Translations under genes and position numbers: made by a program | The notes under the pieces: model-generated | The model's input: only the letters and a program-made list of their open reading frames with translations | Database searches by the model: none | Told to the model about the DNA's origin: nothing | Assembly: GCA_017473265.1 (NCBI GenBank) | Contig: JAFULQ010000001.1 | Location: 1-64,000, forward strand | Length of the DNA: 64,000 nucleotides | Reading direction: 5' to 3' | Source of the DNA: Erysipelotrichaceae bacterium | GTDB lineage: Bacteria; Bacillota_I; Bacilli_A; Erysipelotrichales; Erysipelotrichaceae | Shown here: piece by piece, positions 1 to 64,000 of the stretch | How positions within the stretch are numbered: position 1 is the first letter of the stretch | Layout of the letters: each line of letters opens with the position of its first letter

Positions 1-107
<107 letters not shown>

Positions 108-113
108 TAATTT

Positions 114-141
114 GGTTCATCTTTAGATGAACCTTTTTTTT
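114..141 (+). terminator. Terminator of the rRNA operon
   Basis: Perfect 8-bp stem (GGTTCATC / GATGAACC) with a TTTA loop, followed by eight T residues. It lies 7 nt after the 5S gene. Confidence 0.93.
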
Positions 142-144
142 GCT

Positions 145-172
145 TTGCATTGTGATAAAGACAATATATAAT
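145..172 (+). promoter_or_regulatory. Probable sigma-A promoter for the DUF554 gene
   Basis: TTGCAT (145-150), 16-nt spacer, perfect TATAAT (167-172). It sits just after the rRNA terminator and about 28 nt before the ATG at 200. Confidence 0.6.
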
Positions 173-199
173 AGTTACATATGATTTTGAGGTGTTTAT

Positions 200-916
200 A
201 TGTTTGCATTAGGAACGATTATCAATACGATAGCTATAATATTAGGTGGATTTTTTGGACTTTTATTTGGTTCTAAATTAAATGAAAAACAACAAGATGG
301 ACTAATTAAAGCAAGTGGTGTTTCTGTTTTGTTTATTGGCATTGCTGGAGCAATGGAAAAGATGTTAACTATTCAAGGATTATCATTAATTTCTTCAAAT
401 TCATTACTTATCGTTATTTGTTTAGCTTTAGGAGCTTTTATTGGTGAGTTATTACATATAGAAGAAGCTTTTGAAAAATTTGGAGAATGGTTAAAACAAA
501 AAAGCGGAAACCAAAACGAGAATAATTTTGTTTATGCATTCGTTAATGCTTCATTTACAGTGTGTATTGGTGCTATGGCAATTGTTGGTGCAATTCAAGA
601 TGGAATCTATCATGATTCTTCTGTTCTAGTCACTAAGTCTTTACTAGATTTTATCATTATTATGATTATGTCCTGTTCTACAGGTAAGGGTGCTATATTC
701 TCTGCAGTACCAGTATTTCTTTTACAAGGTAGTATGACTGTCCTAGCTAGTTTATTAGAACCATTAATGACAGATTTAGCATTAATGTATCTTTCTTTAG
801 TTGGCTCAATATTGATTTTTTGTGTTGGTGTGAATTTAGTATGGGGAAAGAAAGTCAGTGTTGCGAATATGTTGCCATCACTATTAATTGCTGTTATTGC
901 TTCATTTATAATTTAA
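200..916 (+). CDS. DUF554 family integral membrane protein (YdfK/YqgA-like)
   Basis: A 238-aa protein made almost wholly of hydrophobic segments, about six to seven membrane helices. The N-terminus (MFALGTIINTIAIILGG) and the internal ASFTVCIGAMAIVGAIQDG stretch are typical of the DUF554 family, which has no established function. A GAGGTG ribosome binding site ends about 7 nt before the ATG. The gene has its own promoter and ends against a palindromic terminator shared with the convergent pseudouridine synthase gene. Family assignment is firm; the transported substrate, if any, is unknown. Confidence 0.85.
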   Translation: MFALGTIINTIAIILGGFFGLLFGSKLNEKQQDGLIKASGVSVLFIGIAGAMEKMLTIQGLSLISSNSLLIVICLALGAFIGELLHIEEAFEKFGEWLKQKSGNQNENNFVYAFVNASFTVCIGAMAIVGAIQDGIYHDSSVLVTKSLLDFIIIMIMSCSTGKGAIFSAVPVFLLQGSMTVLASLLEPLMTDLALMYLSLVGSILIFCVGVNLVWGKKVSVANMLPSLLIAVIASFII

Positions 917-917
917 A

Positions 918-941
918 AAAAGCATTTATATAAATGCTTTA
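918..941. terminator. Bidirectional terminator
   Basis: The 22-nt perfect palindrome AAAGCATTTAT/ATAAATGCTTT is flanked by A and T runs, so it can serve both convergent genes. It overlaps the last codons of the minus-strand gene. Confidence 0.75.
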
Positions 942-1522
942 GCCCAATCTGGATAGTATTCAAATTTTATGAGTTCTTTTTGATAAGGAAATGTAATACA
1001 ACAAGAAAAAAGCATAGGATTGCTTGAAGAATCTCTTGAACCATATTTGTGATCTCCAATAAGTGGAAAACCTCTACTTGCGAATTGAACACGAATTTGG
1101 TGGCTACGTCCTGTATGTAGTCTAATTTTCACAATTGATGGATTATCTTGTAATAAGCACGTATATTCTAGACGTGCTTTTTTAACTCCTTTTCTTTCAC
1201 GCTTTACTACAAAGACTTTGTTTTTAGTAGAATCTTTCCAAAGTAAATCTTCCCAATCACCTTTTAAATCTGGAGTACCGTGTACCATTGCAACATATTC
1301 TTTAATCATGTTACCATCTTGAATATGTTTGGATAATAAAGCAGCGGTATGTTTGTTTCTGGCGTACACCATAACACCACCCACATTTTTATCTAAACGA
1401 TGAACCGTATATATTTCACCACTATATTTTTCCTTAATTGCATCAACCATTTCTTTTTCGGAATCTAATCCAACCGGTTTTACGCAAATAATTAGGTTTT
1501 TATCTTCGAATAATATTTCCAT
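926..1522 (-). CDS. RluA-family RNA pseudouridine synthase
   Basis: A 198-aa cytosolic enzyme predicted to isomerise uridine in rRNA or tRNA. The catalytic motif appears as HRLDKNVGGVMVYAR near residue 41, with the invariant Asp of HRLD. A second family motif, LHTGRSHQIRVQFA, lies near residue 135, followed by PLIGDHKYG. The protein lacks the N-terminal S4 domain of RluC/RluD and is short for the family, so it belongs to the small RluA/TruC-like group. AGAGG lies just upstream of the ATG on the minus strand. The target uridine cannot be predicted. Confidence 0.9.
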   Translation of the reverse strand: MEILFEDKNLIICVKPVGLDSEKEMVDAIKEKYSGEIYTVHRLDKNVGGVMVYARNKHTAALLSKHIQDGNMIKEYVAMVHGTPDLKGDWEDLLWKDSTKNKVFVVKRERKGVKKARLEYTCLLQDNPSIVKIRLHTGRSHQIRVQFASRGFPLIGDHKYGSRDSSSNPMLFSCCITFPYQKELIKFEYYPDWAKAFI

Positions 1523-1609
1523 ATAGATACCTCTTAACTATAGTTATTATAATAAAATAAAGGATAAAAGCATATAGTGATTGTGATAAAATATTTTCAG
1601 GTGGTTATT

Positions 1610-2824
1610 ATGACAAAAAATGAGATATTATGTATTCTTTGTAATGCTTTATATACATTAACAAGTGGCATGAGCGCTGTTTTTATGAATGTTTTTTTAT
1701 ATACATATACTGGTTCATTAATTGTAATGGTAATTTATACATGTATTCATATAGCATTAATGCCAATATGTTTTACTATTGCTGGAAAGATAGCTTTAAA
1801 AATGCATTATGGTATTACATTAAGTATCGGATTAGTGTTCTTAGTGATTCAACTATTATTTGTATTGTATTATAACGAACTTTTTGCTATTTATCATTAT
1901 TATGTTTATATAGTAGCTATTTTCTTTGGTATTGGGGAAGGATTTTATTATTTAAGTTTAAATACACTGCACCAACTAGTTACTACACCTCATTCTCGTA
2001 GTTTATTTATTGGAGTTGGTGGAGTATTAAATAATATTGCGAGTGTTGTTGCACCGTTATTAGCAACTTTTATTATTGATGTTTCTATGGATGATATGAG
2101 TGGCTATATTAATATTTTTAAAATCGTTGTAGTAGTCTTTATATTTATGTCGGTATTAGCTTTATTAATAAATGTAAAAGGGAATCCTACTAATTTTAGT
2201 GTTATAAAAAGTATTTCATTTCAAAATGACCAACAATGGAAATATATATTAATGTCTAATTTTTTATTTGGATTTCGTGATTCTTTAGTTTTAGCGTTGT
2301 CAGGACTATTGGTATACAATGCGACAAATGGTAGTGGAAGCTTATACGGAAAACTATTGGCTTGTTTTGCCTTTTTGACAATACTGTCATATATGTTTGT
2401 TTCTAAAACAATGGTTCGAACGAATCGTATGAAATATTATACATTGGGCGCAATTTTTCTATCGACATCTACTATTGTTTTAGTTGTATTCCCTAATATT
2501 TATGGAGCGATATATTATGGTGTAGTAAATGCAATTGCGTCGGCATTTTATTCTAGTCCTTTTAATTTAATCGCTATGAATGCTTTAAATGATTATGATA
2601 AGCAAGAAAACATTGTAGGTAGAGTAATTGCTAGAGAAATATATTTAACAATTAGTCGTTGCTTAGGAATGTTATTTATTGTTTTTTGTAATAAGATGTT
2701 TTCAGAAATGATTTATTTGTATGTATCAGTTATTACTTTATCGTTGTCTCCAATTGCTTTGGCAGCTTATAGTAATAGATATCATAAGAAAAGAGATGCA
2801 ATGAAAAGTGTAAATCAGTTATAA
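1610..2824 (+). CDS. MFS-type membrane transporter
   Basis: A 404-aa polytopic protein with about 12 hydrophobic segments and the two-half layout of major facilitator proteins. I place the start at ATG 1610 because AGGTGG (1599-1604) lies 5 nt upstream; an upstream in-frame GTG at 1577 has no such site. No substrate-specific motif is recognisable. The region between it and the divergent rlu gene (1523-1609) is AT-rich and must hold both promoters. The gene is 26 nt before a barnase-like gene, but a functional link is not evident. Confidence 0.75.
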   Translation: MTKNEILCILCNALYTLTSGMSAVFMNVFLYTYTGSLIVMVIYTCIHIALMPICFTIAGKIALKMHYGITLSIGLVFLVIQLLFVLYYNELFAIYHYYVYIVAIFFGIGEGFYYLSLNTLHQLVTTPHSRSLFIGVGGVLNNIASVVAPLLATFIIDVSMDDMSGYINIFKIVVVVFIFMSVLALLINVKGNPTNFSVIKSISFQNDQQWKYILMSNFLFGFRDSLVLALSGLLVYNATNGSGSLYGKLLACFAFLTILSYMFVSKTMVRTNRMKYYTLGAIFLSTSTIVLVVFPNIYGAIYYGVVNAIASAFYSSPFNLIAMNALNDYDKQENIVGRVIAREIYLTISRCLGMLFIVFCNKMFSEMIYLYVSVITLSLSPIALAAYSNRYHKKRDAMKSVNQL

Positions 2825-2850
2825 TAAAGAAAAAGAGTAGGTGATTGTAT

Positions 2851-3285
2851 ATGAATTGGAAAAAGTTATTATCAGTTTTAGTTTTACTTGTAATTGTAGG
2901 ATTAACAATGTATTTTAAAGAACCTACAAATACAACAATTGATGTTGATGGTTGGTATACATCAAAAGAAGAAGTGTCTTTATATATTGATACGTATGGA
3001 GAACTTCCAGATAATTTTATTACAAAAGATGAGGCTAAAGCTCTTGGATGGAATAGTAAAGAAGGAAATCTATGGGATGTAGCGGAAGGTATGTCTATTG
3101 GCGGAGATAGATTTGGTAATCGTGAAGGACTTTTACCTAAGGAAAAAGGTAGAGTTTACTATGAATGTGATATTGATTATGAAGGTGGATTTAGAAATAG
3201 TAAGCGAATAGTTTTCTCTAATGATGGATTGATTTATTATACTGAAGATCATTATGAAAGTTTTGAGGAAATTGTGTATGAATAG
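2851..3285 (+). CDS. Barnase-like extracellular ribonuclease
   Basis: A 144-aa guanyl-specific ribonuclease of the barnase (N1/T1) family. Residues 1-22 form a basic N-terminus and a hydrophobic signal or anchor segment, so it is exported or membrane-tethered. The mature part follows barnase closely: LPDNFITKDEAKALGW (52-67), a GNLWDVAEGMSIGGD block (72-86) and NREG. The catalytic set is present: Glu105, Arg115, Arg119 and His134, matching barnase Glu73, Arg83, Arg87 and His102. The start is ATG 2851, with AGGTGA 6 nt upstream; the longer TTG start is unsupported. The 3' end overlaps the barstar-like gene by 8 nt, so toxin and inhibitor are translationally coupled. Confidence 0.93.
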   Translation: MNWKKLLSVLVLLVIVGLTMYFKEPTNTTIDVDGWYTSKEEVSLYIDTYGELPDNFITKDEAKALGWNSKEGNLWDVAEGMSIGGDRFGNREGLLPKEKGRVYYECDIDYEGGFRNSKRIVFSNDGLIYYTEDHYESFEEIVYE

Positions 3286-3523
3286 CATAAAAATTCAATT
3301 AGATAATTTTGAAAGTATTCATGATTTTCATTTATGGATAAAAGAACAATGTCAATTTCCAGATTATTATGGCTGTAATTTGGATGCATTGTATGATTGT
3401 TTAACGGAAAATAATCAATTTGAATTTCAAATTTTACCTTCTGAAAAGTATGAAGAATATCAAGCTTGTGTAGTTGATGCTATCATCGATGCAGGATGTA
3501 AAGTTCAATTTATATTTGAATAA
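3278..3523 (+). CDS. Barstar-like ribonuclease inhibitor
   Basis: An 81-aa cytosolic protein that should bind and block the RNase encoded just upstream. The signature PDYYGCNLDALYDCLT (28-43) is the barstar inhibitory helix; Asp36 and Asp40 correspond to barstar Asp35 and Asp39, which fill the barnase active site. The start at ATG 3278 lies inside the RNase gene and has GAGGAA 7 nt upstream, giving an 8-nt overlap. Barstar Trp38 is Tyr39 here. The pair forms an immunity module for a secreted nuclease. Confidence 0.93.
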   Translation: MNSIKIQLDNFESIHDFHLWIKEQCQFPDYYGCNLDALYDCLTENNQFEFQILPSEKYEEYQACVVDAIIDAGCKVQFIFE

Positions 3524-3534
3524 AGGAGTATTGT

Positions 3535-4248
3535 ATGAAACGTTTACAAACAATATGTAATATAATTGCTGTTTTATATTTAATTTTCCATTTATGTTAT
3601 GCTGGATTTATGTTTACGCAATCTTTATTTTATGCCATGATTTGGTTAGCAATTTTAGTAGTTGAAGTGTTGATTGTTGTATTTGGTTTGAAGAAGGCTA
3701 AGTTTATTGTATGTATTTTTACTTTATTCTTATTGGCGCAATCTTGTTTATCGGCTTTCATTTATGTAAAAGGTTTTGATTTGCAAACAAAGAATGCGGA
3801 TTATGTTGTGGTTTTAGGTTATGCTTTAGAAGATAATCAAATGACGGAAACATTGAAGTTGCGTTTGGATAGAACGTATGAATATGCAATAGATAATCCA
3901 AATGCGAATATTGTGTTGTGTGGTGGTATTACAGGAAGTAATACTGTATCTGAAGCAAAAGTTATGTATGATTATTTAGTAACCAAGGGTATTGTTAGTA
4001 CTCGAATGAGATTGGAAGATACATCTACAGATACGATTGAGAATATTCAAAATTGTAAGTCGTATATTGATACTAAAAGTAAGGTTGTGGTTCTTTCTAG
4101 TAATTATCATGTATACCGTGCTAGTAAAATCTGTGAAAAAGCTGGATTTGAGGTTCATACTTTAGGAAGTAAAGCTCCAATTTTATTATTACCAAATCAA
4201 TTTTTACATGAAAAACTTGGTTTTATCAAAATGATGATTTTTATGTAA
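3535..4248 (+). CDS. YdcF/SanA-like (DUF218) membrane protein
   Basis: A 237-aa protein with three or four N-terminal membrane helices (about residues 7-80) followed by a DUF218 domain. The domain starts at ADYVVVLGYAL and includes LCGGITG, a SEAKVMYDYLV helix and LSSNYHVYRA, all typical of the YdcF/SanA/ElyC fold, which is linked to envelope functions in other bacteria. AGGAG lies about 9 nt before the ATG. It is 11 nt behind the barstar gene and may be co-transcribed. The exact role is unknown. Confidence 0.82.
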   Translation: MKRLQTICNIIAVLYLIFHLCYAGFMFTQSLFYAMIWLAILVVEVLIVVFGLKKAKFIVCIFTLFLLAQSCLSAFIYVKGFDLQTKNADYVVVLGYALEDNQMTETLKLRLDRTYEYAIDNPNANIVLCGGITGSNTVSEAKVMYDYLVTKGIVSTRMRLEDTSTDTIENIQNCKSYIDTKSKVVVLSSNYHVYRASKICEKAGFEVHTLGSKAPILLLPNQFLHEKLGFIKMMIFM

Positions 4249-4278
4249 TTTAGGTATTACATTGCAATATATAAAATA

Positions 4279-4287
4279 TGTTATAAT
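4279..4287 (+). promoter_or_regulatory. Extended -10 promoter of the Cof phosphatase gene
   Basis: TGTTATAAT, a TGn extension plus perfect TATAAT, about 29 nt before the ATG. No good -35 hexamer is visible at 17 nt, which is usual for extended -10 promoters. Confidence 0.55.
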
Positions 4288-4315
4288 TTCCTTGTAATAT
4301 TACGGGGGTTTTATT

Positions 4316-5140
4316 ATGTTTGAAAATACAAAGTTAATTATTTGTGATATTGATGGTACTTTGGTGGTTACACATCAGACAATGTCTGAAAGAGCACGTG
4401 CTGCAGTGCGTAAATTGCGTGAACATGGAATTTTATTTGGTGTGGCTTCTGGAAGAAATATTGGCGATTTAAAATATATTGTAGGAACTTGGGGATTTAC
4501 GGATTTAGATGTTATCGTTGGTTTGAATGGTTCTGAATTATATGATGGTATTCATGATGAAGTATATAAGTATTTTCAAATGGAACCAGAATGGATTAAA
4601 GAAACATTTGATATTATGAGACCATTTAAACATAATCCAGTTATGTATCATGGTAAAGCATATATGTGTGGAGTATATGATGAAAAAGTGCATTTTTCTG
4701 TACAATTTACAAAGTCTGATTTTGTGGTTGCGAAATCGGAGGCGGATTTTTACCAAGAACCGAATGCGAAGATTATGTTTAGAGTAAATGAAAAAGATAT
4801 GCCTGCTGTTGAAGCAAGGGCAAAAGAGTTTGAATCTCCTTATTATAAAGCGAACAAAACACAAACTACTTTGATGGAATTCCAAAATCGTGAGGCATCA
4901 AAAGCGTATGCTTTAGAACAATTTTGTAAATTGAATGGGTTTGGTTTAGAAAATGTGGTGGCTTTTGGAGATACAACAAATGATAATGAAATGTTGAAAG
5001 CTGCTGGTATTGGTGTGTGTATGATTAATGGTTCGGATGATACTAAGGCGATGGCGGATATTATTACAACAAAGCCAGTGGAGGAAGATGGCTGGGTTGA
5101 TTTTATTGAAAATGTCTTTTTCAAAGAAAAAGGATGGTAA
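4316..5140 (+). CDS. HAD-superfamily Cof-type phosphatase
   Basis: A 274-aa soluble hydrolase. Motif I is CDIDGTLV (residues 9-16) with the nucleophile Asp and the general acid Asp. The central cap of about 100 residues marks the Cof (HAD-IIB) class that acts on sugar phosphates, phosphorylated cofactors or nucleotides. Motif IV is VVAFGDTTNDNEML, binding Mg2+. GGGGG precedes the ATG. It is a stand-alone gene between a promoter and a bidirectional terminator. A second Cof-type gene occurs at 45412. Substrate not predictable. Confidence 0.9.
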   Translation: MFENTKLIICDIDGTLVVTHQTMSERARAAVRKLREHGILFGVASGRNIGDLKYIVGTWGFTDLDVIVGLNGSELYDGIHDEVYKYFQMEPEWIKETFDIMRPFKHNPVMYHGKAYMCGVYDEKVHFSVQFTKSDFVVAKSEADFYQEPNAKIMFRVNEKDMPAVEARAKEFESPYYKANKTQTTLMEFQNREASKAYALEQFCKLNGFGLENVVAFGDTTNDNEMLKAAGIGVCMINGSDDTKAMADIITTKPVEEDGWVDFIENVFFKEKGW

Positions 5141-5143
5141 AAG

Positions 5144-5171
5144 AAAAGTGATAGAGTTTCTATCACTTTTT
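5144..5171. terminator. Bidirectional terminator
   Basis: The 11-bp stem AAAAGTGATAG / CTATCACTTTT with loop AGTTT serves the phosphatase gene and, read leftwards, the gltS-like gene. Confidence 0.85.
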
Positions 5172-6542
5172 CAATTTTTCGATAATTTGTTTTCTAAATA
5201 GTAATACATTCATGAATATGAAGAATAGTATTAATAGTAGTAATGTTAATAATGGTTTAACCGGTGCTAGGGTTGCTAATAACATCATAGGGAAACCAAA
5301 GACAATCGCTGGGAAGTTTTGGTAAACCATGTTGTCAGCGGCAGGTGTTTTGAATGAAGGATCCACTTCACGTAATAAAATAATACCTGTACTAGCTGTT
5401 CCGGAAAGCATTCCATACATGCATAAGAATTGTTCTTCTTTGTACGTTGGGAAGAAGATATTTGCAATTACACGATTGTATGCATAAGTAACGATTAATC
5501 CAGCTATTCCTAAAATAATCATAATTCCCCAATACTTTGTAAGTACATCTAAACGAATGGCCGCGATTCCTGCAACGACCATCACATCGAAGAAGAAGTT
5601 ACTTGCGCGAGTCATAAGGAAGTTGTTGATATATTCTTTTTTAAGTGTTTTAAACTTTTTAAAAGTATTTAAAAGTGTTTTTATAATAGTAGCGGATAAT
5701 ACTCCAAGTAAGAAGTTGAAACCAAAGATTGTTGATCTCATACCAGGAAGCAACATGCTTAGGCCATTCATCATGAAAAATACTAAGACGTATGCAACAA
5801 AAATTAAAGCAATTTGAATGGTTAATTTATCAATGCTTTCTTGCATTGGAATTTCGTTTTCATTTTCGATTACTTCTTGGTTTAGCTCGTCTTTTTTATG
5901 AGCTAAATTTAATCTACCTTTGCGTTTCATAATATTTAAGTGAATAACTCCACCAAAACTAGCACTTAAGAATCCTAAAGCAGCAATAGTTAATCCAAAG
6001 CTTTTACCACCAATAAAACCGAATTCAGTTTCATAAATATTACCATAGTTTAATGCTTGTCCGGTTCCTTGTCCAAAACCAAATGGTAATAAGACACCAG
6101 CTGCTGGGAAAAAATCAGAAATAAATAATGCAATCAGTAGTGTAATTGTAAAGCCTACAATGGCTTGTATCAAATAGGTTGAAACGGTTGTGACGCCTGT
6201 ATTAAATATTTCTACAGAACGTTCTTTTGTAAGTTTATTTTCTGATGTTTTAAATGCGGAAGCTATAAATCCTAGTGCTAATGCATGATAGGTAATGATT
6301 TCTAAAGTTGAAGTACCTTTGCCACCAAAGAATGCAGTGTCAAACATAATATCACCAGTTATAGCTTTGTATATTGCCGCAACAACGATGATGATTCCGC
6401 CGCCAATGACTGAAGTTGGAATTAATGATTCTTGTAATAATGGTATTGATTTTTTTAGAACATTACCTGCTAATAAACTTCCTAATAGTGCCGCAAATAG
6501 TAATATGGCACCCCAAACATTATAATCCCAAAAATTTTCCAT
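5163..6542 (-). CDS. gltS: Sodium/glutamate symporter family protein (GltS-like)
   Basis: A 459-aa transporter predicted to import glutamate with Na+. It has about ten to twelve membrane helices split by a charged cytosolic loop near residue 215. Family traits include PTSVIGGG near the N-terminus, PFGFGQGTGQALNYG near residue 155 and GMLSGTASTGIILLREVDP in the second half. The start is ATG 6542, with AGAGGTG upstream; a GTG at 6551 overlaps that site and is unlikely. It overlaps the 3' end of the upstream acyltransferase gene by 23 nt, so the two are co-transcribed. Confidence 0.88.
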   Translation of the reverse strand: MENFWDYNVWGAILLFAALLGSLLAGNVLKKSIPLLQESLIPTSVIGGGIIIVVAAIYKAITGDIMFDTAFFGGKGTSTLEIITYHALALGFIASAFKTSENKLTKERSVEIFNTGVTTVSTYLIQAIVGFTITLLIALFISDFFPAAGVLLPFGFGQGTGQALNYGNIYETEFGFIGGKSFGLTIAALGFLSASFGGVIHLNIMKRKGRLNLAHKKDELNQEVIENENEIPMQESIDKLTIQIALIFVAYVLVFFMMNGLSMLLPGMRSTIFGFNFLLGVLSATIIKTLLNTFKKFKTLKKEYINNFLMTRASNFFFDVMVVAGIAAIRLDVLTKYWGIMIILGIAGLIVTYAYNRVIANIFFPTYKEEQFLCMYGMLSGTASTGIILLREVDPSFKTPAADNMVYQNFPAIVFGFPMMLLATLAPVKPLLTLLLLILFFIFMNVLLFRKQIIEKLKK

Positions 6543-7734
6543 CAATGTCACCTCTACTTATATTGTTATGTCGATTAAAAATATGGACATATTTAACTGC
6601 GTTAAAACGTTTATCAGCTTTAATTTGATAAATCATTTTATTGTAATATACATTTAATTTATTTTTTCCTAATACAGTAATAGCACTTATATCAGTAAAA
6701 GGAAGGATTAATTCTTGGTTTGTATTTTTATCGATGATTAATTTATCTCCATATAAAGATAGTTTCGCATGCTTTCTTAGTAAGTTTTTTTGTTTGTAAA
6801 CAATAACTTCAGATAGTGCAACTGTATCTTCATATAGCGGTTTTTCTGTGTATTGTAGAACATCTAATTGGTTCATATAATCTTTTTGGTAGTTGTACCA
6901 GTCTAAGACAAACCTAAATGGAAATTCTTGGTTAATACCTTTAAATTCTTTGGTTGTTTCATAAGAGATTTGAGTACCACATTGTTTACAAGTAACTAAA
7001 TGATTTTGACTTTCGAATGTGGTTAATCCACAATGTGGACATACATAGAATAGTCTTTCTAAATATTCACCACGTTTTGGATGATGGAATTCAGTATCTA
7101 GACATGCTTCATTTACATATAATTCTTTTTCGATAATTGCGAATAATTCATCATTTGTTAATTCTTTGTATTCTTCTGGTTCTAATACTTTTGAAACATA
7201 GCATTTCATTTTCCCTTTTCGTGGTTCATCACTCCAACGTGGTTCAATTCCATAACCGCCTTCAATGCGTAAGAATGCAATAGGTAGTCTTAGTTTTTTT
7301 GCTAGTGAAGCGATGGTTGGACTCATATATTCAGTTTGGCCACTGTAGGTACGATTACCTTCTGGGAAAATAGCGATTGTTCCTCCTTCTTTCGCAACTT
7401 TGATACAGTTTTTAACTGCTAGTAAATCAGTGGTTTGTTTGCGAATAGGAATTGGTGCTACTGCCCATTTTAATAATGTAGATAAAAAGCCTAATGAGAA
7501 GATGTCTTCTGTTGCCATATAGTAAATAGGTTTACCATCAAACGTTAACGCGACGAAGAATTGATCAAAAGGTGTTTGATGATTTGCAAGTATTAAATAT
7601 GGACGATTTCCTTGTTCTTTAAATACTTCAACTTGGATACCATATTTCCATATTGTATAAGGTTTTATAATATAATAAGCCAGTTTTGTAATAATTTTAT
7701 GACGTGGTTTAATCCATGTATCTTTTTTCTTCAT
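6520..7734 (-). CDS. PlsC-type 1-acylglycerol-3-phosphate acyltransferase with zinc ribbon
   Basis: A 404-aa membrane-associated acyltransferase. The NHQTPFD box (51-57) supplies the catalytic His52 and Asp57, and FPEGNRT (123-129) is the glycerol-phosphate binding motif. After the PlsC domain (about 1-200) comes an unusual extension: a zinc ribbon with CPHCG and CKQCG pairs near residues 232-257, then about 130 residues ending in a beta-rich region that may be PH/GRAM-like. Standard PlsC proteins end near 240-260 residues, so the C-terminal 150 residues are extra. It is the first gene of an operon with gltS. Confidence 0.85.
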   Translation of the reverse strand: MKKKDTWIKPRHKIITKLAYYIIKPYTIWKYGIQVEVFKEQGNRPYLILANHQTPFDQFFVALTFDGKPIYYMATEDIFSLGFLSTLLKWAVAPIPIRKQTTDLLAVKNCIKVAKEGGTIAIFPEGNRTYSGQTEYMSPTIASLAKKLRLPIAFLRIEGGYGIEPRWSDEPRKGKMKCYVSKVLEPEEYKELTNDELFAIIEKELYVNEACLDTEFHHPKRGEYLERLFYVCPHCGLTTFESQNHLVTCKQCGTQISYETTKEFKGINQEFPFRFVLDWYNYQKDYMNQLDVLQYTEKPLYEDTVALSEVIVYKQKNLLRKHAKLSLYGDKLIIDKNTNQELILPFTDISAITVLGKNKLNVYYNKMIYQIKADKRFNAVKYVHIFNRHNNISRGDIDGKFLGL

Positions 7735-8005
7735 AATAATACCTCAAATCTTATTTTAAATTATACCTCAATTTATTATGACAGTTAAGAAAATATGAAT
7801 AATTTATATTATAAAAAAGCAACTTATTTCTAAGTTTATAGTTCTTTGTAGTTTAAATGATAAAAACCATTGTTGTGGATTATTTGTGATTGGCTAATTA
7901 ACAATAAGGAAAAAATTAGCTTTTGGTTATTTATTGTGTGAAATTTAATAAGTCAAATATGTCAAATCATGATATAGTAGTGATAGTTGATGAGGTAAAA
8001 TTTTT
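7735..8005. other. Divergent intergenic region
   Basis: This holds the promoters for two divergent genes. An extended -10 (TG-A-TATAGT, 7970-7978) lies about 28 nt before the gene at 8006. A weak inverted repeat GCTAATT ... AATTAGC with a T tail near 7893-7925 could be a degenerate terminator. No ORF was recognised. Confidence 0.45.
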
Positions 8006-8734
8006 ATGAAGTATTTTTTAGAAACTACAGATACTATGGTTGAAGGGTTTGGATTTTCTTACTTTGGACCATTGCATTTATGCTGGATAGTAATTTTTGT
8101 GGCATTTACTGCTTATTTATGTATAATCTATCGTAAAGCAGATGAGGCAAAAAGAAATAAAATACGTAAGATTTTGGCTGCGGCTATTGTTGCGAATGAA
8201 TTATGGAAGATGTTTTGGTTAATGGTGGGTGGTAATTATACTTGGAATTATTTACCATTGCATTTATGTAGTATTAATATTTTTATTATTGCATACCATG
8301 CGTTTGTGAAGCCTAATAAAACATTGGATAATTTCTTGTATGGAGTATGTATTCCAGGTGCTTTAGCGGCGTTACTAGCTCCTACATGGGTAAAGTTACC
8401 ATTATTAAATTTCATGCACTTACATAGTTTTACAGTACACATTTGTTTAGCTGCATATCCGATTATGCTAGTTGCTGGTGGGGATATTCAGCCAGATATT
8501 AAACAAGTTCCAATGTGTATTTTGTTTACTGCATGTATGGCAATACCAATTTATTTTGTGAATGTATTGTTAGATACAAACTTTATGTTTATGATGCATG
8601 CGGATGCTGGTAATCCATTAAAACTATTTGAACCATTAGGTCATCATTTGATTGGTGTACCAATTATTTATGCTGGTGTAGTTGTAGTTTTATATGGGCC
8701 AATTTATTTGTTAAAAAGATTAAAAAAATCATAA
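8006..8734 (+). CDS. YwaF/TMEM164-like membrane protein (TIGR02206)
   Basis: A 242-aa protein with about seven membrane helices. The pattern FGPLHLCWIV near the start, then ELWKMFW, NYLPLHLCSINIF and HSFTVHICLA, recurs in the TIGR02206/YwaF family and in eukaryotic TMEM164. The conserved His and Cys residues in the helices suggest an enzymatic or lipid-related role, but none is established for the bacterial proteins. It has its own promoter and terminator, so it is monocistronic. Confidence 0.82.
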   Translation: MKYFLETTDTMVEGFGFSYFGPLHLCWIVIFVAFTAYLCIIYRKADEAKRNKIRKILAAAIVANELWKMFWLMVGGNYTWNYLPLHLCSINIFIIAYHAFVKPNKTLDNFLYGVCIPGALAALLAPTWVKLPLLNFMHLHSFTVHICLAAYPIMLVAGGDIQPDIKQVPMCILFTACMAIPIYFVNVLLDTNFMFMMHADAGNPLKLFEPLGHHLIGVPIIYAGVVVVLYGPIYLLKRLKKS

Positions 8735-8760
8735 GAAGTTCTCATTGAACTTCTTTTTTT
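8733..8760 (+). terminator. Terminator of the YwaF-like gene
   Basis: 9-bp stem AAGAAGTTC / GAACTTCTT, loop TCATT, then a T run. Confidence 0.9.
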
Positions 8761-8763
8761 CTA

Positions 8764-8772
8764 TGCTATACT
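8764..8772 (+). promoter_or_regulatory. Extended -10 promoter of the deaminase-like operon
   Basis: TGCTATACT (TGn plus TATACT) lies 22 nt before the ATG at 8795, right behind the preceding terminator, giving the two-gene unit its own transcription start. Confidence 0.55.
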
Positions 8773-8794
8773 AATAAAAATTGTAGGTGATAAT

Positions 8795-11245
8795 ATGACT
8801 TGTTTTGGGAAATTTTATTTAGATAAAGAAAAAGATATAGTAGTTGAGTTAGATATGCGAGAGGGCAGATTGTTCTATACAATGTATACTATCAATCATC
8901 AATCTAAAAATTTAATTATGAATCTAGCAAAGATTACATCACAAGATACTGTATATCTTAATGATAAGTATGTTATTCAAGGAGAAATACCTAGTTATAT
9001 TAAAGGTGATGGGCGTAAAATTTATATTTTTAGATTGCAAGGCACAAAATTAGCGAATATTTATTTAGATGGAACTATCGAGGTAAATTCTGTGATTCCA
9101 GCTATTGCTAAAACATTAATGAGTCAAACAAAAGACTACCAATATTCTTTTAGAGATACTTTAATTAAGTCATATATTCCAGAACATGTAAAATTATCTA
9201 CGGATTTACATACACATGGGAATGCGAATTTGGATGCGGATGTATTAATTGCTCTAGCAATCAAACATCAAATTCGTTATCCGTTATATTATATTAAGAA
9301 ATTACACTTGCAAATTACAGATGAACAACAAGCGTTTATTAATGAACAAAGAGAACAAGTAAAGAAAACAATTGATACAAGTGGCTTAACTGGTAAATAT
9401 ATTGAACGTAAAATCGATGATTATACATTTATCAATTTTGCAGATTTAATCTTGAATCATCCTAATCCTACGGATAATATTAATAAAATTCGTAAATCGT
9501 TGATGATTCTTAAGGATTCTCAAGCAGTTTTTACGAATTTAGAAAAATTATATTTATATCGTTATGTGTTTACTAAAGGTGTTGTTGCGGATTACAAAAT
9601 TGAGATAGCCAATCTATCAAATATTGAAGATTTAGATATTCGAATGTATCTTGTTAGAATGTTAAAAGATATGGAAAACATCAATTATGCCAATAATACA
9701 TTGTATGAAGACACGTTGCTATGGATTGGTAGAGAATATCAAAGAAGACATATTCGTTATGTAGAAATTAGTGATACTACATTAGTAAAAAAAGATGCAT
9801 CTAATGCGAAGATGTTAGCGCAAATTCATCGTATTTTACCGTTTGTAAAAGAGGAAACAGGAGTGGATATTCGCTTTTTAGCAGCGATTCGTCGAATTCC
9901 TTTAACATTAGTAAAAGAAAATATTGTATCGAATAATTATCTAACAGAGGCTATGCAAGCATTGCGTGTGGTATGTAAAGATCCATATGTTGTTGGCAGT
10001 GATTTTGTTGGAGAAGAAATCAATGATATTGAAGAGTTGCATGAAGTAATTGAAGAAATTGTACAAAAAGTTTGTAGTCAAGATGAAAATTGGACAATGC
10101 GTGTCCATGCGGGTGAAAATGATTCTTTAAAGAGCAATATGGCGAAAAGTATTCAATTGGTGGAACAAGCGTTGTTGCCAAATCAAAGATTCCCCTATAT
10201 GCGCATTGGTCATGGAGTGTATTGCGCGAGTTTGAAAAGTAAACAAGGAAAAGTATTATTACAAAAGATTCGTGAATATGGAATGGTGCTAGAGTTCCAA
10301 TTAACAAGTAATGTTCGTTTAAATAATATTATTGATTTGAAGCAACATCCATTAAAAACATATTTAAAACATGGTATTTCGTGTGTTATGGGTACAGATG
10401 GTTGTGGATTATATGGCACGGATGGTATTCATGAACAATTAGCATTAATTAACTTAATGAAAGTGTCTGATGAAGAATTTAAGAAGATGCGTGCTGTGGA
10501 AAATGAGATTATAGAACGACAAGCATTGAATTTTGATAAGAAGATGGTTGCGTATCAAGATGTGGATGATATTGAGAAATATTATCAAGAAGCTTTACAA
10601 CAAGAGTTTGATATTCATGATGTGAAGTTTGCGATTTCAAAAGTGCCTTCTTATCCTGTTTGTAAGCCAAAAGTTGTTGAGTTACCTTGGGATAAGTATC
10701 CAATTGTTATTGCAGGTGGCAGTTTTTCAAATGTGAATGCATCTAAGGTGTCTGAAAGTGAACAACAGTTATTAAGGTCTTTGATGGAACAATTGGATCC
10801 GAATAAAGTGTTCTTTGTGGTTGGTCATAAATTAACGGGTCAAGAAGGATTTTTAGTAAAAGAGAATACGAGATTTGATATTTATAGTATTGTGCCATCT
10901 TTAATGAATGAAAAACAATTGAAGAGATTGTATAAAGCGAATATCAAAGGAATTCGTATTTCTACGGAATCACAAGAAATGGGTATTTATAAGAGCTTTA
11001 ATTATGAAATCTTTGAACGTAGAAATTGTGCATTATTAGCTTTTGATGGAAATTCTGCTGTAGCGAATTTAGTACAAGAAGCTCGTAATGGTAAGGGTCG
11101 TTGTTGGATTTTTGTGTATCCTAAGAGTAAGATGTTAAAGGCGAAAGCAACATCTTTACAAGGGTATGTTACGATGAATGCAACGAGTGCAGAAGTTGTA
11201 CAAAAGATTGAAGAGATTCAAGATAATATTGGAACAAAATTGTAA
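8795..11245 (+). CDS. Large adenosine-deaminase-like hydrolase with SLOG/Rossmann-like C-terminal domain
   Basis: An 816-aa protein, over twice the usual 330-350 residues of adenosine deaminase. Residues 1-135 form a beta-rich extension. The deaminase-type metal site is present: HTH (His139, His141), HAGEN with His438 and catalytic Glu441, GHGV (His473), SNVRLN, and GTDG (Asp535). The second Asp of the classical DDP motif, which contacts the purine, is Gly536, so the substrate may differ from adenosine. About 100 extra residues lie between the HTH and HAGE motifs. Residues from about 630 form a separate alpha/beta domain: AGGSFSN at its first strand and a late RNCALLAFDGNSAVANL stretch resembling DprA/LOG proteins. 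It has its own promoter and precedes a membrane-protein gene by 14 nt. Metal-site reading is firm; SLOG assignment and substrate are inference. Confidence 0.75.
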   Translation: MTCFGKFYLDKEKDIVVELDMREGRLFYTMYTINHQSKNLIMNLAKITSQDTVYLNDKYVIQGEIPSYIKGDGRKIYIFRLQGTKLANIYLDGTIEVNSVIPAIAKTLMSQTKDYQYSFRDTLIKSYIPEHVKLSTDLHTHGNANLDADVLIALAIKHQIRYPLYYIKKLHLQITDEQQAFINEQREQVKKTIDTSGLTGKYIERKIDDYTFINFADLILNHPNPTDNINKIRKSLMILKDSQAVFTNLEKLYLYRYVFTKGVVADYKIEIANLSNIEDLDIRMYLVRMLKDMENINYANNTLYEDTLLWIGREYQRRHIRYVEISDTTLVKKDASNAKMLAQIHRILPFVKEETGVDIRFLAAIRRIPLTLVKENIVSNNYLTEAMQALRVVCKDPYVVGSDFVGEEINDIEELHEVIEEIVQKVCSQDENWTMRVHAGENDSLKSNMAKSIQLVEQALLPNQRFPYMRIGHGVYCASLKSKQGKVLLQKIREYGMVLEFQLTSNVRLNNIIDLKQHPLKTYLKHGISCVMGTDGCGLYGTDGIHEQLALINLMKVSDEEFKKMRAVENEIIERQALNFDKKMVAYQDVDDIEKYYQEALQQEFDIHDVKFAISKVPSYPVCKPKVVELPWDKYPIVIAGGSFSNVNASKVSESEQQLLRSLMEQLDPNKVFFVVGHKLTGQEGFLVKENTRFDIYSIVPSLMNEKQLKRLYKANIKGIRISTESQEMGIYKSFNYEIFERRNCALLAFDGNSAVANLVQEARNGKGRCWIFVYPKSKMLKAKATSLQGYVTMNATSAEVVQKIEEIQDNIGTKL

Positions 11246-11259
11246 AAGTGGGTGTTAGG

Positions 11260-12210
11260 ATGAGTGCTAAAACAGTAAAAGATTATTTAAATATGGATGT
11301 TTTTCAAGTATTTCGTGTTGCGAATATTTCTAAATCAGATAATCAAATAAATGAGAAACTGAATGAAGGTATGATGGATTTATTAAATGAGGAAGTGACT
11401 GAAAGCAATAAGGAAAAATTCTTGAATCATTTAGAAAAATTGGTAGTCGCATATGATTTTGAAGATATTCCGTATGGTATATATTTCATGATGCATCAGA
11501 TAGCTTTAAAAATGTCTTCTCATTTTAATCAAGGCAAAGCAATGAGTTTGTGTGGGGATATTAAGAAGAAACTTAATGAGTATGAATTGTTTTTAAAATT
11601 TCAGAAAAAGGGTTATTTTTTGATGAAAATACTGATTGCGACTTTAACAATAGCCTGTTTGTTATTTTCTATTTATGCATTATTTACCTTTCCTATTTTT
11701 AATAGTATTTTTTCTGAAGAACATATCTCTAATTTTATATCTATTATTTTAGCGTTGATTGCTATATTTATGTTTTTTGTTGCAGGTCCTATTGGAGCTA
11801 TTGGGTTCTTTATTGTTGGTTATGTAGTTGTTTCTTTTATTGGTGAATTAATCCCACTTACTTGGATTGTTAGGGGATTATTAGCCTTGGTTATTTTGTT
11901 GTTGGTGTATTTAGTTTTACAACATATCAATAATCTAAACAAAAAAAGAAAAGAATTTAATAGTGGTAGTATAAATCACTATAGTGTTAAAATTGATTCA
12001 ACGTGTGTAGATTACTTGCTTGATAGATATAATTTTATGTTGGATATTTTGAATGCTCCTGAAGCTATATCTTTTTTTGAACGCAATCCAAATAAAAAGA
12101 ATCCAGCAGTAATGATTAATGAATATAAAAGTAGTGTGCGAAAGATGATTAGTTATTATTCATTTGCGTCAAATGAGTTTGAAAAGATGAAGAAAAAAAT
12201 AAAGAAATAG
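11260..12210 (+). CDS. Multi-pass membrane protein of unknown function
   Basis: A 316-aa protein that I do not recognise. Residues 1-110 are soluble and helical, about 120-225 contain four or five hydrophobic segments (one ending YLVLQHINNL), and the last 90 residues are soluble and charged. I choose ATG 11260 because a GGGTG stretch lies about 6 nt upstream; a GTG at 11248 lacks a ribosome site. It follows the deaminase-like gene by 14 nt with no terminator between, and a strong terminator overlaps its stop codon, so the two genes form one operon. The soluble-membrane-soluble layout would suit a signalling or effector role, which is only inference. Confidence 0.7.
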   Translation: MSAKTVKDYLNMDVFQVFRVANISKSDNQINEKLNEGMMDLLNEEVTESNKEKFLNHLEKLVVAYDFEDIPYGIYFMMHQIALKMSSHFNQGKAMSLCGDIKKKLNEYELFLKFQKKGYFLMKILIATLTIACLLFSIYALFTFPIFNSIFSEEHISNFISIILALIAIFMFFVAGPIGAIGFFIVGYVVVSFIGELIPLTWIVRGLLALVILLLVYLVLQHINNLNKKRKEFNSGSINHYSVKIDSTCVDYLLDRYNFMLDILNAPEAISFFERNPNKKNPAVMINEYKSSVRKMISYYSFASNEFEKMKKKIKK

Positions 12211-12230
12211 GGTAATTCCTATTTCTTTTT
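12201..12230 (+). terminator. Terminator of the deaminase-like operon
   Basis: 11-bp stem AAAGAAATAGG / CCTATTTCTTT, loop GTAATT, then T residues; the stem starts inside the last codons. Confidence 0.88.
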
Positions 12231-12247
12231 AGATAGTTAAATGTTTG

Positions 12248-13834
12248 TTATTTTCTTCTTTTCTTTAATTCTTCTTTAATGACTACTGGCACATTGTTGA
12301 TAGTTTTTTTGTGCATGCTACGAATGATTTGTAGAGCATAGTCTTTTGGAACTTCTACAAAAGATTCTGTTTTTCTTACTTCAATTTTACCAATGTAGTT
12401 ATTTGAGATTTTTGCTTCTTCAGCAATTGCGGCTACAATATGATTTGGAGCAACTCCATCATTTCTTCCTACAGATAGTTGTAGTTTGGTTGTGCCATTT
12501 CTAAATACTTTTTTACGTACGGCTTCGCTATCATCAATTTCTAGATTGTTTAGGTCTGGTAATTGATATAGTTGAGCAATTAATCCATACATAATTTGAT
12601 TATCATCTAAGCCTCTTTGACGTAGTGCTTTTAATACATTCCAAATTTCTTTATCATTAGCTTCTTGAGCAAGAATCTTTTGATACATTTGTTCAAAGTA
12701 GATTTCTTTAATTTCTCCACTAGTTGGTAATTCTCCTTTAGGAATGTCATATTTAATATATTTACATAATTGTTGTAATTGTAGTTTTTCTTTACTACCA
12801 GAAATTAAAGTGCATGCTTGACCATTTCTACCAATGCGTCCTGTTCTACCAATACGGTGTACATAGAATTCTTGTTCTTGTGGTAAATCATAGTTAATAA
12901 CTAAGTCTACATTATCAATATCTAAACCTCTAGCTGCTACATCTGTCGCAACAAGTACTGTGGCTTGTTGGGTTTTGAATTGTTCCATAACGCGAGAACG
13001 TACACTTTGTTTCATGTCTCCATGAATTGCCACAACTGGTAAGTTTGTTTTTGATAGTTCTTCACTAACTTCATCTACTGATTTTTTGGTATTACAGAAA
13101 ATCATAGTAAGTTTTGCAGGGTATACTTTCATTAAGACTTGTAGTACATCTACTTTTCTTGCTTTATGTACCTCAAAATATAACTGATCAATGGTATGTA
13201 CAGTTTTTTGTTTTTCTTTGATTTCGATGTGTACAGGTTTGTTTTGATAGTATTTCGCAATTTCTAGAATTTCTTTTGGCATTGTTGCAGAGAACATGAG
13301 TGTTTGATGTTCTTGATGAATTTCTTCTAAAATACTTTCAATATCTTCTTTGAATCCCATATTTAACATTTCATCAGCTTCATCTAATACTACATGATTG
13401 ATGAAGTTTAGTTTTAATGTTTTTCTTCTTAGGTGATCCAAAATTCTTCCTGGTGTACCAATGATGATACTACATCCCTTTTTTAACATTTTGATTTGGT
13501 AATCAATTGGATAGCCACCAAAGATTGGTACGCATTTAATGCCTTCTTTATATTTGCTGAATTTACGCAATTCATCTGTAACTTGAATAACAAGTTCTCT
13601 GGTTGGACAGATAATTAATGCTTGTGGCATTTTGTAAGTAGGATTTAACATTTCTACCAGTGGTAAACCATATGCTGCGGTTTTACCTGTTCCTGTATGT
13701 GAACGACCTAAAACATCTTTTCCCTCCAATATTACAGGAATCGTTTGTGTTTGGATGTTTGTTGGTGTATGATATTCCATGTCTTCGATGGCTCTTAATA
13801 CTTCTTGTGAGAATTGAAACGTTGAAAATGACAT
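12248..13834 (-). CDS. DEAD-box ATP-dependent RNA helicase (CshA/DeaD type)
   Basis: A 528-aa helicase for RNA unwinding in ribosome assembly, RNA decay or cold adaptation. Core motifs: motif I as SHTGTGKT (45-52), PTREL, TPGR, the DEAD box in VLDEADEMLNMG near residue 152, SAT, and the second RecA domain with VATDVAARGLDI and HRIGRTGR. The C-terminal 80 residues (LQLSVGRNDG onward) form a DbpA/DeaD-type RNA-binding domain. AAAGGAG precedes the ATG by 8 nt. The promoter and a 5' leader hairpin lie immediately upstream, hinting at autoregulation. Length fits the DeaD group. Confidence 0.93.
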   Translation of the reverse strand: MSFSTFQFSQEVLRAIEDMEYHTPTNIQTQTIPVILEGKDVLGRSHTGTGKTAAYGLPLVEMLNPTYKMPQALIICPTRELVIQVTDELRKFSKYKEGIKCVPIFGGYPIDYQIKMLKKGCSIIIGTPGRILDHLRRKTLKLNFINHVVLDEADEMLNMGFKEDIESILEEIHQEHQTLMFSATMPKEILEIAKYYQNKPVHIEIKEKQKTVHTIDQLYFEVHKARKVDVLQVLMKVYPAKLTMIFCNTKKSVDEVSEELSKTNLPVVAIHGDMKQSVRSRVMEQFKTQQATVLVATDVAARGLDIDNVDLVINYDLPQEQEFYVHRIGRTGRIGRNGQACTLISGSKEKLQLQQLCKYIKYDIPKGELPTSGEIKEIYFEQMYQKILAQEANDKEIWNVLKALRQRGLDDNQIMYGLIAQLYQLPDLNNLEIDDSEAVRKKVFRNGTTKLQLSVGRNDGVAPNHIVAAIAEEAKISNNYIGKIEVRKTESFVEVPKDYALQIIRSMHKKTINNVPVVIKEELKKRRK

Positions 13835-13852
13835 AATTCATTCTCCTTTCAT

Positions 13853-13874
13853 TAAAAAAGGGGACTAAACCCCT
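13853..13874 (-). promoter_or_regulatory. 5' leader hairpin with U-tract before the helicase gene
   Basis: On the minus strand the stem AGGGG / CCCCT with loop TTTAGT is followed by six T residues, so it looks like an intrinsic terminator 19 nt upstream of the helicase start codon and almost at the predicted 5' end of the mRNA. It could act as an attenuator or as a 5' stabilising hairpin. Confidence 0.6.
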
Positions 13875-13884
13875 CAACACTTTA

Positions 13885-13913
13885 ATTATACCATAAAAAA
13901 ATTTTTATTATAA
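13885..13913 (-). promoter_or_regulatory. Promoter of the helicase gene
   Basis: Extended -10 TGGTATAAT (TATAAT is the complement of 13885-13890) with a weak TTATAA -35 box 17 nt upstream (13908-13913). The predicted start is near 13878, only a few bases before the leader hairpin. Confidence 0.6.
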
Positions 13914-13929
13914 GGGTGTTCTTTATTTT

Positions 13930-14070
13930 ATTTCTTGATATTATATAGATGTAGAAAAGGAGTAGACAAAGAGCTACATAGGTAAAGACCCATGGACGCA
14001 ATACATTTAATGGAATCTGTAGTGATTTGTGCTACAGATTCATCAGAAGTCTTCTAAATATCAAGAATAG
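13930..14070 (+). other. Gene-free stretch with strong inverted repeats, possible structured RNA
   Basis: No ORF is convincing between 13914 and 14218. TTCTTGATATT (about 13931-13941) can pair with AATATCAAGAA (about 14057-14067), closing a domain of about 135 nt. Inside it are a GTAG/CTAC hairpin, GGTAAAGACC, a GGACGCAA segment and the strong stem AATCTGTAG / CTACAGATT (about 14033-14041 and 14032-14060 region). The nested layout suggests a folded RNA, but no known class was recognised. Strand is uncertain because most stems work on both. Confidence 0.4.
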
Positions 14071-14121
14071 AAAAACACATTGTTAAGACAAAGATGAAAT
14101 AAGAATAGAGAGGAATTAGGT

Positions 14122-14211
14122 TATAGAAGTCTTGATTGGAAGACGGATAACTACACAAATTTACATATATCAACAGATGATGTAGATTATACAAAAATTA
14201 AAATTGAATAG
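14122..14211 (+). pseudogene. Short coding-like remnant, possibly a decayed gene end
   Basis: One frame reads GYRSLDWKTDNYTNL and continues through HISTDDVDYTKIKIE to a TAG stop, about 30 codons of protein-like composition. There is no in-frame start codon, and stops lie just upstream. It is followed by a terminator at about 14219-14247. This may be the last piece of a lost gene, or chance. Confidence 0.3.
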
Positions 14212-14218
14212 TTTAATT

Positions 14219-14247
14219 GAAGAGGGTATTAGGTTATCCTCTTTTTC
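14219..14247 (+). terminator. Terminator in the gene-free stretch
   Basis: AGAGG ... CCTCT stem with a 12-nt loop and a T-rich tail, consistent with the end of a transcript crossing 13930-14218. Confidence 0.55.
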
Positions 14248-14325
14248 TTTCTTTGGGGGTGGTTGTAAATTATTTCTTACGAAGATTTTTTGAAATTGAT
14301 AAAATATAGATGATGGAGGTGTACT

Positions 14326-14823
14326 ATGTTTAAAGTGAATGATTATGTAATGAAGGCAAATCATGGTGTTTGTCGAATTAAGGATATTGTGCATTTAGAT
14401 ATGCCTAGTATTGATAAGAAGAAACGGTTTTATTATTTGGTTCCTGTGGATGATGAGAATATGAAGGTATATGTTCCAGTGGATACGGCTGAACAGTTTT
14501 TGCGTGCGGTTATGGGTGCTGAAGAGGCAATGGATTGTATTTTGGCTATGAAATCGATTGATAGTGCATGGATTGCGAATGAAAAGCAAAGAGAGTCTTT
14601 TTATAAGGAAGCCTTGAAAAGCTGTGATCCGTTGCAGATAATTGCGATTATTAAGAATATGTTTGAGCGAAAACAGGAACGTCTTTCTAATGGAAAGATG
14701 GTTATGGCAGTTGATGAAAAGTATTTTAGAATTGCAGAAGAACAATTGTTTTCGGAATTGGCTTTTGCATTGGGTATGAAAAAAGAAGAAATGTTAAGTT
14801 TTATTCAAATGAAAATAGAATAG
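14326..14823 (+). CDS. CarD/CdnL-family transcription regulator
   Basis: A 165-aa protein with an N-terminal RNA-polymerase-interacting (Tudor-like) domain starting MFKVNDYVMKANHGVCRI, the hallmark opening of CarD/CdnL/TRCF-RID proteins, then a helical C-terminal domain that contacts promoter DNA. Such proteins bind RNA polymerase beta and stabilise open complexes at rRNA and other promoters. GGAGGTG lies about 5 nt before the ATG. It is followed by a separate strong promoter, so it is likely monocistronic. Confidence 0.88.
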   Translation: MFKVNDYVMKANHGVCRIKDIVHLDMPSIDKKKRFYYLVPVDDENMKVYVPVDTAEQFLRAVMGAEEAMDCILAMKSIDSAWIANEKQRESFYKEALKSCDPLQIIAIIKNMFERKQERLSNGKMVMAVDEKYFRIAEEQLFSELAFALGMKKEEMLSFIQMKIE

Positions 14824-14828
14824 AATTA

Positions 14829-14857
14829 TTGTGAAAATAGGGTAAATATGCTACAAT
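14829..14857 (+). promoter_or_regulatory. Promoter of the ECF/SAM-hydrolase operon
   Basis: TTGTGA (14829-14834), 17-nt spacer, TACAAT (14852-14857) with a TGn extension. AGGGAGGA follows about 8 nt before the ATG at 14888. There is no room for a riboswitch between this promoter and the gene. Confidence 0.7.
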
Positions 14858-14887
14858 CCATGTGTATTTCATAGGGAGGAATTGAAA

Positions 14888-15433
14888 ATGAAATTTAACA
14901 CAAAGACAATTGTTGGAATTGCAATTGGAGCTGCTTTATTTGGTGTGTTAATGGTTTACGGAGGTATCCGTGTTACAACTAATACATCTTTAACTAGTGC
15001 AATGGTTGTTACTGTTGTAGTTGGAGCTTTATTTGGTCCTATTCCTGCTGCTTTAGCTGCTGGTGTAGGTAACTGCATCGCTGACTTAATCGGTGGTTGG
15101 GGATTCTGGTTTGACTGGTCAATCGGAAACTTAGTATTAGGTTTATTTGTTGGTTTATTACCTGTTTACGGTGCTAAAATCAACGAAGGTGTTTTCACAG
15201 TTAAACATGCAGTAATTTACTCTGTATTATGTATTTTAGGTAACATCATTGGTTTCGGTCTTGTTACTCCAGTTTTAACAACAGTTTTCTATTCAAGTGA
15301 ATTAACAATTACTTGGATTCAAGCTTGGAGTGCTATCGTTTCTAACGCTACAGTATTAATCGTAGTTGGTGTTCCAGTATTATTTGCATTAGCAAAACGT
15401 AACGCTCGTGGTACAAATTTAACTAAAGAATAA
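14888..15433 (+). CDS. ECF transporter substrate-binding S component
   Basis: A 181-aa membrane protein with about five to six helices, the size and look of an ECF S component. The first helix starts KTIVGIAIGAALFGVLMVYGG and a polar GVGNCIADLIGGWG segment lies near residue 60. S components bind the substrate and dock onto the shared ECF module. The start is ATG 14888, since TTG 14882 is too close to the AGGGAGGA site. It overlaps the ATPase gene by one base (TAATG). The substrate is unknown; context suggests a link to SAM-derived or amino acid compounds. Confidence 0.85.
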   Translation: MKFNTKTIVGIAIGAALFGVLMVYGGIRVTTNTSLTSAMVVTVVVGALFGPIPAALAAGVGNCIADLIGGWGFWFDWSIGNLVLGLFVGLLPVYGAKINEGVFTVKHAVIYSVLCILGNIIGFGLVTPVLTTVFYSSELTITWIQAWSAIVSNATVLIVVGVPVLFALAKRNARGTNLTKE

Positions 15434-17127
15434 TGACTGCGGTCATTGAGTTTAAAGATTTTTCATTCCGCTATCAGTCTCAACAAGAACCTACTTTGCA
15501 TGATATCAATTTAACGATTCATCAAGGTGAAAAGGTTTTGATTTTGGGACCTAGCGGAAGTGGGAAGTCCACTTTAGGGTGCTGTATCAATGGCTTAATT
15601 CCATTTTCATATAATGGAGAAATTAAAGGATCTTGTAAAGTTGTTGGTATTGAGACTAAAAATGCCAACATTTTTACTATTTCGCAACATGTAGGTACAG
15701 TACAACAAGATACAGATGCTCAATTTGTTGGGTTATCTGTTGGTGAAGATATTGCCTTTTCATTGGAGAATAATGCAACACCACGAGACATTATGCTTGA
15801 AAAGGTAGATGCAGCAGCGAAAACTGTAGATATGTCTGACTTCTTAATGAATGTACCATTTAATCTTTCTGGTGGTCAAAAACAGAAGGTAGCTTTAGGT
15901 GGTATTTTACATGATGAAGAAGAAATTTTATTGTTCGATGAACCTTTGGCGGCATTAGACCCAGCTATGGGGATGACGGCTGTTGATTTGATTGATAAAA
16001 TTCATAAAAATCAAAATAAAACAATTATTATTATTGAACATCGTTTAGAGGATGTTTTATATCGTAAAGTTGACCGTATCATTTTAATGAATGAAGGTCG
16101 TATTGCGATGGATACAACTCCTGATGAATTATTACGTAGTAATTTATTGAAGGAAAGTGGTATTCGTGAACCTCTCTATATTTCTGCATTAAAAAATGCG
16201 GGTGTTGTTTTTGGTGCGGATGAACATTTGGATAGTGTAGATGAATTGGATATTGAAAAGTATCGTCCGTTTGTGGAAAAACATTTTGAAAAAGTAAATA
16301 CGAATCATATGATTGAAAAAGGTGAAGAGTTGATTCGTGTTAAGGATGTGGATTTCTATTATGGTTCACGTCAAGTATTGAAGAATGTTTCGTTTACGAT
16401 TCATAAGGGTGAACGTATTTCGATTATTGGTAAAAATGGTGCTGGTAAAACAACGATTGCTCGTTTGTTGTGTGGTATTGTTCGTCCTAAGAATGGTGAA
16501 GTGTATATTAAAGGTCAAAACTATTTACATTTATCAATTCGTGAAATTGGTCGTTTGATTGGGTATGTTATGCAAAATCCAAATCAAATGTTAGTTAAAG
16601 ATATGATTCGTGATGAAATTGCTTTGGCTCTTACTTTAAATGAGTATGATCAAGCATTTATCGATGAGAGAGTAGAATTAACATTACGTATGACTGGTTT
16701 GTATGAAATGCGTAATTGGCCGGTTTCTGTATTGAGTTATGGTCAACGTAAGCGTGTTACGATTGCCTCTATTTTGGCTTTACAACCAGATGTCATTATT
16801 TTAGATGAACCTACTGCTGGTCAGGATTATCATCACTATACGGAAATTATGAAGTTTATTGAGGATATCAATAAAAATTATGATGTTACAATTTTATTTA
16901 TTACGCATGATATGCACTTAGCGATTGAGTATACAGATCGTTCGATTGTATTTGCGGATGGTGAATGTATTGCGGATGATTTGGTGTATAAAGTATTATC
17001 TAATGATGATGTAATTTCTAGAGCGAATTTAAAACATACATCTTTGGTGCATATTGCGAATCGTTTGGGTATTGATCCTGAGGAGTATATTCATCATTTT
17101 ATTGAAACTGAAAGAGGGGTGTTATAG
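15433..17127 (+). CDS. Fused double-ATPase subunit of ECF transporter
   Basis: A 564-aa protein with two CbiO/EcfA-type ATPase domains in tandem. Domain 1 (about 1-260) has Walker [10 protein letters not shown], signature LSGGQKQK and Walker B LLFDEPLAALDP. Domain 2 (about 290-540) has GKNGAGKTT, LSYGQRKR and ILDEPTAGQD. Both look catalytically complete. It replaces the usual EcfA1/EcfA2 pair and resembles YkoD-type fusions. It sits between the S and T subunit genes with 1-nt overlap and 2-nt gap, so the complex is made from one message. Confidence 0.93.
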   Translation: MTAVIEFKDFSFRYQSQQEPTLHDINLTIHQGEKVLILGPSGSGKSTLGCCINGLIPFSYNGEIKGSCKVVGIETKNANIFTISQHVGTVQQDTDAQFVGLSVGEDIAFSLENNATPRDIMLEKVDAAAKTVDMSDFLMNVPFNLSGGQKQKVALGGILHDEEEILLFDEPLAALDPAMGMTAVDLIDKIHKNQNKTIIIIEHRLEDVLYRKVDRIILMNEGRIAMDTTPDELLRSNLLKESGIREPLYISALKNAGVVFGADEHLDSVDELDIEKYRPFVEKHFEKVNTNHMIEKGEELIRVKDVDFYYGSRQVLKNVSFTIHKGERISIIGKNGAGKTTIARLLCGIVRPKNGEVYIKGQNYLHLSIREIGRLIGYVMQNPNQMLVKDMIRDEIALALTLNEYDQAFIDERVELTLRMTGLYEMRNWPVSVLSYGQRKRVTIASILALQPDVIILDEPTAGQDYHHYTEIMKFIEDINKNYDVTILFITHDMHLAIEYTDRSIVFADGECIADDLVYKVLSNDDVISRANLKHTSLVHIANRLGIDPEEYIHHFIETERGVL

Positions 17128-17129
17128 TT

Positions 17130-17981
17130 ATGGATGAAAGATTGTTTATCAATTTGATTCCAGGAAATACCTTTCTAGATAAATTGCAAGGGAAAACAAA
17201 AGTGCGTATTTTCTTAATTTGTATTGTGGCTTTAATTGCGACTTGGGATATGCGTGTGATTTTACCTTTTGCAGTATTGAGTGTTGTAGGATTGGTTTCA
17301 TTAAAGCCAAACTGGAAAAAGATGTGGGGAGTATTTGCATTTGTTATTGCAATGAACTTGTTTAACTTGTTCTTGTTATATATCATTACTCCTGATTATG
17401 GTTTGAATGTTTGTGGTGCTTCTACAGTGTTATTTAAGTTTACTGATTTTTATGTAGTAACAGCTGAAACATTGTGGTATTTCTTGGTGCGTTTTACTAA
17501 GTTAATGGGTTCATTTATTGTTTCATTAACATTTATTCAATGTATTACACCTAGTGAAATGGCTGCGGGTTTAAATTCTATTGGTGTGCCATATAAAATT
17601 TGTACGATTTTCTCTTTAGCGTTTAGATATATTCCTGATATTACTAAAGATTTTAATAATATTAAGATTTCTATGCAAGCTAGAGGTATGGAATTGGATC
17701 CTAAAAAGACTAGTTTGTGGGAACGTTTAAAACAAAATGTTATTATTTTGGTTCCGTTAATTATTACTTCTTTTGATAGAGTTGGTAATATTGCCAATGC
17801 GATGGATTTACGTGGTTATGGTAAAGGTAAAACTCGTACATATTATTCTGAGCATGAAGAAACTAGTAATGATAAGAAGATGAAGTATTTCTATACATTC
17901 TTATTAATTGTTACAATTGCAGTTATTGTATTGCGTATTGTAATGCCTGGTGAGTTTGAGGTATGGACTCCATGGATTTAG
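17130..17981 (+). CDS. ECF transporter transmembrane T component (EcfT/CbiQ family)
   Basis: A 283-aa protein with membrane helices and the two cytosolic coupling motifs of EcfT proteins, visible as MQARGMELD near residue 185 and MDLRGYGKG near residue 228; the Ala-Arg-Gly type triplets contact the ATPases. GGGGTG followed by TTATAGTT precedes the ATG. It overlaps the M20 peptidase gene by 10 nt. With the S and ATPase genes it completes a dedicated ECF transporter. Confidence 0.92.
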   Translation: MDERLFINLIPGNTFLDKLQGKTKVRIFLICIVALIATWDMRVILPFAVLSVVGLVSLKPNWKKMWGVFAFVIAMNLFNLFLLYIITPDYGLNVCGASTVLFKFTDFYVVTAETLWYFLVRFTKLMGSFIVSLTFIQCITPSEMAAGLNSIGVPYKICTIFSLAFRYIPDITKDFNNIKISMQARGMELDPKKTSLWERLKQNVIILVPLIITSFDRVGNIANAMDLRGYGKGKTRTYYSEHEETSNDKKMKYFYTFLLIVTIAVIVLRIVMPGEFEVWTPWI

Positions 17982-19315
17982 TGGATTATAAAAAAATATT
18001 TGAGGATTCATTGGATGGTTTGGTGAAGTTGTTGCAGATTCCTTCTGTATATGATGAACCTACTGTTTGTGAATCGATGCCATATGGGCAAGGTGTTTAT
18101 GATGCTTTGTGTTATATGAAAGAAATAGCTCTTAGAGATGGATTTGATGTAGTTGAATATGACAATCATGCAATTGCGATTCGTTATAGACAATCTTCTA
18201 AAAGAGTGGATGTTGTGTCTCATTTGGATGTAGTAGAACCTGGTAATAATTGGTTATATGATCCTTTTGCGGCAACCATTGATGATGGTAAATTGTATGC
18301 TAGGGGAACTCAAGATATGAAAACAAGTGCTTGGCTTTCCTATTTAGCATTAAAATTAATGAGAGATTTACATCCTGAAATTGATTGTGAAGTTCGCATC
18401 GTTTTAGGATGTGATGAAGAACGTACAATGAATGATATGCGCTATTATGTAGAAAAAGCGGGCAAGCCGGATTTTGCTTTTACTCCTGATGGATATTTTC
18501 CAATGGGTATTGGTGAAAAGGGTGCTTTGATGTGGCGTTTAAAAGGGGAGTATCATGGACTGGTTGAAAAATTGGTTGGTGGTGTTCAGTGTAATGTTAT
18601 TGCGCCTAGTGCATATGCGATTGTTAGTGATTGTAGCTATCAAGAAAAAATTGAAAACTATTTAGTTGATAGCGGTATTCAAGGTGAAGTAAAAGTAGAA
18701 AATGATAAGTTGCGTATTGATGTGGTTGGTAAGGCTGCTCATTGTTCTAGACCGGATGATGGTCATAGTGCGACTTGTGATTTGTTAGAAGTGTTGGGAT
18801 GTTGCTTAGAAGATGAGTGGTTCCAACAAATGGCTTCTTGTTTCTATAGTCCATATGGTTTGGGTTGTGATTTAGATGTTGAAATTGAACCAATGGGTAA
18901 ATTAACGATGAATCTAGGTGTATTACATATGGAAAATGGTACAGTATATGGTGAAGTGGATTCTCGTTATCCTTATGGTATTACATCTCAAGAATTGACT
19001 AATCGTTTGCAAGCTTCTTGTCCATGTTTGATTTCATTGGATTATGATGATATTCCAACATTGTGTCAAATGGATGATCCATATGTGCAAGCGATGTTAA
19101 AAACCTATCGTGATTTGACACAGGATATGAGTGAACCGATGATTTCTGGTGGTGTTTCTTATAGTAAAGTGTTTGAACATTGTGTGTCATTTGGATTGGG
19201 TAGAAAAGGTGAACCGATGTTAGCGCATCAAGCCAATGAGTATATTGAATTGGAAAAGATTCCAATGTATTTACAAATATATTATGAGGCAATCTTAGCG
19301 ATTGCGAAAGTGTAG
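17972..19315 (+). CDS. M20-family metallopeptidase (dipeptidase/deacylase-like)
   Basis: A 447-aa cytosolic zinc hydrolase. Metal ligands are in SHLDVV, RGTQDMK and GCDEERTM (with the Glu-Glu pair), and the dimerisation-type domain lies between about 180 and 330. The start at ATG 17972 has GAGGT 9 nt upstream; ATG 17963 directly abuts that site. It overlaps the EcfT gene, so import and cleavage are likely linked: the ECF system may bring in an N-acyl amino acid or dipeptide that this enzyme splits. The closest group looks like PepV/ArgE-type enzymes; substrate not determinable. Confidence 0.87.
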   Translation: MDLVDYKKIFEDSLDGLVKLLQIPSVYDEPTVCESMPYGQGVYDALCYMKEIALRDGFDVVEYDNHAIAIRYRQSSKRVDVVSHLDVVEPGNNWLYDPFAATIDDGKLYARGTQDMKTSAWLSYLALKLMRDLHPEIDCEVRIVLGCDEERTMNDMRYYVEKAGKPDFAFTPDGYFPMGIGEKGALMWRLKGEYHGLVEKLVGGVQCNVIAPSAYAIVSDCSYQEKIENYLVDSGIQGEVKVENDKLRIDVVGKAAHCSRPDDGHSATCDLLEVLGCCLEDEWFQQMASCFYSPYGLGCDLDVEIEPMGKLTMNLGVLHMENGTVYGEVDSRYPYGITSQELTNRLQASCPCLISLDYDDIPTLCQMDDPYVQAMLKTYRDLTQDMSEPMISGGVSYSKVFEHCVSFGLGRKGEPMLAHQANEYIELEKIPMYLQIYYEAILAIAKV

Positions 19316-19327
19316 GGGGAAATTAGT

Positions 19328-20179
19328 ATGAAACCTTTTATTGTTATTCAAACAGACTTTTCATTAACTTGGAGTGCTGTAAGCTCTATGAAGGGTGTAA
19401 TGAAAATTGTAGATCCAACATTACAAATTGAGGATATTACACATGATATTAAAAACTTTAGTCCATGGGAAGCGAGTATGTCTTTAAATACAGTTGAACC
19501 ATATTGGCCTAAAGGAACAGTTTTTGTGTCTGTAGTAGATCCAGGTGTTGGTACAAGTCGTAAGGCTAGTGTTGCTTTATTGGAAAATGGAAATTATGTG
19601 GTTACACCAGATAATGGTGCGTTAACACATTTATTGCATCGTGTAGGTGTTAAGGAAATTCGTGAAATTGATGAAACTGTGAATCGTTTTAAAGCGCAAG
19701 AAGAAGTTTCAGTATTCCATGGGCGTGATTTATTTGGATATTGTGCTGCGAAATTAGCGGCTGGCTTGATTACTTTTGAAGAAGTTGGTCCTGCTTATCC
19801 AGTAAGCGATATTGTAGAGTGTGAAGAATATTATATTAAACCGGTATTAGGTGATTGCCATGCGCAAGGGTTTATTCAATCTGGTTTAAAACACTTCGGT
19901 GGTGTGCAAATGAATATTACAAATGAAGAATGGAAGAAATGTGGTTTCCAATTGGGTGATACAGTTGCGATTCGTATTACGCATGATGGAGAAGGTGTTT
20001 TCCATGAAAATGTTTTATATCATGAATCATTTGGTTATGTTAAGAAAGGGGATCCAATTCTTTATTGTGGAAGTAGTCAATACTTATGTTTAGACTGTAA
20101 TATGGATAATTTCATGGCTGTTTATGGTATTGATAGTGGTAAAGAATGGGAAATTGAATTTACTAAAGTAGGTAGATAA
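19328..20179 (+). CDS. DUF62 S-adenosylmethionine hydroxide adenosyltransferase paralogue A
   Basis: A 283-aa protein of the SAM_adeno_trans family, which splits SAM with water into adenosine and methionine. The catalytic Asp-Arg-His set is intact: Asp71 and Arg78 in VVDPGVGTSR, His131 in FHGRD. Other sites diverge: the first motif is TDFS rather than SDFG, and the C-terminal domain has KHFGGVQMNIT instead of the usual RFGN..TNI pattern. It is 13 nt behind the M20 gene and 1 nt before its paralogue. It may be a specialised subunit or act on another adenosyl compound. Confidence 0.88.
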   Translation: MKPFIVIQTDFSLTWSAVSSMKGVMKIVDPTLQIEDITHDIKNFSPWEASMSLNTVEPYWPKGTVFVSVVDPGVGTSRKASVALLENGNYVVTPDNGALTHLLHRVGVKEIREIDETVNRFKAQEEVSVFHGRDLFGYCAAKLAAGLITFEEVGPAYPVSDIVECEEYYIKPVLGDCHAQGFIQSGLKHFGGVQMNITNEEWKKCGFQLGDTVAIRITHDGEGVFHENVLYHESFGYVKKGDPILYCGSSQYLCLDCNMDNFMAVYGIDSGKEWEIEFTKVGR

Positions 20180-20180
20180 T

Positions 20181-21023
20181 ATGACAAAATTATTAGTGTT
20201 TCAAAGTGATTTTGGATTAGTTGATGGTGCAGTAGCGGCTATGTATGGTGTAGCTTTAGGTGTTGATACAGATATTAAAGTTTATGATTTAACACATAAT
20301 ATTCCACCATTTAACATTTGGGAGGCTTCTTATCGTTTGATTCAAACAGTGCCTTATTGGCCTGAAGGTTCTGTATTTGTATCTGTAGTAGACCCTGGTG
20401 TTGGTTCTAGTCGTAAAAGTGTAGTTGCGAAGACTAAACAAGGACAATATATTGTATCTCCAGATAATGGAACATTAACACATATAAAACGCTTGATTGG
20501 AATTGAAGAAGTTCGTGAAATTGATGAAGCGAAATGTCGTAGAGAAAATTCTGAGAATTCATATACATTCCATGGACGCGATGTATATGCGTATACTGGA
20601 GCACAATTAGCGAGTGGTAAGTTGTCTTTTGAAGATGTTGGTAACTTGTTATCAGTTGAGCGTATTGTTGAATTTGATGATATTCCAGCTACTTTAGAAG
20701 ATGGTGTAATCAAAGGTTCTATAGATATTCTTGATGTTCGTTTTGGTAGCTTATGGACCAATATTTCTAGAACGATGTTTGAAGAATTACATATTCAACC
20801 ACGTGATTTAGTAGAATTGTCTATTTATAATGGTTCTATTCGTATTTATCAAAATCGTGTAACTTATGGTAATACGTTTGCGGATGTTAATGTTGGGGAA
20901 ATTATTTGTTATGTGAATTCTATGGATCATATGGCAATTGCGATTAACCAAGGTAACTTTGCGAAAGCGTATAATGTGGGAACACAACAACCATGGCGAA
21001 TTGAATTTAGAAAAGTACAGTAA
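20181..21023 (+). CDS. DUF62 S-adenosylmethionine hydroxide adenosyltransferase paralogue B
   Basis: A 280-aa protein closer to the family norm than its neighbour: SDFGLVDGAV at the N-terminus, Asp71 and Arg78 in VVDPGVGSSR, PDNG at about 94-97, His131 in FHGRD, and a DVRFGSLWTNIS stretch in the C-terminal domain. Predicted reaction: SAM plus water to adenosine plus L-methionine. It ends the ECF operon; a terminator overlaps its stop codon. Two DUF62 genes side by side are unusual and may form a mixed oligomer. Confidence 0.9.
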   Translation: MTKLLVFQSDFGLVDGAVAAMYGVALGVDTDIKVYDLTHNIPPFNIWEASYRLIQTVPYWPEGSVFVSVVDPGVGSSRKSVVAKTKQGQYIVSPDNGTLTHIKRLIGIEEVREIDEAKCRRENSENSYTFHGRDVYAYTGAQLASGKLSFEDVGNLLSVERIVEFDDIPATLEDGVIKGSIDILDVRFGSLWTNISRTMFEELHIQPRDLVELSIYNGSIRIYQNRVTYGNTFADVNVGEIICYVNSMDHMAIAINQGNFAKAYNVGTQQPWRIEFRKVQ

Positions 21024-21050
21024 CTGGGTATTTTATATATCCAGTTTTTC
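21022..21050 (+). terminator. Terminator of the ECF/SAM-hydrolase operon
   Basis: AACTGG / CCAGTT stem extended by A-T pairs, followed by TTTTTCTTTT. Confidence 0.82.
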
Positions 21051-21078
21051 TTTTATAATGGTTTTTAAGGTGATGATT

Positions 21079-21930
21079 ATGCAAAAGAAAGCAGTAATAC
21101 ATATTATCATAGCAATGATTTTATGGGGAACTATTGGTGTATTTAGACGATACATCCTTATATCTTCAAGTCTTTTAGCATTCTCTAGAGGGACGATTGG
21201 TGCTGTTTTTCTATATGTTTATTTGAAATTTAGAAAGTATGAACTTCCAAAAATTACGAATCGTAAACAATTTGGTTTGTTAGTTCTTTCTGGTGCTTTA
21301 ATGGGATTGAATTGGTTATGTTTGTTTGAGGCTTATAATTATACTAGTGTTGCGACAGCGACGTTATGTTATTATATGCAACCGATTATGATTGTGTTAG
21401 TTTCTCCAGTATTGTTTAAAGAAAAATTAACTATAAAGAAATTACTTTGTGTAGCTGTAGCTTTATTGGGTATGGTTTTTGTATCTGGGGTATTAGAAAC
21501 GCAAGTTGGTGGCTTTTTAGGTATTATTTTAGGACTATTGGCTGCAGCATTGTATGGTATAGTGGTAATCATGAATAAATTTATTACGGATGTAGATAGT
21601 TATCAAAAAACGATGATTCAATTGGTTTCTGCAGCGTGTATTATGATTCCGTATATGATCATTACTAGTGATACTTTGGTTGTGACTATGGATGTGGTAT
21701 CTATTTTGATGTTGTTGATTGTGTGTATAGTGCATACCGGTATTGCCTATGCATTATATTTTGGTGCGATACCACATATGAAAACACAAACAGTGGCGTT
21801 GTTGAGTTATTTGGATCCTGTTGTTGCGATTCTATTATCAGCTATTGTTTTACAGGAACCATTAACTATTTTAGGAATAATTGGAGCTGTTTGCATTTTG
21901 GGATCTACTATTGTTTCAGAAATGGAATGA
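21079..21930 (+). CDS. EamA (DMT superfamily) exporter
   Basis: A 283-aa protein with ten predicted membrane helices in two EamA repeats. The first opens AVIHIIIAMILWGTIGVFRR, and the second repeat includes ALYGIVVIMNKF and ends in a VVAILLSAIVLQEPLT helix. Family members export amino acids, metabolites or drugs. The start is ATG 21079 with AAGGTGA about 6 nt upstream; a long upstream extension would run into the DUF62 gene and is rejected. It lies between the SAM hydrolases and metNIQ, so an amino acid role is plausible but unproven. Confidence 0.87.
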   Translation: MQKKAVIHIIIAMILWGTIGVFRRYILISSSLLAFSRGTIGAVFLYVYLKFRKYELPKITNRKQFGLLVLSGALMGLNWLCLFEAYNYTSVATATLCYYMQPIMIVLVSPVLFKEKLTIKKLLCVAVALLGMVFVSGVLETQVGGFLGIILGLLAAALYGIVVIMNKFITDVDSYQKTMIQLVSAACIMIPYMIITSDTLVVTMDVVSILMLLIVCIVHTGIAYALYFGAIPHMKTQTVALLSYLDPVVAILLSAIVLQEPLTILGIIGAVCILGSTIVSEME

Positions 21931-21978
21931 TGTTATTTTCATAAATTTGTAAGGGATTACATTTTTTGCATTTTTTGA

Positions 21979-22007
21979 TTGACAATGCATTTTTCGAAGA
22001 GTAATAT
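21979..22007 (+). promoter_or_regulatory. Promoter of the met T-box operon
   Basis: Perfect TTGACA (21979-21984), 17-nt spacer, TAATAT (22002-22007). The transcription start is predicted near 22013. Confidence 0.75.
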
Positions 22008-22012
22008 TAAAT

Positions 22013-22285
22013 CATATTAAAAACATTGAAAAGAAGAGTATCTTCGTGAACATTTACACAGAGAGTCCTAGAAGTGGTGGAATAGGAAAAAGTAGTAGCG
22101 TTGAGAAAATGGTCTTGGAGTTGTATTGCTGAGAGGAAAGCTTTAGGTAATATCGGGGTTGCCCGTTATAGCAATAGGGTATAGTAGTTTTGTACTCGAA
22201 GAGGTCAATATAGTGATATATTGATAAATTAAGGTGGTAACGCGAAACAGTAGTCTCGTCCTTATATAGGATGAGATTTTTTTAT
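22013..22285 (+). promoter_or_regulatory. T-box leader, predicted tRNA-Met specificity, upstream of metNIQ
   Basis: The leader has T-box marks: GAAGAGTA near 22034, AGAGAGTC and GTGG of Stem I, and the T-box core AAGGTGGTAACGCG (22231-22244). The core differs from the usual GGTACCGCG. In Stem I the specifier position, just 5' of a purine and the closing helix, reads ATG (22109-22111). The antiterminator UGGN is TGGT (22235-22238), which pairs with an A discriminator as in tRNA-Met. A terminator hairpin CTCGTCC / GGATGAG with a seven-T tail ends near 22283. Uncharged tRNA-Met should allow transcription of metNIQ. Confidence 0.9.
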
Positions 22286-22302
22286 TAGATTGGAGGAGTT
22301 GG

Positions 22303-23325
22303 ATGATTGAATTAAAGAATGTGCACAAAGTATTCCAAGTGAAACAAACTGAAATTCATGCAGTTCACGGTGTGAATTTAACCATTCATGATGGTGAAAT
22401 TTTTGGAATCATTGGTTATAGTGGTGCAGGTAAAAGTACATTAATTCGTATTATCAATCAATTAGAAAGACAAAATGAAGGTGAAGTGCTTATTGATGGT
22501 GAAGACATTAGTAAGTTAAGTAAAAAGGATTTGCGAAATCGTCGTATGAAGATGGGAATGATTTTCCAACACTTTAACTTATTGTGGTCTAGAACGGTTG
22601 CGGAAAATATTGAATTGCCATTAGAAATTGCGAAGGTAGATAAAGTAACTCGAAAGCATCGTGTAAAAGAATTGATTTCATTGGTTGGTTTAGAGGGAAG
22701 AGAAAATGCGTATCCTTCAGAACTTAGTGGTGGACAAAAACAAAGAGTGGGGATTGCTAGAGCATTAGCCAATAATCCAAGTATTCTTCTTTGTGATGAA
22801 GCGACTTCTGCATTAGATCCAGAAACTACACAATCTATTTTAGATTTATTAATTGAAATCAATAAAAAATTACATTTGACGATTGTATTGATTACACACC
22901 AAATGGAAGTTGTTCAAAAAATTTGTCATCGCATTGCAGTTATGAGTGATGGTAAGGTTGTTGAATTAAATGATGTAAAATCTATTTTTGAAAAACCGCA
23001 ACATGAAGTAACAAAGCGTTTTATTCAAGATGTAAGTGGTAAAGAAGATATGGAACGTATCAAAAAAGAATTGAAAGAGATGTATCCATTCTCTCATATT
23101 CTTCGATTACAATTCTCTACGGATATTAGTAATCAACCAATTTTGGCAAATGTCATTCGTAAGACTAATTTAGATGTAAGTATTGTGAATTCAAATATTA
23201 CACATAGTATGGCTGGTCCATTGGGAACGATGTATATCAATGTAACTGGTGGTAATGACAAAGATTATGAAGAATTTATTCAATACTTAAGGGATGAAAA
23301 AGTGAAAGTAGAGGTGTTCCAATAA
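22303..23325 (+). CDS. metN: Methionine ABC transporter ATP-binding protein
   Basis: A 340-aa ATPase powering D/L-methionine import. Walker A is GYSGAGKST (38-46), signature LSGGQKQR, Walker B LLCDEATSALDP. After about residue 260 comes a NIL domain, which in MetN binds methionine and inhibits transport at high internal levels. GGAGG lies about 7 nt before the ATG. The stop overlaps the metI start by one base. The Met-specific T-box upstream supports the substrate. Confidence 0.95.
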   Translation: MIELKNVHKVFQVKQTEIHAVHGVNLTIHDGEIFGIIGYSGAGKSTLIRIINQLERQNEGEVLIDGEDISKLSKKDLRNRRMKMGMIFQHFNLLWSRTVAENIELPLEIAKVDKVTRKHRVKELISLVGLEGRENAYPSELSGGQKQRVGIARALANNPSILLCDEATSALDPETTQSILDLLIEINKKLHLTIVLITHQMEVVQKICHRIAVMSDGKVVELNDVKSIFEKPQHEVTKRFIQDVSGKEDMERIKKELKEMYPFSHILRLQFSTDISNQPILANVIRKTNLDVSIVNSNITHSMAGPLGTMYINVTGGNDKDYEEFIQYLRDEKVKVEVFQ

Positions 23326-23990
23326 TGCTAGAATTCTTAAGTGCAGTGAATTGGGAACAAATGCTTACCTCTATTGAACAAACATTACTGATGACTTTGG
23401 TTCCATTAGTGATTGCGGTAGTGTTAGGGTTATTATTGGGTATTGTGTTGTATGTTACTCAAAAAGATGGATTATGGGAACATGTCTTTATATTTAGAAT
23501 TTTGGATTTCTTAGTAAACGTATTTAGAGCGATTCCATTTATTATTCTATTATTCATTATTGTTCCATTAACAAAATTATTGGTGGGTACAATGTTAGGT
23601 CCTGTGGCGGCTATTCCAGGATTAACGCTTTGTGCAATTCCATTCTTTGCTCGAATGTGTCAAATTGCTTTTAATGAAGTAAGTAATGGTACTATTGAAG
23701 CAAGTAAAGCTATGGGTGCTAGTAATTTTGAAATTATGTTTAAGGTAGTATTACCAGAGGCATCTCCTGCTTTAGTATCAAGTGTAGCGATGTTAGCGAT
23801 TAACTTGGTAGGATATACAGCAATGGCTGGTGCTGTTGGTGGCGAAGGTTTAGGAAATCTTGCATATATGTATGGATTTGCTAGAAGAAATGATGCGGTA
23901 TTATTTATTGCGACAGCAATCATTGTGGTGATTGTATTTGCAATTCAATTTATTGGCGATATGGTCGCTAAAAAAGTCGATAAACGATAA
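23325..23990 (+). CDS. metI: Methionine ABC transporter permease
   Basis: A 221-aa permease with about five membrane helices. The EAA coupling motif is visible as EVSNGTIEASKAMGAS near residue 120. The sequence RAIPFIILLFIIVPLTK is typical of MetI. It overlaps metN by one base and precedes metQ by 13 nt; dimers of it form the methionine channel. Confidence 0.94.
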   Translation: MLEFLSAVNWEQMLTSIEQTLLMTLVPLVIAVVLGLLLGIVLYVTQKDGLWEHVFIFRILDFLVNVFRAIPFIILLFIIVPLTKLLVGTMLGPVAAIPGLTLCAIPFFARMCQIAFNEVSNGTIEASKAMGASNFEIMFKVVLPEASPALVSSVAMLAINLVGYTAMAGAVGGEGLGNLAYMYGFARRNDAVLFIATAIIVVIVFAIQFIGDMVAKKVDKR

Positions 23991-24003
23991 GGAGATTAAA
24001 AAT

Positions 24004-24825
24004 ATGAAAAAATTAGTTGTTGTGTTATTAAGTGTATTATTAGTGTTTGGTTTAGCCGCTTGTGGTGGTAATGAATCTAAAAATGATGAAAAGACAATTA
24101 CAGTAGTTGCGACATTGGATCCTCATTCAAAAGTATTAGAATTTGCGAAAGATATTTTAGCTAAAGATGGTTGGAATTTAGAAATTACTGTTGTTGATGA
24201 TTATTATATTCCTAATAAATCTGTAGATGGTGGTGATGCGGATGCGAACTATTTCCAACATGTTCCTTTCTTTGATGGTGAAGTGAGTGCAAATGGTTAT
24301 GCTTTAGTAAATGCGGCTGGTATTCATATTGAACCTTTTGGTTTCTATTCTAAGACAATTACAAGTGTTGATGCATTACAAGATGGTGCTAAAGTGGTTA
24401 TTTCTAACTCTGTAGCTGACCATGGTCGTATTTTATCTATTTTAGATAAAGCTGGTGTAATTACTTTAAAAGATGGTGTTGATGCTTTAAATGCAACAAC
24501 AGCTGATATTGCTAGCAACCCTAAAAACTTAGTATTTACAGAAGTTAAACCTGAATTATTAACATTAGCATTTGAAAATAATGAAGGTGATTTAGTAGCC
24601 ATCAATGGTAACTATGCAATTCAAGGTGGATTAAATCCTACGAAAGATGCGGTTATCTTAGAACAAGCTGACGCAACAAACCCTTATGTAAATATCCTTG
24701 CTTGTAGAGCTGGTGAAGAAAATAGTGAAAAAATCCAAGCATTAGTTAAAGTATTAAAATCTGATGAAGTTAGAAATTTCATTTTAAGTACTTATAGTGA
24801 TGGTTCAGTAATTCCTGCTGAATAA
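24004..24825 (+). CDS. metQ: Methionine-binding lipoprotein
   Basis: A 273-aa NlpA/MetQ-family lipoprotein. The signal peptide ends in the lipobox LAAC, so Cys20 or nearby is lipidated and the protein sits on the outer face of the membrane. The YYIPNKSVDGGDADANYFQH region near residue 60 is the ligand loop typical of MetQ proteins. AAGGAG overlaps the end of metI, about 9 nt before the ATG; an upstream extended frame is rejected because the signal peptide starts at MKKLVVV. Confidence 0.94.
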   Translation: MKKLVVVLLSVLLVFGLAACGGNESKNDEKTITVVATLDPHSKVLEFAKDILAKDGWNLEITVVDDYYIPNKSVDGGDADANYFQHVPFFDGEVSANGYALVNAAGIHIEPFGFYSKTITSVDALQDGAKVVISNSVADHGRILSILDKAGVITLKDGVDALNATTADIASNPKNLVFTEVKPELLTLAFENNEGDLVAINGNYAIQGGLNPTKDAVILEQADATNPYVNILACRAGEENSEKIQALVKVLKSDEVRNFILSTYSDGSVIPAE

Positions 24826-24870
24826 TGTGGAAAACTCATTGTAAAATGAGACAGTGTTATCTATAAAGTG

Positions 24871-24947
24871 TGTTATACTATTTATGGATAATCTCCAAAA
24901 CTGATTGAGAGAAACCCCAGTGCAACTTCGCAAAGCACTGGGGTTTC
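24871..24947 (+). ncRNA. Candidate antisense RNA of a type I toxin-antitoxin locus
   Basis: An extended -10 element TGTTATACT (24871-24879) predicts a start near 24886. The RNA would end at the perfect 13-bp hairpin at 24911-24947, giving a transcript of about 60 nt. It converges on the small minus-strand ORF and overlaps the 3' end of that mRNA through the shared terminator stem. No good -35 box is present. Confidence 0.45.
24911..24947. terminator. Bidirectional terminator between convergent small RNAs
   Basis: Perfect 13-bp stem GAAACCCCAGTGC / GCACTGGGGTTTC with an 11-nt loop. T residues are within and beyond the stem on both strands. It is the natural end for both the antisense RNA and the toxin-like mRNA. 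Confidence 0.75.
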
Positions 24948-24974
24948 ATTATGGGGAGCACAACCAACACTATA

Positions 24975-25061
24975 TTATGGTTTTAGTAATCGTATGCATT
25001 CTTTAAGTAAGACATAATTTTGAATGAGTATGTCTAAAAGAATGATGAGTTCAAAAACCAT
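24975..25061 (-). CDS. 28-aa hydrophobic peptide, candidate type I toxin
   Basis: The ORF encodes MVFELIILLDILIQNYVLL followed by a basic tail KECIRLLKP. It has an ideal ribosome binding site, AAAGGAG, 8 nt before the ATG, and ends about 28 nt before the bidirectional terminator. A hydrophobic stretch plus a basic tail, with a convergent promoter-bearing RNA sharing the terminator, is the layout of Gram-positive type I toxin genes such as txpA or fst. The sequence itself is not one I recognise. Confidence 0.5.
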   Translation of the reverse strand: MVFELIILLDILIQNYVLLKECIRLLKP

Positions 25062-25145
25062 GTTGATTTCTCCTTTAACTGATGAGTAGAAAACACTTAT
25101 TCCTACCTCCCCTCACAAGTGCCTCTACTATATCTATTCGCAAAA
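25062..25145 (-). promoter_or_regulatory. Leader and possible promoter of the small toxin-like ORF
   Basis: On the minus strand a TATAGT -10 (about 25127-25132) has TTGTCA 15 nt upstream. The leader contains complementary CACTT and AAGTG arms, and outer GTAG/CTAC arms, around a GGGGAGG stretch, so it may fold before the true ribosome site. Confidence 0.35.
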
Positions 25146-25179
25146 AATGACAAAAATCCCTACCATGAATTGAAAGTAT

Positions 25180-25209
25180 TTGCAAAAAATAGGTATAGTT
25201 GAGTATAAT
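25180..25209 (+). promoter_or_regulatory. Promoter of tRNA-Leu
   Basis: TTGCAA (25180-25185), 18-nt spacer, perfect TATAAT (25204-25209), 10 nt before the tRNA. Confidence 0.7.
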
Positions 25210-25219
25210 AAGTAGGCAT

Positions 25220-25305
25220 GCAGACGTGGTGGAATGGCAGACACGCTACTTTGAGGGGGTAGTGATCTGATGATCGTGTGAGTTCAAGTCTCATCGTCTG
25301 CACCA
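25220..25305 (+). tRNA. tRNA-Leu (anticodon GAG)
   Basis: An 86-nt class II tRNA with a long variable arm and encoded CCA. Acceptor GCAGACG pairs with CGTCTGC. The anticodon stem CTACT / GGTAG holds loop TTGAGGG, giving anticodon GAG, which reads CTC and CTT leucine codons. T-arm contains GTTCAAGTC. The discriminator is A. Confidence 0.95.
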
Positions 25306-25316
25306 TGGTTAAAGAT

Positions 25317-25346
25317 AGAAGTATTTGTGTGATACTTCTTTTTTTA
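25317..25346 (+). terminator. Terminator after tRNA-Leu
   Basis: 8-bp stem AGAAGTAT / ATACTTCT, loop TTGTGTG, T run. Confidence 0.88.
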
Positions 25347-25407
25347 TGCAACAGATAGTTGCTTTTCTAATAGAAAAAATGAATATATACTATTAGTGGT
25401 GATGGAT

Positions 25408-26172
25408 ATGGAAACAAAGGATGTAATTTTATCATTACGCAATCAATTGGGATTGTCGCAAGAAGAATTGGCGAAAGCAGTGTATGTAACGCGTCAAGCC
25501 GTGTCTCGATGGGAAAATGGGGATACGATACCTAATGTAGAGACCTTAAAACTTTTATCTAAAGTATTGAATGTATCAATTAATACATTATTAGGTTCTC
25601 CAAGGGAATTAATCTGTCAATGTTGTGGAATGCCGCTTGAGGATTCTAATATTAGCAAGGAAAAAGATGGCTTTTTCAATGAAGATTATTGTAAATGGTG
25701 TTATGCGGATGGCGAATATATGTATAGTGATATGGATGATTTAATTGATGTTTGTGTAAAGAACATGGTTAGTGAAGCATATTCAGAAGAAGAAGTACGC
25801 AAATATCTTAAAACAACTCTTCCTAAATTGGATTACTGGAAGAGATATGAAGAGCTAGGTGATCATGGAGAATTTGAAAGATTTAAGAAACTTCTAATTG
25901 AAGAAATCAATGCTCTTAATATCGAAGGAATGCCAACACTTACTAAACTTAATGCACTTGTTGGTAGTTATGTTAACCTTGAATATAGGTTGCCAAATGG
26001 TAAACTTGTGAAATTCTTGGATGATGATACGACCTATCTAGGAAATCAGTTGGAATGTGAATTTGGTGGTAGTCGTTGTTTTGGAATTGTAGCGAATATG
26101 GAATTCATTTTAATATGTACCTATGAAGAGAATGGTGAAAATCCAGAGTTGGTATTGTATAAGCATAGATGA
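25408..26172 (+). CDS. XRE-family regulator with zinc-ribbon domain
   Basis: A 254-aa protein. Residues 5-60 form a Cro/C1-type helix-turn-helix (LSQEELAKAVYVTRQAVSRWE). It is followed by a putative zinc ribbon with CQCCGMPL (Cys70, Cys72, Cys73) and CKWC (Cys95, Cys98), a domain often annotated as a small zinc-ribbon in Firmicutes. A third region after residue 170 resembles an all-beta ligand domain. I choose ATG 25408 since GGTGA lies 5 nt upstream; upstream GTG and ATG codons overlap that site. It may sense metal or a small molecule; targets unknown. Confidence 0.82.
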   Translation: METKDVILSLRNQLGLSQEELAKAVYVTRQAVSRWENGDTIPNVETLKLLSKVLNVSINTLLGSPRELICQCCGMPLEDSNISKEKDGFFNEDYCKWCYADGEYMYSDMDDLIDVCVKNMVSEAYSEEEVRKYLKTTLPKLDYWKRYEELGDHGEFERFKKLLIEEINALNIEGMPTLTKLNALVGSYVNLEYRLPNGKLVKFLDDDTTYLGNQLECEFGGSRCFGIVANMEFILICTYEENGENPELVLYKHR

Positions 26173-26197
26173 GAAGTATGATGTATACTTCTTTTTT
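26172..26197 (+). terminator. Terminator of the XRE/zinc-ribbon gene
   Basis: 8-bp stem AGAAGTAT / ATACTTCT, loop GATGT, T run. The stem arms are the same as in the tRNA-Leu terminator. Confidence 0.87.
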
Positions 26198-26240
26198 GCT
26201 GGTGAGAGTGGTAAAATAGGCATGTAGTGAGGTTTTGATT

Positions 26241-27518
26241 ATGGGAATTACGAATTTAGAATATCAAACATTTTTACAAATTTTACAAGAAGAATTGGTT
26301 CCTGCTATGGGATGTACAGAACCGATTGCTTTGGCATATTGTGCCGCATTGGCTAGAAAGAATTTAGGATATTTACCAAATAAAGTGTTAATTGAAGTGA
26401 GTGGTAATATTCTTAAAAATGTAAAAAGTGTTGTTGTACCTAATACCAATGGGCAAAAAGGAATTGAAGCAGCGGTTGCGGCTGGTCTTTTATATGGTAA
26501 ACCTGAACTTGTTTTACAAGTAATTTCTGAAGTAACTGAAGAAGAAAAAAATGCTTTGCCTGCTTATATGGAAAATACAGAATTTGTAGTTGAAACATGT
26601 AAGAGTGATGAAGTATTGGATATTCGTATTACAGCTTATAATGATGATGCTTCAGCTAAGGTTCGTATTGCGCGTAGTCATTCGTTTGTGACATTGATTG
26701 AAAAGAATAATGAAGTAATCTATGAACATGCATTATTGGAAGAAAAAAGAGCTGAACAATTGGATCGTAAGTGCTTAAGTGTTGAGAAGATTATTGATTT
26801 TGCGAATATGGTGCATATAGATGATGTGAAGGATACTTTGCAAAGACAAATTGATTTTAATAGTGCAATTGCGAAAGAGGGATTGAAAAATCCTTATGGT
26901 GCTAATGTTGGTAAAGTGTTATTGAATCATTATGGCAATGATGTAAGTATTCGTGCTAGAGCGATGGCGGCTGCTGGATCGGATGCACGTATGAGTGGAT
27001 GTGAATTGCCGGTCATTATTAATTCGGGTAGTGGGAATCAAGGAATGACGGCTTCTTTGCCAGTTATTGAATATGCCAAAGAATTGAGTGTATCGGACGA
27101 AATATTATATCGTGCATTGGTGGTTTCCAATCTAATTACCATTCATTTGAAAACGGGTATTGGCCGTTTGAGTGCGTATTGTGGAGTTGTGAGTGCCGGG
27201 GCTGGTGCTGCTAGTGGTATTGCCTATTTACATGGTGGAGGTTATGATGCGATTGCTCATACGATTGTGAATGCTTTAGCGACGGTTTCAGGAATGATTT
27301 GTGATGGTGCTAAGCCTTCTTGTGCTGGAAAAATAGCATCTGCTGTAGAAGCTGGCTTGCTAGGGTATCGTATGTATCTAGATGGTCAACAATTCTATGG
27401 TGGAGATGGTATCATTTCCAAAGGGGTTGAAAATACTATTGAGAATATTGGTCGTTTAGGTAGTGATGGAATGAAAGAAACCGATGAAGAAATTATTCGT
27501 ATTATGTTAAATTGTTAA
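26241..27518 (+). CDS. UPF0597/CyuA-like L-cysteine desulfidase or serine dehydratase-like enzyme
   Basis: A 425-aa cytosolic protein of the UPF0597 family, related to the alpha chain of iron-sulfur L-serine dehydratase. Members include L-cysteine desulfidase, which releases sulfide, pyruvate and ammonia. Likely cluster cysteines are in AMGCTEP (Cys25), MSGCELP and ICDGAKPSCAGK. The glycine-rich INSGSGNQGMT is the substrate loop. ATG 26241 has GAGG about 8 nt upstream. Its closeness to methionine uptake genes fits sulfur amino acid metabolism, which is inference. Confidence 0.87.
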   Translation: MGITNLEYQTFLQILQEELVPAMGCTEPIALAYCAALARKNLGYLPNKVLIEVSGNILKNVKSVVVPNTNGQKGIEAAVAAGLLYGKPELVLQVISEVTEEEKNALPAYMENTEFVVETCKSDEVLDIRITAYNDDASAKVRIARSHSFVTLIEKNNEVIYEHALLEEKRAEQLDRKCLSVEKIIDFANMVHIDDVKDTLQRQIDFNSAIAKEGLKNPYGANVGKVLLNHYGNDVSIRARAMAAAGSDARMSGCELPVIINSGSGNQGMTASLPVIEYAKELSVSDEILYRALVVSNLITIHLKTGIGRLSAYCGVVSAGAGAASGIAYLHGGGYDAIAHTIVNALATVSGMICDGAKPSCAGKIASAVEAGLLGYRMYLDGQQFYGGDGIISKGVENTIENIGRLGSDGMKETDEEIIRIMLNC

Positions 27519-27603
27519 AAAAAACGTTCTTCTTTTTCTTATTTTACTTATTTACAAAAAAATAAATATCATATACAATGAAACTATGAAAGAAGGTATG
27601 AAA

Positions 27604-29184
27604 ATGAGTAAGAAATATTTAGTATATAGTACAATTATTACTCTTGTTTTAGCAGGAATTTATTATTATGTGGCATTGCCTCCAATGAATTGGCATAGTC
27701 CATATTTCTATTTTTCATTATTTTTGGTGGTTGGATGTTTCATCTTGTGTAACATTGTTTTATCTGGGCATCCTTTCCGTGAAATCAAAAAATCAGCTTG
27801 GACAATTGGGATTGTCGTTGTTGTATGTGCAATTTTTGTTGGTTCAGTAGCGATTTTTAGTCCATTTATTCGTGCGGATTTGTATGCTAGTCGTATTACA
27901 GTTCGTGAAGATGGAGATTTTACGAGTGAAATTTCTGAAGTAGATTTTAAGGCTTTACCATTATTGGATAGAGAATCTACTGAAAAATTAGGAGACCGTG
28001 TTATGGGGCAAATGGCAGACATGGTTTCTCAATTCTATGTATCTGATTTGTATACACAAATTAATTATCAAGGGAATATTGCACGTGTAACTCCATTAGA
28101 ATACAATGGTTGGATTAAGTATTTTACTAACCGTACAACAGGTATTCCAGGTTATATTACTGTGAATTCAGTAACTGGTGAATCTACATTGGTGAAATTA
28201 AATGAAGGTATGCGTTATATGCCTAGTGCAATGTTTAATGAAAATTTATATCGTAAATTACGTTTCGCAAATCCAACTGCTTTATTTGGGCAACCACAAT
28301 TTGAATTAGATGAAGCAGGAAAACCTTTCTGGGTAGTTCCTACGTATGATTATCGTGGAATTGGTATGTTACAAGATATTACGGGTGCCGTTATTATGGA
28401 TCCTGTAACTGGTGAATCTAATCGATATGCAGTGGGTGAAATTCCGACTTGGGTTGACCATGTATATGATGCTTATTTAATTACAGAACAAGTGAATGAC
28501 TGGGGATTGTATCGTGGAGGTTTCTTAAACTCATTGTTTGGACAAAAGAATGTTGTGCAAACAACGGAAGGTTATAACTATTTAGCCATGAATGATGATG
28601 TTTATATGTATACGGGTATTACATCTGTATTAGCGGATGAATCTAACTTGGGATTCATTTTAACAAATATGCGTACAAAGGAAACAACGTTCTATTCTAT
28701 TCCTGGTGCAGAAGAATTCTCTGCTATGGATAGTGCGGAAGGTCAAGTACAACAAATGGGTTATCAAGCAAGTTTCCCATTGTTAATTAACTTAAATGGT
28801 AAACCAACGTATTTATTATCATTAAAAGATAATGCTGGATTGGTTAAGATGTATGCATTTGTAGATGTAGTGGACTATCAAAAAGTAGTTGTAACAAATG
28901 CTAGTGAAGGTATTGAAAAAGCAGCTGAAAATTATATTGGCGGTAAATTGAATGATGTTGAAATCAAAGATGAAGATTTACAGTATGTAGATATAACGAT
29001 TTCAAGTATTACGATGGCTACGCTAGAAGGAAATAGTTATTACTATATCACTTCAACTGATGGCAACCGTTATAAAGTAAGTTTAGTCGTTAGTGATGAA
29101 TTACCATTCTTACAAGAAGGGGATTCTATTTCTGCTGGTTATTTAACTGAAACAAGTGTAACGGAATTAGTGAAAATTAAGTAA
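27604..29184 (+). CDS. Large membrane-anchored protein of unknown function
   Basis: A 526-aa protein that I do not recognise. Three hydrophobic segments lie in the first 90 residues (YLVYSTIITLVLAGIYYYV, a second near 27-48, a third near 63-86), then about 430 residues that are probably extracytoplasmic. This part has short repeats such as VNSVTGESTLVKL and MDPVTGESNRYAV that resemble PepSY-type strands, suggesting a peptidase-inhibitor or envelope role. ATG 27604 is preferred because AAGGT lies 6 nt upstream; two earlier ATGs overlap that site. It is a single gene with a promoter region upstream and the next T-box downstream. Confidence 0.65.
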   Translation: MSKKYLVYSTIITLVLAGIYYYVALPPMNWHSPYFYFSLFLVVGCFILCNIVLSGHPFREIKKSAWTIGIVVVVCAIFVGSVAIFSPFIRADLYASRITVREDGDFTSEISEVDFKALPLLDRESTEKLGDRVMGQMADMVSQFYVSDLYTQINYQGNIARVTPLEYNGWIKYFTNRTTGIPGYITVNSVTGESTLVKLNEGMRYMPSAMFNENLYRKLRFANPTALFGQPQFELDEAGKPFWVVPTYDYRGIGMLQDITGAVIMDPVTGESNRYAVGEIPTWVDHVYDAYLITEQVNDWGLYRGGFLNSLFGQKNVVQTTEGYNYLAMNDDVYMYTGITSVLADESNLGFILTNMRTKETTFYSIPGAEEFSAMDSAEGQVQQMGYQASFPLLINLNGKPTYLLSLKDNAGLVKMYAFVDVVDYQKVVVTNASEGIEKAAENYIGGKLNDVEIKDEDLQYVDITISSITMATLEGNSYYYITSTDGNRYKVSLVVSDELPFLQEGDSISAGYLTETSVTELVKIK

Positions 29185-29210
29185 AATTTTCTGAAAATTT
29201 ATGAAAACAA

Positions 29211-29239
29211 TTGACAAAGATTTTGAATAGGACTATTCT
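29211..29239 (+). promoter_or_regulatory. Promoter of the second T-box operon
   Basis: Perfect TTGACA (29211-29216), 17-nt spacer, TATTCT (29234-29239); predicted start near 29246. Confidence 0.75.
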
Positions 29240-29245
29240 AGTATC

Positions 29246-29472
29246 ATATTCAAGGAACAAGAGAGTAGTTAGATGAAATCTTACAAGCGAGTCGGGTAGG
29301 TGGAAGCCGATAAGAGGAAGTTTAATGAACCGCACTTGTTGGAAGTCTATCTGAAACTAGTAGGATGGATCGTATATCTGCGTTAAAGATTTGAGGTGGC
29401 CAATTTTGATTTGGCAATTAGAGTGGTACCGCGATAACATGTCGTCTCTTATAATTAGAGGCGACATTTTTT
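29246..29472 (+). promoter_or_regulatory. T-box leader, predicted tRNA-Arg specificity
   Basis: Classical T-box: AACAAG-AGAGTA near 29256 opens Stem I and pairs with CTTGTT (about 29335-29340). The specifier codon, immediately before a purine and that helix, is CGC (29331-29333), an arginine codon; the same geometry gives ATG in the met leader. The core GAGTGGTACCGCG has TGGT (29424-29427), needing an A discriminator. The terminator is an 11-bp stem at 29439-29467 with a T run to 29472. It precedes an MBL hydrolase and an amino acid ABC transporter. Confidence 0.88.
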
Positions 29473-29491
29473 ATTGGAAAGGAGGATGTAC

Positions 29492-30331
29492 ATGAAACGA
29501 AGTTGGGAAAAAGATTTACCAAGAAAACAATATCAAAACTATAAACGTGTGGAACAATCACAACCTTGGTTTGAAGTATATGATCTTGGAAATCAAATAT
29601 ATGCTATCTATGAACCCTACCAATTTCAAGAAGTGATTTCTTACTTCATTATGGGTGAAGAAAAAGCATTACTTTGGGATACAGGGAATGGCATTGGAAA
29701 TATGAAACAACTAGTAAATGAACTATGGGATAAAGAAGTCATTGTTGTCAATAGTCATAGTCATTTTGATCATATTGGTAGTAATTATCAATTTGATATC
29801 GTACATGTATTTGAACATCCAACGATGATAAGCACAATGGAAAAGGGAATTGAACAAGAGATTTTGGATCAAAACTATGGTCTAGAGACATATTCTTATC
29901 AAAGTCCTATTGCATATCATCCATTACGTTATCGACGATGTAAGTATGAAACTTTTAAAGAAGGTACTGTATTTGATTTAGGACGACGACGATTTACAGT
30001 TATCTATACGCCAGGTCATTCTGCAGATAGTATTATGTTAGTGAATGATGAAGAAAAATTGCTATTGACAGGGGATACTTATTATCCTGCACAGTTGTAT
30101 TGTTTTACAGAAGATTTATTTGACATGTATGTAAAGACAATGCAAATGTTGGCAGAAGTATATGCCGACTACACTTTGATGACTTCTCATAATGAACCTA
30201 TTTGTGAAGGGAATATCTTAATTGAAGTATCAAAGTTTTTCCAAAAAATTAAAAATGAGGAGATTTCTTATAAAACGATAGGAAATCTAAAAGAGTATGA
30301 ATGGAATTCATTCAATTTATTAATGAAATAG
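29492..30331 (+). CDS. Metallo-beta-lactamase-fold hydrolase
   Basis: A 279-aa soluble enzyme. The metal motif HSHFDH (His89, His91, Asp93, His94) is complete, followed by PGHSADS, GDTYY with the bridging Asp, and a C-terminal SHNE. The start is ATG 29492, with AAAGGAGG 6 nt upstream; ATG 29486 abuts that site. It is the first gene after the arginine-type T-box and 15 nt before an amino acid transporter, so it may cleave an arginine-containing or related compound. The exact substrate is unknown. Confidence 0.85.
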   Translation: MKRSWEKDLPRKQYQNYKRVEQSQPWFEVYDLGNQIYAIYEPYQFQEVISYFIMGEEKALLWDTGNGIGNMKQLVNELWDKEVIVVNSHSHFDHIGSNYQFDIVHVFEHPTMISTMEKGIEQEILDQNYGLETYSYQSPIAYHPLRYRRCKYETFKEGTVFDLGRRRFTVIYTPGHSADSIMLVNDEEKLLLTGDTYYPAQLYCFTEDLFDMYVKTMQMLAEVYADYTLMTSHNEPICEGNILIEVSKFFQKIKNEEISYKTIGNLKEYEWNSFNLLMK

Positions 30332-30346
30332 AAAGAGGAAAGAAAT

Positions 30347-31123
30347 ATGAAAAAGATAGTTTCAATTCTATTAGTTGTTTTATGTATGTTTAGTTTATGT
30401 GCTTGTGGTGGGAATAAAGAAGTGAATACATTTGAAGATGCATTATTAAAAGATGGTGTGATTTTAGTAGGTACTTCTCCTGATTATCCTCCATTTGAAA
30501 CATTGGATGCACAAGGAAATTTAGTAGGATTTGATATTGATATGATGAATGGTTTGGTGAACTATATCAACAAACAACAAGGAACCAATCTTACTGTTGA
30601 ATGGAAACAAATGGATTTTAATAATATCTTAGGTGCTTTAGAAGCTAGTCAAATAGATATTGGTGTAAGTGGTTTTACTTATAGTGAAGATAGAGATTGT
30701 TGGTTCTCTGAATTGTATTTAAAATCAAAACAAGTAATTATTACTAGAGAAGATACAGGTATTGCTGGTGCAGCAGATTTATCTGGTAAAAAAGTAGGTG
30801 CAGGTTTAACAACAACTGGTGCTATGTGTGTTGAAGAAATTGATGGTGCTGAATTAGTACAACCTGGTGATTATACAGTTATGTTCCAAGCATTACAAGC
30901 TGGTCAATTAGATGCAGTGGTTTGTGATGAAGCGGTTGGTGATAACTATGTAGCTGCTATGGGTTTAGTAAAATGTGAAGAAGTATTAATTGAAGAAGAT
31001 ATGAAGATTATTGCTAATAAGAAGAATACATTTGTTCATGAAGCAATTGATGCGGCTATTAAAGAATTTGTTACAACTGATGACTACCATAACATTTTAG
31101 TAAAATGGGGTATGGCTGAATAA
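30347..31123 (+). CDS. Amino acid ABC transporter substrate-binding lipoprotein
   Basis: A 258-aa family 3 solute-binding protein. The signal peptide ends in lipobox LCAC, so it is a membrane-anchored lipoprotein. Family marks include GTSPDYPPFE and GFDIDMM near residues 43-65. GAGGAAA lies before the ATG. The one-base overlap with the permease gene and the arginine-type T-box suggest arginine or another basic amino acid as ligand. Confidence 0.92.
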   Translation: MKKIVSILLVVLCMFSLCACGGNKEVNTFEDALLKDGVILVGTSPDYPPFETLDAQGNLVGFDIDMMNGLVNYINKQQGTNLTVEWKQMDFNNILGALEASQIDIGVSGFTYSEDRDCWFSELYLKSKQVIITREDTGIAGAADLSGKKVGAGLTTTGAMCVEEIDGAELVQPGDYTVMFQALQAGQLDAVVCDEAVGDNYVAAMGLVKCEEVLIEEDMKIIANKKNTFVHEAIDAAIKEFVTTDDYHNILVKWGMAE

Positions 31124-31815
31124 TGGCGGATGTAATGGAAAGTATATTGAAAATCTTTACTTTGGAAAACATACTCTTCTTGTTTGAAGGGGTAAAGATT
31201 TCCTTATTGATTGCGATATGTAGTTTACTACTTGGAACAATTATTGGTACTCTATTAGCATCCTTTAGAATTAGTAAGAATGTAGTATTAAGAATCATTG
31301 GTAGAGTATATGTAGATTTGATTCGTGGTACACCGATGCTATTACAATTAAGTTTCTTGTATTTAGGGTTCCCTATGGTGTATCAATTAATTACTGGTGA
31401 GTATTTAGGAATGGATGCTTTATCTGTTGGTATTATTGGTATTGGGATGAATAGTGGTGCTTATGTGTGTGAATTGATTCGTGGTGCAATTAATTCAATT
31501 GATAAAGGACAATGGGAAGCAGGTAAGAGTTTAGGTTTAACACAAAATCAAATTTTGATGAAGATCATTCTTCCGCAATCCTTTAAACGTATTATTCCTC
31601 CACTTGCGAATGAATTTATTGTATTAATTAAAGATTCTAGTTTGGTGAGTACAATTGGTGTTTATGATTTGATGCAATCTAGTAAGATTTTAGGAGGAAA
31701 GTATTATAACTATTTCTTACCAATGATTGCGGTTGCGATGGTGTATTTAGTATTAACATTAGTAATTTCTCATTTTACAATGAAATTAGAAAAGAGGTTG
31801 GCTGAAAGTGATTAA
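31123..31815 (+). CDS. Amino acid ABC transporter permease
   Basis: A 230-aa HisM/GlnP-type permease with about five membrane helices. The EAA loop appears as [19 protein letters not shown] near residue 128. The [17 protein letters not shown] stretch is typical of polar amino acid permeases. It overlaps the binding-protein gene by one base and the ATPase gene by 8 nt, so the three are translationally coupled. Confidence 0.93.
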
Positions 31816-32533
31816 GATTGAACATATTTCAAAGCAATTTCCAAATATTAAAGCCTTGGATGATGTATCTGTTCATATTCATCCAAATGAAATTATTTGT
31901 TTAATTGGACCTAGTGGTTCTGGTAAAAGTACTTTATGTCGTTGTATTAATGGTTTAGAAATTATTGATGAAGGGACAATTACTGTAAATGGTGAAGTCA
32001 TTGACTGTAACAATGAGAAACAAATGTGTGCGATTCGTACAAAGATGGGATTTGTTTTCCAACACTTTAATTTATTTCCACACTTAACGGTATTAGAAAA
32101 TATGATTTTAGGACCTGTGGAAGTGCAACATCGCAATAAAGATGAAGTGAAACAAGAAGCATTAGCTTTATTGGAACGTATTGGTTTAAAAGAGAAAGCA
32201 AATGAGTATGTAAATAAATTGTCTGGTGGACAAAAACAACGTGTAGCGATTGTTCGTGCATTATGTATGAAACCTGAAATTATGTTGTTTGATGAGCCAA
32301 CAAGTGCATTAGATCCTGAAATGGTTAAAGAAGTATTGGATGTTATGCGTGAATTGGCGAAAGAAAATATGACAATGGTTGTAGTTACGCATGAAATGAA
32401 TTTTGCGAAGGAAGTTGCGACACGTATTATCTTTATGGATGAAGGTAAGATTGTTGAAGAAAATAATCCAAAAGATTTCTTTGAGAATCCTACTCAACAA
32501 CGTACAAAAGAATTTTTAGCGAAAGTATTATAA
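31808..32533 (+). CDS. Amino acid ABC transporter ATP-binding protein (GlnQ/ArtM type)
   Basis: A 241-aa ATPase. Walker [10 protein letters not shown] near residue 36, Q-loop in [14 protein letters not shown], signature LSGGQKQR, Walker [14 protein letters not shown]. The start is GTG 31808, inside the end of the permease gene, with AGAGG about 11 nt upstream. With the two preceding genes it forms a complete polar amino acid importer under T-box control. Confidence 0.93.
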
Positions 32534-32552
32534 GACCGAAAGGTCTTTTTTT
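32532..32552 (+). terminator. Terminator of the arginine-type T-box operon
   Basis: AAGACC / GGTCTT stem with a GAAA tetraloop, then a T run. Confidence 0.88.
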
Positions 32553-32556
32553 ACAT

Positions 32557-32583
32557 GAAAAAATCATCGATTGCTCGATGATT
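32557..32583 (-). terminator. Terminator of small membrane protein copy 1
   Basis: AATCATCGA / TCGATGATT stem, loop of 4, T run on the minus strand. The stem arms are identical to those of the copy 2 terminator; only the loop differs. Confidence 0.85.
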
Positions 32584-32848
32584 ATCTTCCGTATAATACA
32601 TTTTTTTCTGCTTCAGAAAGCGGTGGATCTTTTACTACATCTTTTTCATTATTACGTTTAAATGAAGCTTGCGCATTGTGTGGTAATGGACGTGTGTGAT
32701 CTTCATGTCCAGTTTTTGAATAGTTGTTAACATGTGGTTTTCTTTTCATGCGTATTGATTCTTTATTTTTAGATAGTTGTTTTTTTACTGCAATTAAATT
32801 AAAAATGATAATAAAAATAATGAATACTAAATAAATTGTAATAATCAT
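32582..32848 (-). CDS. Small single-pass membrane protein, copy 1 of a tandem pair
   Basis: An 88-aa protein with one N-terminal membrane helix (about residues 3-20) and a basic, proline-rich cytosolic tail. The tail contains SKTGHEDHTRPLPHN, then KRNNEKDVVKDPPL and LSEAEKNVLYGR. I do not recognise the family. It has its own promoter with an extended -10 (TGATATAAT), an AAGGAGG site and a terminator. The gene, promoter and terminator repeat 332 bp away; over the last 43 residues the copies differ at one position, while the membrane half has diverged. Confidence 0.75.
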   Translation of the reverse strand: MIITIYLVFIIFIIIFNLIAVKKQLSKNKESIRMKRKPHVNNYSKTGHEDHTRPLPHNAQASFKRNNEKDVVKDPPLSEAEKNVLYGR

Positions 32849-32888
32849 GACACGTCCTCCTTGTTAAGTGTATTATATCATTTTTACT

Positions 32889-32915
32889 AAAAAAATCATC
32901 GAATACTCGATGATT
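32889..32915 (-). terminator. Terminator of small membrane protein copy 2
   Basis: AATCATCGA / TCGATGATT stem with loop ATAC (on the plus strand) and a T run on the minus strand. Confidence 0.85.
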
Positions 32916-33180
32916 ATCTTCCGTATAATACATTTTTTTCTGCTTCAGAAAGCGGTGGATCTTTTACTACATCTTTTTCATTATTACGTTTAAATGAAGC
33001 TTGTGAATTATGTGGTAATGGACGTGTGTGATCTTCATGTCCAGTTTTAGAATAAGTGTTAACATGTGGTTTTCTTACCGTGCGAATTGGTGGTTTTTTG
33101 TTGTTTTGTTGTTGTTTGGCAACGGTTAAACTATACGCAATGATGAAAATAATGAAGACTAAATAAATAGCAAAAATCAT
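32914..33180 (-). CDS. Small single-pass membrane protein, copy 2 of a tandem pair
   Basis: An 88-aa protein, the upstream copy of the duplicated gene. The hydrophobic N-terminus (IYLVFIIFIIAYSL) matches copy 1 in design but differs in several residues, as does the linker rich in Gln and Asn (AKQQQNNKK). The tail with GHEDHTRPLPHN and SEAEKNVLYGR is almost identical. It keeps a separate promoter, ribosome site and terminator, so dosage or independent control may matter. No function can be assigned. Confidence 0.75.
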   Translation of the reverse strand: MIFAIYLVFIIFIIAYSLTVAKQQQNNKKPPIRTVRKPHVNTYSKTGHEDHTRPLPHNSQASFKRNNEKDVVKDPPLSEAEKNVLYGR

Positions 33181-33268
33181 AACACATCCTCCTTGTTAAG
33201 TGTATTATATCATTTTTTCCTGAAAATAATGTATAATATAGAAAAATAGTAAGAAAGTGGTGTTGAAT

Positions 33269-34561
33269 ATGAATATCAATGAACAAATGATTGCTTTTAT
33301 TGAAAAGAGTCCTACGGCTTTTCATGCGGTAAAAACAATTGTTGAAGAATTAGAAATAAAAGGATTTAAAGAACTTAAAGAAAAAGATACATGGAATTTA
33401 GAGAAGAATGGTAAATACTATGTAACTCGTAACCAATCTGGTGTATTAGCATTTGTTTTACCTAAAAATGTAGATGCATTAAGTTTCCATATGGTAGCGA
33501 GTCATAGTGATTCTCCTACATTTAAATTAAAACCTAAAACAGTGATGGAACAAGAAGGTCATTATGTGAAATTAAATGTTGAAGGTTATGGCGGAATGAT
33601 TATGAATACATGGATGGATCGTCCATTATCTGTAGCTGGTAGAGTGATTGTGAAAACGGATTCTGGTTTAGAAGCTCGTTTAGTGAATATTGATAAAGAT
33701 TTCTGTATGATTCCTAATATGTCCATTCATCAAAATCGTAATGCCAATAGTGATATGAAATATAATCCACAAGTGGATATGTTGCCGGTTGTTGGTTATG
33801 GTAAAGATGAAGGTAAGTTCATGCAAGAGATTGCCAATAGTGCAAATTGTGAAGTTGAACAAATTTTAAGTACAGATTTATATTTATATAATCGTCAAAA
33901 AGGTGTTATTTGGGGTGATGATAACTATGTGTCTATTGGTCATTTAGATGATTTACAATGTGCATTTACTTCTTTAGTAAGTTTTACAGAAGCATCTACT
34001 AAGGAACATGTGAATGTATATTGTTGTTTCGATAATGAAGAAGTTGGTAGTGGTACTCGTCAAGGGGCTCATTCTAATTTCTTGAGTGATACATTGTCTC
34101 GTATTTGTAAGGCGTTTAATCAAGATGTAGAAGCTGCATTAGCTGGTAGTCTTTTAGTAAGTGCAGATAATGCGCATTCTGTACATCCAAATCATCCAGA
34201 ATTAGCAGATCCAACCAATCGTGTACATATGAATGAGGGTGTGGTTATTAAGTATAATGCTTCTCAAAGTTATACAACAGATGCTTTAAGTAGTGCAATT
34301 TTCATGGAGGCATGTAAACGTGCAGATGTGCCTTATCAACCTTTTACAAATCGTTCTGACACACGTGGTGGGGCAACATTAGGTATGATTAGTATTACCC
34401 ATGTTTCTGTTCCTACTGTGGATATTGGGGCTGCTCAATGGGCGATGCATTCTGCTTATGAAACAGCTGGTTGTAAGGATACAGAATATTTAGTGAAGTC
34501 AATGAAGGAATTCTATGAAATGGAATTTGTCATTGATAATATGCAAGTAACATTTAAATAA
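33269..34561 (+). CDS. apeB: M18-family aminopeptidase
   Basis: A 430-aa cytosolic zinc aminopeptidase of the aspartyl aminopeptidase group. Metal ligands are in ASHSDSP near residue 81, HLDDLQ, DNEEVGSGTRQGA (catalytic Glu pair), a second Asp and ITHVSVPTVDIG near the C-terminus. Length fits the family. The start is ATG 33269; GTGGTG lies about 6 nt upstream, and the earlier GTG start is unlikely. It removes N-terminal acidic or other residues from peptides. It ends against a bidirectional terminator. Confidence 0.92.
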   Translation: MNINEQMIAFIEKSPTAFHAVKTIVEELEIKGFKELKEKDTWNLEKNGKYYVTRNQSGVLAFVLPKNVDALSFHMVASHSDSPTFKLKPKTVMEQEGHYVKLNVEGYGGMIMNTWMDRPLSVAGRVIVKTDSGLEARLVNIDKDFCMIPNMSIHQNRNANSDMKYNPQVDMLPVVGYGKDEGKFMQEIANSANCEVEQILSTDLYLYNRQKGVIWGDDNYVSIGHLDDLQCAFTSLVSFTEASTKEHVNVYCCFDNEEVGSGTRQGAHSNFLSDTLSRICKAFNQDVEAALAGSLLVSADNAHSVHPNHPELADPTNRVHMNEGVVIKYNASQSYTTDALSSAIFMEACKRADVPYQPFTNRSDTRGGATLGMISITHVSVPTVDIGAAQWAMHSAYETAGCKDTEYLVKSMKEFYEMEFVIDNMQVTFK

Positions 34562-34592
34562 AAAAAGAGGAGAATCGTTGGATTCTCCTTTA
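34561..34592. terminator. Bidirectional terminator
   Basis: Perfect stem AGGAGAATC / GATTCTCCT with loop GTTG. A run precedes it, so leftward transcripts also get a T tail. Confidence 0.85.
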
Positions 34593-35606
34593 CTTTGGCA
34601 TTTCCTCTTTTAAGATTTCGGTAAATTGTGGAAGTCTTCCAGTTTTTCCAACTAAATGGAAATGGTTTTGTGGAATATCATAACCTGGCATTGGATTGCC
34701 TTCAATTAATACAGGTCCATTTTTACTAATCGCAACATCCCATCCGCAATAACGAACTTCTGGAGTTAGTAACGCAACTTTTTTAATTAACTCAACAGCT
34801 TCCTTGTAACAAGGAATTTCAAAACCTACAAACTTGGTATTTGTATATGGATGGTATTCATGAACACCATCTTGTTCTGTAAATCCTGGTTTGAAGATGA
34901 TTCCATTTTCATCAATAGGAGCATAGAAACCACCACTACCAATGTTATCAATAGCCTTAGTTCCATCACTTGTACGAACTAATGTATATGGAATATGTAC
35001 AACACCATCTTTAATTAAACTAGTAATACGTAATGTATTAATAGATGTAGGATTTAAGACATTCATACCTTCATGTTGTACTAAACATTCTTCTACAACA
35101 TATTGTTTATGTTCTAATAAAGAATTATAAATGGCTTGTAAATCATTTGTATCAGTAATTGTGATTTTTTCAATACCTTTACCACTAAATGCATCCACTG
35201 GTTTTACAAATAAAACTGGATATTTTTTAGTAAATTCAACAAAATCATCATAGTTTGCTTTGCGTAAGTCTAACCAGCCTCTACCTAAATAGTCGTTAAA
35301 GATTTCATTGAATTTTAATTTATCATCAAAGTCATCTCTTCTTTGTTTGTCATTTAATGTTTTGAATAGATAGTTACTAATTGGCATGGTCATAAAGGTT
35401 TTGCGTTCTTCTTTATTACAGAATACAAATCCAAATACATAATAATCTAAATAACCAACATTATAGACAAATGCAGAATAGATCATATCAATTAAAATGA
35501 TAAGTTTCATTTTTCCAGATTCTTTATGTACTCGATCAATCATATCAAACATACGATCAAAGTTAATATGACGTATGCGTTTTATTAATAGTTTAAATTT
35601 ATTCAT
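34590..35606 (-). CDS. Sugar-transfer-associated ATP-grasp protein
   Basis: A 338-aa protein of the ATP-grasp superfamily, closest by look to the ATPgrasp_ST family. The ATP-binding strand VLFVKPVDAFSGKGIEKI (about residues 125-142) and the metal-binding stretch GWDVAISKNGPVLIEGNP near residue 300 are clear. Such enzymes join a carboxylate to an amine or hydroxyl, often in surface polysaccharide loci, but no such locus is visible here. The start at 35606 follows GGTGATAG; a longer frame to 35699 would run into the tRNA and is rejected. Confidence 0.82.
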   Translation of the reverse strand: MNKFKLLIKRIRHINFDRMFDMIDRVHKESGKMKLIILIDMIYSAFVYNVGYLDYYVFGFVFCNKEERKTFMTMPISNYLFKTLNDKQRRDDFDDKLKFNEIFNDYLGRGWLDLRKANYDDFVEFTKKYPVLFVKPVDAFSGKGIEKITITDTNDLQAIYNSLLEHKQYVVEECLVQHEGMNVLNPTSINTLRITSLIKDGVVHIPYTLVRTSDGTKAIDNIGSGGFYAPIDENGIIFKPGFTEQDGVHEYHPYTNTKFVGFEIPCYKEAVELIKKVALLTPEVRYCGWDVAISKNGPVLIEGNPMPGYDIPQNHFHLVGKTGRLPQFTEILKEEMPK

Positions 35607-35684
35607 TTCTATCACCATTAATAGGATACCAAATTTTATTGAAGTTTGAAATACAAAAGTAGTTGTGATAGGATAATTACAGCT

Positions 35685-35761
35685 GTGCCCATGGCGCAAT
35701 TGGATAGCGCATTTGATTCCGATTCAAAAGGTTGCAGGTTCAAGTCCTGTTGGGTGCGCCA
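35685..35761 (+). tRNA. tRNA-Arg (anticodon CCG)
   Basis: A 77-nt tRNA with encoded CCA. The anticodon stem TTTGA / TCAAA holds loop TTCCGAT, anticodon CCG, reading CGG. The acceptor GTGCCCA pairs with TGGGTGC through two G-U wobbles. The T-arm contains GGTTCAAGTCC; discriminator G. A GATAAT -10 lies at 35672-35677. Confidence 0.93.
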
Positions 35762-35771
35762 ATAGATATTG

Positions 35772-35797
35772 AAGGATACATGAGTATCCTTTTTTTT
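35772..35797 (+). terminator. Terminator after tRNA-Arg
   Basis: 8-bp stem AAGGATAC / GTATCCTT with loop ATGA and a T run. Confidence 0.88.
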
Positions 35798-35908
35798 ACT
35801 CTTTCCTCGATTTTGAGTGTGTTAAAATGTGTATAGACATAAAATTGTTAATCCTTAAATATTTGTAGAATCCATTTTAAACATTATAACGAAGGGAGTG
35901 ACAATTAT

Positions 35909-36910
35909 ATGTCAAATGAAATGAAATTGAATTTCAATGATCTTATTACAATCATTGAAACATCACGTGCAAACGCACAAAAAGCAGTAAATCAAGAATT
36001 AATACTAATGTACTGGAAGGTGGGTGAATATTTACATAATTTAACGTTGAATGCTTCTTTTGGAGATAAAGTTATAGATGAAGTAGCTAAATACATCAAA
36101 GAAAAGAATCCAACATTAAAGGGATTTACTAAAAGAGGATTGTATCGAATGAAACAATTTCATGAAACGTATGTGGATAATGAATTTGTGTCAACAGTGT
36201 TGACACAAGTAAGTTGGAGTCATCATATGTTGATTATATCTAGTTGTAAAACTAAAGAAGAAAGAGAATTCTATGTGTATTTATCAATTTCTGAAAAATA
36301 TTCTTATCGAGAATTAGAACGTCAAATTGATAGTATGTATTTTCATAGATATATGTTATCAAATGAATCATATGTACCAACGAATAAGGGTCAAGAAATT
36401 CGTTCAAGTATCTTGGATACGTATGTTTTAGAGTTTCTTGATTTGCCCAAGCATTTCAATGAGTCAGATTTGCGACATGAGATTGTTGGTAATTTGAAAG
36501 AGTTTATATTGGAGTTTGGTAAAGATTTTGCTTTTTTAGGTGAAGAATATAAATTGATTGTTGGTGGACAGGATTTTTATATAGATTTATTATTTTATCA
36601 TCGTAAATTGAAATGTTTAGTACCAATTGAATTGAAAACGGGTAAATTTAAACCTGAATATATTGGGCAACTTAACTTTTATTTAGAGGCGTTGGATAGA
36701 GATGTTAAAAAGGAGTATGAGAATCCAAGTGTCGGGATTTTGTTATGTGCTTCTAAAAATGATGTGGTGGCTGAATATGCTTTGAGTAAGAGTATGTCAC
36801 AATTAATGGTGTCTAGTTATACCTTGGAATTGCCTCATAAAAATGTATTAGAAAATCGGTTGAAGGAAATAGCTGGTATAGCTTATGCGGATAAGATGGA
36901 TGATTGTTGA
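35909..36910 (+). CDS. DUF1016/YhcG-family PD-(D/E)XK nuclease-like protein
   Basis: A 333-aa protein. The N-terminal DUF1016_N domain (about 10-160) includes MYWKVGEYL and GFTKRGLYRMKQFHE; the C-terminal domain has the nuclease core DFYIDLLFYH followed by VPIELKTGKF, giving the D...ExK triad. YhcG-type proteins are found near restriction systems and mobile DNA and are suspected nucleases. It is alone here, about 150 nt after a tRNA gene, a common insertion spot, but no integrase or repeat is seen. GAAGGGAG precedes the ATG. Confidence 0.9.
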   Translation: MSNEMKLNFNDLITIIETSRANAQKAVNQELILMYWKVGEYLHNLTLNASFGDKVIDEVAKYIKEKNPTLKGFTKRGLYRMKQFHETYVDNEFVSTVLTQVSWSHHMLIISSCKTKEEREFYVYLSISEKYSYRELERQIDSMYFHRYMLSNESYVPTNKGQEIRSSILDTYVLEFLDLPKHFNESDLRHEIVGNLKEFILEFGKDFAFLGEEYKLIVGGQDFYIDLLFYHRKLKCLVPIELKTGKFKPEYIGQLNFYLEALDRDVKKEYENPSVGILLCASKNDVVAEYALSKSMSQLMVSSYTLELPHKNVLENRLKEIAGIAYADKMDDC

Positions 36911-36935
36911 ACTATGTAGTATATTTACATAAAAT
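36907..36935 (+). promoter_or_regulatory. Promoter of the small zinc-ribbon membrane protein
   Basis: TTGAAC (36907-36912), 17-nt spacer, TAAAAT (36930-36935), 27 nt before the ATG; overlaps the end of the DUF1016 gene. Confidence 0.5.
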
Positions 36936-36961
36936 ATTGTTATATAGTGGGTGATTTGTAT

Positions 36962-37183
36962 ATGGAATATGTATTTACAATAATGGTTCCTGTAATTGCG
37001 ATTGTTATGATTGTTGTGGTGTCAAAGAAAATAGCGTCGCATGCTTTTGTGTGTAGAAATTGTTCGAAACAATTTTATATTTCTTGGAAAAGGATCCTGG
37101 TTAATAAGCATATTGATAATAAATATTTATTAGTTTGTCCGCATTGTAAAATGAAGGATTGGTGTATAGAAAAAGCAGACTAG
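36962..37183 (+). CDS. Small membrane protein with zinc-ribbon motif
   Basis: A 73-aa protein. One membrane helix (about residues 3-22) is followed by a cytosolic zinc-binding motif: CRNC near residue 31 and CPHC near residue 61, with a third Cys in KDWC. The start at ATG 36962 has GGTGA about 7 nt upstream. No function is known; similar small zinc-ribbon proteins occur across Bacillota. Confidence 0.7.
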   Translation: MEYVFTIMVPVIAIVMIVVVSKKIASHAFVCRNCSKQFYISWKRILVNKHIDNKYLLVCPHCKMKDWCIEKAD

Positions 37184-37258
37184 AGATACGTAAGTATCCT
37201 TTTTTGTTTGCTTGCTATAAATATGGTAATATGAATACAAGGATTTGGGTGATGGTAG

Positions 37259-38317
37259 ATGAGTGATAAGAGAAATAAAGTAAATGTCAAAAATCTAATT
37301 CTTTCTACATTGGCCACTTTGTCTTTAGTTAGAATCGTAGGAAAACGTTTGAACAATCGTGTCTGTGAAACGGGTATCAATGAATCGATGTATATTGATG
37401 TGAATGGTACAAAACAGTGGATTCATATTTATGGAGAAGACAAAGAGAATCCTGTTTTATTATATTTACATGGTGGACCTGGTGCTTCAACGAGTCATAT
37501 CGATTATGCTTTTACACGAAAGTGGGCGGATGTATATACTGTTGTTACTTGGGATCAACGTAATTGTGGTAAAAGTTATGATGATAAGCAAAAGGATATC
37601 CCTTTAACAAAAGAACTATTATTACAAGATGGTAAAGAAGTAACGGAGTTTATCTTAAAGTATCTTGCAAAAGATAAAATTACTATTTTGGGGCATTCAT
37701 GGGGTAGTATATATGGTGCGAATTTAGTACTTGCATATCCTGAATATTATGAGTGTTTTATTGGGCTAGGCCAATTAGTTGATTCTTTGGAAAATGAAAA
37801 GGCATTTAAGGAAGAGGCATTGTTATGGGCAAAAGGTGATGAAGATGCTTTAGCATTGGCTAATACATTAACACCGGATTGTATGACGAAGGAACATATT
37901 ACTGCAAGAAATGCAATTATGAAGAAATATGGCTATGATATGATGGCCAATGGTTCAGATTATAATTTGTTTATGACAGTATTATGTAATCCTAATTATT
38001 CTATTACTGATTGGATACAATATGTAAAAAGAGATATGGGTGCATATTTAGATTTCTTTACTTCTGAAGAGTTCTTATCATTTTCATTAATTGGTAGATA
38101 TGATTATCAAGTTCCTTTTTATAATGTAAATGGAGATAAAGATTATCAAACGAACTACAAATTGGCACAAACGTATTTTGAAAAAGTACATGCGCCATAT
38201 AAACAACTGTTTATTATGGAAAATATGACACATGGTTTATTAGAGTCTGATTCTGAAGGTTTTTCTAAAATTCTTCATAGAATCGTGGAAATAGAGAAGA
38301 ATAGAAAAAATATATAA
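37259..38317 (+). CDS. Alpha/beta hydrolase, prolyl aminopeptidase-like
   Basis: A 352-aa protein of the alpha/beta hydrolase fold. The oxyanion motif HGGPGAS and DQRNCGKS near residues 72-105 are typical of the proline iminopeptidase group, and the nucleophile Ser is in GHSWGS near residue 145. The catalytic His is likely in MTHGLLES near the C-terminus. Residues 8-30 are hydrophobic and basic, so it may be membrane-attached. GGTGA lies about 6 nt before the ATG. Substrate unknown. Confidence 0.85.
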   Translation: MSDKRNKVNVKNLILSTLATLSLVRIVGKRLNNRVCETGINESMYIDVNGTKQWIHIYGEDKENPVLLYLHGGPGASTSHIDYAFTRKWADVYTVVTWDQRNCGKSYDDKQKDIPLTKELLLQDGKEVTEFILKYLAKDKITILGHSWGSIYGANLVLAYPEYYECFIGLGQLVDSLENEKAFKEEALLWAKGDEDALALANTLTPDCMTKEHITARNAIMKKYGYDMMANGSDYNLFMTVLCNPNYSITDWIQYVKRDMGAYLDFFTSEEFLSFSLIGRYDYQVPFYNVNGDKDYQTNYKLAQTYFEKVHAPYKQLFIMENMTHGLLESDSEGFSKILHRIVEIEKNRKNI

Positions 38318-38351
38318 TTATGTTACAATAAATAAGAATGGAGGATACCAT

Positions 38352-39674
38352 ATGAATACAGAACAACTAAAGAAAATAGTTTGTGATACCATTGATCAAA
38401 ATAAAGATAAAATATGTGAGATTGGTAATTCTATATATAAGAATCCAGAATTAGGATTTAAAGAATATTTTGCGAGTAGTAAAGTGGAATCTGTGTTTCA
38501 AGAATTGGGCTTGGAATATGAAAAGGATTTAGCAATCACGGGATTAAAGGCGAAGTTAAATGATAAAACAAATGTGAATGTTGCGGTGTTGGGTGAGTTG
38601 GATGCGGTTGTGTGTCCTGCACATCCTGATGCGAATACAAATACGGGTGCTGCACATTGTTGTGGGCATTTTGCGCAAATTGCAGGTATGCTTGGTTGTG
38701 CTATTGGATTAAGTGCTATTAAAGATGAATTAGATGGTAATGTAACGTTTATGGCAACTCCTGCTGAAGAGTGTGTGGAATTGGAATATCGTCAAGGAAT
38801 GAAAGATGAGGGTAAGATTCAGTATTTTGGTGGAAAGCAAGAATGGTTGCGTTTAGGTCATTTTGATGATGTGGATGTGGCTATGTTGATTCATGGTATG
38901 GATTCTAATCAAGAAAAGGCATTGAAAGCTTGTTCACATGGTGTTGGTTTTATTGCGAAAACGGTGAAGTTTATTGGTAAAGAAGCACATGCGGGGATTT
39001 ATCCTTGGGATGGTGTGAATGCTTTGGATGCGGCTACTTTGGCATTGAGTGCAATTAATGCAATTCGTTCAACATTGAAGGAAAAGGATGTTGTTAAGAT
39101 TCATCCAATTATGACTAAGGGTGGTACTTTGGTAAACATTATTCCAAATGATGTGCGTTTGGAAATGTATATTCGTGGGGCTACAATTGAAGCGATTAAA
39201 GATGCGAACTTTAAAGTGAATCGTGCTTTAAAGGGTTGTGCGTATGCAGTTGGTTGTGAAGTAGAAATTCAAGATAATGCAGGGTATTTACCAATTCATA
39301 GTGATTTTAGATTGGCTGAAGTGTTTGCGAGTAATGCGAAGGAAATTTGTAAAGATGTGGATGTAATTATGCCTACACATATTGAAGGTATTTCTACGGA
39401 TTTAGGTGATGTAGCAACGATGCTTCCATCGATTATGGCTGGTATTGGTGGCTTTGTGGATGGTTTCCATACAAAGAATTTTAAAATTGCGGATGAAGAT
39501 GAAGCGTATATTGTGCCTGCTAAGATTTTGGCATGTACAGTTATTGATTTATTGGCAAATCAAGGTGCTAAAGTACAGGAAATTAAATCACAGTTTAAGT
39601 CTTCATATTCTATGAATGATTATGAAGCAATTTGGAAAGATATTTTAGAATTTAGGGATAAGGGGATTGTATAA
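38352..39674 (+). CDS. M20-family metal-dependent amidohydrolase
   Basis: A 440-aa enzyme of the M20D amidohydrolase type (aminobenzoyl-glutamate or N-acyl amino acid hydrolases). Motifs: GELDAVV near residue 80, AHCCGHFAQ (usually HACGH), PAEECVE with the catalytic Glu, and HGMD/GKEAHAG in the second half. GGAGG precedes the ATG by about 6 nt. It follows the hydrolase gene by 34 nt and ends in its own terminator. Distinct from the M20 gene in the ECF operon. Confidence 0.88.
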   Translation: MNTEQLKKIVCDTIDQNKDKICEIGNSIYKNPELGFKEYFASSKVESVFQELGLEYEKDLAITGLKAKLNDKTNVNVAVLGELDAVVCPAHPDANTNTGAAHCCGHFAQIAGMLGCAIGLSAIKDELDGNVTFMATPAEECVELEYRQGMKDEGKIQYFGGKQEWLRLGHFDDVDVAMLIHGMDSNQEKALKACSHGVGFIAKTVKFIGKEAHAGIYPWDGVNALDAATLALSAINAIRSTLKEKDVVKIHPIMTKGGTLVNIIPNDVRLEMYIRGATIEAIKDANFKVNRALKGCAYAVGCEVEIQDNAGYLPIHSDFRLAEVFASNAKEICKDVDVIMPTHIEGISTDLGDVATMLPSIMAGIGGFVDGFHTKNFKIADEDEAYIVPAKILACTVIDLLANQGAKVQEIKSQFKSSYSMNDYEAIWKDILEFRDKGIV

Positions 39675-39686
39675 ATCCTCTTTTTC
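39661..39686 (+). terminator. Terminator of the M20D gene
   Basis: GGGGATT / AATCCTC stem (one G-U pair), loop GTATA, T run; overlaps the last codons. Confidence 0.82.
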
Positions 39687-39770
39687 TATGTAATTTTACA
39701 TAAAGTAAAAGCAGGAAAAAGTAGTGTTTATCAAGGGAAAAACTTTCTTTTATAACAAATTTCTACCTGC

Positions 39771-39829
39771 TTGACGCTTCTTTGTTATGGAAGTACTATG
39801 ACGATAGACACATAAAGAAGGAGTACTTC
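39771..39829 (+). promoter_or_regulatory. Promoter and inverted-repeat operator before degV
   Basis: TTGACG (39771-39776), 17-nt spacer, TACTAT (39794-39799). An 8-nt inverted repeat, GAAGTACT (39790-39797) and AGTACTTC (39822-39829), covers the -10 box and the ribosome-binding region. Since the left arm lies before the transcript start, it is more likely a protein operator than an RNA hairpin. Upstream, AAGCAGG and CCTGCTT form another long-looped repeat (about 39708-39772). Confidence 0.5.
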
Positions 39830-39830
39830 T

Positions 39831-40682
39831 ATGAAAAATATAGTAATAGTAGCAGAGTCTGGATCGGATATAAATCAAGAATTAGCTAAGCAATATGATA
39901 TTGCGATTGTACCAATGCATGTATCCTTTCATGATAATACGTTAGATGATGGTTCATTTCCGATAGCACAAATTTTTGACTTTTATCAAAAGACAGGAGA
40001 GTTACCGAAAACAAGTGGTTGTACGCCTAATGATTTTGAAAAAGTATTTGATGAATTACATAGCCTATATCCACAAGCACATATTCTCTATTTAGCATAT
40101 TCCTCTATTACTACTTGTTCTTATCAAAGTGCTACGATTGCGGCATATGGTAGGGATTATATTACGATGGTGGATACTAAGCAAGTATCACTAGGACATG
40201 GTGCTATTGTTATGGAAGTAGCTAAAAGATTAATGGAGAATCCTAATATTTCTTTAATTGAATTGGTTGCGTATGCGAATGATTGTATTCAACGAGCACA
40301 TATGTGTTTTTTACCGAATGATTTAGAATATTTAAAAGCTGGTGGTCGTGTAAGTAATATGGCCTATATTGGTGCTAAACTTTTGCATTTACATCCTGTA
40401 ATTGAAATTATAGATGGAAAATTAAAGGCTACGAAAAAGTATCGTGGTAAGTTGATGAGGGTAGCTTGTCAAATGTTAATGGATTATACGGAAATGTATC
40501 AATTGCATAAGGATTGTTTGTGGATGATATATACCTTTGGATTAGCAGAAGATATTAAAAAAGAGATGGAAGCGATGGCAAAGACCTTAGGTTATCAAGC
40601 AATTGTATGGGTACAAGCCAATGGTGTAATTACCACGCATGCAGGGCCTTCTGCTATTGGTTTTGTAGGTTTTACAAAATAA
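39831..40682 (+). CDS. DegV family (FakB-like) fatty-acid-binding protein
   Basis: A 283-aa protein with the DegV fold. Family signs are the opening strand VIVAESGSDIN, PKTSGCTPNDF near residue 60 and the LKAGGRVSNMAYIGAKLL block near residue 165. In FakA/FakB systems such proteins present fatty acids for phosphorylation; the kinase is not in this window. The ribosome site GAAGGAG is 6-7 nt from the ATG and overlaps the right arm of an inverted repeat, hinting at regulation. Confidence 0.9.
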   Translation: MKNIVIVAESGSDINQELAKQYDIAIVPMHVSFHDNTLDDGSFPIAQIFDFYQKTGELPKTSGCTPNDFEKVFDELHSLYPQAHILYLAYSSITTCSYQSATIAAYGRDYITMVDTKQVSLGHGAIVMEVAKRLMENPNISLIELVAYANDCIQRAHMCFLPNDLEYLKAGGRVSNMAYIGAKLLHLHPVIEIIDGKLKATKKYRGKLMRVACQMLMDYTEMYQLHKDCLWMIYTFGLAEDIKKEMEAMAKTLGYQAIVWVQANGVITTHAGPSAIGFVGFTK

Positions 40683-40736
40683 ACTTATGCATTTATAATT
40701 TTTCAATTATAATTAAGTTTAGAAAGAAGTGATTTT

Positions 40737-41969
40737 ATGCAAGTAGCGATTATTAGAAAAGAAATGACACCAAATACACCAATGTATATGTCAGGTCATG
40801 CAATACGTACAGAAAAACATAAGGGTGTTTTAGATCCATTGTATTGTACGGTTTTATTGATTGAAAGTGATGAAACGGTATGTTTTGTGACACATGATGT
40901 TGTTATGGTTGATGAGGCATACACCATTGATTTGCGTAAAAATATTGCAGAGGCTTTACATATTCCATTTGAACATGTATTTGTGTCTTTTTTACATAAC
41001 CATTCTGGACCAGAATTTACAGAATTAAATGTATTTACGAAGACAAGAGAATTTGCATCAGACTTAGAGTATGTTCAATGGGTAAAGGAAATGAGTGTTG
41101 ATTTAGCTCTACAAGCTAAAGAACAACTACAACCAGTTTGTGCAAGTTTTGGAAAAGTTACGATTGATGGTTATTATGGAAATCGTAATGGTATAGATAT
41201 TCCATGTGATAAAGAAATAACGATAGTAAAGTTTGAAAATAGTCAACAAACGATTGCGTCTTTTATGAATTTTCCATGTCATGGAACCGTATTAGGATCT
41301 CAAAATTTATTACTCAGTGCAGATTTGCCAGGGGCAATACGTGCACAATTAGAAAAAGCATATGATACAACGATGTGTGTGTTTATTGGTGCTGCAGGTG
41401 ATATGGGTAATCGCCAATATCGTCAAGAAAGTTCACCTAAAGAATTGGATAGAACAAGTGCGGGTATTGTTAAACAAATTCTAGAGAAAATGGAATATCA
41501 ACCAATATCTTTAGAAGGGTTACAAGTATATCCATATGAATATGTTATTGATTATGTAAGAAGTATGGAAGATACCAAAGCTGAAATTATGAAAATTGAA
41601 CAGGAATTAGCTAGTGATATTTCATATAGTCGTAGACAATTGCTTACAAGTGGTTTAGCGATACAAAAAGGACATTTACTAGAAGATGCGCACGTTGTTG
41701 TGTCTTTAAAAGGTGCCATCATTGATACCGAAGATGCAATGTTTGTAACTATTCCTGCGGAATTGTTTAATCGTTTTGGTTTAGAAATGAAACAAGCAGT
41801 GAATAAACAAGTCTTTGTATTTGGTTATACAAATTATTCCATTGGCTATATGGTAGAAGAAAGCGAATGGGGGAAAAATTACGAAAGTATGGCGTCTAGT
41901 ATTCAAAAAGGTGATCCTGAAAAGTATACAAAGTTTATTGTAGAAAGAATGCGAGAAATACTTGGATAA
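40737..41969 (+). CDS. Neutral/alkaline ceramidase-like hydrolase
   Basis: A 410-aa protein related to the neutral/alkaline non-lysosomal ceramidase N-terminal domain. Typical pieces are SGHAIRTEKHKGVLDPLY near residue 18, FVSFLHNHSGPE with likely metal-binding His residues, NFPCHGTVLGS and GAAGDMGNRQY. There is no signal peptide, so it acts inside the cell, and it is shorter than full ceramidases. True substrates of such bacterial homologues are mostly unknown. Its end overlaps the convergent prepilin peptidase gene by 35 nt. Confidence 0.82.
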   Translation: MQVAIIRKEMTPNTPMYMSGHAIRTEKHKGVLDPLYCTVLLIESDETVCFVTHDVVMVDEAYTIDLRKNIAEALHIPFEHVFVSFLHNHSGPEFTELNVFTKTREFASDLEYVQWVKEMSVDLALQAKEQLQPVCASFGKVTIDGYYGNRNGIDIPCDKEITIVKFENSQQTIASFMNFPCHGTVLGSQNLLLSADLPGAIRAQLEKAYDTTMCVFIGAAGDMGNRQYRQESSPKELDRTSAGIVKQILEKMEYQPISLEGLQVYPYEYVIDYVRSMEDTKAEIMKIEQELASDISYSRRQLLTSGLAIQKGHLLEDAHVVVSLKGAIIDTEDAMFVTIPAELFNRFGLEMKQAVNKQVFVFGYTNYSIGYMVEESEWGKNYESMASSIQKGDPEKYTKFIVERMREILG

Positions 41970-42636
41970 TAAATCCAATCGTTAAAAAGGGTATAAAAGG
42001 AATTGGTGTAAACCGATTCCTTTTTTTGCATAGTAAAAAGAGTAAAGCTAAAATACATGAACTAAAGATTGCTTTACATAAGGCAATAGGGTGTAATAGC
42101 AATGCATGTAACGTAATATATAATACATCACCAAAACCAAAATGATGTTTCATAGAGAAATACATGATGACTAACATAAGAAATACGACTGTAGTCACTA
42201 GGATATTGCTTGTAGTTAATGGTTTTAACTGCAATAGAATTATCGATAGTATACCCAATATGCTTGTGGGGACTTGTTGGGTTTTTAAATCAACAATCGA
42301 TAGATTCAAACACATGGAAAAATAACTTCCCCATAATATAGTGCTAAAGAAATCTTGTGTAAAATAAAATGTTAAATAGAAAATTAATATATGGAAACAT
42401 TCATTTAATGGATATAGGTACGATATTTTTTTATGACAGTAGTAACATTTTCCTTGCAAGATTATATAACTGAATATTGGTAATAGGTGCCACCATGCAA
42501 GGGTATGATGACAATGTGGACAACGACTGCGGTCAGTAATGAAATCTTCATTGTGAGTGTATCGATAGATGCATGCACTAGAAAAAGAACCTAAACAAGC
42601 AGAAAAGATAAGTAAAAATGTATACAAAAGAATCAC
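41935..42636 (-). CDS. Type IV prepilin peptidase (A24 family)
   Basis: A 233-aa membrane protease and methylase that processes prepilin-like leaders, for example competence pseudopilins. The N-terminal domain carries two Cys pairs (CPHC at 39-42, CYYC at 64-67). The two catalytic Asp residues are in SIVDLKTQQVP and FGFGDVLYI, the GxGD motif. Six to eight hydrophobic segments follow. No pilin or ComG-type gene lies nearby. The gene overlaps the convergent ceramidase-like gene. Confidence 0.9.
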   Translation of the reverse strand: MILLYTFLLIFSACLGSFSSACIYRYTHNEDFITDRSRCPHCHHTLAWWHLLPIFSYIILQGKCYYCHKKISYLYPLNECFHILIFYLTFYFTQDFFSTILWGSYFSMCLNLSIVDLKTQQVPTSILGILSIILLQLKPLTTSNILVTTVVFLMLVIMYFSMKHHFGFGDVLYITLHALLLHPIALCKAIFSSCILALLFLLCKKRNRFTPIPFIPFLTIGFIIQVFLAFFLQ

Positions 42637-42772
42637 CTCACTTACTTATTCGCTAACTTTTTGAAAAATTCCTACTATTTATTAAATAATTCACAAAAAT
42701 TTCATAGAAGAGGAGTATAACATAATTGACCGATAGGTCTATATTTCCCCCTTCTCTGTTATTATTGATGAA

Positions 42773-42801
42773 AAGAATCCAATTGTGGGTTCTTTTTTCA
42801 T
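42773..42801 (+). terminator. Terminator-like hairpin
   Basis: AAAAGAATCC / GGGTTCTTTT stem around AATTGT with a T-rich tail, in the region between prepilin peptidase and the PPC gene. No gene ends just before it, so it may end an unseen short RNA or be part of a leader. GACC-GATA-GGTC lies 40 nt upstream. Confidence 0.5.
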
Positions 42802-42828
42802 GTGATAAACTTTTAGTAGGTGATAAAA

Positions 42829-43227
42829 ATGAAAGTTCATGTATTACGTTTAGTTGAAGGAAATGATTTACGAGATGGCATTGAACAATATTGTAAGGAT
42901 CATAATATTGGCAGTGCCTGTGTTTTGACTTGTGTAGGGTGTGTAAAAGAGTTGAAGCTGCGTATGGCTGGTGGAAAGACTTTTTTGCATCAAATAAAGG
43001 ATTATGAAATTGTATCTTTGGTAGGTACAATTAGTGTGGATGGTGCGCATTTGCATTTTTCTGGAAGTGATATTGAGGGGACTACGATTGGTGGTCATTT
43101 AACAAGTGGTACCATTGTAAATACAACAGCTGAAATTGTTCTTATGGAATTGGATGAATATCATTTAACAAGAGAAATGGATGAGAATACTGGATACAAG
43201 GAATTGGTGATTCATAAATGCAATTAG
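42829..43227 (+). CDS. PPC (DUF296)-domain protein
   Basis: A 132-aa protein that is essentially one PPC domain, as in plant AT-hook proteins and bacterial stand-alone homologues that form trimers. The core LVGTISVDGAHLHFSGSD and TIGGHLTSGTIVNTTAEI is clear near residues 60-100. The start at ATG 42829 has AGGTGA 5 nt upstream. It overlaps the following acetyltransferase gene by 10 nt. A DNA-binding role has been proposed for the family but is not shown here. Confidence 0.85.
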   Translation: MKVHVLRLVEGNDLRDGIEQYCKDHNIGSACVLTCVGCVKELKLRMAGGKTFLHQIKDYEIVSLVGTISVDGAHLHFSGSDIEGTTIGGHLTSGTIVNTTAEIVLMELDEYHLTREMDENTGYKELVIHKCN

Positions 43228-43730
43228 AAACAACACGTTTACTTGTTCGTGAAGGTAGAAAAGAAGATATTGCAGGTATTATGCAATTTCGTAATAGTGA
43301 ATTTGTATTGCAGTACAATTGTATGGATATGGTCAATGAAGAGTATTGTATAAAAGAGATATTGAATCCATATACTTGGGTAATTGAATTAAAAGAAGAT
43401 TATAGAGTGATTGGTGTGATAGATGTTCATGAAGATAGTGTTCGTTATCGTATAGCATCGAAAGAATTGTCGTATTACTTGAATGAAGTGTATGCTAAAA
43501 AAGGATATATGAAAGAGGCACTAGAGGTATTAATATCTTATTTATTTACAGAATTACAACTAGAATGTATAAGTGCAAGAGCATTTACAGCCAATGAAGC
43601 TTCACATCATTTACTGTTGTCCTTAGGCTTTCATCAAGATGGAGTAATACCAAAATGTGTAAAAGCATATCGTGATGTAATTTATGATGATGGAATATAT
43701 TCTCTTTTAAAGAAAGAGTGGAGGAAGTAG
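43218..43730 (+). CDS. GNAT-family N-acetyltransferase
   Basis: A 170-aa acetyltransferase of the RimJ/RimL-like group. It opens QLETTRLLVREGRKEDIAG, and the acetyl-CoA region is degenerate: the usual Gly-rich loop reads NEVYAKKGYMKEAL near residue 92. The start lies within the PPC gene, so the two are coupled. Substrate unknown. It is followed after 1 nt by a gene with a second GNAT domain. Confidence 0.85.
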   Translation: MQLETTRLLVREGRKEDIAGIMQFRNSEFVLQYNCMDMVNEEYCIKEILNPYTWVIELKEDYRVIGVIDVHEDSVRYRIASKELSYYLNEVYAKKGYMKEALEVLISYLFTELQLECISARAFTANEASHHLLLSLGFHQDGVIPKCVKAYRDVIYDDGIYSLLKKEWRK

Positions 43731-43731
43731 T

Positions 43732-44706
43732 ATGTTACATATTTATAATGTAGGGCCTTTGTTTACGGAGGCAGAAAAGAAACAAAGACAGTATGAAGGT
43801 AGAAAGATTAGTGAATTGTTGAAACATAATTTTATTGATTTTGAGTTATCAAATCCTATTGATATGCCTACAAGTAATCAATTAGATGTTACAAGTAGTG
43901 AGATTTATCAAGCAGATTATGAACGTTTATCGAAAGCGGATGTTGTTTTCTTTGATTTGTCAAATGAAGATAGTGGTTCTTGTGTGGCTTTAGGAATCAT
44001 TATGGAAAAGAAACTACAAGGTAAAAAGATTTCTGTATATCCAATTATTCATGATATTCGTTTATCTCGTAATGGGCAAAGTGGATTGGAATCTAGTTGT
44101 GGTTTTAATTCGATGGTTGTTGGTATTTTAAAGGGTAATGGTATTGCAATTTATTCTTCCTTTGAAGAGGCGTATATGCAATTTATGCAAGATTATCATT
44201 TGTATGATTTGCGTTTGGAAGAAATTCAAAATGTGGATTTAGAAGCAAGTTATAAATTATTTATGTCTTTTGATAAGGATGAAAATGGTTTTATGAATGA
44301 TGCGTATGGTTTGTCTTTTGAAGAGTATAAATACTTTGTGAGAAATTGTTATCGTGAATCTAGAGGTGTAGGATTGCCTAGTTGGAAGGTTTCTCATACG
44401 ATTTATATATTAATGCAAGGTGAAAAGGCTGTTGGTATTTTTAAAGTGCGTCATTATTTGAATGATGTATTAAAAAATGGTTCTGGTCATATTGGATTTG
44501 GTATTGGTAAAGAGTATCGCAATCAAGGATATGCGACTAGAGGATTACAGTTAGCTGTTCAAGAGCTTAAAAAGATGATGTTAGAAGATGAAATTTATAT
44601 GTCTGTGAACAAGAATAATCTTGCAAGTATTAAAGTACAAGAAAACAATGGTGCATATATTCATCATGAAGATGAGGATCATTATTATACTCGTATAAAA
44701 AGATAG
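43732..44706 (+). CDS. Fusion of nucleoside 2-deoxyribosyltransferase-like domain and GNAT acetyltransferase
   Basis: A 324-aa two-domain protein. Residues 1-150 match the nucleoside deoxyribosyltransferase fold: IYNVGPLFTEAEKKQR at the start and ADVVFFDLSNEDSGSCVALG (69-88). In active enzymes the last motif reads DSGTxxExG with a catalytic Glu; here Ala86 takes that place. Residues 160-324 are a GNAT domain with an acetyl-CoA loop IGKEYRNQGYATRGLQLA near 258-275. The N-domain may thus bind a nucleotide without cleaving it. It lies 1 nt after another acetyltransferase gene. Confidence 0.8.
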   Translation: MLHIYNVGPLFTEAEKKQRQYEGRKISELLKHNFIDFELSNPIDMPTSNQLDVTSSEIYQADYERLSKADVVFFDLSNEDSGSCVALGIIMEKKLQGKKISVYPIIHDIRLSRNGQSGLESSCGFNSMVVGILKGNGIAIYSSFEEAYMQFMQDYHLYDLRLEEIQNVDLEASYKLFMSFDKDENGFMNDAYGLSFEEYKYFVRNCYRESRGVGLPSWKVSHTIYILMQGEKAVGIFKVRHYLNDVLKNGSGHIGFGIGKEYRNQGYATRGLQLAVQELKKMMLEDEIYMSVNKNNLASIKVQENNGAYIHHEDEDHYYTRIKR

Positions 44707-44795
44707 AATGTAAACATATGGTGACATGTTTTTCAGCTATAGTTGGTAGTTCTTATTTGTATTTTATTTAAAATATGAGTGAAGAGGTGAATGAT

Positions 44796-45362
44796 ATGAC
44801 AGTTGGATCTAAAATATTTGAATTAAGAAAAAAATGGAATTTGTCTCAAGAGGAATTAGCAGAGCGTGTACATGTATCTAGGCAAACGGTATCTAAGTGG
44901 GAAAATGATGTTGTTTTACCAGATGTGTACAATTTAAAAGAATTAGCGAAAGTATTTCAATGTACAGTGGATGAATTGATTAATGATGCGAAAGAAGTGC
45001 ATACAAAACAAGATGGACCGGTAGTGGAAGCAATGAAATATAGTGGTAAATTAGTAAAACGTCATTGGCAAAAGGTTGGTTATTATTTATTGTATGTAGC
45101 GTTGGGGTGTTTCATTTTTGCTTTTATCGTGAATATGATGTCGGGTGGTGTTGAAAATGTGTATCAGTCAATGGGATTTGGACATATGTTTGGTGAACAT
45201 TCTACTCATCATGGTATGGAATCTATTTTTGATATGAATTTACCAGGTATGGGAATGTTTAAGGTGATTCGTACAATTCCATTAATTGCTGGTGTTGTGT
45301 TTTTAATTGGTGGTATTGGTTTAATTGTTTATGATTTTATAAAGATGAAAGATGCGAAGTAG
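44796..45362 (+). CDS. XRE-family regulator with C-terminal membrane helices
   Basis: A 188-aa protein. Residues 5-60 are a Cro/C1-type DNA-binding domain (LSQEELAERVHVSRQTVSKWE). After a linker come two membrane helices near residues 94-113 and 157-178, separated by a His/Met-rich loop (GFGHMFGEHSTHHGM). Such anchored regulators sense envelope or external signals; the His/Met loop could bind metal, which is inference. The start is ATG 44796 with AGAGGTGA 5 nt upstream. Confidence 0.85.
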   Translation: MTVGSKIFELRKKWNLSQEELAERVHVSRQTVSKWENDVVLPDVYNLKELAKVFQCTVDELINDAKEVHTKQDGPVVEAMKYSGKLVKRHWQKVGYYLLYVALGCFIFAFIVNMMSGGVENVYQSMGFGHMFGEHSTHHGMESIFDMNLPGMGMFKVIRTIPLIAGVVFLIGGIGLIVYDFIKMKDAK

Positions 45363-45375
45363 TCGCATCTTTTTC
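45350..45375 (+). terminator. Terminator of the XRE membrane regulator gene
   Basis: 9-bp stem AAGATGCGA / TCGCATCTT, loop AGTAG including the stop codon, T run. Confidence 0.9.
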
Positions 45376-45411
45376 TATGTGGTAAAATACTAGTAGAAAG
45401 TTGGGATATAC

Positions 45412-46182
45412 ATGGTAAAAGCAATCTTTTTTGATGTGGATGGAACCATTATTTCTTATGAAAATGGGAAAATACCGCAAAGTACTAGAGATGCTATTCA
45501 ACAATTGCACAATAAAGGAATACAGTGTGTTTTGGCTACAGGCCGTTCTTTAATGGAACTTGAAGATTTGGATATTAAAGATATGGAATTTGATGCCTAC
45601 ATTATGTTGAATGGCCAATTGTGCTTTGATAAGGATAAAAAGGTTATGTGGGGTGTTCCTATTCCAGAAGAAGATTTTAAACATGGTTTAGAAATGTTTA
45701 ATAGGAAAGAAATACCATTGTCTTTTGTGGAAGTAGATCAACTATATAATAATTTTATCGATGAAACAGTTGTGATTGCACAAGCAGCGATTTCTTCTCC
45801 ATTAATGGAAGTTTGTGAATATACAGGTAATGAGGTGTATCAAATTGCGGTTTTTGCGAAGCCGGAAATGGAGAACTATTTAAAACAAGAGTTTCCAAAT
45901 TGTAAGGTAACTAAGTGGAATACTTGTGCGTTTGATGTGATTGCGAAGACTGGTGGTAAAGTTTGGGGTATTCAAGAGTATTGTAAAAAGATGAATATCT
46001 CTCAACATGAGATTATGACATTTGGTGATGGTGAAAATGACATTGAAATGTTAGAGTACGCCTATATTGGTGTTGCGATGGGAAATGCGAATGAAGAGGT
46101 CAAAGCAGTTGCGGATTATGTAACAGATTCTGTTGATGAAGATGGTATCTTACATGCATTAGAATATTATGGAGTGTTGTAG
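45412..46182 (+). CDS. HAD-superfamily Cof-type phosphatase
   Basis: A 256-aa hydrolase. Motif I FFDVDGTIIS at residues 6-15, motif II LATGRS near 45, a cap domain, and motif IV MTFGDGENDIEMLEYA near 203. It is of the same class as the gene at 4316 but clearly different in sequence. It is followed after 3 nt by a small P-loop protein gene, likely in one operon. Substrate unknown. Confidence 0.9.
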   Translation: MVKAIFFDVDGTIISYENGKIPQSTRDAIQQLHNKGIQCVLATGRSLMELEDLDIKDMEFDAYIMLNGQLCFDKDKKVMWGVPIPEEDFKHGLEMFNRKEIPLSFVEVDQLYNNFIDETVVIAQAAISSPLMEVCEYTGNEVYQIAVFAKPEMENYLKQEFPNCKVTKWNTCAFDVIAKTGGKVWGIQEYCKKMNISQHEIMTFGDGENDIEMLEYAYIGVAMGNANEEVKAVADYVTDSVDEDGILHALEYYGVL

Positions 46183-46185
46183 TAT

Positions 46186-46713
46186 ATGATTTATTTGATT
46201 GCAGGGGCTTCGCATACGGGTAAAACAAGATTGGCTCAAGAGTTGTTGGATGTTTATCATTTTCCTTATTTATCGATTGATCATCTAAAAATGGGATTGA
46301 TTCGTAGTGGTAATACTACTTTAACGCCAGAAGATGATGAATTGTTAACAAGCTATTTGTGGCCGATAGTTAGAGAAATGATAAAAACAGCTATTGAAAA
46401 TAATCAAAATTTAATTGTTGAAGGATGCTATATTCCTTTTGATTGGAAGAAAGATTTTACTGAAGAATATTTAGCACACATTGCACATTGTTGGTTAGTA
46501 TTTAGTGAAAAGTATATTCGTGCGCATTATAACGATATTTTAAATTATGGGAACGTCATTGAACAACGTATGGAAAATGAATATCCTTTAGAACAAATGG
46601 TAGTAGAGAATAATTATAATTTACAGATGTGTAAGAAATATCAGTTGCAGTATTATTTGTTTGATGATGAATATGTTATAGAAGATGTTATAGAATTGTT
46701 TGATGAAAATTAA
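46186..46713 (+). CDS. P-loop kinase-like protein
   Basis: A 175-aa protein with an N-terminal Walker A loop, GASHTGKT (residues 7-14), and strand LIVEGCYIP as a likely Walker B region. The size and layout resemble small nucleotide or sugar kinases of the AAA_33/2-phosphoglycerate kinase-like type. The substrate is unknown. It follows the phosphatase gene by 3 nt and ends at a strong bidirectional terminator. Confidence 0.75.
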   Translation: MIYLIAGASHTGKTRLAQELLDVYHFPYLSIDHLKMGLIRSGNTTLTPEDDELLTSYLWPIVREMIKTAIENNQNLIVEGCYIPFDWKKDFTEEYLAHIAHCWLVFSEKYIRAHYNDILNYGNVIEQRMENEYPLEQMVVENNYNLQMCKKYQLQYYLFDDEYVIEDVIELFDEN

Positions 46714-46714
46714 A

Positions 46715-46743
46715 GCGAATGGATTATCCATTCGCCTTTTTTA
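46715..46743. terminator. Bidirectional terminator
   Basis: Perfect 9-bp stem GCGAATGGA / TCCATTCGC, loop TTA, with T residues on the right and A residues on the left; overlaps the end of bcp. Confidence 0.88.
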
Positions 46744-47191
46744 AATAGTCTAAAATTTCATAAGCATTGGTATCTGGTTTTGCTTTTTCAAATACGTGTT
46801 CAATATATCCTTCTTCATTGATGATATAGGTTGTACGCATAACACCCATACTTACTTTTCCATATAATTTCTTTTCTTTCCAAACATCATATGCTTGAAT
46901 AGCTTCTAAGTTAGGGTCAGATAATAGAATAAAATTTAAATCATGTTTCTTGATGAAATTCGCATGGCTTTTTTCACTGTCTTTACTGATGCCAATAACT
47001 ATTACATTATTTTCTTTAAATCCATCATAGGCATCTCTAAATGCACAGGCTTGTTTTGTGCATCCTGGAGTGTTGTCTTTTGGATAGAAGTAGACAATAA
47101 CTTTTTGTCCTAGATAATTTGATAGAGAAATTGGATCTCCATTTTCATTGTTTAGTGTAAAGTTTGGTGCTTTTGTATTAACTTGTAACAT
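46724..47191 (-). CDS. bcp: Thiol peroxidase of the BCP/peroxiredoxin Q type
   Basis: A 155-aa peroxiredoxin that reduces peroxides with thioredoxin-type donors. The active motif NTPGCTKQAC holds the peroxidatic Cys44 and the resolving Cys49, the PrxQ arrangement. YFYPKD just before it is typical. The start is ATG 47191, with AAAGGAGA upstream; a longer frame to 47218 overlaps the yaaA gene. It follows yaaA by one base, making an oxidative-stress pair. Confidence 0.94.
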   Translation of the reverse strand: MLQVNTKAPNFTLNNENGDPISLSNYLGQKVIVYFYPKDNTPGCTKQACAFRDAYDGFKENNVIVIGISKDSEKSHANFIKKHDLNFILLSDPNLEAIQAYDVWKEKKLYGKVSMGVMRTTYIINEEGYIEHVFEKAKPDTNAYEILDYLKKANG

Positions 47192-47192
47192 A

Positions 47193-47942
47193 TTAATTGT
47201 CTCCTTTGATAAATACATAATGGGTATTTGTTGATAATTCGCTTGAATAAGTAAATCCTAAACGATTGAATTGTTTGATTTGTTCTAAGTTTTCAATTTG
47301 GTTCTCTGCCATATAGCGTACCATTTCACCTCTAGCCATTTTGACATAGACACCTTTTTCTTTTAGTTTACCATTTACATTTTCGGCAAAAGTAAAATTG
47401 ATGAATTGTATATCTAGTGTTAGATATTTTGAAATACATTTGCTATATTCATCACTTGCTAGATTTAATATGATCTTAGTATCTTTTGTAAGTTCTTTGT
47501 AGATGTCATCTTTCCAATAGTCATAGAGATTTTTACAGAAGTTTGTTTTTAATTTAGCTTGCATTTCTAAACGATAGGGTACAATACCATCTAATGGTTT
47601 TAAAATGCCATAGAATCCAGATAGAATGCGTAGATGTTGATTGATATATGGATAATAGCTATCTTCAAAAACATCGGGTGCCATGTATTTATATTGAATA
47701 CCATCATAGGATAATAGTGCTGGATTTAGATTGGTGTCTAGCTGCATATTTTGAAATCGTTGATAATTCAGTGTTGCGATTTCATCGTTACATGCTAGTA
47801 ATTTCTTTAATTCTTCATAGGATAATTGTTGTAAATGATTTAATAGTTGTTTTGTTTTGTCTAAAAAGATGGGTGTAGTCATATCTTGAATATAGTTACA
47901 TTCATTAATCATCTTTTTAGCTGGTGAAATAATAATTTTCAT
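47193..47942 (-). CDS. yaaA: Peroxide stress protein YaaA family
   Basis: A 249-aa protein of the UPF0246/YaaA family, which limits free iron and oxidative DNA damage in other bacteria. It begins with the family signature MKIIISPAKKM. Other conserved parts are SGFYGILKPLDGIVPYRLEM near residue 105 and LNLASDEYSK. The start at 47942 follows GAGG; 20 extra upstream codons lack support. The gene is directly followed by bcp, so both probably act against peroxide. Confidence 0.92.
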   Translation of the reverse strand: MKIIISPAKKMINECNYIQDMTTPIFLDKTKQLLNHLQQLSYEELKKLLACNDEIATLNYQRFQNMQLDTNLNPALLSYDGIQYKYMAPDVFEDSYYPYINQHLRILSGFYGILKPLDGIVPYRLEMQAKLKTNFCKNLYDYWKDDIYKELTKDTKIILNLASDEYSKCISKYLTLDIQFINFTFAENVNGKLKEKGVYVKMARGEMVRYMAENQIENLEQIKQFNRLGFTYSSELSTNTHYVFIKGDN

Positions 47943-48004
47943 AAGTATCAACCTCATATATATTATAGCGAATAAATGGTGGAAATAGTTGTATATGCTC
48001 AAAT

Positions 48005-48034
48005 AAAAAACTGGAGATTATTGAATTTCTCCAG
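48005..48034 (-). terminator. Terminator of the antiporter operon
   Basis: CTGGAGA / TCTCCAG stem with a 10-nt loop and six T residues on the minus strand; overlaps the end of the antiporter gene. Confidence 0.85.
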
Positions 48035-49184
48035 CTTTCTTTAATGCAATTTTGGTTGTCAATGGACCTATAATTTCATAAATTACGGTTCCACATAAGA
48101 TGATGGTTTGAATTTGTGTTCCAAATTCTGGAACAATAGACATACTTGTTGTTGCTAAACCAATCGCTACACCGGCTTGTGGTACAAGTGTAAGTCCTAA
48201 ATACTTTTGTACAACTGGTTCTGCTTTTGAAAGTTTTGCACCTACGTATGCTCCTGCTACTTTACCAACCACACGGAAGATCACGTAGATGATTCCAATA
48301 ACACCAACGGAACCTAAAATGGTAATGTTTAATTCTGCTCCAGATAGGAAGAAGAATAACATAAATAGTGGTGGTGTGATTCTATCAGTTAAAGCAAATA
48401 CAGTTTCATATTCATTTGATAAGTTTACAAAGATTGCACTCATTGCCATACATGCTAGTAATGATGATAATGCAAACATTTCACATAAACCTAAACATAT
48501 AAATACCATGGCGAAAGTAGCAGACATACGATTACCTCTACCTGTGAAGTATTTGACTAAGAAGGTATAGACAATACCTAATAAGCTACCTAGGATTAAT
48601 GCACCTACAATTTCAATGATTGGGTGAATTAAACTAGCGGCAATACTGGCATCTGGATTTCCTAATGCTTTGGCAATGGCTACAGAAATACCAAATCCCA
48701 TAAGAGCTACAGCATCATCAATCGCTACAACTGGTAGTAAAGTACTAGTAACTGGTCCTTTTGCTTTGTATTGGCGTACAACCATTAATGTCGCTGCTGG
48801 AGCAGTTGCGGAAGCAATGGCTCCTAATACTAATGAGAAACGCACATCATTTCCAGTTAAAATTAAAGCTAAATCTACAACTAAGATAGCACCTAATCCT
48901 TCTAAAATCGCAATAATAACTGGTGCTTTTCCTACTTTTTTAAGATAGCTTAATTTGAATTCAGCACCAATAGATAAGGCAATGAAGCCTAAAGCAATTG
49001 TTGGAATAAAAGATAATGTGTGCATAATGTCTTCTGGTACAATATTTAAACAATAAGGACCAGCTAATAAACCAATTAATAAATAACCAGTTACATTTGG
49101 TAATTTGCATTTTTTCATTAATTTACTTGAAAATAATGCCAATAACATTGCAATGGCTATGCAAACATAAATATTGGTAGTCAT
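48018..49184 (-). CDS. CPA2-type cation:proton antiporter
   Basis: A 388-aa polytopic protein with about 12-13 membrane helices, of the Kef/NapA-like CPA2 family. LPNVTGYLLIGLLAGPY near residue 28 is typical of the first core helix, and AIDDAVALMGFG near residue 150 has the Asp-Asp pair that binds Na+ or H+ in electrogenic antiporters. It lacks a C-terminal TrkA-N/C regulator. A PII-like protein gene lies one base upstream in the same operon and may supply the regulation. Confidence 0.9.
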   Translation of the reverse strand: MTTNIYVCIAIAMLLALFSSKLMKKCKLPNVTGYLLIGLLAGPYCLNIVPEDIMHTLSFIPTIALGFIALSIGAEFKLSYLKKVGKAPVIIAILEGLGAILVVDLALILTGNDVRFSLVLGAIASATAPAATLMVVRQYKAKGPVTSTLLPVVAIDDAVALMGFGISVAIAKALGNPDASIAASLIHPIIEIVGALILGSLLGIVYTFLVKYFTGRGNRMSATFAMVFICLGLCEMFALSSLLACMAMSAIFVNLSNEYETVFALTDRITPPLFMLFFFLSGAELNITILGSVGVIGIIYVIFRVVGKVAGAYVGAKLSKAEPVVQKYLGLTLVPQAGVAIGLATTSMSIVPEFGTQIQTIILCGTVIYEIIGPLTTKIALKKAGEIQ

Positions 49185-49185
49185 A

Positions 49186-49521
49186 CTATTTTGTTAACCC
49201 CTCACAATAGTAAATTGGTAATGAGAATATGATACCAGTATTTGGTTTATCTAAATCTACGACCTTTTTAATTGTTTTAGCAGTTGGAACTACTTCATCA
49301 TCTTGAACAACAAATAATAATAATTTAACATCTTCTCTTTCTTCACTTGATAATAATTGGCGAAGAGCACCAAACATAGGAATATCTTCCATACTTAATA
49401 ATGATTCTCCCATTCCTTTAGCGTCCACAATAGTACCACCTTTAATACCTACTTCTGCTAGTTCATGTAGGATATCATTCATTAAATCTACTTGTTTTAA
49501 AATAAGAATTAATACTTGCAT
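49186..49521 (-). CDS. Small PII-like protein encoded with the antiporter
   Basis: A 111-aa protein with the likely ferredoxin-like fold of PII signal proteins: a first strand MQVLILILKQ, a helix LMNDILHELAEVGIKGGTIVD with the typical Gly-rich turn into strand two, a T-loop-like region near 45-60, and a GIIFSLPI last strand. The classic PII uridylylation site is absent. Its gene precedes the antiporter gene by one base, so it could bind a nucleotide or ion and gate the antiporter. Family call rests on pattern only. Confidence 0.6.
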   Translation of the reverse strand: MQVLILILKQVDLMNDILHELAEVGIKGGTIVDAKGMGESLLSMEDIPMFGALRQLLSSEEREDVKLLLFVVQDDEVVPTAKTIKKVVDLDKPNTGIIFSLPIYYCEGLTK

Positions 49522-49542
49522 ATAATTTCTCCTCTTTTCCGT

Positions 49543-49575
49543 TGTTTATTATACTCTTACAATTTGACTTTTCAA
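49543..49575 (-). promoter_or_regulatory. Promoter of the PII-like/antiporter operon
   Basis: On the minus strand, TTGAAA, a 16-nt spacer and perfect TATAAT lie about 25 nt before the AGAGGAG site. The divergent tldD gene starts 140 nt away. Confidence 0.65.
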
Positions 49576-49661
49576 TCATTATTCCTATCAAAATTACATA
49601 GAATTTACAAATACTTTTTGTTGGATTACAATAATGAGTATAACAAAAAGGAGTGTAATAT

Positions 49662-51086
49662 ATGAAAGCACCGTTTTCTGCCTATTTATTAAGTGTTGAA
49701 AAACAAGTGAAGGAATTGGTACAAAATTTGTCTTATCACTATGATTATGTAAGTTGTTTGGCAACGGATTGTTATGGGGATAGTTTTTCTGTTTCGAGTC
49801 GTATGACTTCTGTATCTGACTATGATGGAAATGAAAGAGGCTTTGTAATTCGTGTTTATAAAGATGGATTATATAGTGAGTATTCTTTTAATGAATTGAA
49901 GGATGTGGAAACATTAGTTCGTGAAATTATCGTAAAATTAGATGCACAACTAGTGATATTGCGTGCATTAAAAGTTGATTTTTTTAAAACCAATGCTTTA
50001 GATGATGAAGTGTTATCGTTATTTGTAGAAAAAGAAGTGAAAGAATTACCGGAAAGTGTTTCAGTGGAAGAGATTGTGAATCGTTTGCATGCCATTTGTA
50101 AACAAACGATGCAAAAGGATGAGCGTGTTGTTGAGTGTATGGCGCATATGAGTATGGTTCATATCAATAAAATGTTTATTTCATTGAATCGTTGTTTGAA
50201 ACAAAGTTATGTATATTCAGAAGCGAATTTTGGGGTAGTTGTACGTGAAGAACAAACAACAAAGATGGATTATAAAGGTTTTTCTGGTTTGAAAGGACCT
50301 GAAATCTTAGAGGAAATGGAACATGGTTCTAATGATGTAGTTGCTTCAGCAATTGAATTGTTGGCTACCAAGCGTGTAATTCCTGGTGAATATGATATTA
50401 TTACGACTCCTGAAGTGAGTGGTTTAATTGCGCATGAAGCTTTTGGGCATGGTGTAGAAATGGATATGTTTGTTAAAAATCGTGCATTGGCTAAAGAATA
50501 TATTGGAAAACAAATTGCTAGTGAAATGGTAGAAATGCATGAAGGGGCTTTATGTGCTGAAAGTACAGCATCTTATGTATTTGATGATGAAGGTACTTTA
50601 GCTAATGATGTTACAGAAATTAAGCAAGGTATTTTGCATACGGGTATTGCGGATGCATTAAGTGCTCTTCGTTTAGGTATTCAACCAACGGGTAATGGAA
50701 AGCGTGAATCCTTTGAACGTAAGGCTTATACACGTATGACCAATACGGTATTTATGGGTGGTGAAAACACCTTAGAAGAAATGATTGCTTCTATTGAACA
50801 TGGCTATTTATTAGAAGGTATGCAAAGTGGTATGGAAGATCCAAAACACTGGGGTATTCAATGTATGCTTACTAAAGGTAGAGAAATCAAAGATGGTAAG
50901 TTAACAGGTGTGGTTGTTTCTCCTGTGATTTTAACTGGATATGTACCAGATTTATTAAAGTCAATTTCTATGGCATCTAAAGAAGTGCAAGTGGATGGTA
51001 ATGGATATTGTGGTAAAGGATATAAAGAATGGGTAAAGGCTGCAGATGGTGGTCCATATTTGAAAGCGAAAGGAAGATTGGGATAA
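49662..51086 (+). CDS. tldD: TldD-family metalloprotease subunit
   Basis: A 474-aa TldD protein, the catalytic half of the TldD/TldE protease that trims peptides and RiPP precursors. The zinc motif HEAFGHG sits at residues 258-264 and GNGYCGKGY near the C-terminus may add a third metal ligand (Cys). AAGGAG precedes the ATG by about 10 nt. Together with tldE, one base downstream, it forms the usual operon. No RiPP precursor gene was seen nearby. Confidence 0.92.
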   Translation: MKAPFSAYLLSVEKQVKELVQNLSYHYDYVSCLATDCYGDSFSVSSRMTSVSDYDGNERGFVIRVYKDGLYSEYSFNELKDVETLVREIIVKLDAQLVILRALKVDFFKTNALDDEVLSLFVEKEVKELPESVSVEEIVNRLHAICKQTMQKDERVVECMAHMSMVHINKMFISLNRCLKQSYVYSEANFGVVVREEQTTKMDYKGFSGLKGPEILEEMEHGSNDVVASAIELLATKRVIPGEYDIITTPEVSGLIAHEAFGHGVEMDMFVKNRALAKEYIGKQIASEMVEMHEGALCAESTASYVFDDEGTLANDVTEIKQGILHTGIADALSALRLGIQPTGNGKRESFERKAYTRMTNTVFMGGENTLEEMIASIEHGYLLEGMQSGMEDPKHWGIQCMLTKGREIKDGKLTGVVVSPVILTGYVPDLLKSISMASKEVQVDGNGYCGKGYKEWVKAADGGPYLKAKGRLG

Positions 51087-51087
51087 T

Positions 51088-52368
51088 ATGTTAAAGCAAA
51101 TTATAGATGTATTAGAACATAGTGCAGCAACGCATTATCAAATTACAAAGACAACTACAAAATCTCATGAATTTTTCTTTATTCGTCATGATTTAGATAT
51201 GAACCGTTGTAAAGAAGTAACGCATTATCAAGTAACTGTATATGTAGCAAGTGAAGATAAACAATATTTAGGAGATGCTTCCTTTGAAGTGATGGCTAAT
51301 AGTACTAAAGAAGAAATCAAAGCTCAAATTGATAAAGGAATTTATAGTGCACAGTTTGTTAAGAATCCGTATTTTGAATTATTGGATAGTAGTGAACAAG
51401 TAGAGATTCGTTCATTAGAAAATCCACTTGTAGTAGCTCAAGATTTTATTCATGTGATGCAAACGATAGAAGAAACAGAAGAAATGTATATCAATTCTTA
51501 TGAGATTTTTGTAAATGAGAATGACAAACAAATTATCAATTCGAAAGGTGTTAATGTAACCTATTCTTATATAGATAGTATGGTAGAAGCAGTTATTAAT
51601 GCTAAGAAAAATGATACGGAAATTGAGTTGTATCGTAACTATCGCATAGGTACATGTAATAAAGAAATGTTGGTGGAAGAACTTCAACAAACGATGCGTA
51701 TAGGTGTAGATAAATGTATCGCAACCAATACGCAACCATTACAAGATGTAGATGTGGTATTTACAGGTAGTGATGCGACACGTTTGTTTGCATATTATAC
51801 AAGTATTACTTCCGCAAAAATGAAGTATCAACAAATATCAACTTTAGAACTTGATCAACCAATGACAACTGAAGAGATTAAGGGAGATACCATTACGATT
51901 AAAGGGGTTGCGTATTTAGAAAATTCTAGTTGTAATTATCCTTATGATGCGGATGGAACGTTGATTCAAGATAAAGTGTTAATTGAAAATCATATACCTA
52001 AAAACTTCTGGGGAAATCGACGATTCAGTCAGTATTTGCAATTAGAAAATGCTAGTTCTTTATATAATTTTGTAGTAGCTGGTGGAAAGCAATCAAAGAA
52101 AGAGTTATTACAACTACCCTATTTAGAAGTTGTAGAATTCTCGGATTTCCAAGTGGATTCAATGACTGGTGAATTTGCGGGTGAAATTCGTTTAGCATAT
52201 TATCATACAAAAGAGGGTATTCAACCATTTAGTGGTGGTAGTATTGCAGGTAGTATGCAACAAGTACAACAGGAAATGTGGTTATCTAGTGAAGTTAAAC
52301 AGTATGATCATTATGTAATTCCTGAAGTGGTTCGTATGAAACATGTAAGTATTACTGGTATAGAATAA
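51088..52368 (+). CDS. tldE: TldE/PmbA-family protease partner
   Basis: A 426-aa homologue of TldE, the non-catalytic partner of TldD. It lacks the HExxxH motif, as expected, and shares the overall two-domain layout, with ending EFAGEIRLAYY and a GGSIAG loop near residue 385. It lies one base after tldD and ends at a terminator, so the two proteins are made together. Divergence from textbook TldE is notable, but context supports the call. Confidence 0.87.
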   Translation: MLKQIIDVLEHSAATHYQITKTTTKSHEFFFIRHDLDMNRCKEVTHYQVTVYVASEDKQYLGDASFEVMANSTKEEIKAQIDKGIYSAQFVKNPYFELLDSSEQVEIRSLENPLVVAQDFIHVMQTIEETEEMYINSYEIFVNENDKQIINSKGVNVTYSYIDSMVEAVINAKKNDTEIELYRNYRIGTCNKEMLVEELQQTMRIGVDKCIATNTQPLQDVDVVFTGSDATRLFAYYTSITSAKMKYQQISTLELDQPMTTEEIKGDTITIKGVAYLENSSCNYPYDADGTLIQDKVLIENHIPKNFWGNRRFSQYLQLENASSLYNFVVAGGKQSKKELLQLPYLEVVEFSDFQVDSMTGEFAGEIRLAYYHTKEGIQPFSGGSIAGSMQQVQQEMWLSSEVKQYDHYVIPEVVRMKHVSITGIE

Positions 52369-52373
52369 CCTAT

Positions 52374-52406
52374 GAACTCTTTGGTTTTTTATCCAAGGAG
52401 TTTTTT
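52374..52406 (+). terminator. Terminator of tldDE
   Basis: 10-bp stem AACTCTTTGG / CCAAGGAGTT with one G-U pair, loop rich in T, followed by TTTTTT. Confidence 0.82.
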
Positions 52407-52409
52407 ACT

Positions 52410-52589
52410 TATGATGAAGAACCAACGATTGTGGATTTTATGCATGCATTTATTGAAGAACATGGTTATCAAGTGGTTATTACGAATGAACGATATCATC
52501 ATGAGATTTATTTAAGTGATCCTAGAAAGTGTGATGTTTGTAAATTAAAAACGGTGATTCGTCATCCAATTAAAACAATGAGTAGTTAA
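52410..52589 (+). pseudogene. C-terminal remnant of a GyrI-like effector-binding protein
   Basis: An open frame from about 52410 to the TAA at 52587-52589 reads YDEEPTIVDFMHAFIEEHGY and later HHEIYLSDPRK and LKTVIRHPIK. These are the final strand-helix-strand elements of the GyrI-like (AraC effector-binding) domain, where EIYLxDPR is a hallmark. The N-terminal two thirds are missing and replaced by the tldE terminator. The only in-frame ATG (52440) would give about 49 residues and has no ribosome site, so it is a decayed gene. Confidence 0.7.
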
Positions 52590-52618
52590 GATTCTCTCGA
52601 ATTCGAGAGAATCTTTTT
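52588..52618. terminator. Perfect palindromic terminator
   Basis: The 28-nt perfect palindrome AAGATTCTCTCGAA/TTCGAGAGAATCTT followed by T residues. It separates the GyrI-like remnant from the MarR operon. Confidence 0.85.
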
Positions 52619-52686
52619 GTTAGTAACCTAACATTTTTGGTTGATAATTATTACTTGCGGTAGTAAAATTGTTAGTGTGCTAACAA
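52618..52686 (+). promoter_or_regulatory. Promoter with two MarR-type operators
   Basis: Promoter TTGATA (52641-52646), 17-nt spacer, TAAAAT (52664-52669). Two matching inverted repeats flank it: TGTTAG-TAAC-CTAACA (52618-52633) and TTGTTAG-TGTG-CTAACAA (52669-52686). Both share the TGTTAGnnnnCTAACA pattern, and their centres are 52 bp apart, about five helical turns. The downstream site covers the predicted transcription start, so MarR binding should repress. Confidence 0.75.
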
Positions 52687-52701
52687 AAAGAGGTGAAAGA
52701 T

Positions 52702-53142
52702 ATGTCAAAAAATGTAGGGCAATCTTTGCGTTGTTTACAACGATTGATTCATCAAAAAGTAGAAGTGTTAAAGATGGAAAGTAAAGATGATTTATCACTT
52801 GTACAAGCGCATACCTTGCGTTATTTAGATGAACATAAAGAAGAAGATGTTTTTCAAAGAGATATTGAAAAAATATTAAATGTACGAAGATCAACGTGTA
52901 CAGAAATTCTTAATGTTTTAGAGCGTGATGGCTATATTGAAAGACATAGTGTTAATAGTGATAAACGCTTGAAGAAACTTGTTTTAACAGCTAAAACTAA
53001 AGAATTGCATTTGACGATTTCAAAGAATGTGGAACGTTTAGAAGCATTGTTGAAAAAAGACATTAATGAAGAAGAGTTAGAAATCTTTTTTAAAGTAATT
53101 GATAAGATGAAACAAAATGTGAAGGAGGATTTATATGATTAA
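52702..53142 (+). CDS. MarR-family transcriptional regulator
   Basis: A 146-aa winged-helix protein. The recognition region QRDIEKILNVRRSTCTEILNVLERDGYIER lies about residues 52-80 (read in parts) and is followed by the wing NSDKRLKKLVLT. The start is ATG 52702 with AGAGGTGA about 5 nt upstream. It overlaps the first ABC gene by 8 nt and has paired operators in its promoter, so it most likely represses its own operon and is released by a transporter substrate. Confidence 0.92.
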   Translation: MSKNVGQSLRCLQRLIHQKVEVLKMESKDDLSLVQAHTLRYLDEHKEEDVFQRDIEKILNVRRSTCTEILNVLERDGYIERHSVNSDKRLKKLVLTAKTKELHLTISKNVERLEALLKKDINEEELEIFFKVIDKMKQNVKEDLYD

Positions 53143-54859
53143 ACGCTTATTACAAGAAGTGAAACAGTATAAAAAAGCTTCGATTGCGGCTCCATTGTTT
53201 ATGGTTGGAGAAGTGGTCATGGAAATGATGTTGCCGTTTTTAATGTCCTTTATTATTGACTATGGAGTAAATAAAGGGGATATGGCTGCTGTAGCGAAAT
53301 ATGGTGGTTTGATGTTGGTTTGTGCTTTTATTTCCTTAATTTGTGGAACGATGAGTGGTTGGAATGCGGCTTATGCTTCTAGTGGATTTGTTAAGAATTT
53401 ACGGGAATCTATGTTTACAGCAATTCAAAAATTTAGTTTTTCCAATATTGATAAGTATTCAACATCAGGTTTAGTTACGCGTATGATGACAGACGCAAGT
53501 AATGTGCAACATGCGTATCAAATGATTATTCGTATGTGTGTGCGTTCTCCTTTAACATTGATTGTGTCTTTCTGTATGACGGTGTATATTTCGCCGAAGA
53601 TGGCTATGATTTTCTTAGGGGCGATGTTATTTTTGGGAATTATTCTAGCAATTATTACAACCAAAGCTCATCCACAATTTGAAAAGACCTTTAGAAAATA
53701 TGATGATTTAAATGCAAGTGTTCAAGAAAATGTAACCAATATTCGTGTTGTAAAATCGTTTGTTAAAGAAGAGGAAGAAACAAATAAGTTTTATACAGCG
53801 GCTAAGAATTTACGTGCAATGTTTACTAAAGCGGAAAATATCATTGTATTCAATAGTCCAGTTATGCAATTGAGTATGTATGGTTGTATGCTTTTATTAA
53901 GCTGGATGGGTGCGAAAATGGTGGTTGGTTCTCAATTATCTACTGGAGAATTGATGAGTTTATTTACGTATACTATGAGTATTTTATCTAGTTTAATGAT
54001 GCTTTCTATGATTTTTGTTATGTTGAGTATGTCTATGGCTTCTGCTCAACGTATTGTGGAAATCTTAAATGAAGAGCCTAGTATTGTGAATCCTGAAGAT
54101 CCTTGTATGGAAGTAAAAGATGGTTCTATCGTTTTTGAAAATGTACATTTTGGATATGCCAAAGGTGAAGATAAAGAAGTATTAACGGATGTGAATGTTA
54201 GTATAGAAAGTGGAGAAACTATTGGTATTTTAGGGCCAACGGGTTCTAGTAAAACAACTATGATGAGTTTGATTCCACGTTTATATGATGTAGATAGTGG
54301 TTGTGTCAAAGTTGGTGGTGTTGATGTTCGTGAATATGATTTGAAAACGCTACGTGATGCGGTTGCGATGGTTTTACAAAAGAATGTATTATTCTCTGGA
54401 ACGATTAAAGATAATTTGCGTTGGGGAAATGAAGATGCTAGTGATGAAGAGATGATAGAAGCTTGTAAATTGGCATGCGCTCATGATTTTATTTCATCAT
54501 TCCCTAATCAATATGATACCTTTATTGAACAAGGTGGTACCAATGTATCAGGTGGTCAAAAACAAAGATTATGTATTGCTAGAGCCTTGTTAAAGAAACC
54601 AAAAGTATTGATTTTGGATGATAGTACAAGTGCTGTAGATACTCGTACGGATAAAATGATTCGTGAAAGTTTTAAAAATTATTTACCTGAAACAACAAAG
54701 ATTATTATTTCTCAACGTATTTCTTCTATTGAAGATGCCGATCGTATCATTGTCTTAGATGATGGTAAGATTACGGGTATTGGTACGCATGAAGAATTAT
54801 TAAAAGATAATGCGATTTATCAAGAAGTGTATCAAACACAAAAGAAAGGAGATGAGTAA
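53135..54859 (+). CDS. Heterodimeric ABC exporter subunit with degenerate ATPase site
   Basis: A 574-aa half-transporter: six membrane helices (about 1-310), then the ATPase domain. The Walker A loop reads GPTGSSKTT near residue 366, with Ser in place of the usual Gly before Lys. The Walker B ends LILDDSTSAVDT, with Asp in place of the catalytic Glu, the normal mark of the degenerate partner in heterodimers such as BmrCD or TM287/288. The signature VSGGQKQR is intact. It is coupled to MarR by overlap and to the partner gene by 1 nt. Confidence 0.92.
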   Translation: MIKRLLQEVKQYKKASIAAPLFMVGEVVMEMMLPFLMSFIIDYGVNKGDMAAVAKYGGLMLVCAFISLICGTMSGWNAAYASSGFVKNLRESMFTAIQKFSFSNIDKYSTSGLVTRMMTDASNVQHAYQMIIRMCVRSPLTLIVSFCMTVYISPKMAMIFLGAMLFLGIILAIITTKAHPQFEKTFRKYDDLNASVQENVTNIRVVKSFVKEEEETNKFYTAAKNLRAMFTKAENIIVFNSPVMQLSMYGCMLLLSWMGAKMVVGSQLSTGELMSLFTYTMSILSSLMMLSMIFVMLSMSMASAQRIVEILNEEPSIVNPEDPCMEVKDGSIVFENVHFGYAKGEDKEVLTDVNVSIESGETIGILGPTGSSKTTMMSLIPRLYDVDSGCVKVGGVDVREYDLKTLRDAVAMVLQKNVLFSGTIKDNLRWGNEDASDEEMIEACKLACAHDFISSFPNQYDTFIEQGGTNVSGGQKQRLCIARALLKKPKVLILDDSTSAVDTRTDKMIRESFKNYLPETTKIIISQRISSIEDADRIIVLDDGKITGIGTHEELLKDNAIYQEVYQTQKKGDE

Positions 54860-54860
54860 G

Positions 54861-56753
54861 ATGGCTAGACATCCAAAGGGTGTAGGAACCAATGGTAAAA
54901 AGTTAGATGTCAAAGTATTATTACGTTTGATGAAATATGTTCTTACTCGTTATCGTTTTCGTTATTTGATTGTCTTTATTTGTATTGCGATTAGTGCTGT
55001 AGCTTCGGTTACTTCTAGTATGTTTATGAAAACATTAATTGATGGCTATATTGAACCATTATTATTAAGTGATGTGCCTGATTTTGCGCCATTATTAAAA
55101 GCGTTAATGGTTATGGCATGTATCTATGGTGTAGGTGTTATTTCTAACTTTGTATATCAAAAAACATTAATTGTGATTTCTCAAGGGACTTTATTTGATT
55201 TGCGTAATGATTTATTTAGTCATATGGAAACTTTGCCAATTCAATATTTTGATACCCATGCCCATGGGGATATCATGTCGATTTATACCAATGATATTGA
55301 TACATTACGTCAAGTGGTATCTCAAAGTATTCCGCAATTCCTTTCTTCTATGATTACCATTATTTCAGTATTCTGTTCGATGGTAGTATTAAGCATTCCA
55401 CTAACATTAGTTACTTTATCAATGGTAGTGGTTATGCAATTTGCATTACGTTTTATCATGAGTCGTTCTGGAAAGTATTTCGCGGCGCAACAACAACGTT
55501 TGGGAAAAGAAAATGGCTTTATTGAAGAAATGATGGAAGGTGCTAAAGTTGTAAAGGTGTTTACTCGTGAAGAAAAGACAATGCAAGAGTTTAAACAAAT
55601 TAATGATGATTTATGTGATGCGGCATATAAAGCAAATAAATATGCCAATATTATGGGGCCTGTAAATGGTAACTTGGGTAATATTTCATATGTTCTTTGT
55701 GCGTTTATTGGTGGTTTATTAGCATTAAATAACATCGGTTCATTAACACTTGGTACTTTAGCTTCTTTCTTAGCTTTAAACCGTTCTTTCTATATGCCAA
55801 TTAACCAAATCTCACAACAATTGAATTCAGTAATTATGGCCATGGCTGGTGCGGAGCGTATTTTTGCGGTTATTGATGCAGAACCTGAAGTTGATAATGG
55901 TAGAGTTACATTAGTCAATGTAAAAGAAGAAAATGGAAAATTAGTTGAATGTGAAGAAGTGACGAATCATTGGGCATGGAAACATCCTCATGATGATGGA
56001 AGTGAAACATTGGTAGAACTTAAAGGGGATGTGCGTTTCCATCAAGTGGATTTCTCTTATGTAGAAGGGAAACAAGTTTTATTTGATATTGATTTATACG
56101 CAGAGCCTGGTCAAAAGTTAGCTTTTGTTGGAGCAACGGGTGCTGGTAAAACAACAATGACGAATTTAATTAATCGTTTCTATGATGTACAAGATGGTAT
56201 GATTACCTATGATGGTATTGATGTGAAATTGATTAAGAAAGATGATTTGCGCCGTTCGTTAGGTATGGTATTGCAAGATACCCACTTATTTACAGGAACG
56301 ATTGAAGAAAACATTAAATATGGTAAACCGGATGCGACACATGAAGAAGTGGTTGCGGCAGCAAAATTAGCGAATGCACATAGTTTTATTCGCCATTTAG
56401 AAAATGGCTATGATACGATGTTAACGCGTGATGGCTCTTCTTTATCACAAGGGCAAAGACAATTGTTATCGATTGCTAGAGCAGCTCTAGCGAATCCTCC
56501 AGTATTAATTTTAGATGAAGCTACATCTTCAATCGACTCTCGTACGGAAAAACTAGTACAAGAGGGTATGGATAAGTTGATGCATGGTCGTACGACTTTT
56601 GTAATTGCGCATAGATTATCAACGATTAAGAATTCCAATGCGATTATGGTTATGGATAAAGGACGTATTATTGAACGTGGTAATCATGATGCTTTAATTG
56701 AAAAGAAAGGTACGTATTATCAGTTGTATACTGGTGTAATTGAAAATAGTTAA
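54861..56753 (+). CDS. Heterodimeric ABC exporter subunit with canonical ATPase site
   Basis: A 630-aa partner half-transporter. It has an N-terminal cytosolic stretch of about 30 residues, six membrane helices, and an ATPase domain with Walker A GATGAGKTT near residue 423, signature LSQGQRQL (Gln instead of Gly, as in many of these partners) and Walker B LILDEATSSIDS with the catalytic Glu. About 45 extra residues, including NHWAWKHPHDDGSE, sit before the ATPase core. The start is ATG 54861, 9 nt after AAAGGAG; an ATG at 54852 abuts that site. The pair is a probable multidrug or lipid exporter. Confidence 0.92.
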   Translation: MARHPKGVGTNGKKLDVKVLLRLMKYVLTRYRFRYLIVFICIAISAVASVTSSMFMKTLIDGYIEPLLLSDVPDFAPLLKALMVMACIYGVGVISNFVYQKTLIVISQGTLFDLRNDLFSHMETLPIQYFDTHAHGDIMSIYTNDIDTLRQVVSQSIPQFLSSMITIISVFCSMVVLSIPLTLVTLSMVVVMQFALRFIMSRSGKYFAAQQQRLGKENGFIEEMMEGAKVVKVFTREEKTMQEFKQINDDLCDAAYKANKYANIMGPVNGNLGNISYVLCAFIGGLLALNNIGSLTLGTLASFLALNRSFYMPINQISQQLNSVIMAMAGAERIFAVIDAEPEVDNGRVTLVNVKEENGKLVECEEVTNHWAWKHPHDDGSETLVELKGDVRFHQVDFSYVEGKQVLFDIDLYAEPGQKLAFVGATGAGKTTMTNLINRFYDVQDGMITYDGIDVKLIKKDDLRRSLGMVLQDTHLFTGTIEENIKYGKPDATHEEVVAAAKLANAHSFIRHLENGYDTMLTRDGSSLSQGQRQLLSIARAALANPPVLILDEATSSIDSRTEKLVQEGMDKLMHGRTTFVIAHRLSTIKNSNAIMVMDKGRIIERGNHDALIEKKGTYYQLYTGVIENS

Positions 56754-56778
56754 GAATCTCTTAGGAGATTCTTTTTTC
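56753..56778 (+). terminator. Terminator of the marR-ABC operon
   Basis: AGAATCTC / GAGATTCT stem, loop TTAG, T run. Confidence 0.9.
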
Positions 56779-56784
56779 TAGAAA

Positions 56785-56898
56785 AAAACACCGATATAAA
56801 TACCGGTGTCTACATGTAGATCTTGGGTGGGGTGACAATTCCCACATCTCCTAGCATGGGCGACGGCTGCCCGTTCCGTCCTCCGAAGATCTTATTAA
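56785..56898 (-). ncRNA. GC-rich structured RNA with its own terminator, class not recognised
   Basis: On the minus strand an outer stem AGATCTT / AAGATCT (about 56884-56890 and 56817-56823) closes a domain of about 75 nt that is roughly 60% GC in an otherwise AT-rich region. Inside are a hairpin GGGC-AGCCGTC-GCCC, whose loop CCGTC can pair with GACGG just upstream (a pseudoknot), and a hairpin GTGGG / CCCAC. About 6 nt later a terminator follows: ACACCG / CGGTGT with a T run (56785-56811). No protein frame is convincing. A promoter-like TTGAAT-16 nt-TAAAAT lies at about 56915-56942. Confidence 0.6.
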
Positions 56899-56946
56899 TA
56901 TTTTATGCATCTATATTTTAACATAATCATCTAAGAATTCAAGAAA

Positions 56947-57312
56947 TTAAACTTTTTTCAATGTTCCCTTTGCAATATAGTTCTTAACTCTATTGTTGTT
57001 CAATTTATATAATGAACGAGCAAATAGTGTACCCGAAGAAGAGAGGCAAAGTGCTAATTTAATATACTCTGATCCAATTTTAAATTCTTTAACTAATTCT
57101 ATTGAATTATCTTTGGGATGTATACATGCAAAATCAGGATTTTTTAAAATCTCTTTTATGTATGGGGAATACCTTGCATAATCATTAGGATGAGCCGCTT
57201 TCATATGTGCAATATTTGAAGTTCCAAGAAACACCTCTTTATTTGATAAATCTGGTCTACCTAAAACATGACTAAGATGATTACTTATTTTACCTATTTT
57301 TATATGTGTCAT
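56947..57312 (-). CDS. PBECR-type nuclease-fold protein, toxin-like
   Basis: A 121-aa protein matching the PBECR2 family (phage barnase-EndoU-colicin E5/D-RelE-like fold). The pattern LGTSNIAHMKAAHPNDYA, then DNSIELVKEF, LCLSSSGTLFARSLYKLN and NRVKNYIAKGTL is characteristic. Usually this domain is the C-terminal toxin of larger phage or polymorphic toxin proteins; here it stands alone with no leader. The start at 57312 has AAAGGA about 7 nt upstream. No protein antitoxin gene is adjacent, but a structured RNA lies 48 nt downstream on the same strand. Confidence 0.82.
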   Translation of the reverse strand: MTHIKIGKISNHLSHVLGRPDLSNKEVFLGTSNIAHMKAAHPNDYARYSPYIKEILKNPDFACIHPKDNSIELVKEFKIGSEYIKLALCLSSSGTLFARSLYKLNNNRVKNYIAKGTLKKV

Positions 57313-57480
57313 ATTCATTTCCTTTGTTTGATAATAAATACATAACTATTCTAATTTTCGGTAATAATATTGTATCACAGTAAAAATCTAGTAAAGCATA
57401 TGTTAGCAATTATATAGTTAATGATTGCAATTTATCTTCAAAAAATATAGTATATTAAAAAAAGCTAGGTGGAATTATTT

Positions 57481-58020
57481 ATGATTGAAACAGAACGTCT
57501 ATATTTACGAAAATGGCAAATGTCAGATGAAGAAGCAGTGTATGATTTGTCCAAAGAGCCTGAAATTGGTTATAACTGTGGGTGGAGACCGCACAAAGAT
57601 GTGGCAGAAAGTCGATTTGTCTTAGAATATATTCTTATTAGTAAAAATAATTATGCGATAGTAGAAAAAGAAACCGATCGTGTAGTTGGTAGTTTTTCAT
57701 TTATTCCACTTGGAGATAGTCCGTTAGTGTGTGATGAAGATGAAATTGAGATTGGTTTTTGGATGGGAAAACCGTATTGGGGAAAAGGATATACAACAGA
57801 AGTTTGTAAGCGTATGATGCAATGTGCCTTTGAAGAAAAGGGCATAAACAAGATTTGGATTCAACATAATATCAATAATCTTCCATCAAAACGTGTACAA
57901 GAAAAGTGTGGTTTTGTCTATCATCATACCATTGATCGTAAATATTATTTGGTTTTGGATGAATATCGTACCAATATTGTAAATTATATAACCAAAGAAA
58001 TGTGGAATGAAAGAAAATAA
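57481..58020 (+). CDS. GNAT acetyltransferase, RimJ/RimL type, paralogue 1
   Basis: A 179-aa acetyltransferase that begins MIETERLYLRKWQMSDEEA. The acetyl-CoA loop is GFWMGKPYWGKGYTTE near residue 98, of the (R/Q)xxGxG type with Trp. It shares long identical stretches with the next gene, including CGW-PHKD, IGFW-GKPYWGKGY and CGFVYHH, so the two arose by duplication. ATG 57481 has AGGTGG about 8 nt upstream. Targets may be ribosomal proteins or small amines. Confidence 0.88.
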   Translation: MIETERLYLRKWQMSDEEAVYDLSKEPEIGYNCGWRPHKDVAESRFVLEYILISKNNYAIVEKETDRVVGSFSFIPLGDSPLVCDEDEIEIGFWMGKPYWGKGYTTEVCKRMMQCAFEEKGINKIWIQHNINNLPSKRVQEKCGFVYHHTIDRKYYLVLDEYRTNIVNYITKEMWNERK

Positions 58021-58035
58021 TAATTCAATGTTTTT

Positions 58036-58060
58036 AGATCTCTTTATGAGATCTTTTTTA
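58036..58060 (+). terminator. Terminator between acetyltransferase paralogues
   Basis: AGATCTC / GAGATCT stem, loop TTTAT, T run. Confidence 0.87.
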
Positions 58061-58061
58061 T

Positions 58062-58089
58062 TTGACAAAGTGAGACAATGGTCTAAACT
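58062..58089 (+). promoter_or_regulatory. Promoter of the second acetyltransferase operon
   Basis: Perfect TTGACA (58062-58067), 16-nt spacer, TAAACT (58084-58089). Confidence 0.6.
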
Positions 58090-58107
58090 AAATGATAGGT
58101 GATAACA

Positions 58108-58647
58108 ATGATAGAAACACAACGTTTATATTTGCGAACATATCAAACTACCGATGTAGAAGTTTTGTATGAACTTTGTAAAGATCCTCATGTAGGTCCT
58201 GATTGTGGTTGGATGCCACATAAAGATATAGAGGAATCAAAGTTTGTATTAGAGAATATTTTAATCAATGATTGGACTTGGGCAATTGTTGAGAGAGATA
58301 CGAATAAACTAGTGGGTAATATTTCATTAATGAGACAAAATGATAGTCATTTAGTCATTGATGATACGAGTGCTGAAATTGGTTTTTGGTTAGGTAAACC
58401 ATATTGGGGTAAAGGGTATATGCCAGAAGCGTGTTTGGCATTAATGCAATATGCATTTGAAGACATGGGACTTAAAACGCTTTGGATTCAACATCATGAA
58501 CATAACCAAAAGTCAGCTCGTGTACAAGCAAAGTGTGGTTTTGTTTATCATCATAAGGAAGATAATAAGTATTATCCATTATTGGATGTCTATCGAAATA
58601 ATATAGTGAATTATATGACGAAAGAGATGTGGGAAAGATGCAAGTAA
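58108..58647 (+). CDS. GNAT acetyltransferase, RimJ/RimL type, paralogue 2
   Basis: A 179-aa acetyltransferase of the same length as its neighbour, beginning MIETQRLYLRTYQTTDVEV. Acetyl-CoA loop GFWLGKPYWGKGYMPEA near residue 95. The start at ATG 58108 has AGGTGA about 6 nt upstream. It has a separate promoter and overlaps the following ABC ATPase gene by 10 nt, so unlike paralogue 1 it is made with that transporter. Confidence 0.88.
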   Translation: MIETQRLYLRTYQTTDVEVLYELCKDPHVGPDCGWMPHKDIEESKFVLENILINDWTWAIVERDTNKLVGNISLMRQNDSHLVIDDTSAEIGFWLGKPYWGKGYMPEACLALMQYAFEDMGLKTLWIQHHEHNQKSARVQAKCGFVYHHKEDNKYYPLLDVYRNNIVNYMTKEMWERCK

Positions 58648-59342
58648 GATTGGAAAATATCATCAAAAACTTTGATGATAAAAAGGTATTAAAGGGTGTT
58701 GATTTCACGTTTGAAAAAGGAAAGATATATGGTTTATTAGGAAGAAATGGTGCTGGGAAAACCACCTTATTCAACTGTATGAATCATGATTTAGAATGTG
58801 AAGGTAAGATGTTTGTAATTGAAGATGGTGTTGAAAGAGAATTAGTAGTTGATGATATTGGCTATGTTCTTTCATCTCCACAGGTTCCAGAATTTTTGAC
58901 TGGTAGAGAGTTTTTAACCTTTTTTATTGATATCAATCGTTCGAAATTAAATGATGTAAAAAGCGTGGATGATTATTTTGAGATGATGCATATGGATGCG
59001 GATGATCGTGATCGTTTATTAAAAGACTATTCCCATGGTATGAAGAATAAGATGATGATGTTAATTCATATCATTCAAAATCCAAATGTATTATTACTAG
59101 ATGAACCATTAACTAGTTTTGATGTTGTGGTAGCGAATGAAATGAAACAATTATTGCGTCAAATGGCAAAAGATCATATTCTAATTTTTTCAACACATAT
59201 TATGGAATTAGCTTTAGATTTATGCGATGAAATTGTCTTATTAAAAGATGGAAAATTAGAATTATTGGATGCGAATGGTCATACACATGAATCGTTTGAA
59301 GAGATGATTATTCAAAAGTTAAGGGATGATGAACATGAATGA
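58638..59342 (+). CDS. ABC transporter ATP-binding protein (ABC-2 exporter type)
   Basis: A 234-aa ATPase. Walker A GRNGAGKTT near residue 37; the signature region is YSHGMKNKM rather than LSGGQ, as often seen in ABC-2 type exporters; Walker B VLLLDEPLTSFD. The start at 58638 lies in the end of the acetyltransferase gene. It overlaps the membrane protein gene by 8 nt, so the two form one transporter. Substrate unknown. Confidence 0.9.
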   Translation: MQVRLENIIKNFDDKKVLKGVDFTFEKGKIYGLLGRNGAGKTTLFNCMNHDLECEGKMFVIEDGVERELVVDDIGYVLSSPQVPEFLTGREFLTFFIDINRSKLNDVKSVDDYFEMMHMDADDRDRLLKDYSHGMKNKMMMLIHIIQNPNVLLLDEPLTSFDVVVANEMKQLLRQMAKDHILIFSTHIMELALDLCDEIVLLKDGKLELLDANGHTHESFEEMIIQKLRDDEHE

Positions 59343-60891
59343 GTTTATACATGCTTTTATGTTGAAGAGTACATATCGAACTAATGCTATTTTATATTAC
59401 ATAAAACAAATTCCGTTTTTGAAAGATATATTGCCTAGTAATTTATATGCTAGTAATAAGATTAAATCGTTTGCGAAAATATTAGCGTTTATTTATGAAG
59501 TATTAACTTTGTTTATTTGGAAATTGTTGTATTTGTTAATGATAATTGTATTGCCTATGCTTTTATCAGAAAGTTTAGACATTGATTTATCGATGTTTTT
59601 TCATATCTTGTTCTTTTTTACATTTTGTGGTGCAGTATTAAATACATCGTTATTGGATGCGTCTACCGATCGATACTATGCCATCATGATTATGAAAATG
59701 AATGCCAAATGTTTGGCATTATCTGAGTTTATGTATTTCCAAGGTAAACAATTGTTAGGATTGTTTATTTCGATGTACTATTTGTCAAAGTGGTTTGACT
59801 TTTCTTGGTTAGCTTGTATTTGTGTACCTGTGTTTGTAGTGAGTTGTAAGCTTATTGGCTGTGCTCTTTTTGTGAAGCTGGATGCGATGTTGAAAGAAAA
59901 AGTGATGGTAAGTTTGAAAGTTGCGATTTGTGGCATTTCTTTAGCGTTAATTCTAATATGTCCAGTTTTCGATGTTTTTGTTACTGAGAGTGTATTTTAT
60001 GTAGCTACCATTATTGTAGTATTGTTAGCTATACCTTGTTTATGGTATATCTTCACTTATCCTAAATATGATCAATTGTATCGAAAACTATTGAGAGTGG
60101 AAAATGTAGTATTTGATGAAACTTCTTTTGTGGAAGAAGAAAAGCAAAATTATCACAATAAAATCACTGATGTAAGTATTACATCAAATAAAACTGGTTA
60201 TGCATATTTGAATGATTTATTTATCAAACGTCATAAAAAGTTATTAACTAGAACCACCAATTGGATAACGTTATTGATTGTAGTGATTGAAGTAGCTTTA
60301 GGGATTGTGATAATTATGGATGAGCCAACGCGAAATGCTTTTAATCAGAATGTAATTGGTGTTTTGCCGTATTTTATGTTTGTGATGTATTTAATCAATC
60401 GTGGAGATTCAATTACAAAGGCAATGTTTATTAATTGTGATAAAGCGATGTTACATTATTCGTTTTTTCGTAAAGGGAAGACAATCTTGGAGATGTTTTC
60501 ATTGCGTTTAAAGAGTTTGGTAGCGATTAATATTCGTCCTGCAATTGTTTTGGCTATTGGATTATCGTTATTGTATGCTTTAAGTGGCGGTACAAGTCAA
60601 ATATTAGAATATGTAGTTATTATAGTAACCATTTTATGTTTATCCGTATTTTATTCTGTGCATTATTTGGTGATGTATTATTTATTGCAACCATTTAATG
60701 AACAATTGGAAATGAAAAGTCCAATGTATCAAGCAGTTATGGGAATGACGTATTTAGTAGCGTATATGTTTACGATAGAAATTTCTTCTATCTATTTTGG
60801 AGTAATCGTGATTGGTATTACCATTGTATATTGTATTGTATCGTTACTATTGGTGTATTATTTTGCACCAAAAACATTTAGATTGAAATAG
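59335..60891 (+). CDS. ABC-2-like transporter membrane protein
   Basis: A 518-aa polytopic protein with about 10-12 hydrophobic segments and a charged cytosolic loop near residues 240-295. No sequence motif pins the family, but the gene overlap with the ATPase marks it as the permease. I choose ATG 59335, 9 nt after AAGGG; two earlier in-frame ATGs are too close. A deformylase-like gene follows after 9 nt and may share the transcript. Confidence 0.8.
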   Translation: MNEFIHAFMLKSTYRTNAILYYIKQIPFLKDILPSNLYASNKIKSFAKILAFIYEVLTLFIWKLLYLLMIIVLPMLLSESLDIDLSMFFHILFFFTFCGAVLNTSLLDASTDRYYAIMIMKMNAKCLALSEFMYFQGKQLLGLFISMYYLSKWFDFSWLACICVPVFVVSCKLIGCALFVKLDAMLKEKVMVSLKVAICGISLALILICPVFDVFVTESVFYVATIIVVLLAIPCLWYIFTYPKYDQLYRKLLRVENVVFDETSFVEEEKQNYHNKITDVSITSNKTGYAYLNDLFIKRHKKLLTRTTNWITLLIVVIEVALGIVIIMDEPTRNAFNQNVIGVLPYFMFVMYLINRGDSITKAMFINCDKAMLHYSFFRKGKTILEMFSLRLKSLVAINIRPAIVLAIGLSLLYALSGGTSQILEYVVIIVTILCLSVFYSVHYLVMYYLLQPFNEQLEMKSPMYQAVMGMTYLVAYMFTIEISSIYFGVIVIGITIVYCIVSLLLVYYFAPKTFRLK

Positions 60892-60900
60892 GAGGTTTTT

Positions 60901-61311
60901 ATGATTCGTCCAATTATGAGAGATATCTTTTTCTTACAACAAAAGTCAGAAAAAGCAACCAAGCAAGATGCACAAGTCATTGTAGATTTATTAGATACGT
61001 TAGCCGCGAATCGTGATCGTTGTGTGGGTATGGCTGCCAATATGATTGGTGTTAAGAAGCGTATTATTGTAGTTAATATGGGTATGATGAATGTGGCTAT
61101 GGTAAATCCGGAGATTGTTAGTAAAAGCAATCCGTATGAAACAGAAGAGGGATGTTTGTCGCTTGTAGGAGTACGTAAAACGACTCGTTATGAACAAATT
61201 GAAGTAAAGTATTTAGATCAAAATTTTGTTCCTAAAAAACAAAAGTTTAGTGGTTGGATAGCGCAAATTATTCAACATGAAATTGATCACTGTAATGGAA
61301 TATTAATATAA
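60901..61311 (+). CDS. Peptide deformylase-like protein with altered motif 1
   Basis: A 136-aa protein of the deformylase family, shorter than standard enzymes (150-190). Motif 2 EGCLS (Cys85) and motif 3 HEIDH (His126, Glu127, His130) retain the metal site and the catalytic Glu. Motif 1, normally GxGLAAPQ, reads VGMAANMIG: the conserved Gln that helps bind the formyl group is Met48. It may be a second, specialised deformylase. GGAGG lies about 5 nt before the ATG. Confidence 0.85.
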   Translation: MIRPIMRDIFFLQQKSEKATKQDAQVIVDLLDTLAANRDRCVGMAANMIGVKKRIIVVNMGMMNVAMVNPEIVSKSNPYETEEGCLSLVGVRKTTRYEQIEVKYLDQNFVPKKQKFSGWIAQIIQHEIDHCNGILI

Positions 61312-61315
61312 AAGA

Positions 61316-61340
61316 ATAGGGAAGTTTGTACTTCCCTATA
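61316..61340. terminator. Bidirectional terminator
   Basis: 10-bp stem ATAGGGAAGT / ACTTCCCTAT with a 4-nt loop between the deformylase-like and M3 peptidase genes. Confidence 0.8.
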
Positions 61341-63033
61341 ATTTTGTGTCATCAATTTTATTTAATTCATTACGCATATTAGAAACAATGTTCTTTAAGC
61401 ATCCATCTGTGAATGGAGATTTTAAATGAGAACTTTCTAATAATTGTAAGAATGGTTTTGTACCACCTAGTTTACATAGTTCAATGTAATCATTCCATGT
61501 TGTTTCATCTTGTTCTAACATTCTTGTGAAGAATTGTAGTGCACATACTTGTGCTAATGTATAGTCAATATAGTAGAAAGGTGAAGCGAAGATGTGTCCT
61601 TGTTTATAGAAGAAACCACCTTCTTCTAAAATTGGGAAACCTTCATAATCTCTTTCTGGAATATACATCTTTTCAAGTCTTCTGAATGTTTCTTTGCGTT
61701 GTTGAGGTGTCATATCTGGATTTGCATATACTTCGTGTTGGAAGTGGTCAACTAAGATTCCATATGGAATAAAAGTTAATGCCCCAGCGATATGTGAATA
61801 AATGTATTTTTCAGTATCTTCTTTGAAGAAGCTTTCCATCCAAGGATGGGCAAAGAATTCCATTGACATAGAATGAATTTCACAAGATTCCATAGTAGGG
61901 AAACTGCAATCAGGTACTAAATGTGGATTTGTTTTATTTGTTAGATAACTTTGGAAAGCATGTCCTGCTTCGTGTGTTAAGACATCGACATCACCTGATG
62001 TACCATTAAAGTTAGAGAAAATGAATGGTACTTTATAATCATAGAAGTCTGTACAATAGCCTCCCATATCTTTATTTGGTTTAGTTTCTAAATCAAATAG
62101 TTCCATATCACACATCATATCAAAGAAATCACCAGTTTCCTTAGACATTTCACGATACATTTTTCTAGCCGCATTGACTAAGTCTTGTGATGTGCCTTTA
62201 GGTGTTGGGTTACCACTTTCAAATTCATAGTTAATATCATAAGCTGTTAATTTATCTAAGCCTAAACGTACTCTTTGTCTTTCGTAGATTTCAGAACAAA
62301 TAGGAGTAACATCTTCTAATACTTGTTTACGATAGTTAGCGACCATATCCGCATTGTAATCTAAACGGTTCATACGTAAGTAACCAAGTTCGATGAAGTT
62401 TTCGTATCCTAATTTTTTTGCCATTGTATGTCTTACTTTAACTAATTCATCATAGATACGATCAAATTCTGGTGCATTGTCAGCATAGTATTGTGTTGCG
62501 GCTTCTAATGCACGTTTACGAGTATCTCGATCTTTTGATAATGTTTTAGTAGCGATAGATGCTAGATTATAGGTTTCACCATCAAATTCGATTTTTGCGC
62601 TAGCTTTTAATTTTGAATATTCGCTTGTTAATTTATTTTCTTGTTGTAGTTCTTCAATAATAGATTCATCAAATGTTTTTACAGCATTTTCTGCTAACAT
62701 GAAGAATGTTTTAGGAACTGCTAATTCATCTTTGAATGGACATGCTAAACAGATTTTTGAGAATTCATTTTCAAACACTTGGATTCTTGGACTTGTTTCA
62801 TCCCAATAGTCTTGTTCCCCTTTGTAGAAGGCATCACTTGTATCAATAGTGTGTCTTACTGAGCATAATGACATCATAGTCATAATGTGTCCTCTATAAT
62901 CACTGATTTTATCGAAGACTTTATTGAATGTTTCTGGATTATTGGCTTGTTTTAATTCTTCTAATAATGCACTGTATTCTTTTTCTACTTGTTCATAAGG
63001 AATACGTTCATATGTAAATTCACTAAATTTCAT
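61336..63033 (-). CDS. M3-family oligoendopeptidase
   Basis: A 565-aa cytosolic zinc metallopeptidase that degrades oligopeptides. The zinc motif HEAGH (in VLTHEAGHAFQSYL) lies near residue 350, with the third-ligand Glu expected in SCEIHSMSMEFF about 27 residues later. Length and motif spacing match the TIGR02289 branch of M3 oligopeptidases, close to PepF. AAAGGAGATC precedes the ATG on the minus strand. It is monocistronic. Confidence 0.92.
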   Translation of the reverse strand: MKFSEFTYERIPYEQVEKEYSALLEELKQANNPETFNKVFDKISDYRGHIMTMMSLCSVRHTIDTSDAFYKGEQDYWDETSPRIQVFENEFSKICLACPFKDELAVPKTFFMLAENAVKTFDESIIEELQQENKLTSEYSKLKASAKIEFDGETYNLASIATKTLSKDRDTRKRALEAATQYYADNAPEFDRIYDELVKVRHTMAKKLGYENFIELGYLRMNRLDYNADMVANYRKQVLEDVTPICSEIYERQRVRLGLDKLTAYDINYEFESGNPTPKGTSQDLVNAARKMYREMSKETGDFFDMMCDMELFDLETKPNKDMGGYCTDFYDYKVPFIFSNFNGTSGDVDVLTHEAGHAFQSYLTNKTNPHLVPDCSFPTMESCEIHSMSMEFFAHPWMESFFKEDTEKYIYSHIAGALTFIPYGILVDHFQHEVYANPDMTPQQRKETFRRLEKMYIPERDYEGFPILEEGGFFYKQGHIFASPFYYIDYTLAQVCALQFFTRMLEQDETTWNDYIELCKLGGTKPFLQLLESSHLKSPFTDGCLKNIVSNMRNELNKIDDTKL

Positions 63034-63110
63034 AACTGATCTCCTTTATATTGATAAAATTATAGCACAATTGTCATGGTATAATATAAAAAAAGCATGG
63101 AGGAGTTATC

Positions 63111-63668
63111 ATGAGACAAAGTATGAAAGCGAAATCTTGTATCTATCCACAGCCAGTATTGATTATTGGTACCTATGATGAACATGGTGTTGCGGATGCG
63201 ATGAATGCGGCGTGGGGTGGTGTCGCCGATTTTGATAAGTTAATTATTTGTGTGGATCATTCACATAAAACGATGAAGAATATCTTTTTGAAAAAAGAGT
63301 TTACAGTAAGTATGGGTATTCGAAAAGAAGTGGTTGCTTGTGATTATGTGGGTGTTGTTAGCGCTAATGATGTGCCTAATAAATTAAAGAAAACAGGATG
63401 GCATGTATTGAAAGCTGAAAAGGTGGATGCCCCAGTATTTGAAGAGCTTCCTTTAACGTTTGAATGTACATTGATGAGTTATGATGAAGAAACAGAACTT
63501 ATGATGTGTCAAATTGTGAATGTAAATGTAGATGATAGCATTCTTACTGATGGTAAGATTGATGTAAGCAAATTAGAGCCGATTACTTATGATAGTGTGT
63601 ATCATAAATACAGAGTATTGGGTGATGTAGTAGGTAATGCATTTAAGGATGGATTACAATTAAAGTAA
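63111..63668 (+). CDS. Flavin reductase-like FMN-binding protein
   Basis: A 185-aa protein with the flavin reductase-like split-barrel domain. Features are PQPVLIIGTYDEHGVADAMNAAWGG near the start (FMN phosphate and ring contacts, read in parts), CVDHSHKTMKNI near residue 48 and CDYVGVVSANDVPNK. Such proteins bind FMN and reduce it or another electron acceptor. GGAGG precedes the ATG by about 7 nt. It stands alone between two minus-strand genes. Confidence 0.87.
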   Translation: MRQSMKAKSCIYPQPVLIIGTYDEHGVADAMNAAWGGVADFDKLIICVDHSHKTMKNIFLKKEFTVSMGIRKEVVACDYVGVVSANDVPNKLKKTGWHVLKAEKVDAPVFEELPLTFECTLMSYDEETELMMCQIVNVNVDDSILTDGKIDVSKLEPITYDSVYHKYRVLGDVVGNAFKDGLQLK

Positions 63669-63684
63669 TATTACCTGGGTAATA

Positions 63685-63716
63685 AAAAGAGTTTTCTTAA
63701 TTGAAAACTCTTTTAA
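63685..63716. terminator. Bidirectional terminator
   Basis: 12-bp stem AAAAGAGTTTTC / GAAAACTCTTTT with loop TTAATT; it overlaps the end of the PfkB gene and serves both convergent genes. Confidence 0.85.
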
Positions 63717-64000
63717 ATTGTTCTTTTGTTAGTGATGCGCCTTCAATTTGAACTACTTGGGATGCGATTGTATTGGCTAATACAATGGCATTCTCTGGTG
63801 TATAACCCATTTGTAAAGCGGCCATATAGCTTCCTAGATGGCTATCTCCTGCACCAATTGTATCTACAACCGTGCTTGGATTTCCTGGGATATAGATACC
63901 TTGATAATCATGATAATAGTAGGCTCCTTTTTCGCCAAGTGTTACGATGATATCGTTATTTGTTTGTTTGAATAATTGTAAACAAGCTTCTTCAATAGAA
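63697..64000 (-). CDS. PfkB-family carbohydrate kinase, C-terminal part
   Basis: The last 100 codons of a minus-strand gene whose start lies beyond the window. The frame reads IIVTLGEKGAYYY, then VVDTIGAGDSHLGSYMAAL, the PfkB signature 2 with the catalytic Asp in GAGD, and ends EGASLTKEQFKRVFN. This class phosphorylates sugars or nucleosides such as ribose, fructose derivatives or fructoselysine. The missing N-terminal part would decide the substrate. Confidence 0.9.
   Translation of the reverse strand, partial: SIEEACLQLFKQTNNDIIVTLGEKGAYYYHDYQGIYIPGNPSTVVDTIGAGDSHLGSYMAALQMGYTPENAIVLANTIASQVVQIEGASLTKEQFKRVFN

Follow-up and report, generated by a model that had tools for sequence, protein, structure and literature searches.

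Introduction

Nucleoside 2'-deoxyribosyltransferases (NDTs; PF05014), among them CtNDT and the solved enzyme 7m5h, have a fold and a set of Tyr, Asp and Asn pocket residues in common with DNPH1, MilB and the fused protein described here. The NDTs keep a catalytic glutamate (E88 in CtNDT and E104 in DNPH1, where the accessible part of PMC10603095 gives the triad as Y24, D80 and E104), whereas the fused protein has an alanine in its place and carries a GNAT acetyltransferase domain in addition. In the available text on CtNDT (PMC10913048), the E88A variant is inactive and the E88Q variant is almost 50-fold reduced, with a weak residual activity in which, the authors suggest, D62 may stand in for the glutamate. 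The excerpted account of MilB (PMC4081090) reports that E103A is inactive, yet was crystallized with hmCMP at an r.m.s.d. of 0.223 Å to the free enzyme. Both variants have, at the equivalent position, the change seen at Ala86 of the fused protein, but they were engineered, whereas Ala86 is natural and conserved.

Small-molecule domains are also found fused to GNATs. The ligand-regulated examples given in the consulted portion of PMC5861322 are the cAMP-binding Rv0998/MSMEG_5458 and the ACT-domain protein AAPatA; the small-molecule domain is N-terminal in the cAMP type, and the arrangement resembles that of the fused protein. As far as that source extends, these are actinobacterial protein acetyltransferases on which the ligand has an effect, whereas ligand binding by the fused protein is putative; they show that such an arrangement can work. 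The cAMP-binding and ACT sensor domains belong to other families than NDT. The fold, the NDT family and the GNAT family are all known; the conserved loss of the nucleophile together with the NDT–GNAT fusion is what is new, and none of the papers listed by searches of an open-licence library describes such a fusion.

Gene organization and domain structure

The window analysed here is a 64,000-nucleotide stretch from an Erysipelotrichaceae bacterium (contig JAFULQ010000001.1, assembly GCA_017473265.1). The initial annotation had read one of its genes as an NDT-like domain fused to a GNAT with an acetyl-CoA loop, and both Pfam and the alignment agree (Table 1). The NDT half matches Nuc_deoxyrib_tr (PF05014) over residues 4–92 with 28.8 bits against a cutoff of 28.8, and the GNAT half matches Acetyltransf_3 (PF13302) over residues 160–308 with 36.8 bits against a cutoff of 25.4. 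The codon for Ala86 occupies positions 43987–43989. The acetyl-CoA loop of GNATs has the consensus R/Q-x-x-G-x-G/A, which R263-NQG-YA268 of the fused protein fits; in the alignment Arg263, Gly266, Tyr267 and Ala268 are invariant in all five fused proteins. The two genes upstream, those for the PPC/PCC protein (PF03479, 103.7 bits) and the second GNAT (63.3 bits), overlap by 10 bases, a single base separates the stop codon of the latter from the ATG of the fusion, and GGAGG lies just 5' of this ATG.

Table 1. Features of the fused gene and its upstream neighbours in the window
Feature	Position	Strand	Basis
Fused gene, Glu-less NDT domain and GNAT domain, 324 aa	43732..44706	+	ORF call, Pfam, homologs
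NDT-like domain, residues 1–158	43732..44205	+	Pfam, profile alignment, model match to solved NDTs
Motif D80-S-G-S-C-V-A86-L-G88, Ala at nucleophile position	43969..43995	+	Family alignment
GNAT domain, residues 160–322, small core family member	44209..44697	+	Pfam, fold search, family scan
Acetyl-CoA loop R263-N-Q-G-Y-A268	44518..44535	+	Alignment
Second GNAT (Acetyltransf_3), coupled upstream in window only	43218..43730	+	Pfam, neighbourhoods
PPC/PCC-domain protein, adjoins fusion in G000 and G002 only	42820..43227	+	Pfam, neighbourhoods

Predicted structures

The list returned by a fold search with the whole protein was filled by the GNAT half, and the NDT half was therefore modelled alone. 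Both models are of moderate confidence (mean pLDDT 79.7 and 78.4, with residues 109–123 below 50) and are used here for the fold rather than for pocket geometry. The best matches of the NDT-half model are to NDTs: it matches 7m5h with a Z score of 15.0 (r.m.s.d. 4.3, 142 residues aligned) and 7o62 with a Z score of 13.7 (r.m.s.d. 3.0, 130 aligned), and its matches include the structures of CtNDT E88A and MilB E103A. TIR domains also appear in this list, with Z scores of 11–12, so the family assignment depends on the sequence profile and could not have been made from the fold by itself. The GNAT-half model shares the fold of the RimL, SpeG and MccE types at about 14–18% identity, the matches being RimL (1s7l; Z 17.2, 156 aligned, r.m.s.d. 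2.5), SpeG (8fv0; Z 16.6) and MccE (3r96; Z 16.2).

The nucleophile position and the surrounding pocket

The proposal that Ala86 replaces the nucleophilic glutamate is borne out by two alignments. In the family alignment the Ala86 column is Glu in all 16 aligned Glu-bearing relatives and in all five more distant NDTs, and profile alignment to the solved NDT 7m5h places Ala86 at the nucleophile column as well. The alignment also bears on whether a glutamate from elsewhere fills the site: no Glu replaces Glu86 in the sequence. All five fused homologs read DSGSCVALG, with most of the pocket invariant, which indicates that the loss of Glu is inherited and is not an error.

Tyr5, Asp62, Asp80, Asp108 and Asn126 are present in all 14 members of the Glu-less clade described below and in all 16 aligned Glu-bearing relatives; judged by motif position, we read Tyr5, Asp62 and Asn126 as the probable counterparts of Y7, D62 and N118 in CtNDT. 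Position 65 is His in each of the 16 Glu-bearing relatives and Arg, Tyr or Phe in the Glu-less clade, in which position 128 is likewise changed, so that the pocket may hold another ligand. Glu79 occurs throughout the Glu-less clade (14/14) and in one of the 16 close Glu-bearing relatives; its claim to be a migrated carboxylate is weak, because Glu-bearing classical NDTs have it too (5/5). Four of the 14 clade members, the YaaA-linked branch, have Cys86.

In the loci of this branch (L047, L048, L051 and L062) the Cys-bearing NDT relative, at about positions 1495–1971 in each, has a 4-base overlap with a gene for the peroxide stress protein YaaA. YaaA was assigned by Pfam in L047 and by similarity to the window's YaaA in the other three, and the gene next to it is one that we take, from its sequence, to be ArsC-like. 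This Cys86- and YaaA-bearing branch of the Glu-less NDTs is possibly redox-linked.

The NDT half is clearly under purifying selection. The comparison of the window genome (G000) with G002 gives the NDT half a dN of 0.15 and a dS of 1.18, and the GNAT half a dN of 0.30 and a dS of 1.46; most other pairs are at or near synonymous saturation. Among 10 fused pairs, the NDT dN is lower than the GNAT dN in eight, equal in one and higher in one.

Distribution and phylogeny

The initial annotation had suggested looking for the same fusion in other genomes. Among 272 genomes of the family, the full NDT–GNAT fusion is present in five from two genera, namely G000 and G002, which belong to the same genus, and the Traorella genomes G281, G283 and G284; this recurrence is more than chance. 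A search of genome contigs with the single protein gave no match; with the fused-alignment profile it gave five loci, in the same genomes as G002, G284, G281, G283 and G253.

Close NDT relatives, taken as those scoring at least 145 bits (n = 36, among 47 places in 37 of the 272 genomes), were all read: 21 have the glutamate (one, in G280, is broken) and 15 lack it. The window genome has a separate Glu-bearing paralog, reading DAGTYVELG, on another contig, and a Glu-bearing paralog accompanies a Glu-less copy in G000, G002, G281, G283, G282 and G253, which suggests that the original reaction is covered elsewhere.

In a maximum-likelihood NDT tree of 38 rows (33 from the family and five classical NDTs), a single clade with support of 99/98 contains 14 of the 15 Glu-less rows. 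Standalone Glu-less copies with the same motif are found at L066 (G253) and L067 (G282). The latter and the fused clade are sister groups (support 94/93 for the pair, 84/88 for the fused clade), which indicates that the loss of Glu preceded the fusion; in G282 the two halves are separate genes on different contigs, the NDT at L067 and the GNAT at L073. The G253 copy is nested inside the fused clade (97/94, with 88/49 at the nearest fork), and from this placement the GNAT was probably lost secondarily and the fusion undone. On the GNAT side, all five fused halves group with unfused GNATs in one 12-row clade (100/100), within which G284 has no firm placement. A single fusion event is likely from these trees, if not proved.

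The fifteenth Glu-less row lies outside the main clade and sits in tandem with a Glu-bearing gene in G285 (L072; 2863–3369 Glu-bearing, 3383–3716 reading DSGSCVALG and cut by the contig end). Its loss of Glu is an independent event, and the same motif arose in this second copy by gene conversion or by convergence.

Fusion partners of the GNAT domain

The core GNAT family comprises 17 matches that score 128 bits or more in 395 genomes of the class, the next match scoring 108.7. Nine of the 17 are in frames longer than 260 aa, with PNP_UDP (five), DUF402 (two) and NDT (two) as partners. In other Bacilli the PNP fusions are at L096, L098, L099, L101 and L116 and the DUF402 fusions at L088 and L091, and within the Erysipelotrichaceae family there are fusions to ASCH (three; L059, L154 and L155), HAD_2 (two; L054 and L055) and another GNAT (four; L150–L153). 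According to the available part of PMC6972931, the E. coli ASCH protein YqfB hydrolyses N4-acetylcytidine.

The other GNAT of the window served as a control in the same 395 genomes and gave six long frames among 91 matches. The comparison with 9/17 has a Fisher p value of 2e-5, which is overstated since the nine represent few independent events; the core family is nevertheless unusually fusion-prone. Among the wider matches of the outer family, five of 94 are long, and the four scanned (without L149) have NUDIX (two), Zeta/AAA (one) or no recognised partner (one). All six control partners were read: TadA-like deaminase (two), GNAT (two), methyltransferase (one) and none recognised (one). The deaminase fusions come from two genomes (L142, 681–1697; L145, 843–1790), and their GNAT is of the RimJ type. 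Nucleotide-related partners are only suggestive of nucleoside-type GNAT substrates, and their value as proof is weakened because the control GNATs share some of them.

Functional interpretation

By analogy with the engineered variants, the NDT half is most likely a nucleoside- or nucleotide-binding pseudoenzyme. Both CtNDT E88A and MilB E103A lack activity in the accounts available, and the MilB variant can still bind hmCMP; the Ala86 domain therefore resembles a substrate trap. In this reading, an ancestor of the NDT half exchanged the glycosyl nucleophile, Glu, for Ala86 before the fusion and retained Tyr5, Asp62, Asp80, Asp108 and Asn126 to hold a nucleoside or nucleotide. We tentatively suggest, at somewhat short of an even chance, that the NDT half takes up a nucleoside-type ligand that it can no longer cleave, and that it either offers this ligand to the GNAT for acetylation or adjusts the acetyltransferase according to whether the pocket is occupied. 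The comparisons show the substitution, its conservation, the order of events in the tree, the purifying selection and the two folds; from these we infer that transferase activity is gone, that a ligand is bound and that there is any link to acetylation at all. The initial annotation had suggested that the domain may be a nucleotide or nucleoside sensor that controls or directs acetylation. A binding-only domain is a reasonable part of that proposal, given that Glu is gone, the pocket is invariant and the laboratory Glu-to-Ala mutants are inactive, but the results do not support the further step, an evolution of the domain for control of this GNAT: unfused Glu-less copies exist (L066 and L067), the loss of Glu came before the fusion, and neither upstream neighbour is a stable partner.

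The two halves may instead be independent small-molecule enzymes or binding proteins joined without functional coupling, the fusion securing only their co-expression. We consider this quite possible, if on balance improbable: both halves exist as separate genes, the core GNAT family is joined to unrelated PNP, DUF402, ASCH, HAD and second GNAT domains, and the neighbourhoods of the fused genes differ, but the fusion has been kept in five of six clade members and in two genera despite these rearranged surroundings. The wide fusion of GNATs in general counts against a specific coupling, and a fusion so rare (5/272), and apparently undone in G253, indicates that NDT–GNAT coupling is not essential. 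It is rather unlikely, in our view, that the Glu-less domain is still an enzyme whose chemistry has changed to use Glu79, Asp62 or, in the YaaA-linked branch, Cys86. The distribution of Glu79 in the clade and its close relatives, the four Cys86 members, the recurrence of DSGSCVALG in the G285 tandem copy and the weak activity of CtNDT E88Q with its possible D62 substitute (PMC10913048, in the part available) would fit such a change, whereas the presence of Glu79 in the Glu-bearing classical NDTs and the inactivity of CtNDT E88A and MilB E103A in the consulted portions of PMC10913048 and PMC4081090 do not. That the NDT half is a decaying remnant, as its lost nucleophile and a Pfam score merely at the cutoff might imply, is already disfavoured and highly improbable in view of the strong purifying selection, with NDT dN below GNAT dN in most pairs, and the invariant pocket residues of the Glu-less clade.

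Returning to the pseudoenzyme reading, its broadest form, in which the clade is a nucleoside or nucleotide receptor and here either hands its ligand over to the GNAT or gates this enzyme, whose family has been joined time and again to nucleoside and nucleotide enzymes, is speculative and as a whole improbable. If true, it would point to a route of nucleoside acetylation or nucleoside sensing in gut Erysipelotrichaceae that has so far gone unrecognised. Ala86 is the Glu-to-Ala change that crystallographers use for trapping substrates in this superfamily, here fixed naturally beside Glu-bearing paralogs. Should the NDT half bind a nucleoside, it would be a ready receptor for fishing out the ligand and would give a first clue to what this fusion-prone and still uncharacterised GNAT family acts on.

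Genomic context

We considered a mobile or phage origin and rejected it after searches of viral contigs, phages and plasmids. The fused-alignment profile found none in viral contigs, and tblastn (E up to 1e-5) returned five phage and 15 plasmid records, none covering 80% of the query; all five phage records and the 10 plasmid records listed of the 15 match the GNAT half. The best phage match is a GNAT of 169 aa without a fusion partner, on a Listeria phage contig (L186). PADLOC assigned the fusion to no family, and an anti-phage system was likewise set aside.

The initial annotation had also described the PPC and second GNAT genes as coupled upstream. Both are present in the window, but neither is a stable partner across the fused genomes: PPC adjoins the fusion in two of five (both of genus g1) and the second GNAT in one, G002 having PPC but no second GNAT at that place, which rules out a conserved operon with the two. 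The three Traorella fusions follow an ABC-permease gene in surroundings unlike those of the window genus, and the gene 3' of them is, from the sequences, presumably fucosidase-like or PadR-like. The fusion persists across two genera with differing neighbourhoods.

Elsewhere in the window, 40737–41969 has similarity to the neutral ceramidase N-terminal region (PF04734, 45.6 bits against a cutoff of 32.1), and 46186–46713 encodes a small P-loop protein with a sub-threshold Zeta_toxin match (16.8 bits against a cutoff of 22.3). Two adjoining GNAT ORFs (57742–57951 and 58351–58578) have weak similarity to the fused GNAT.
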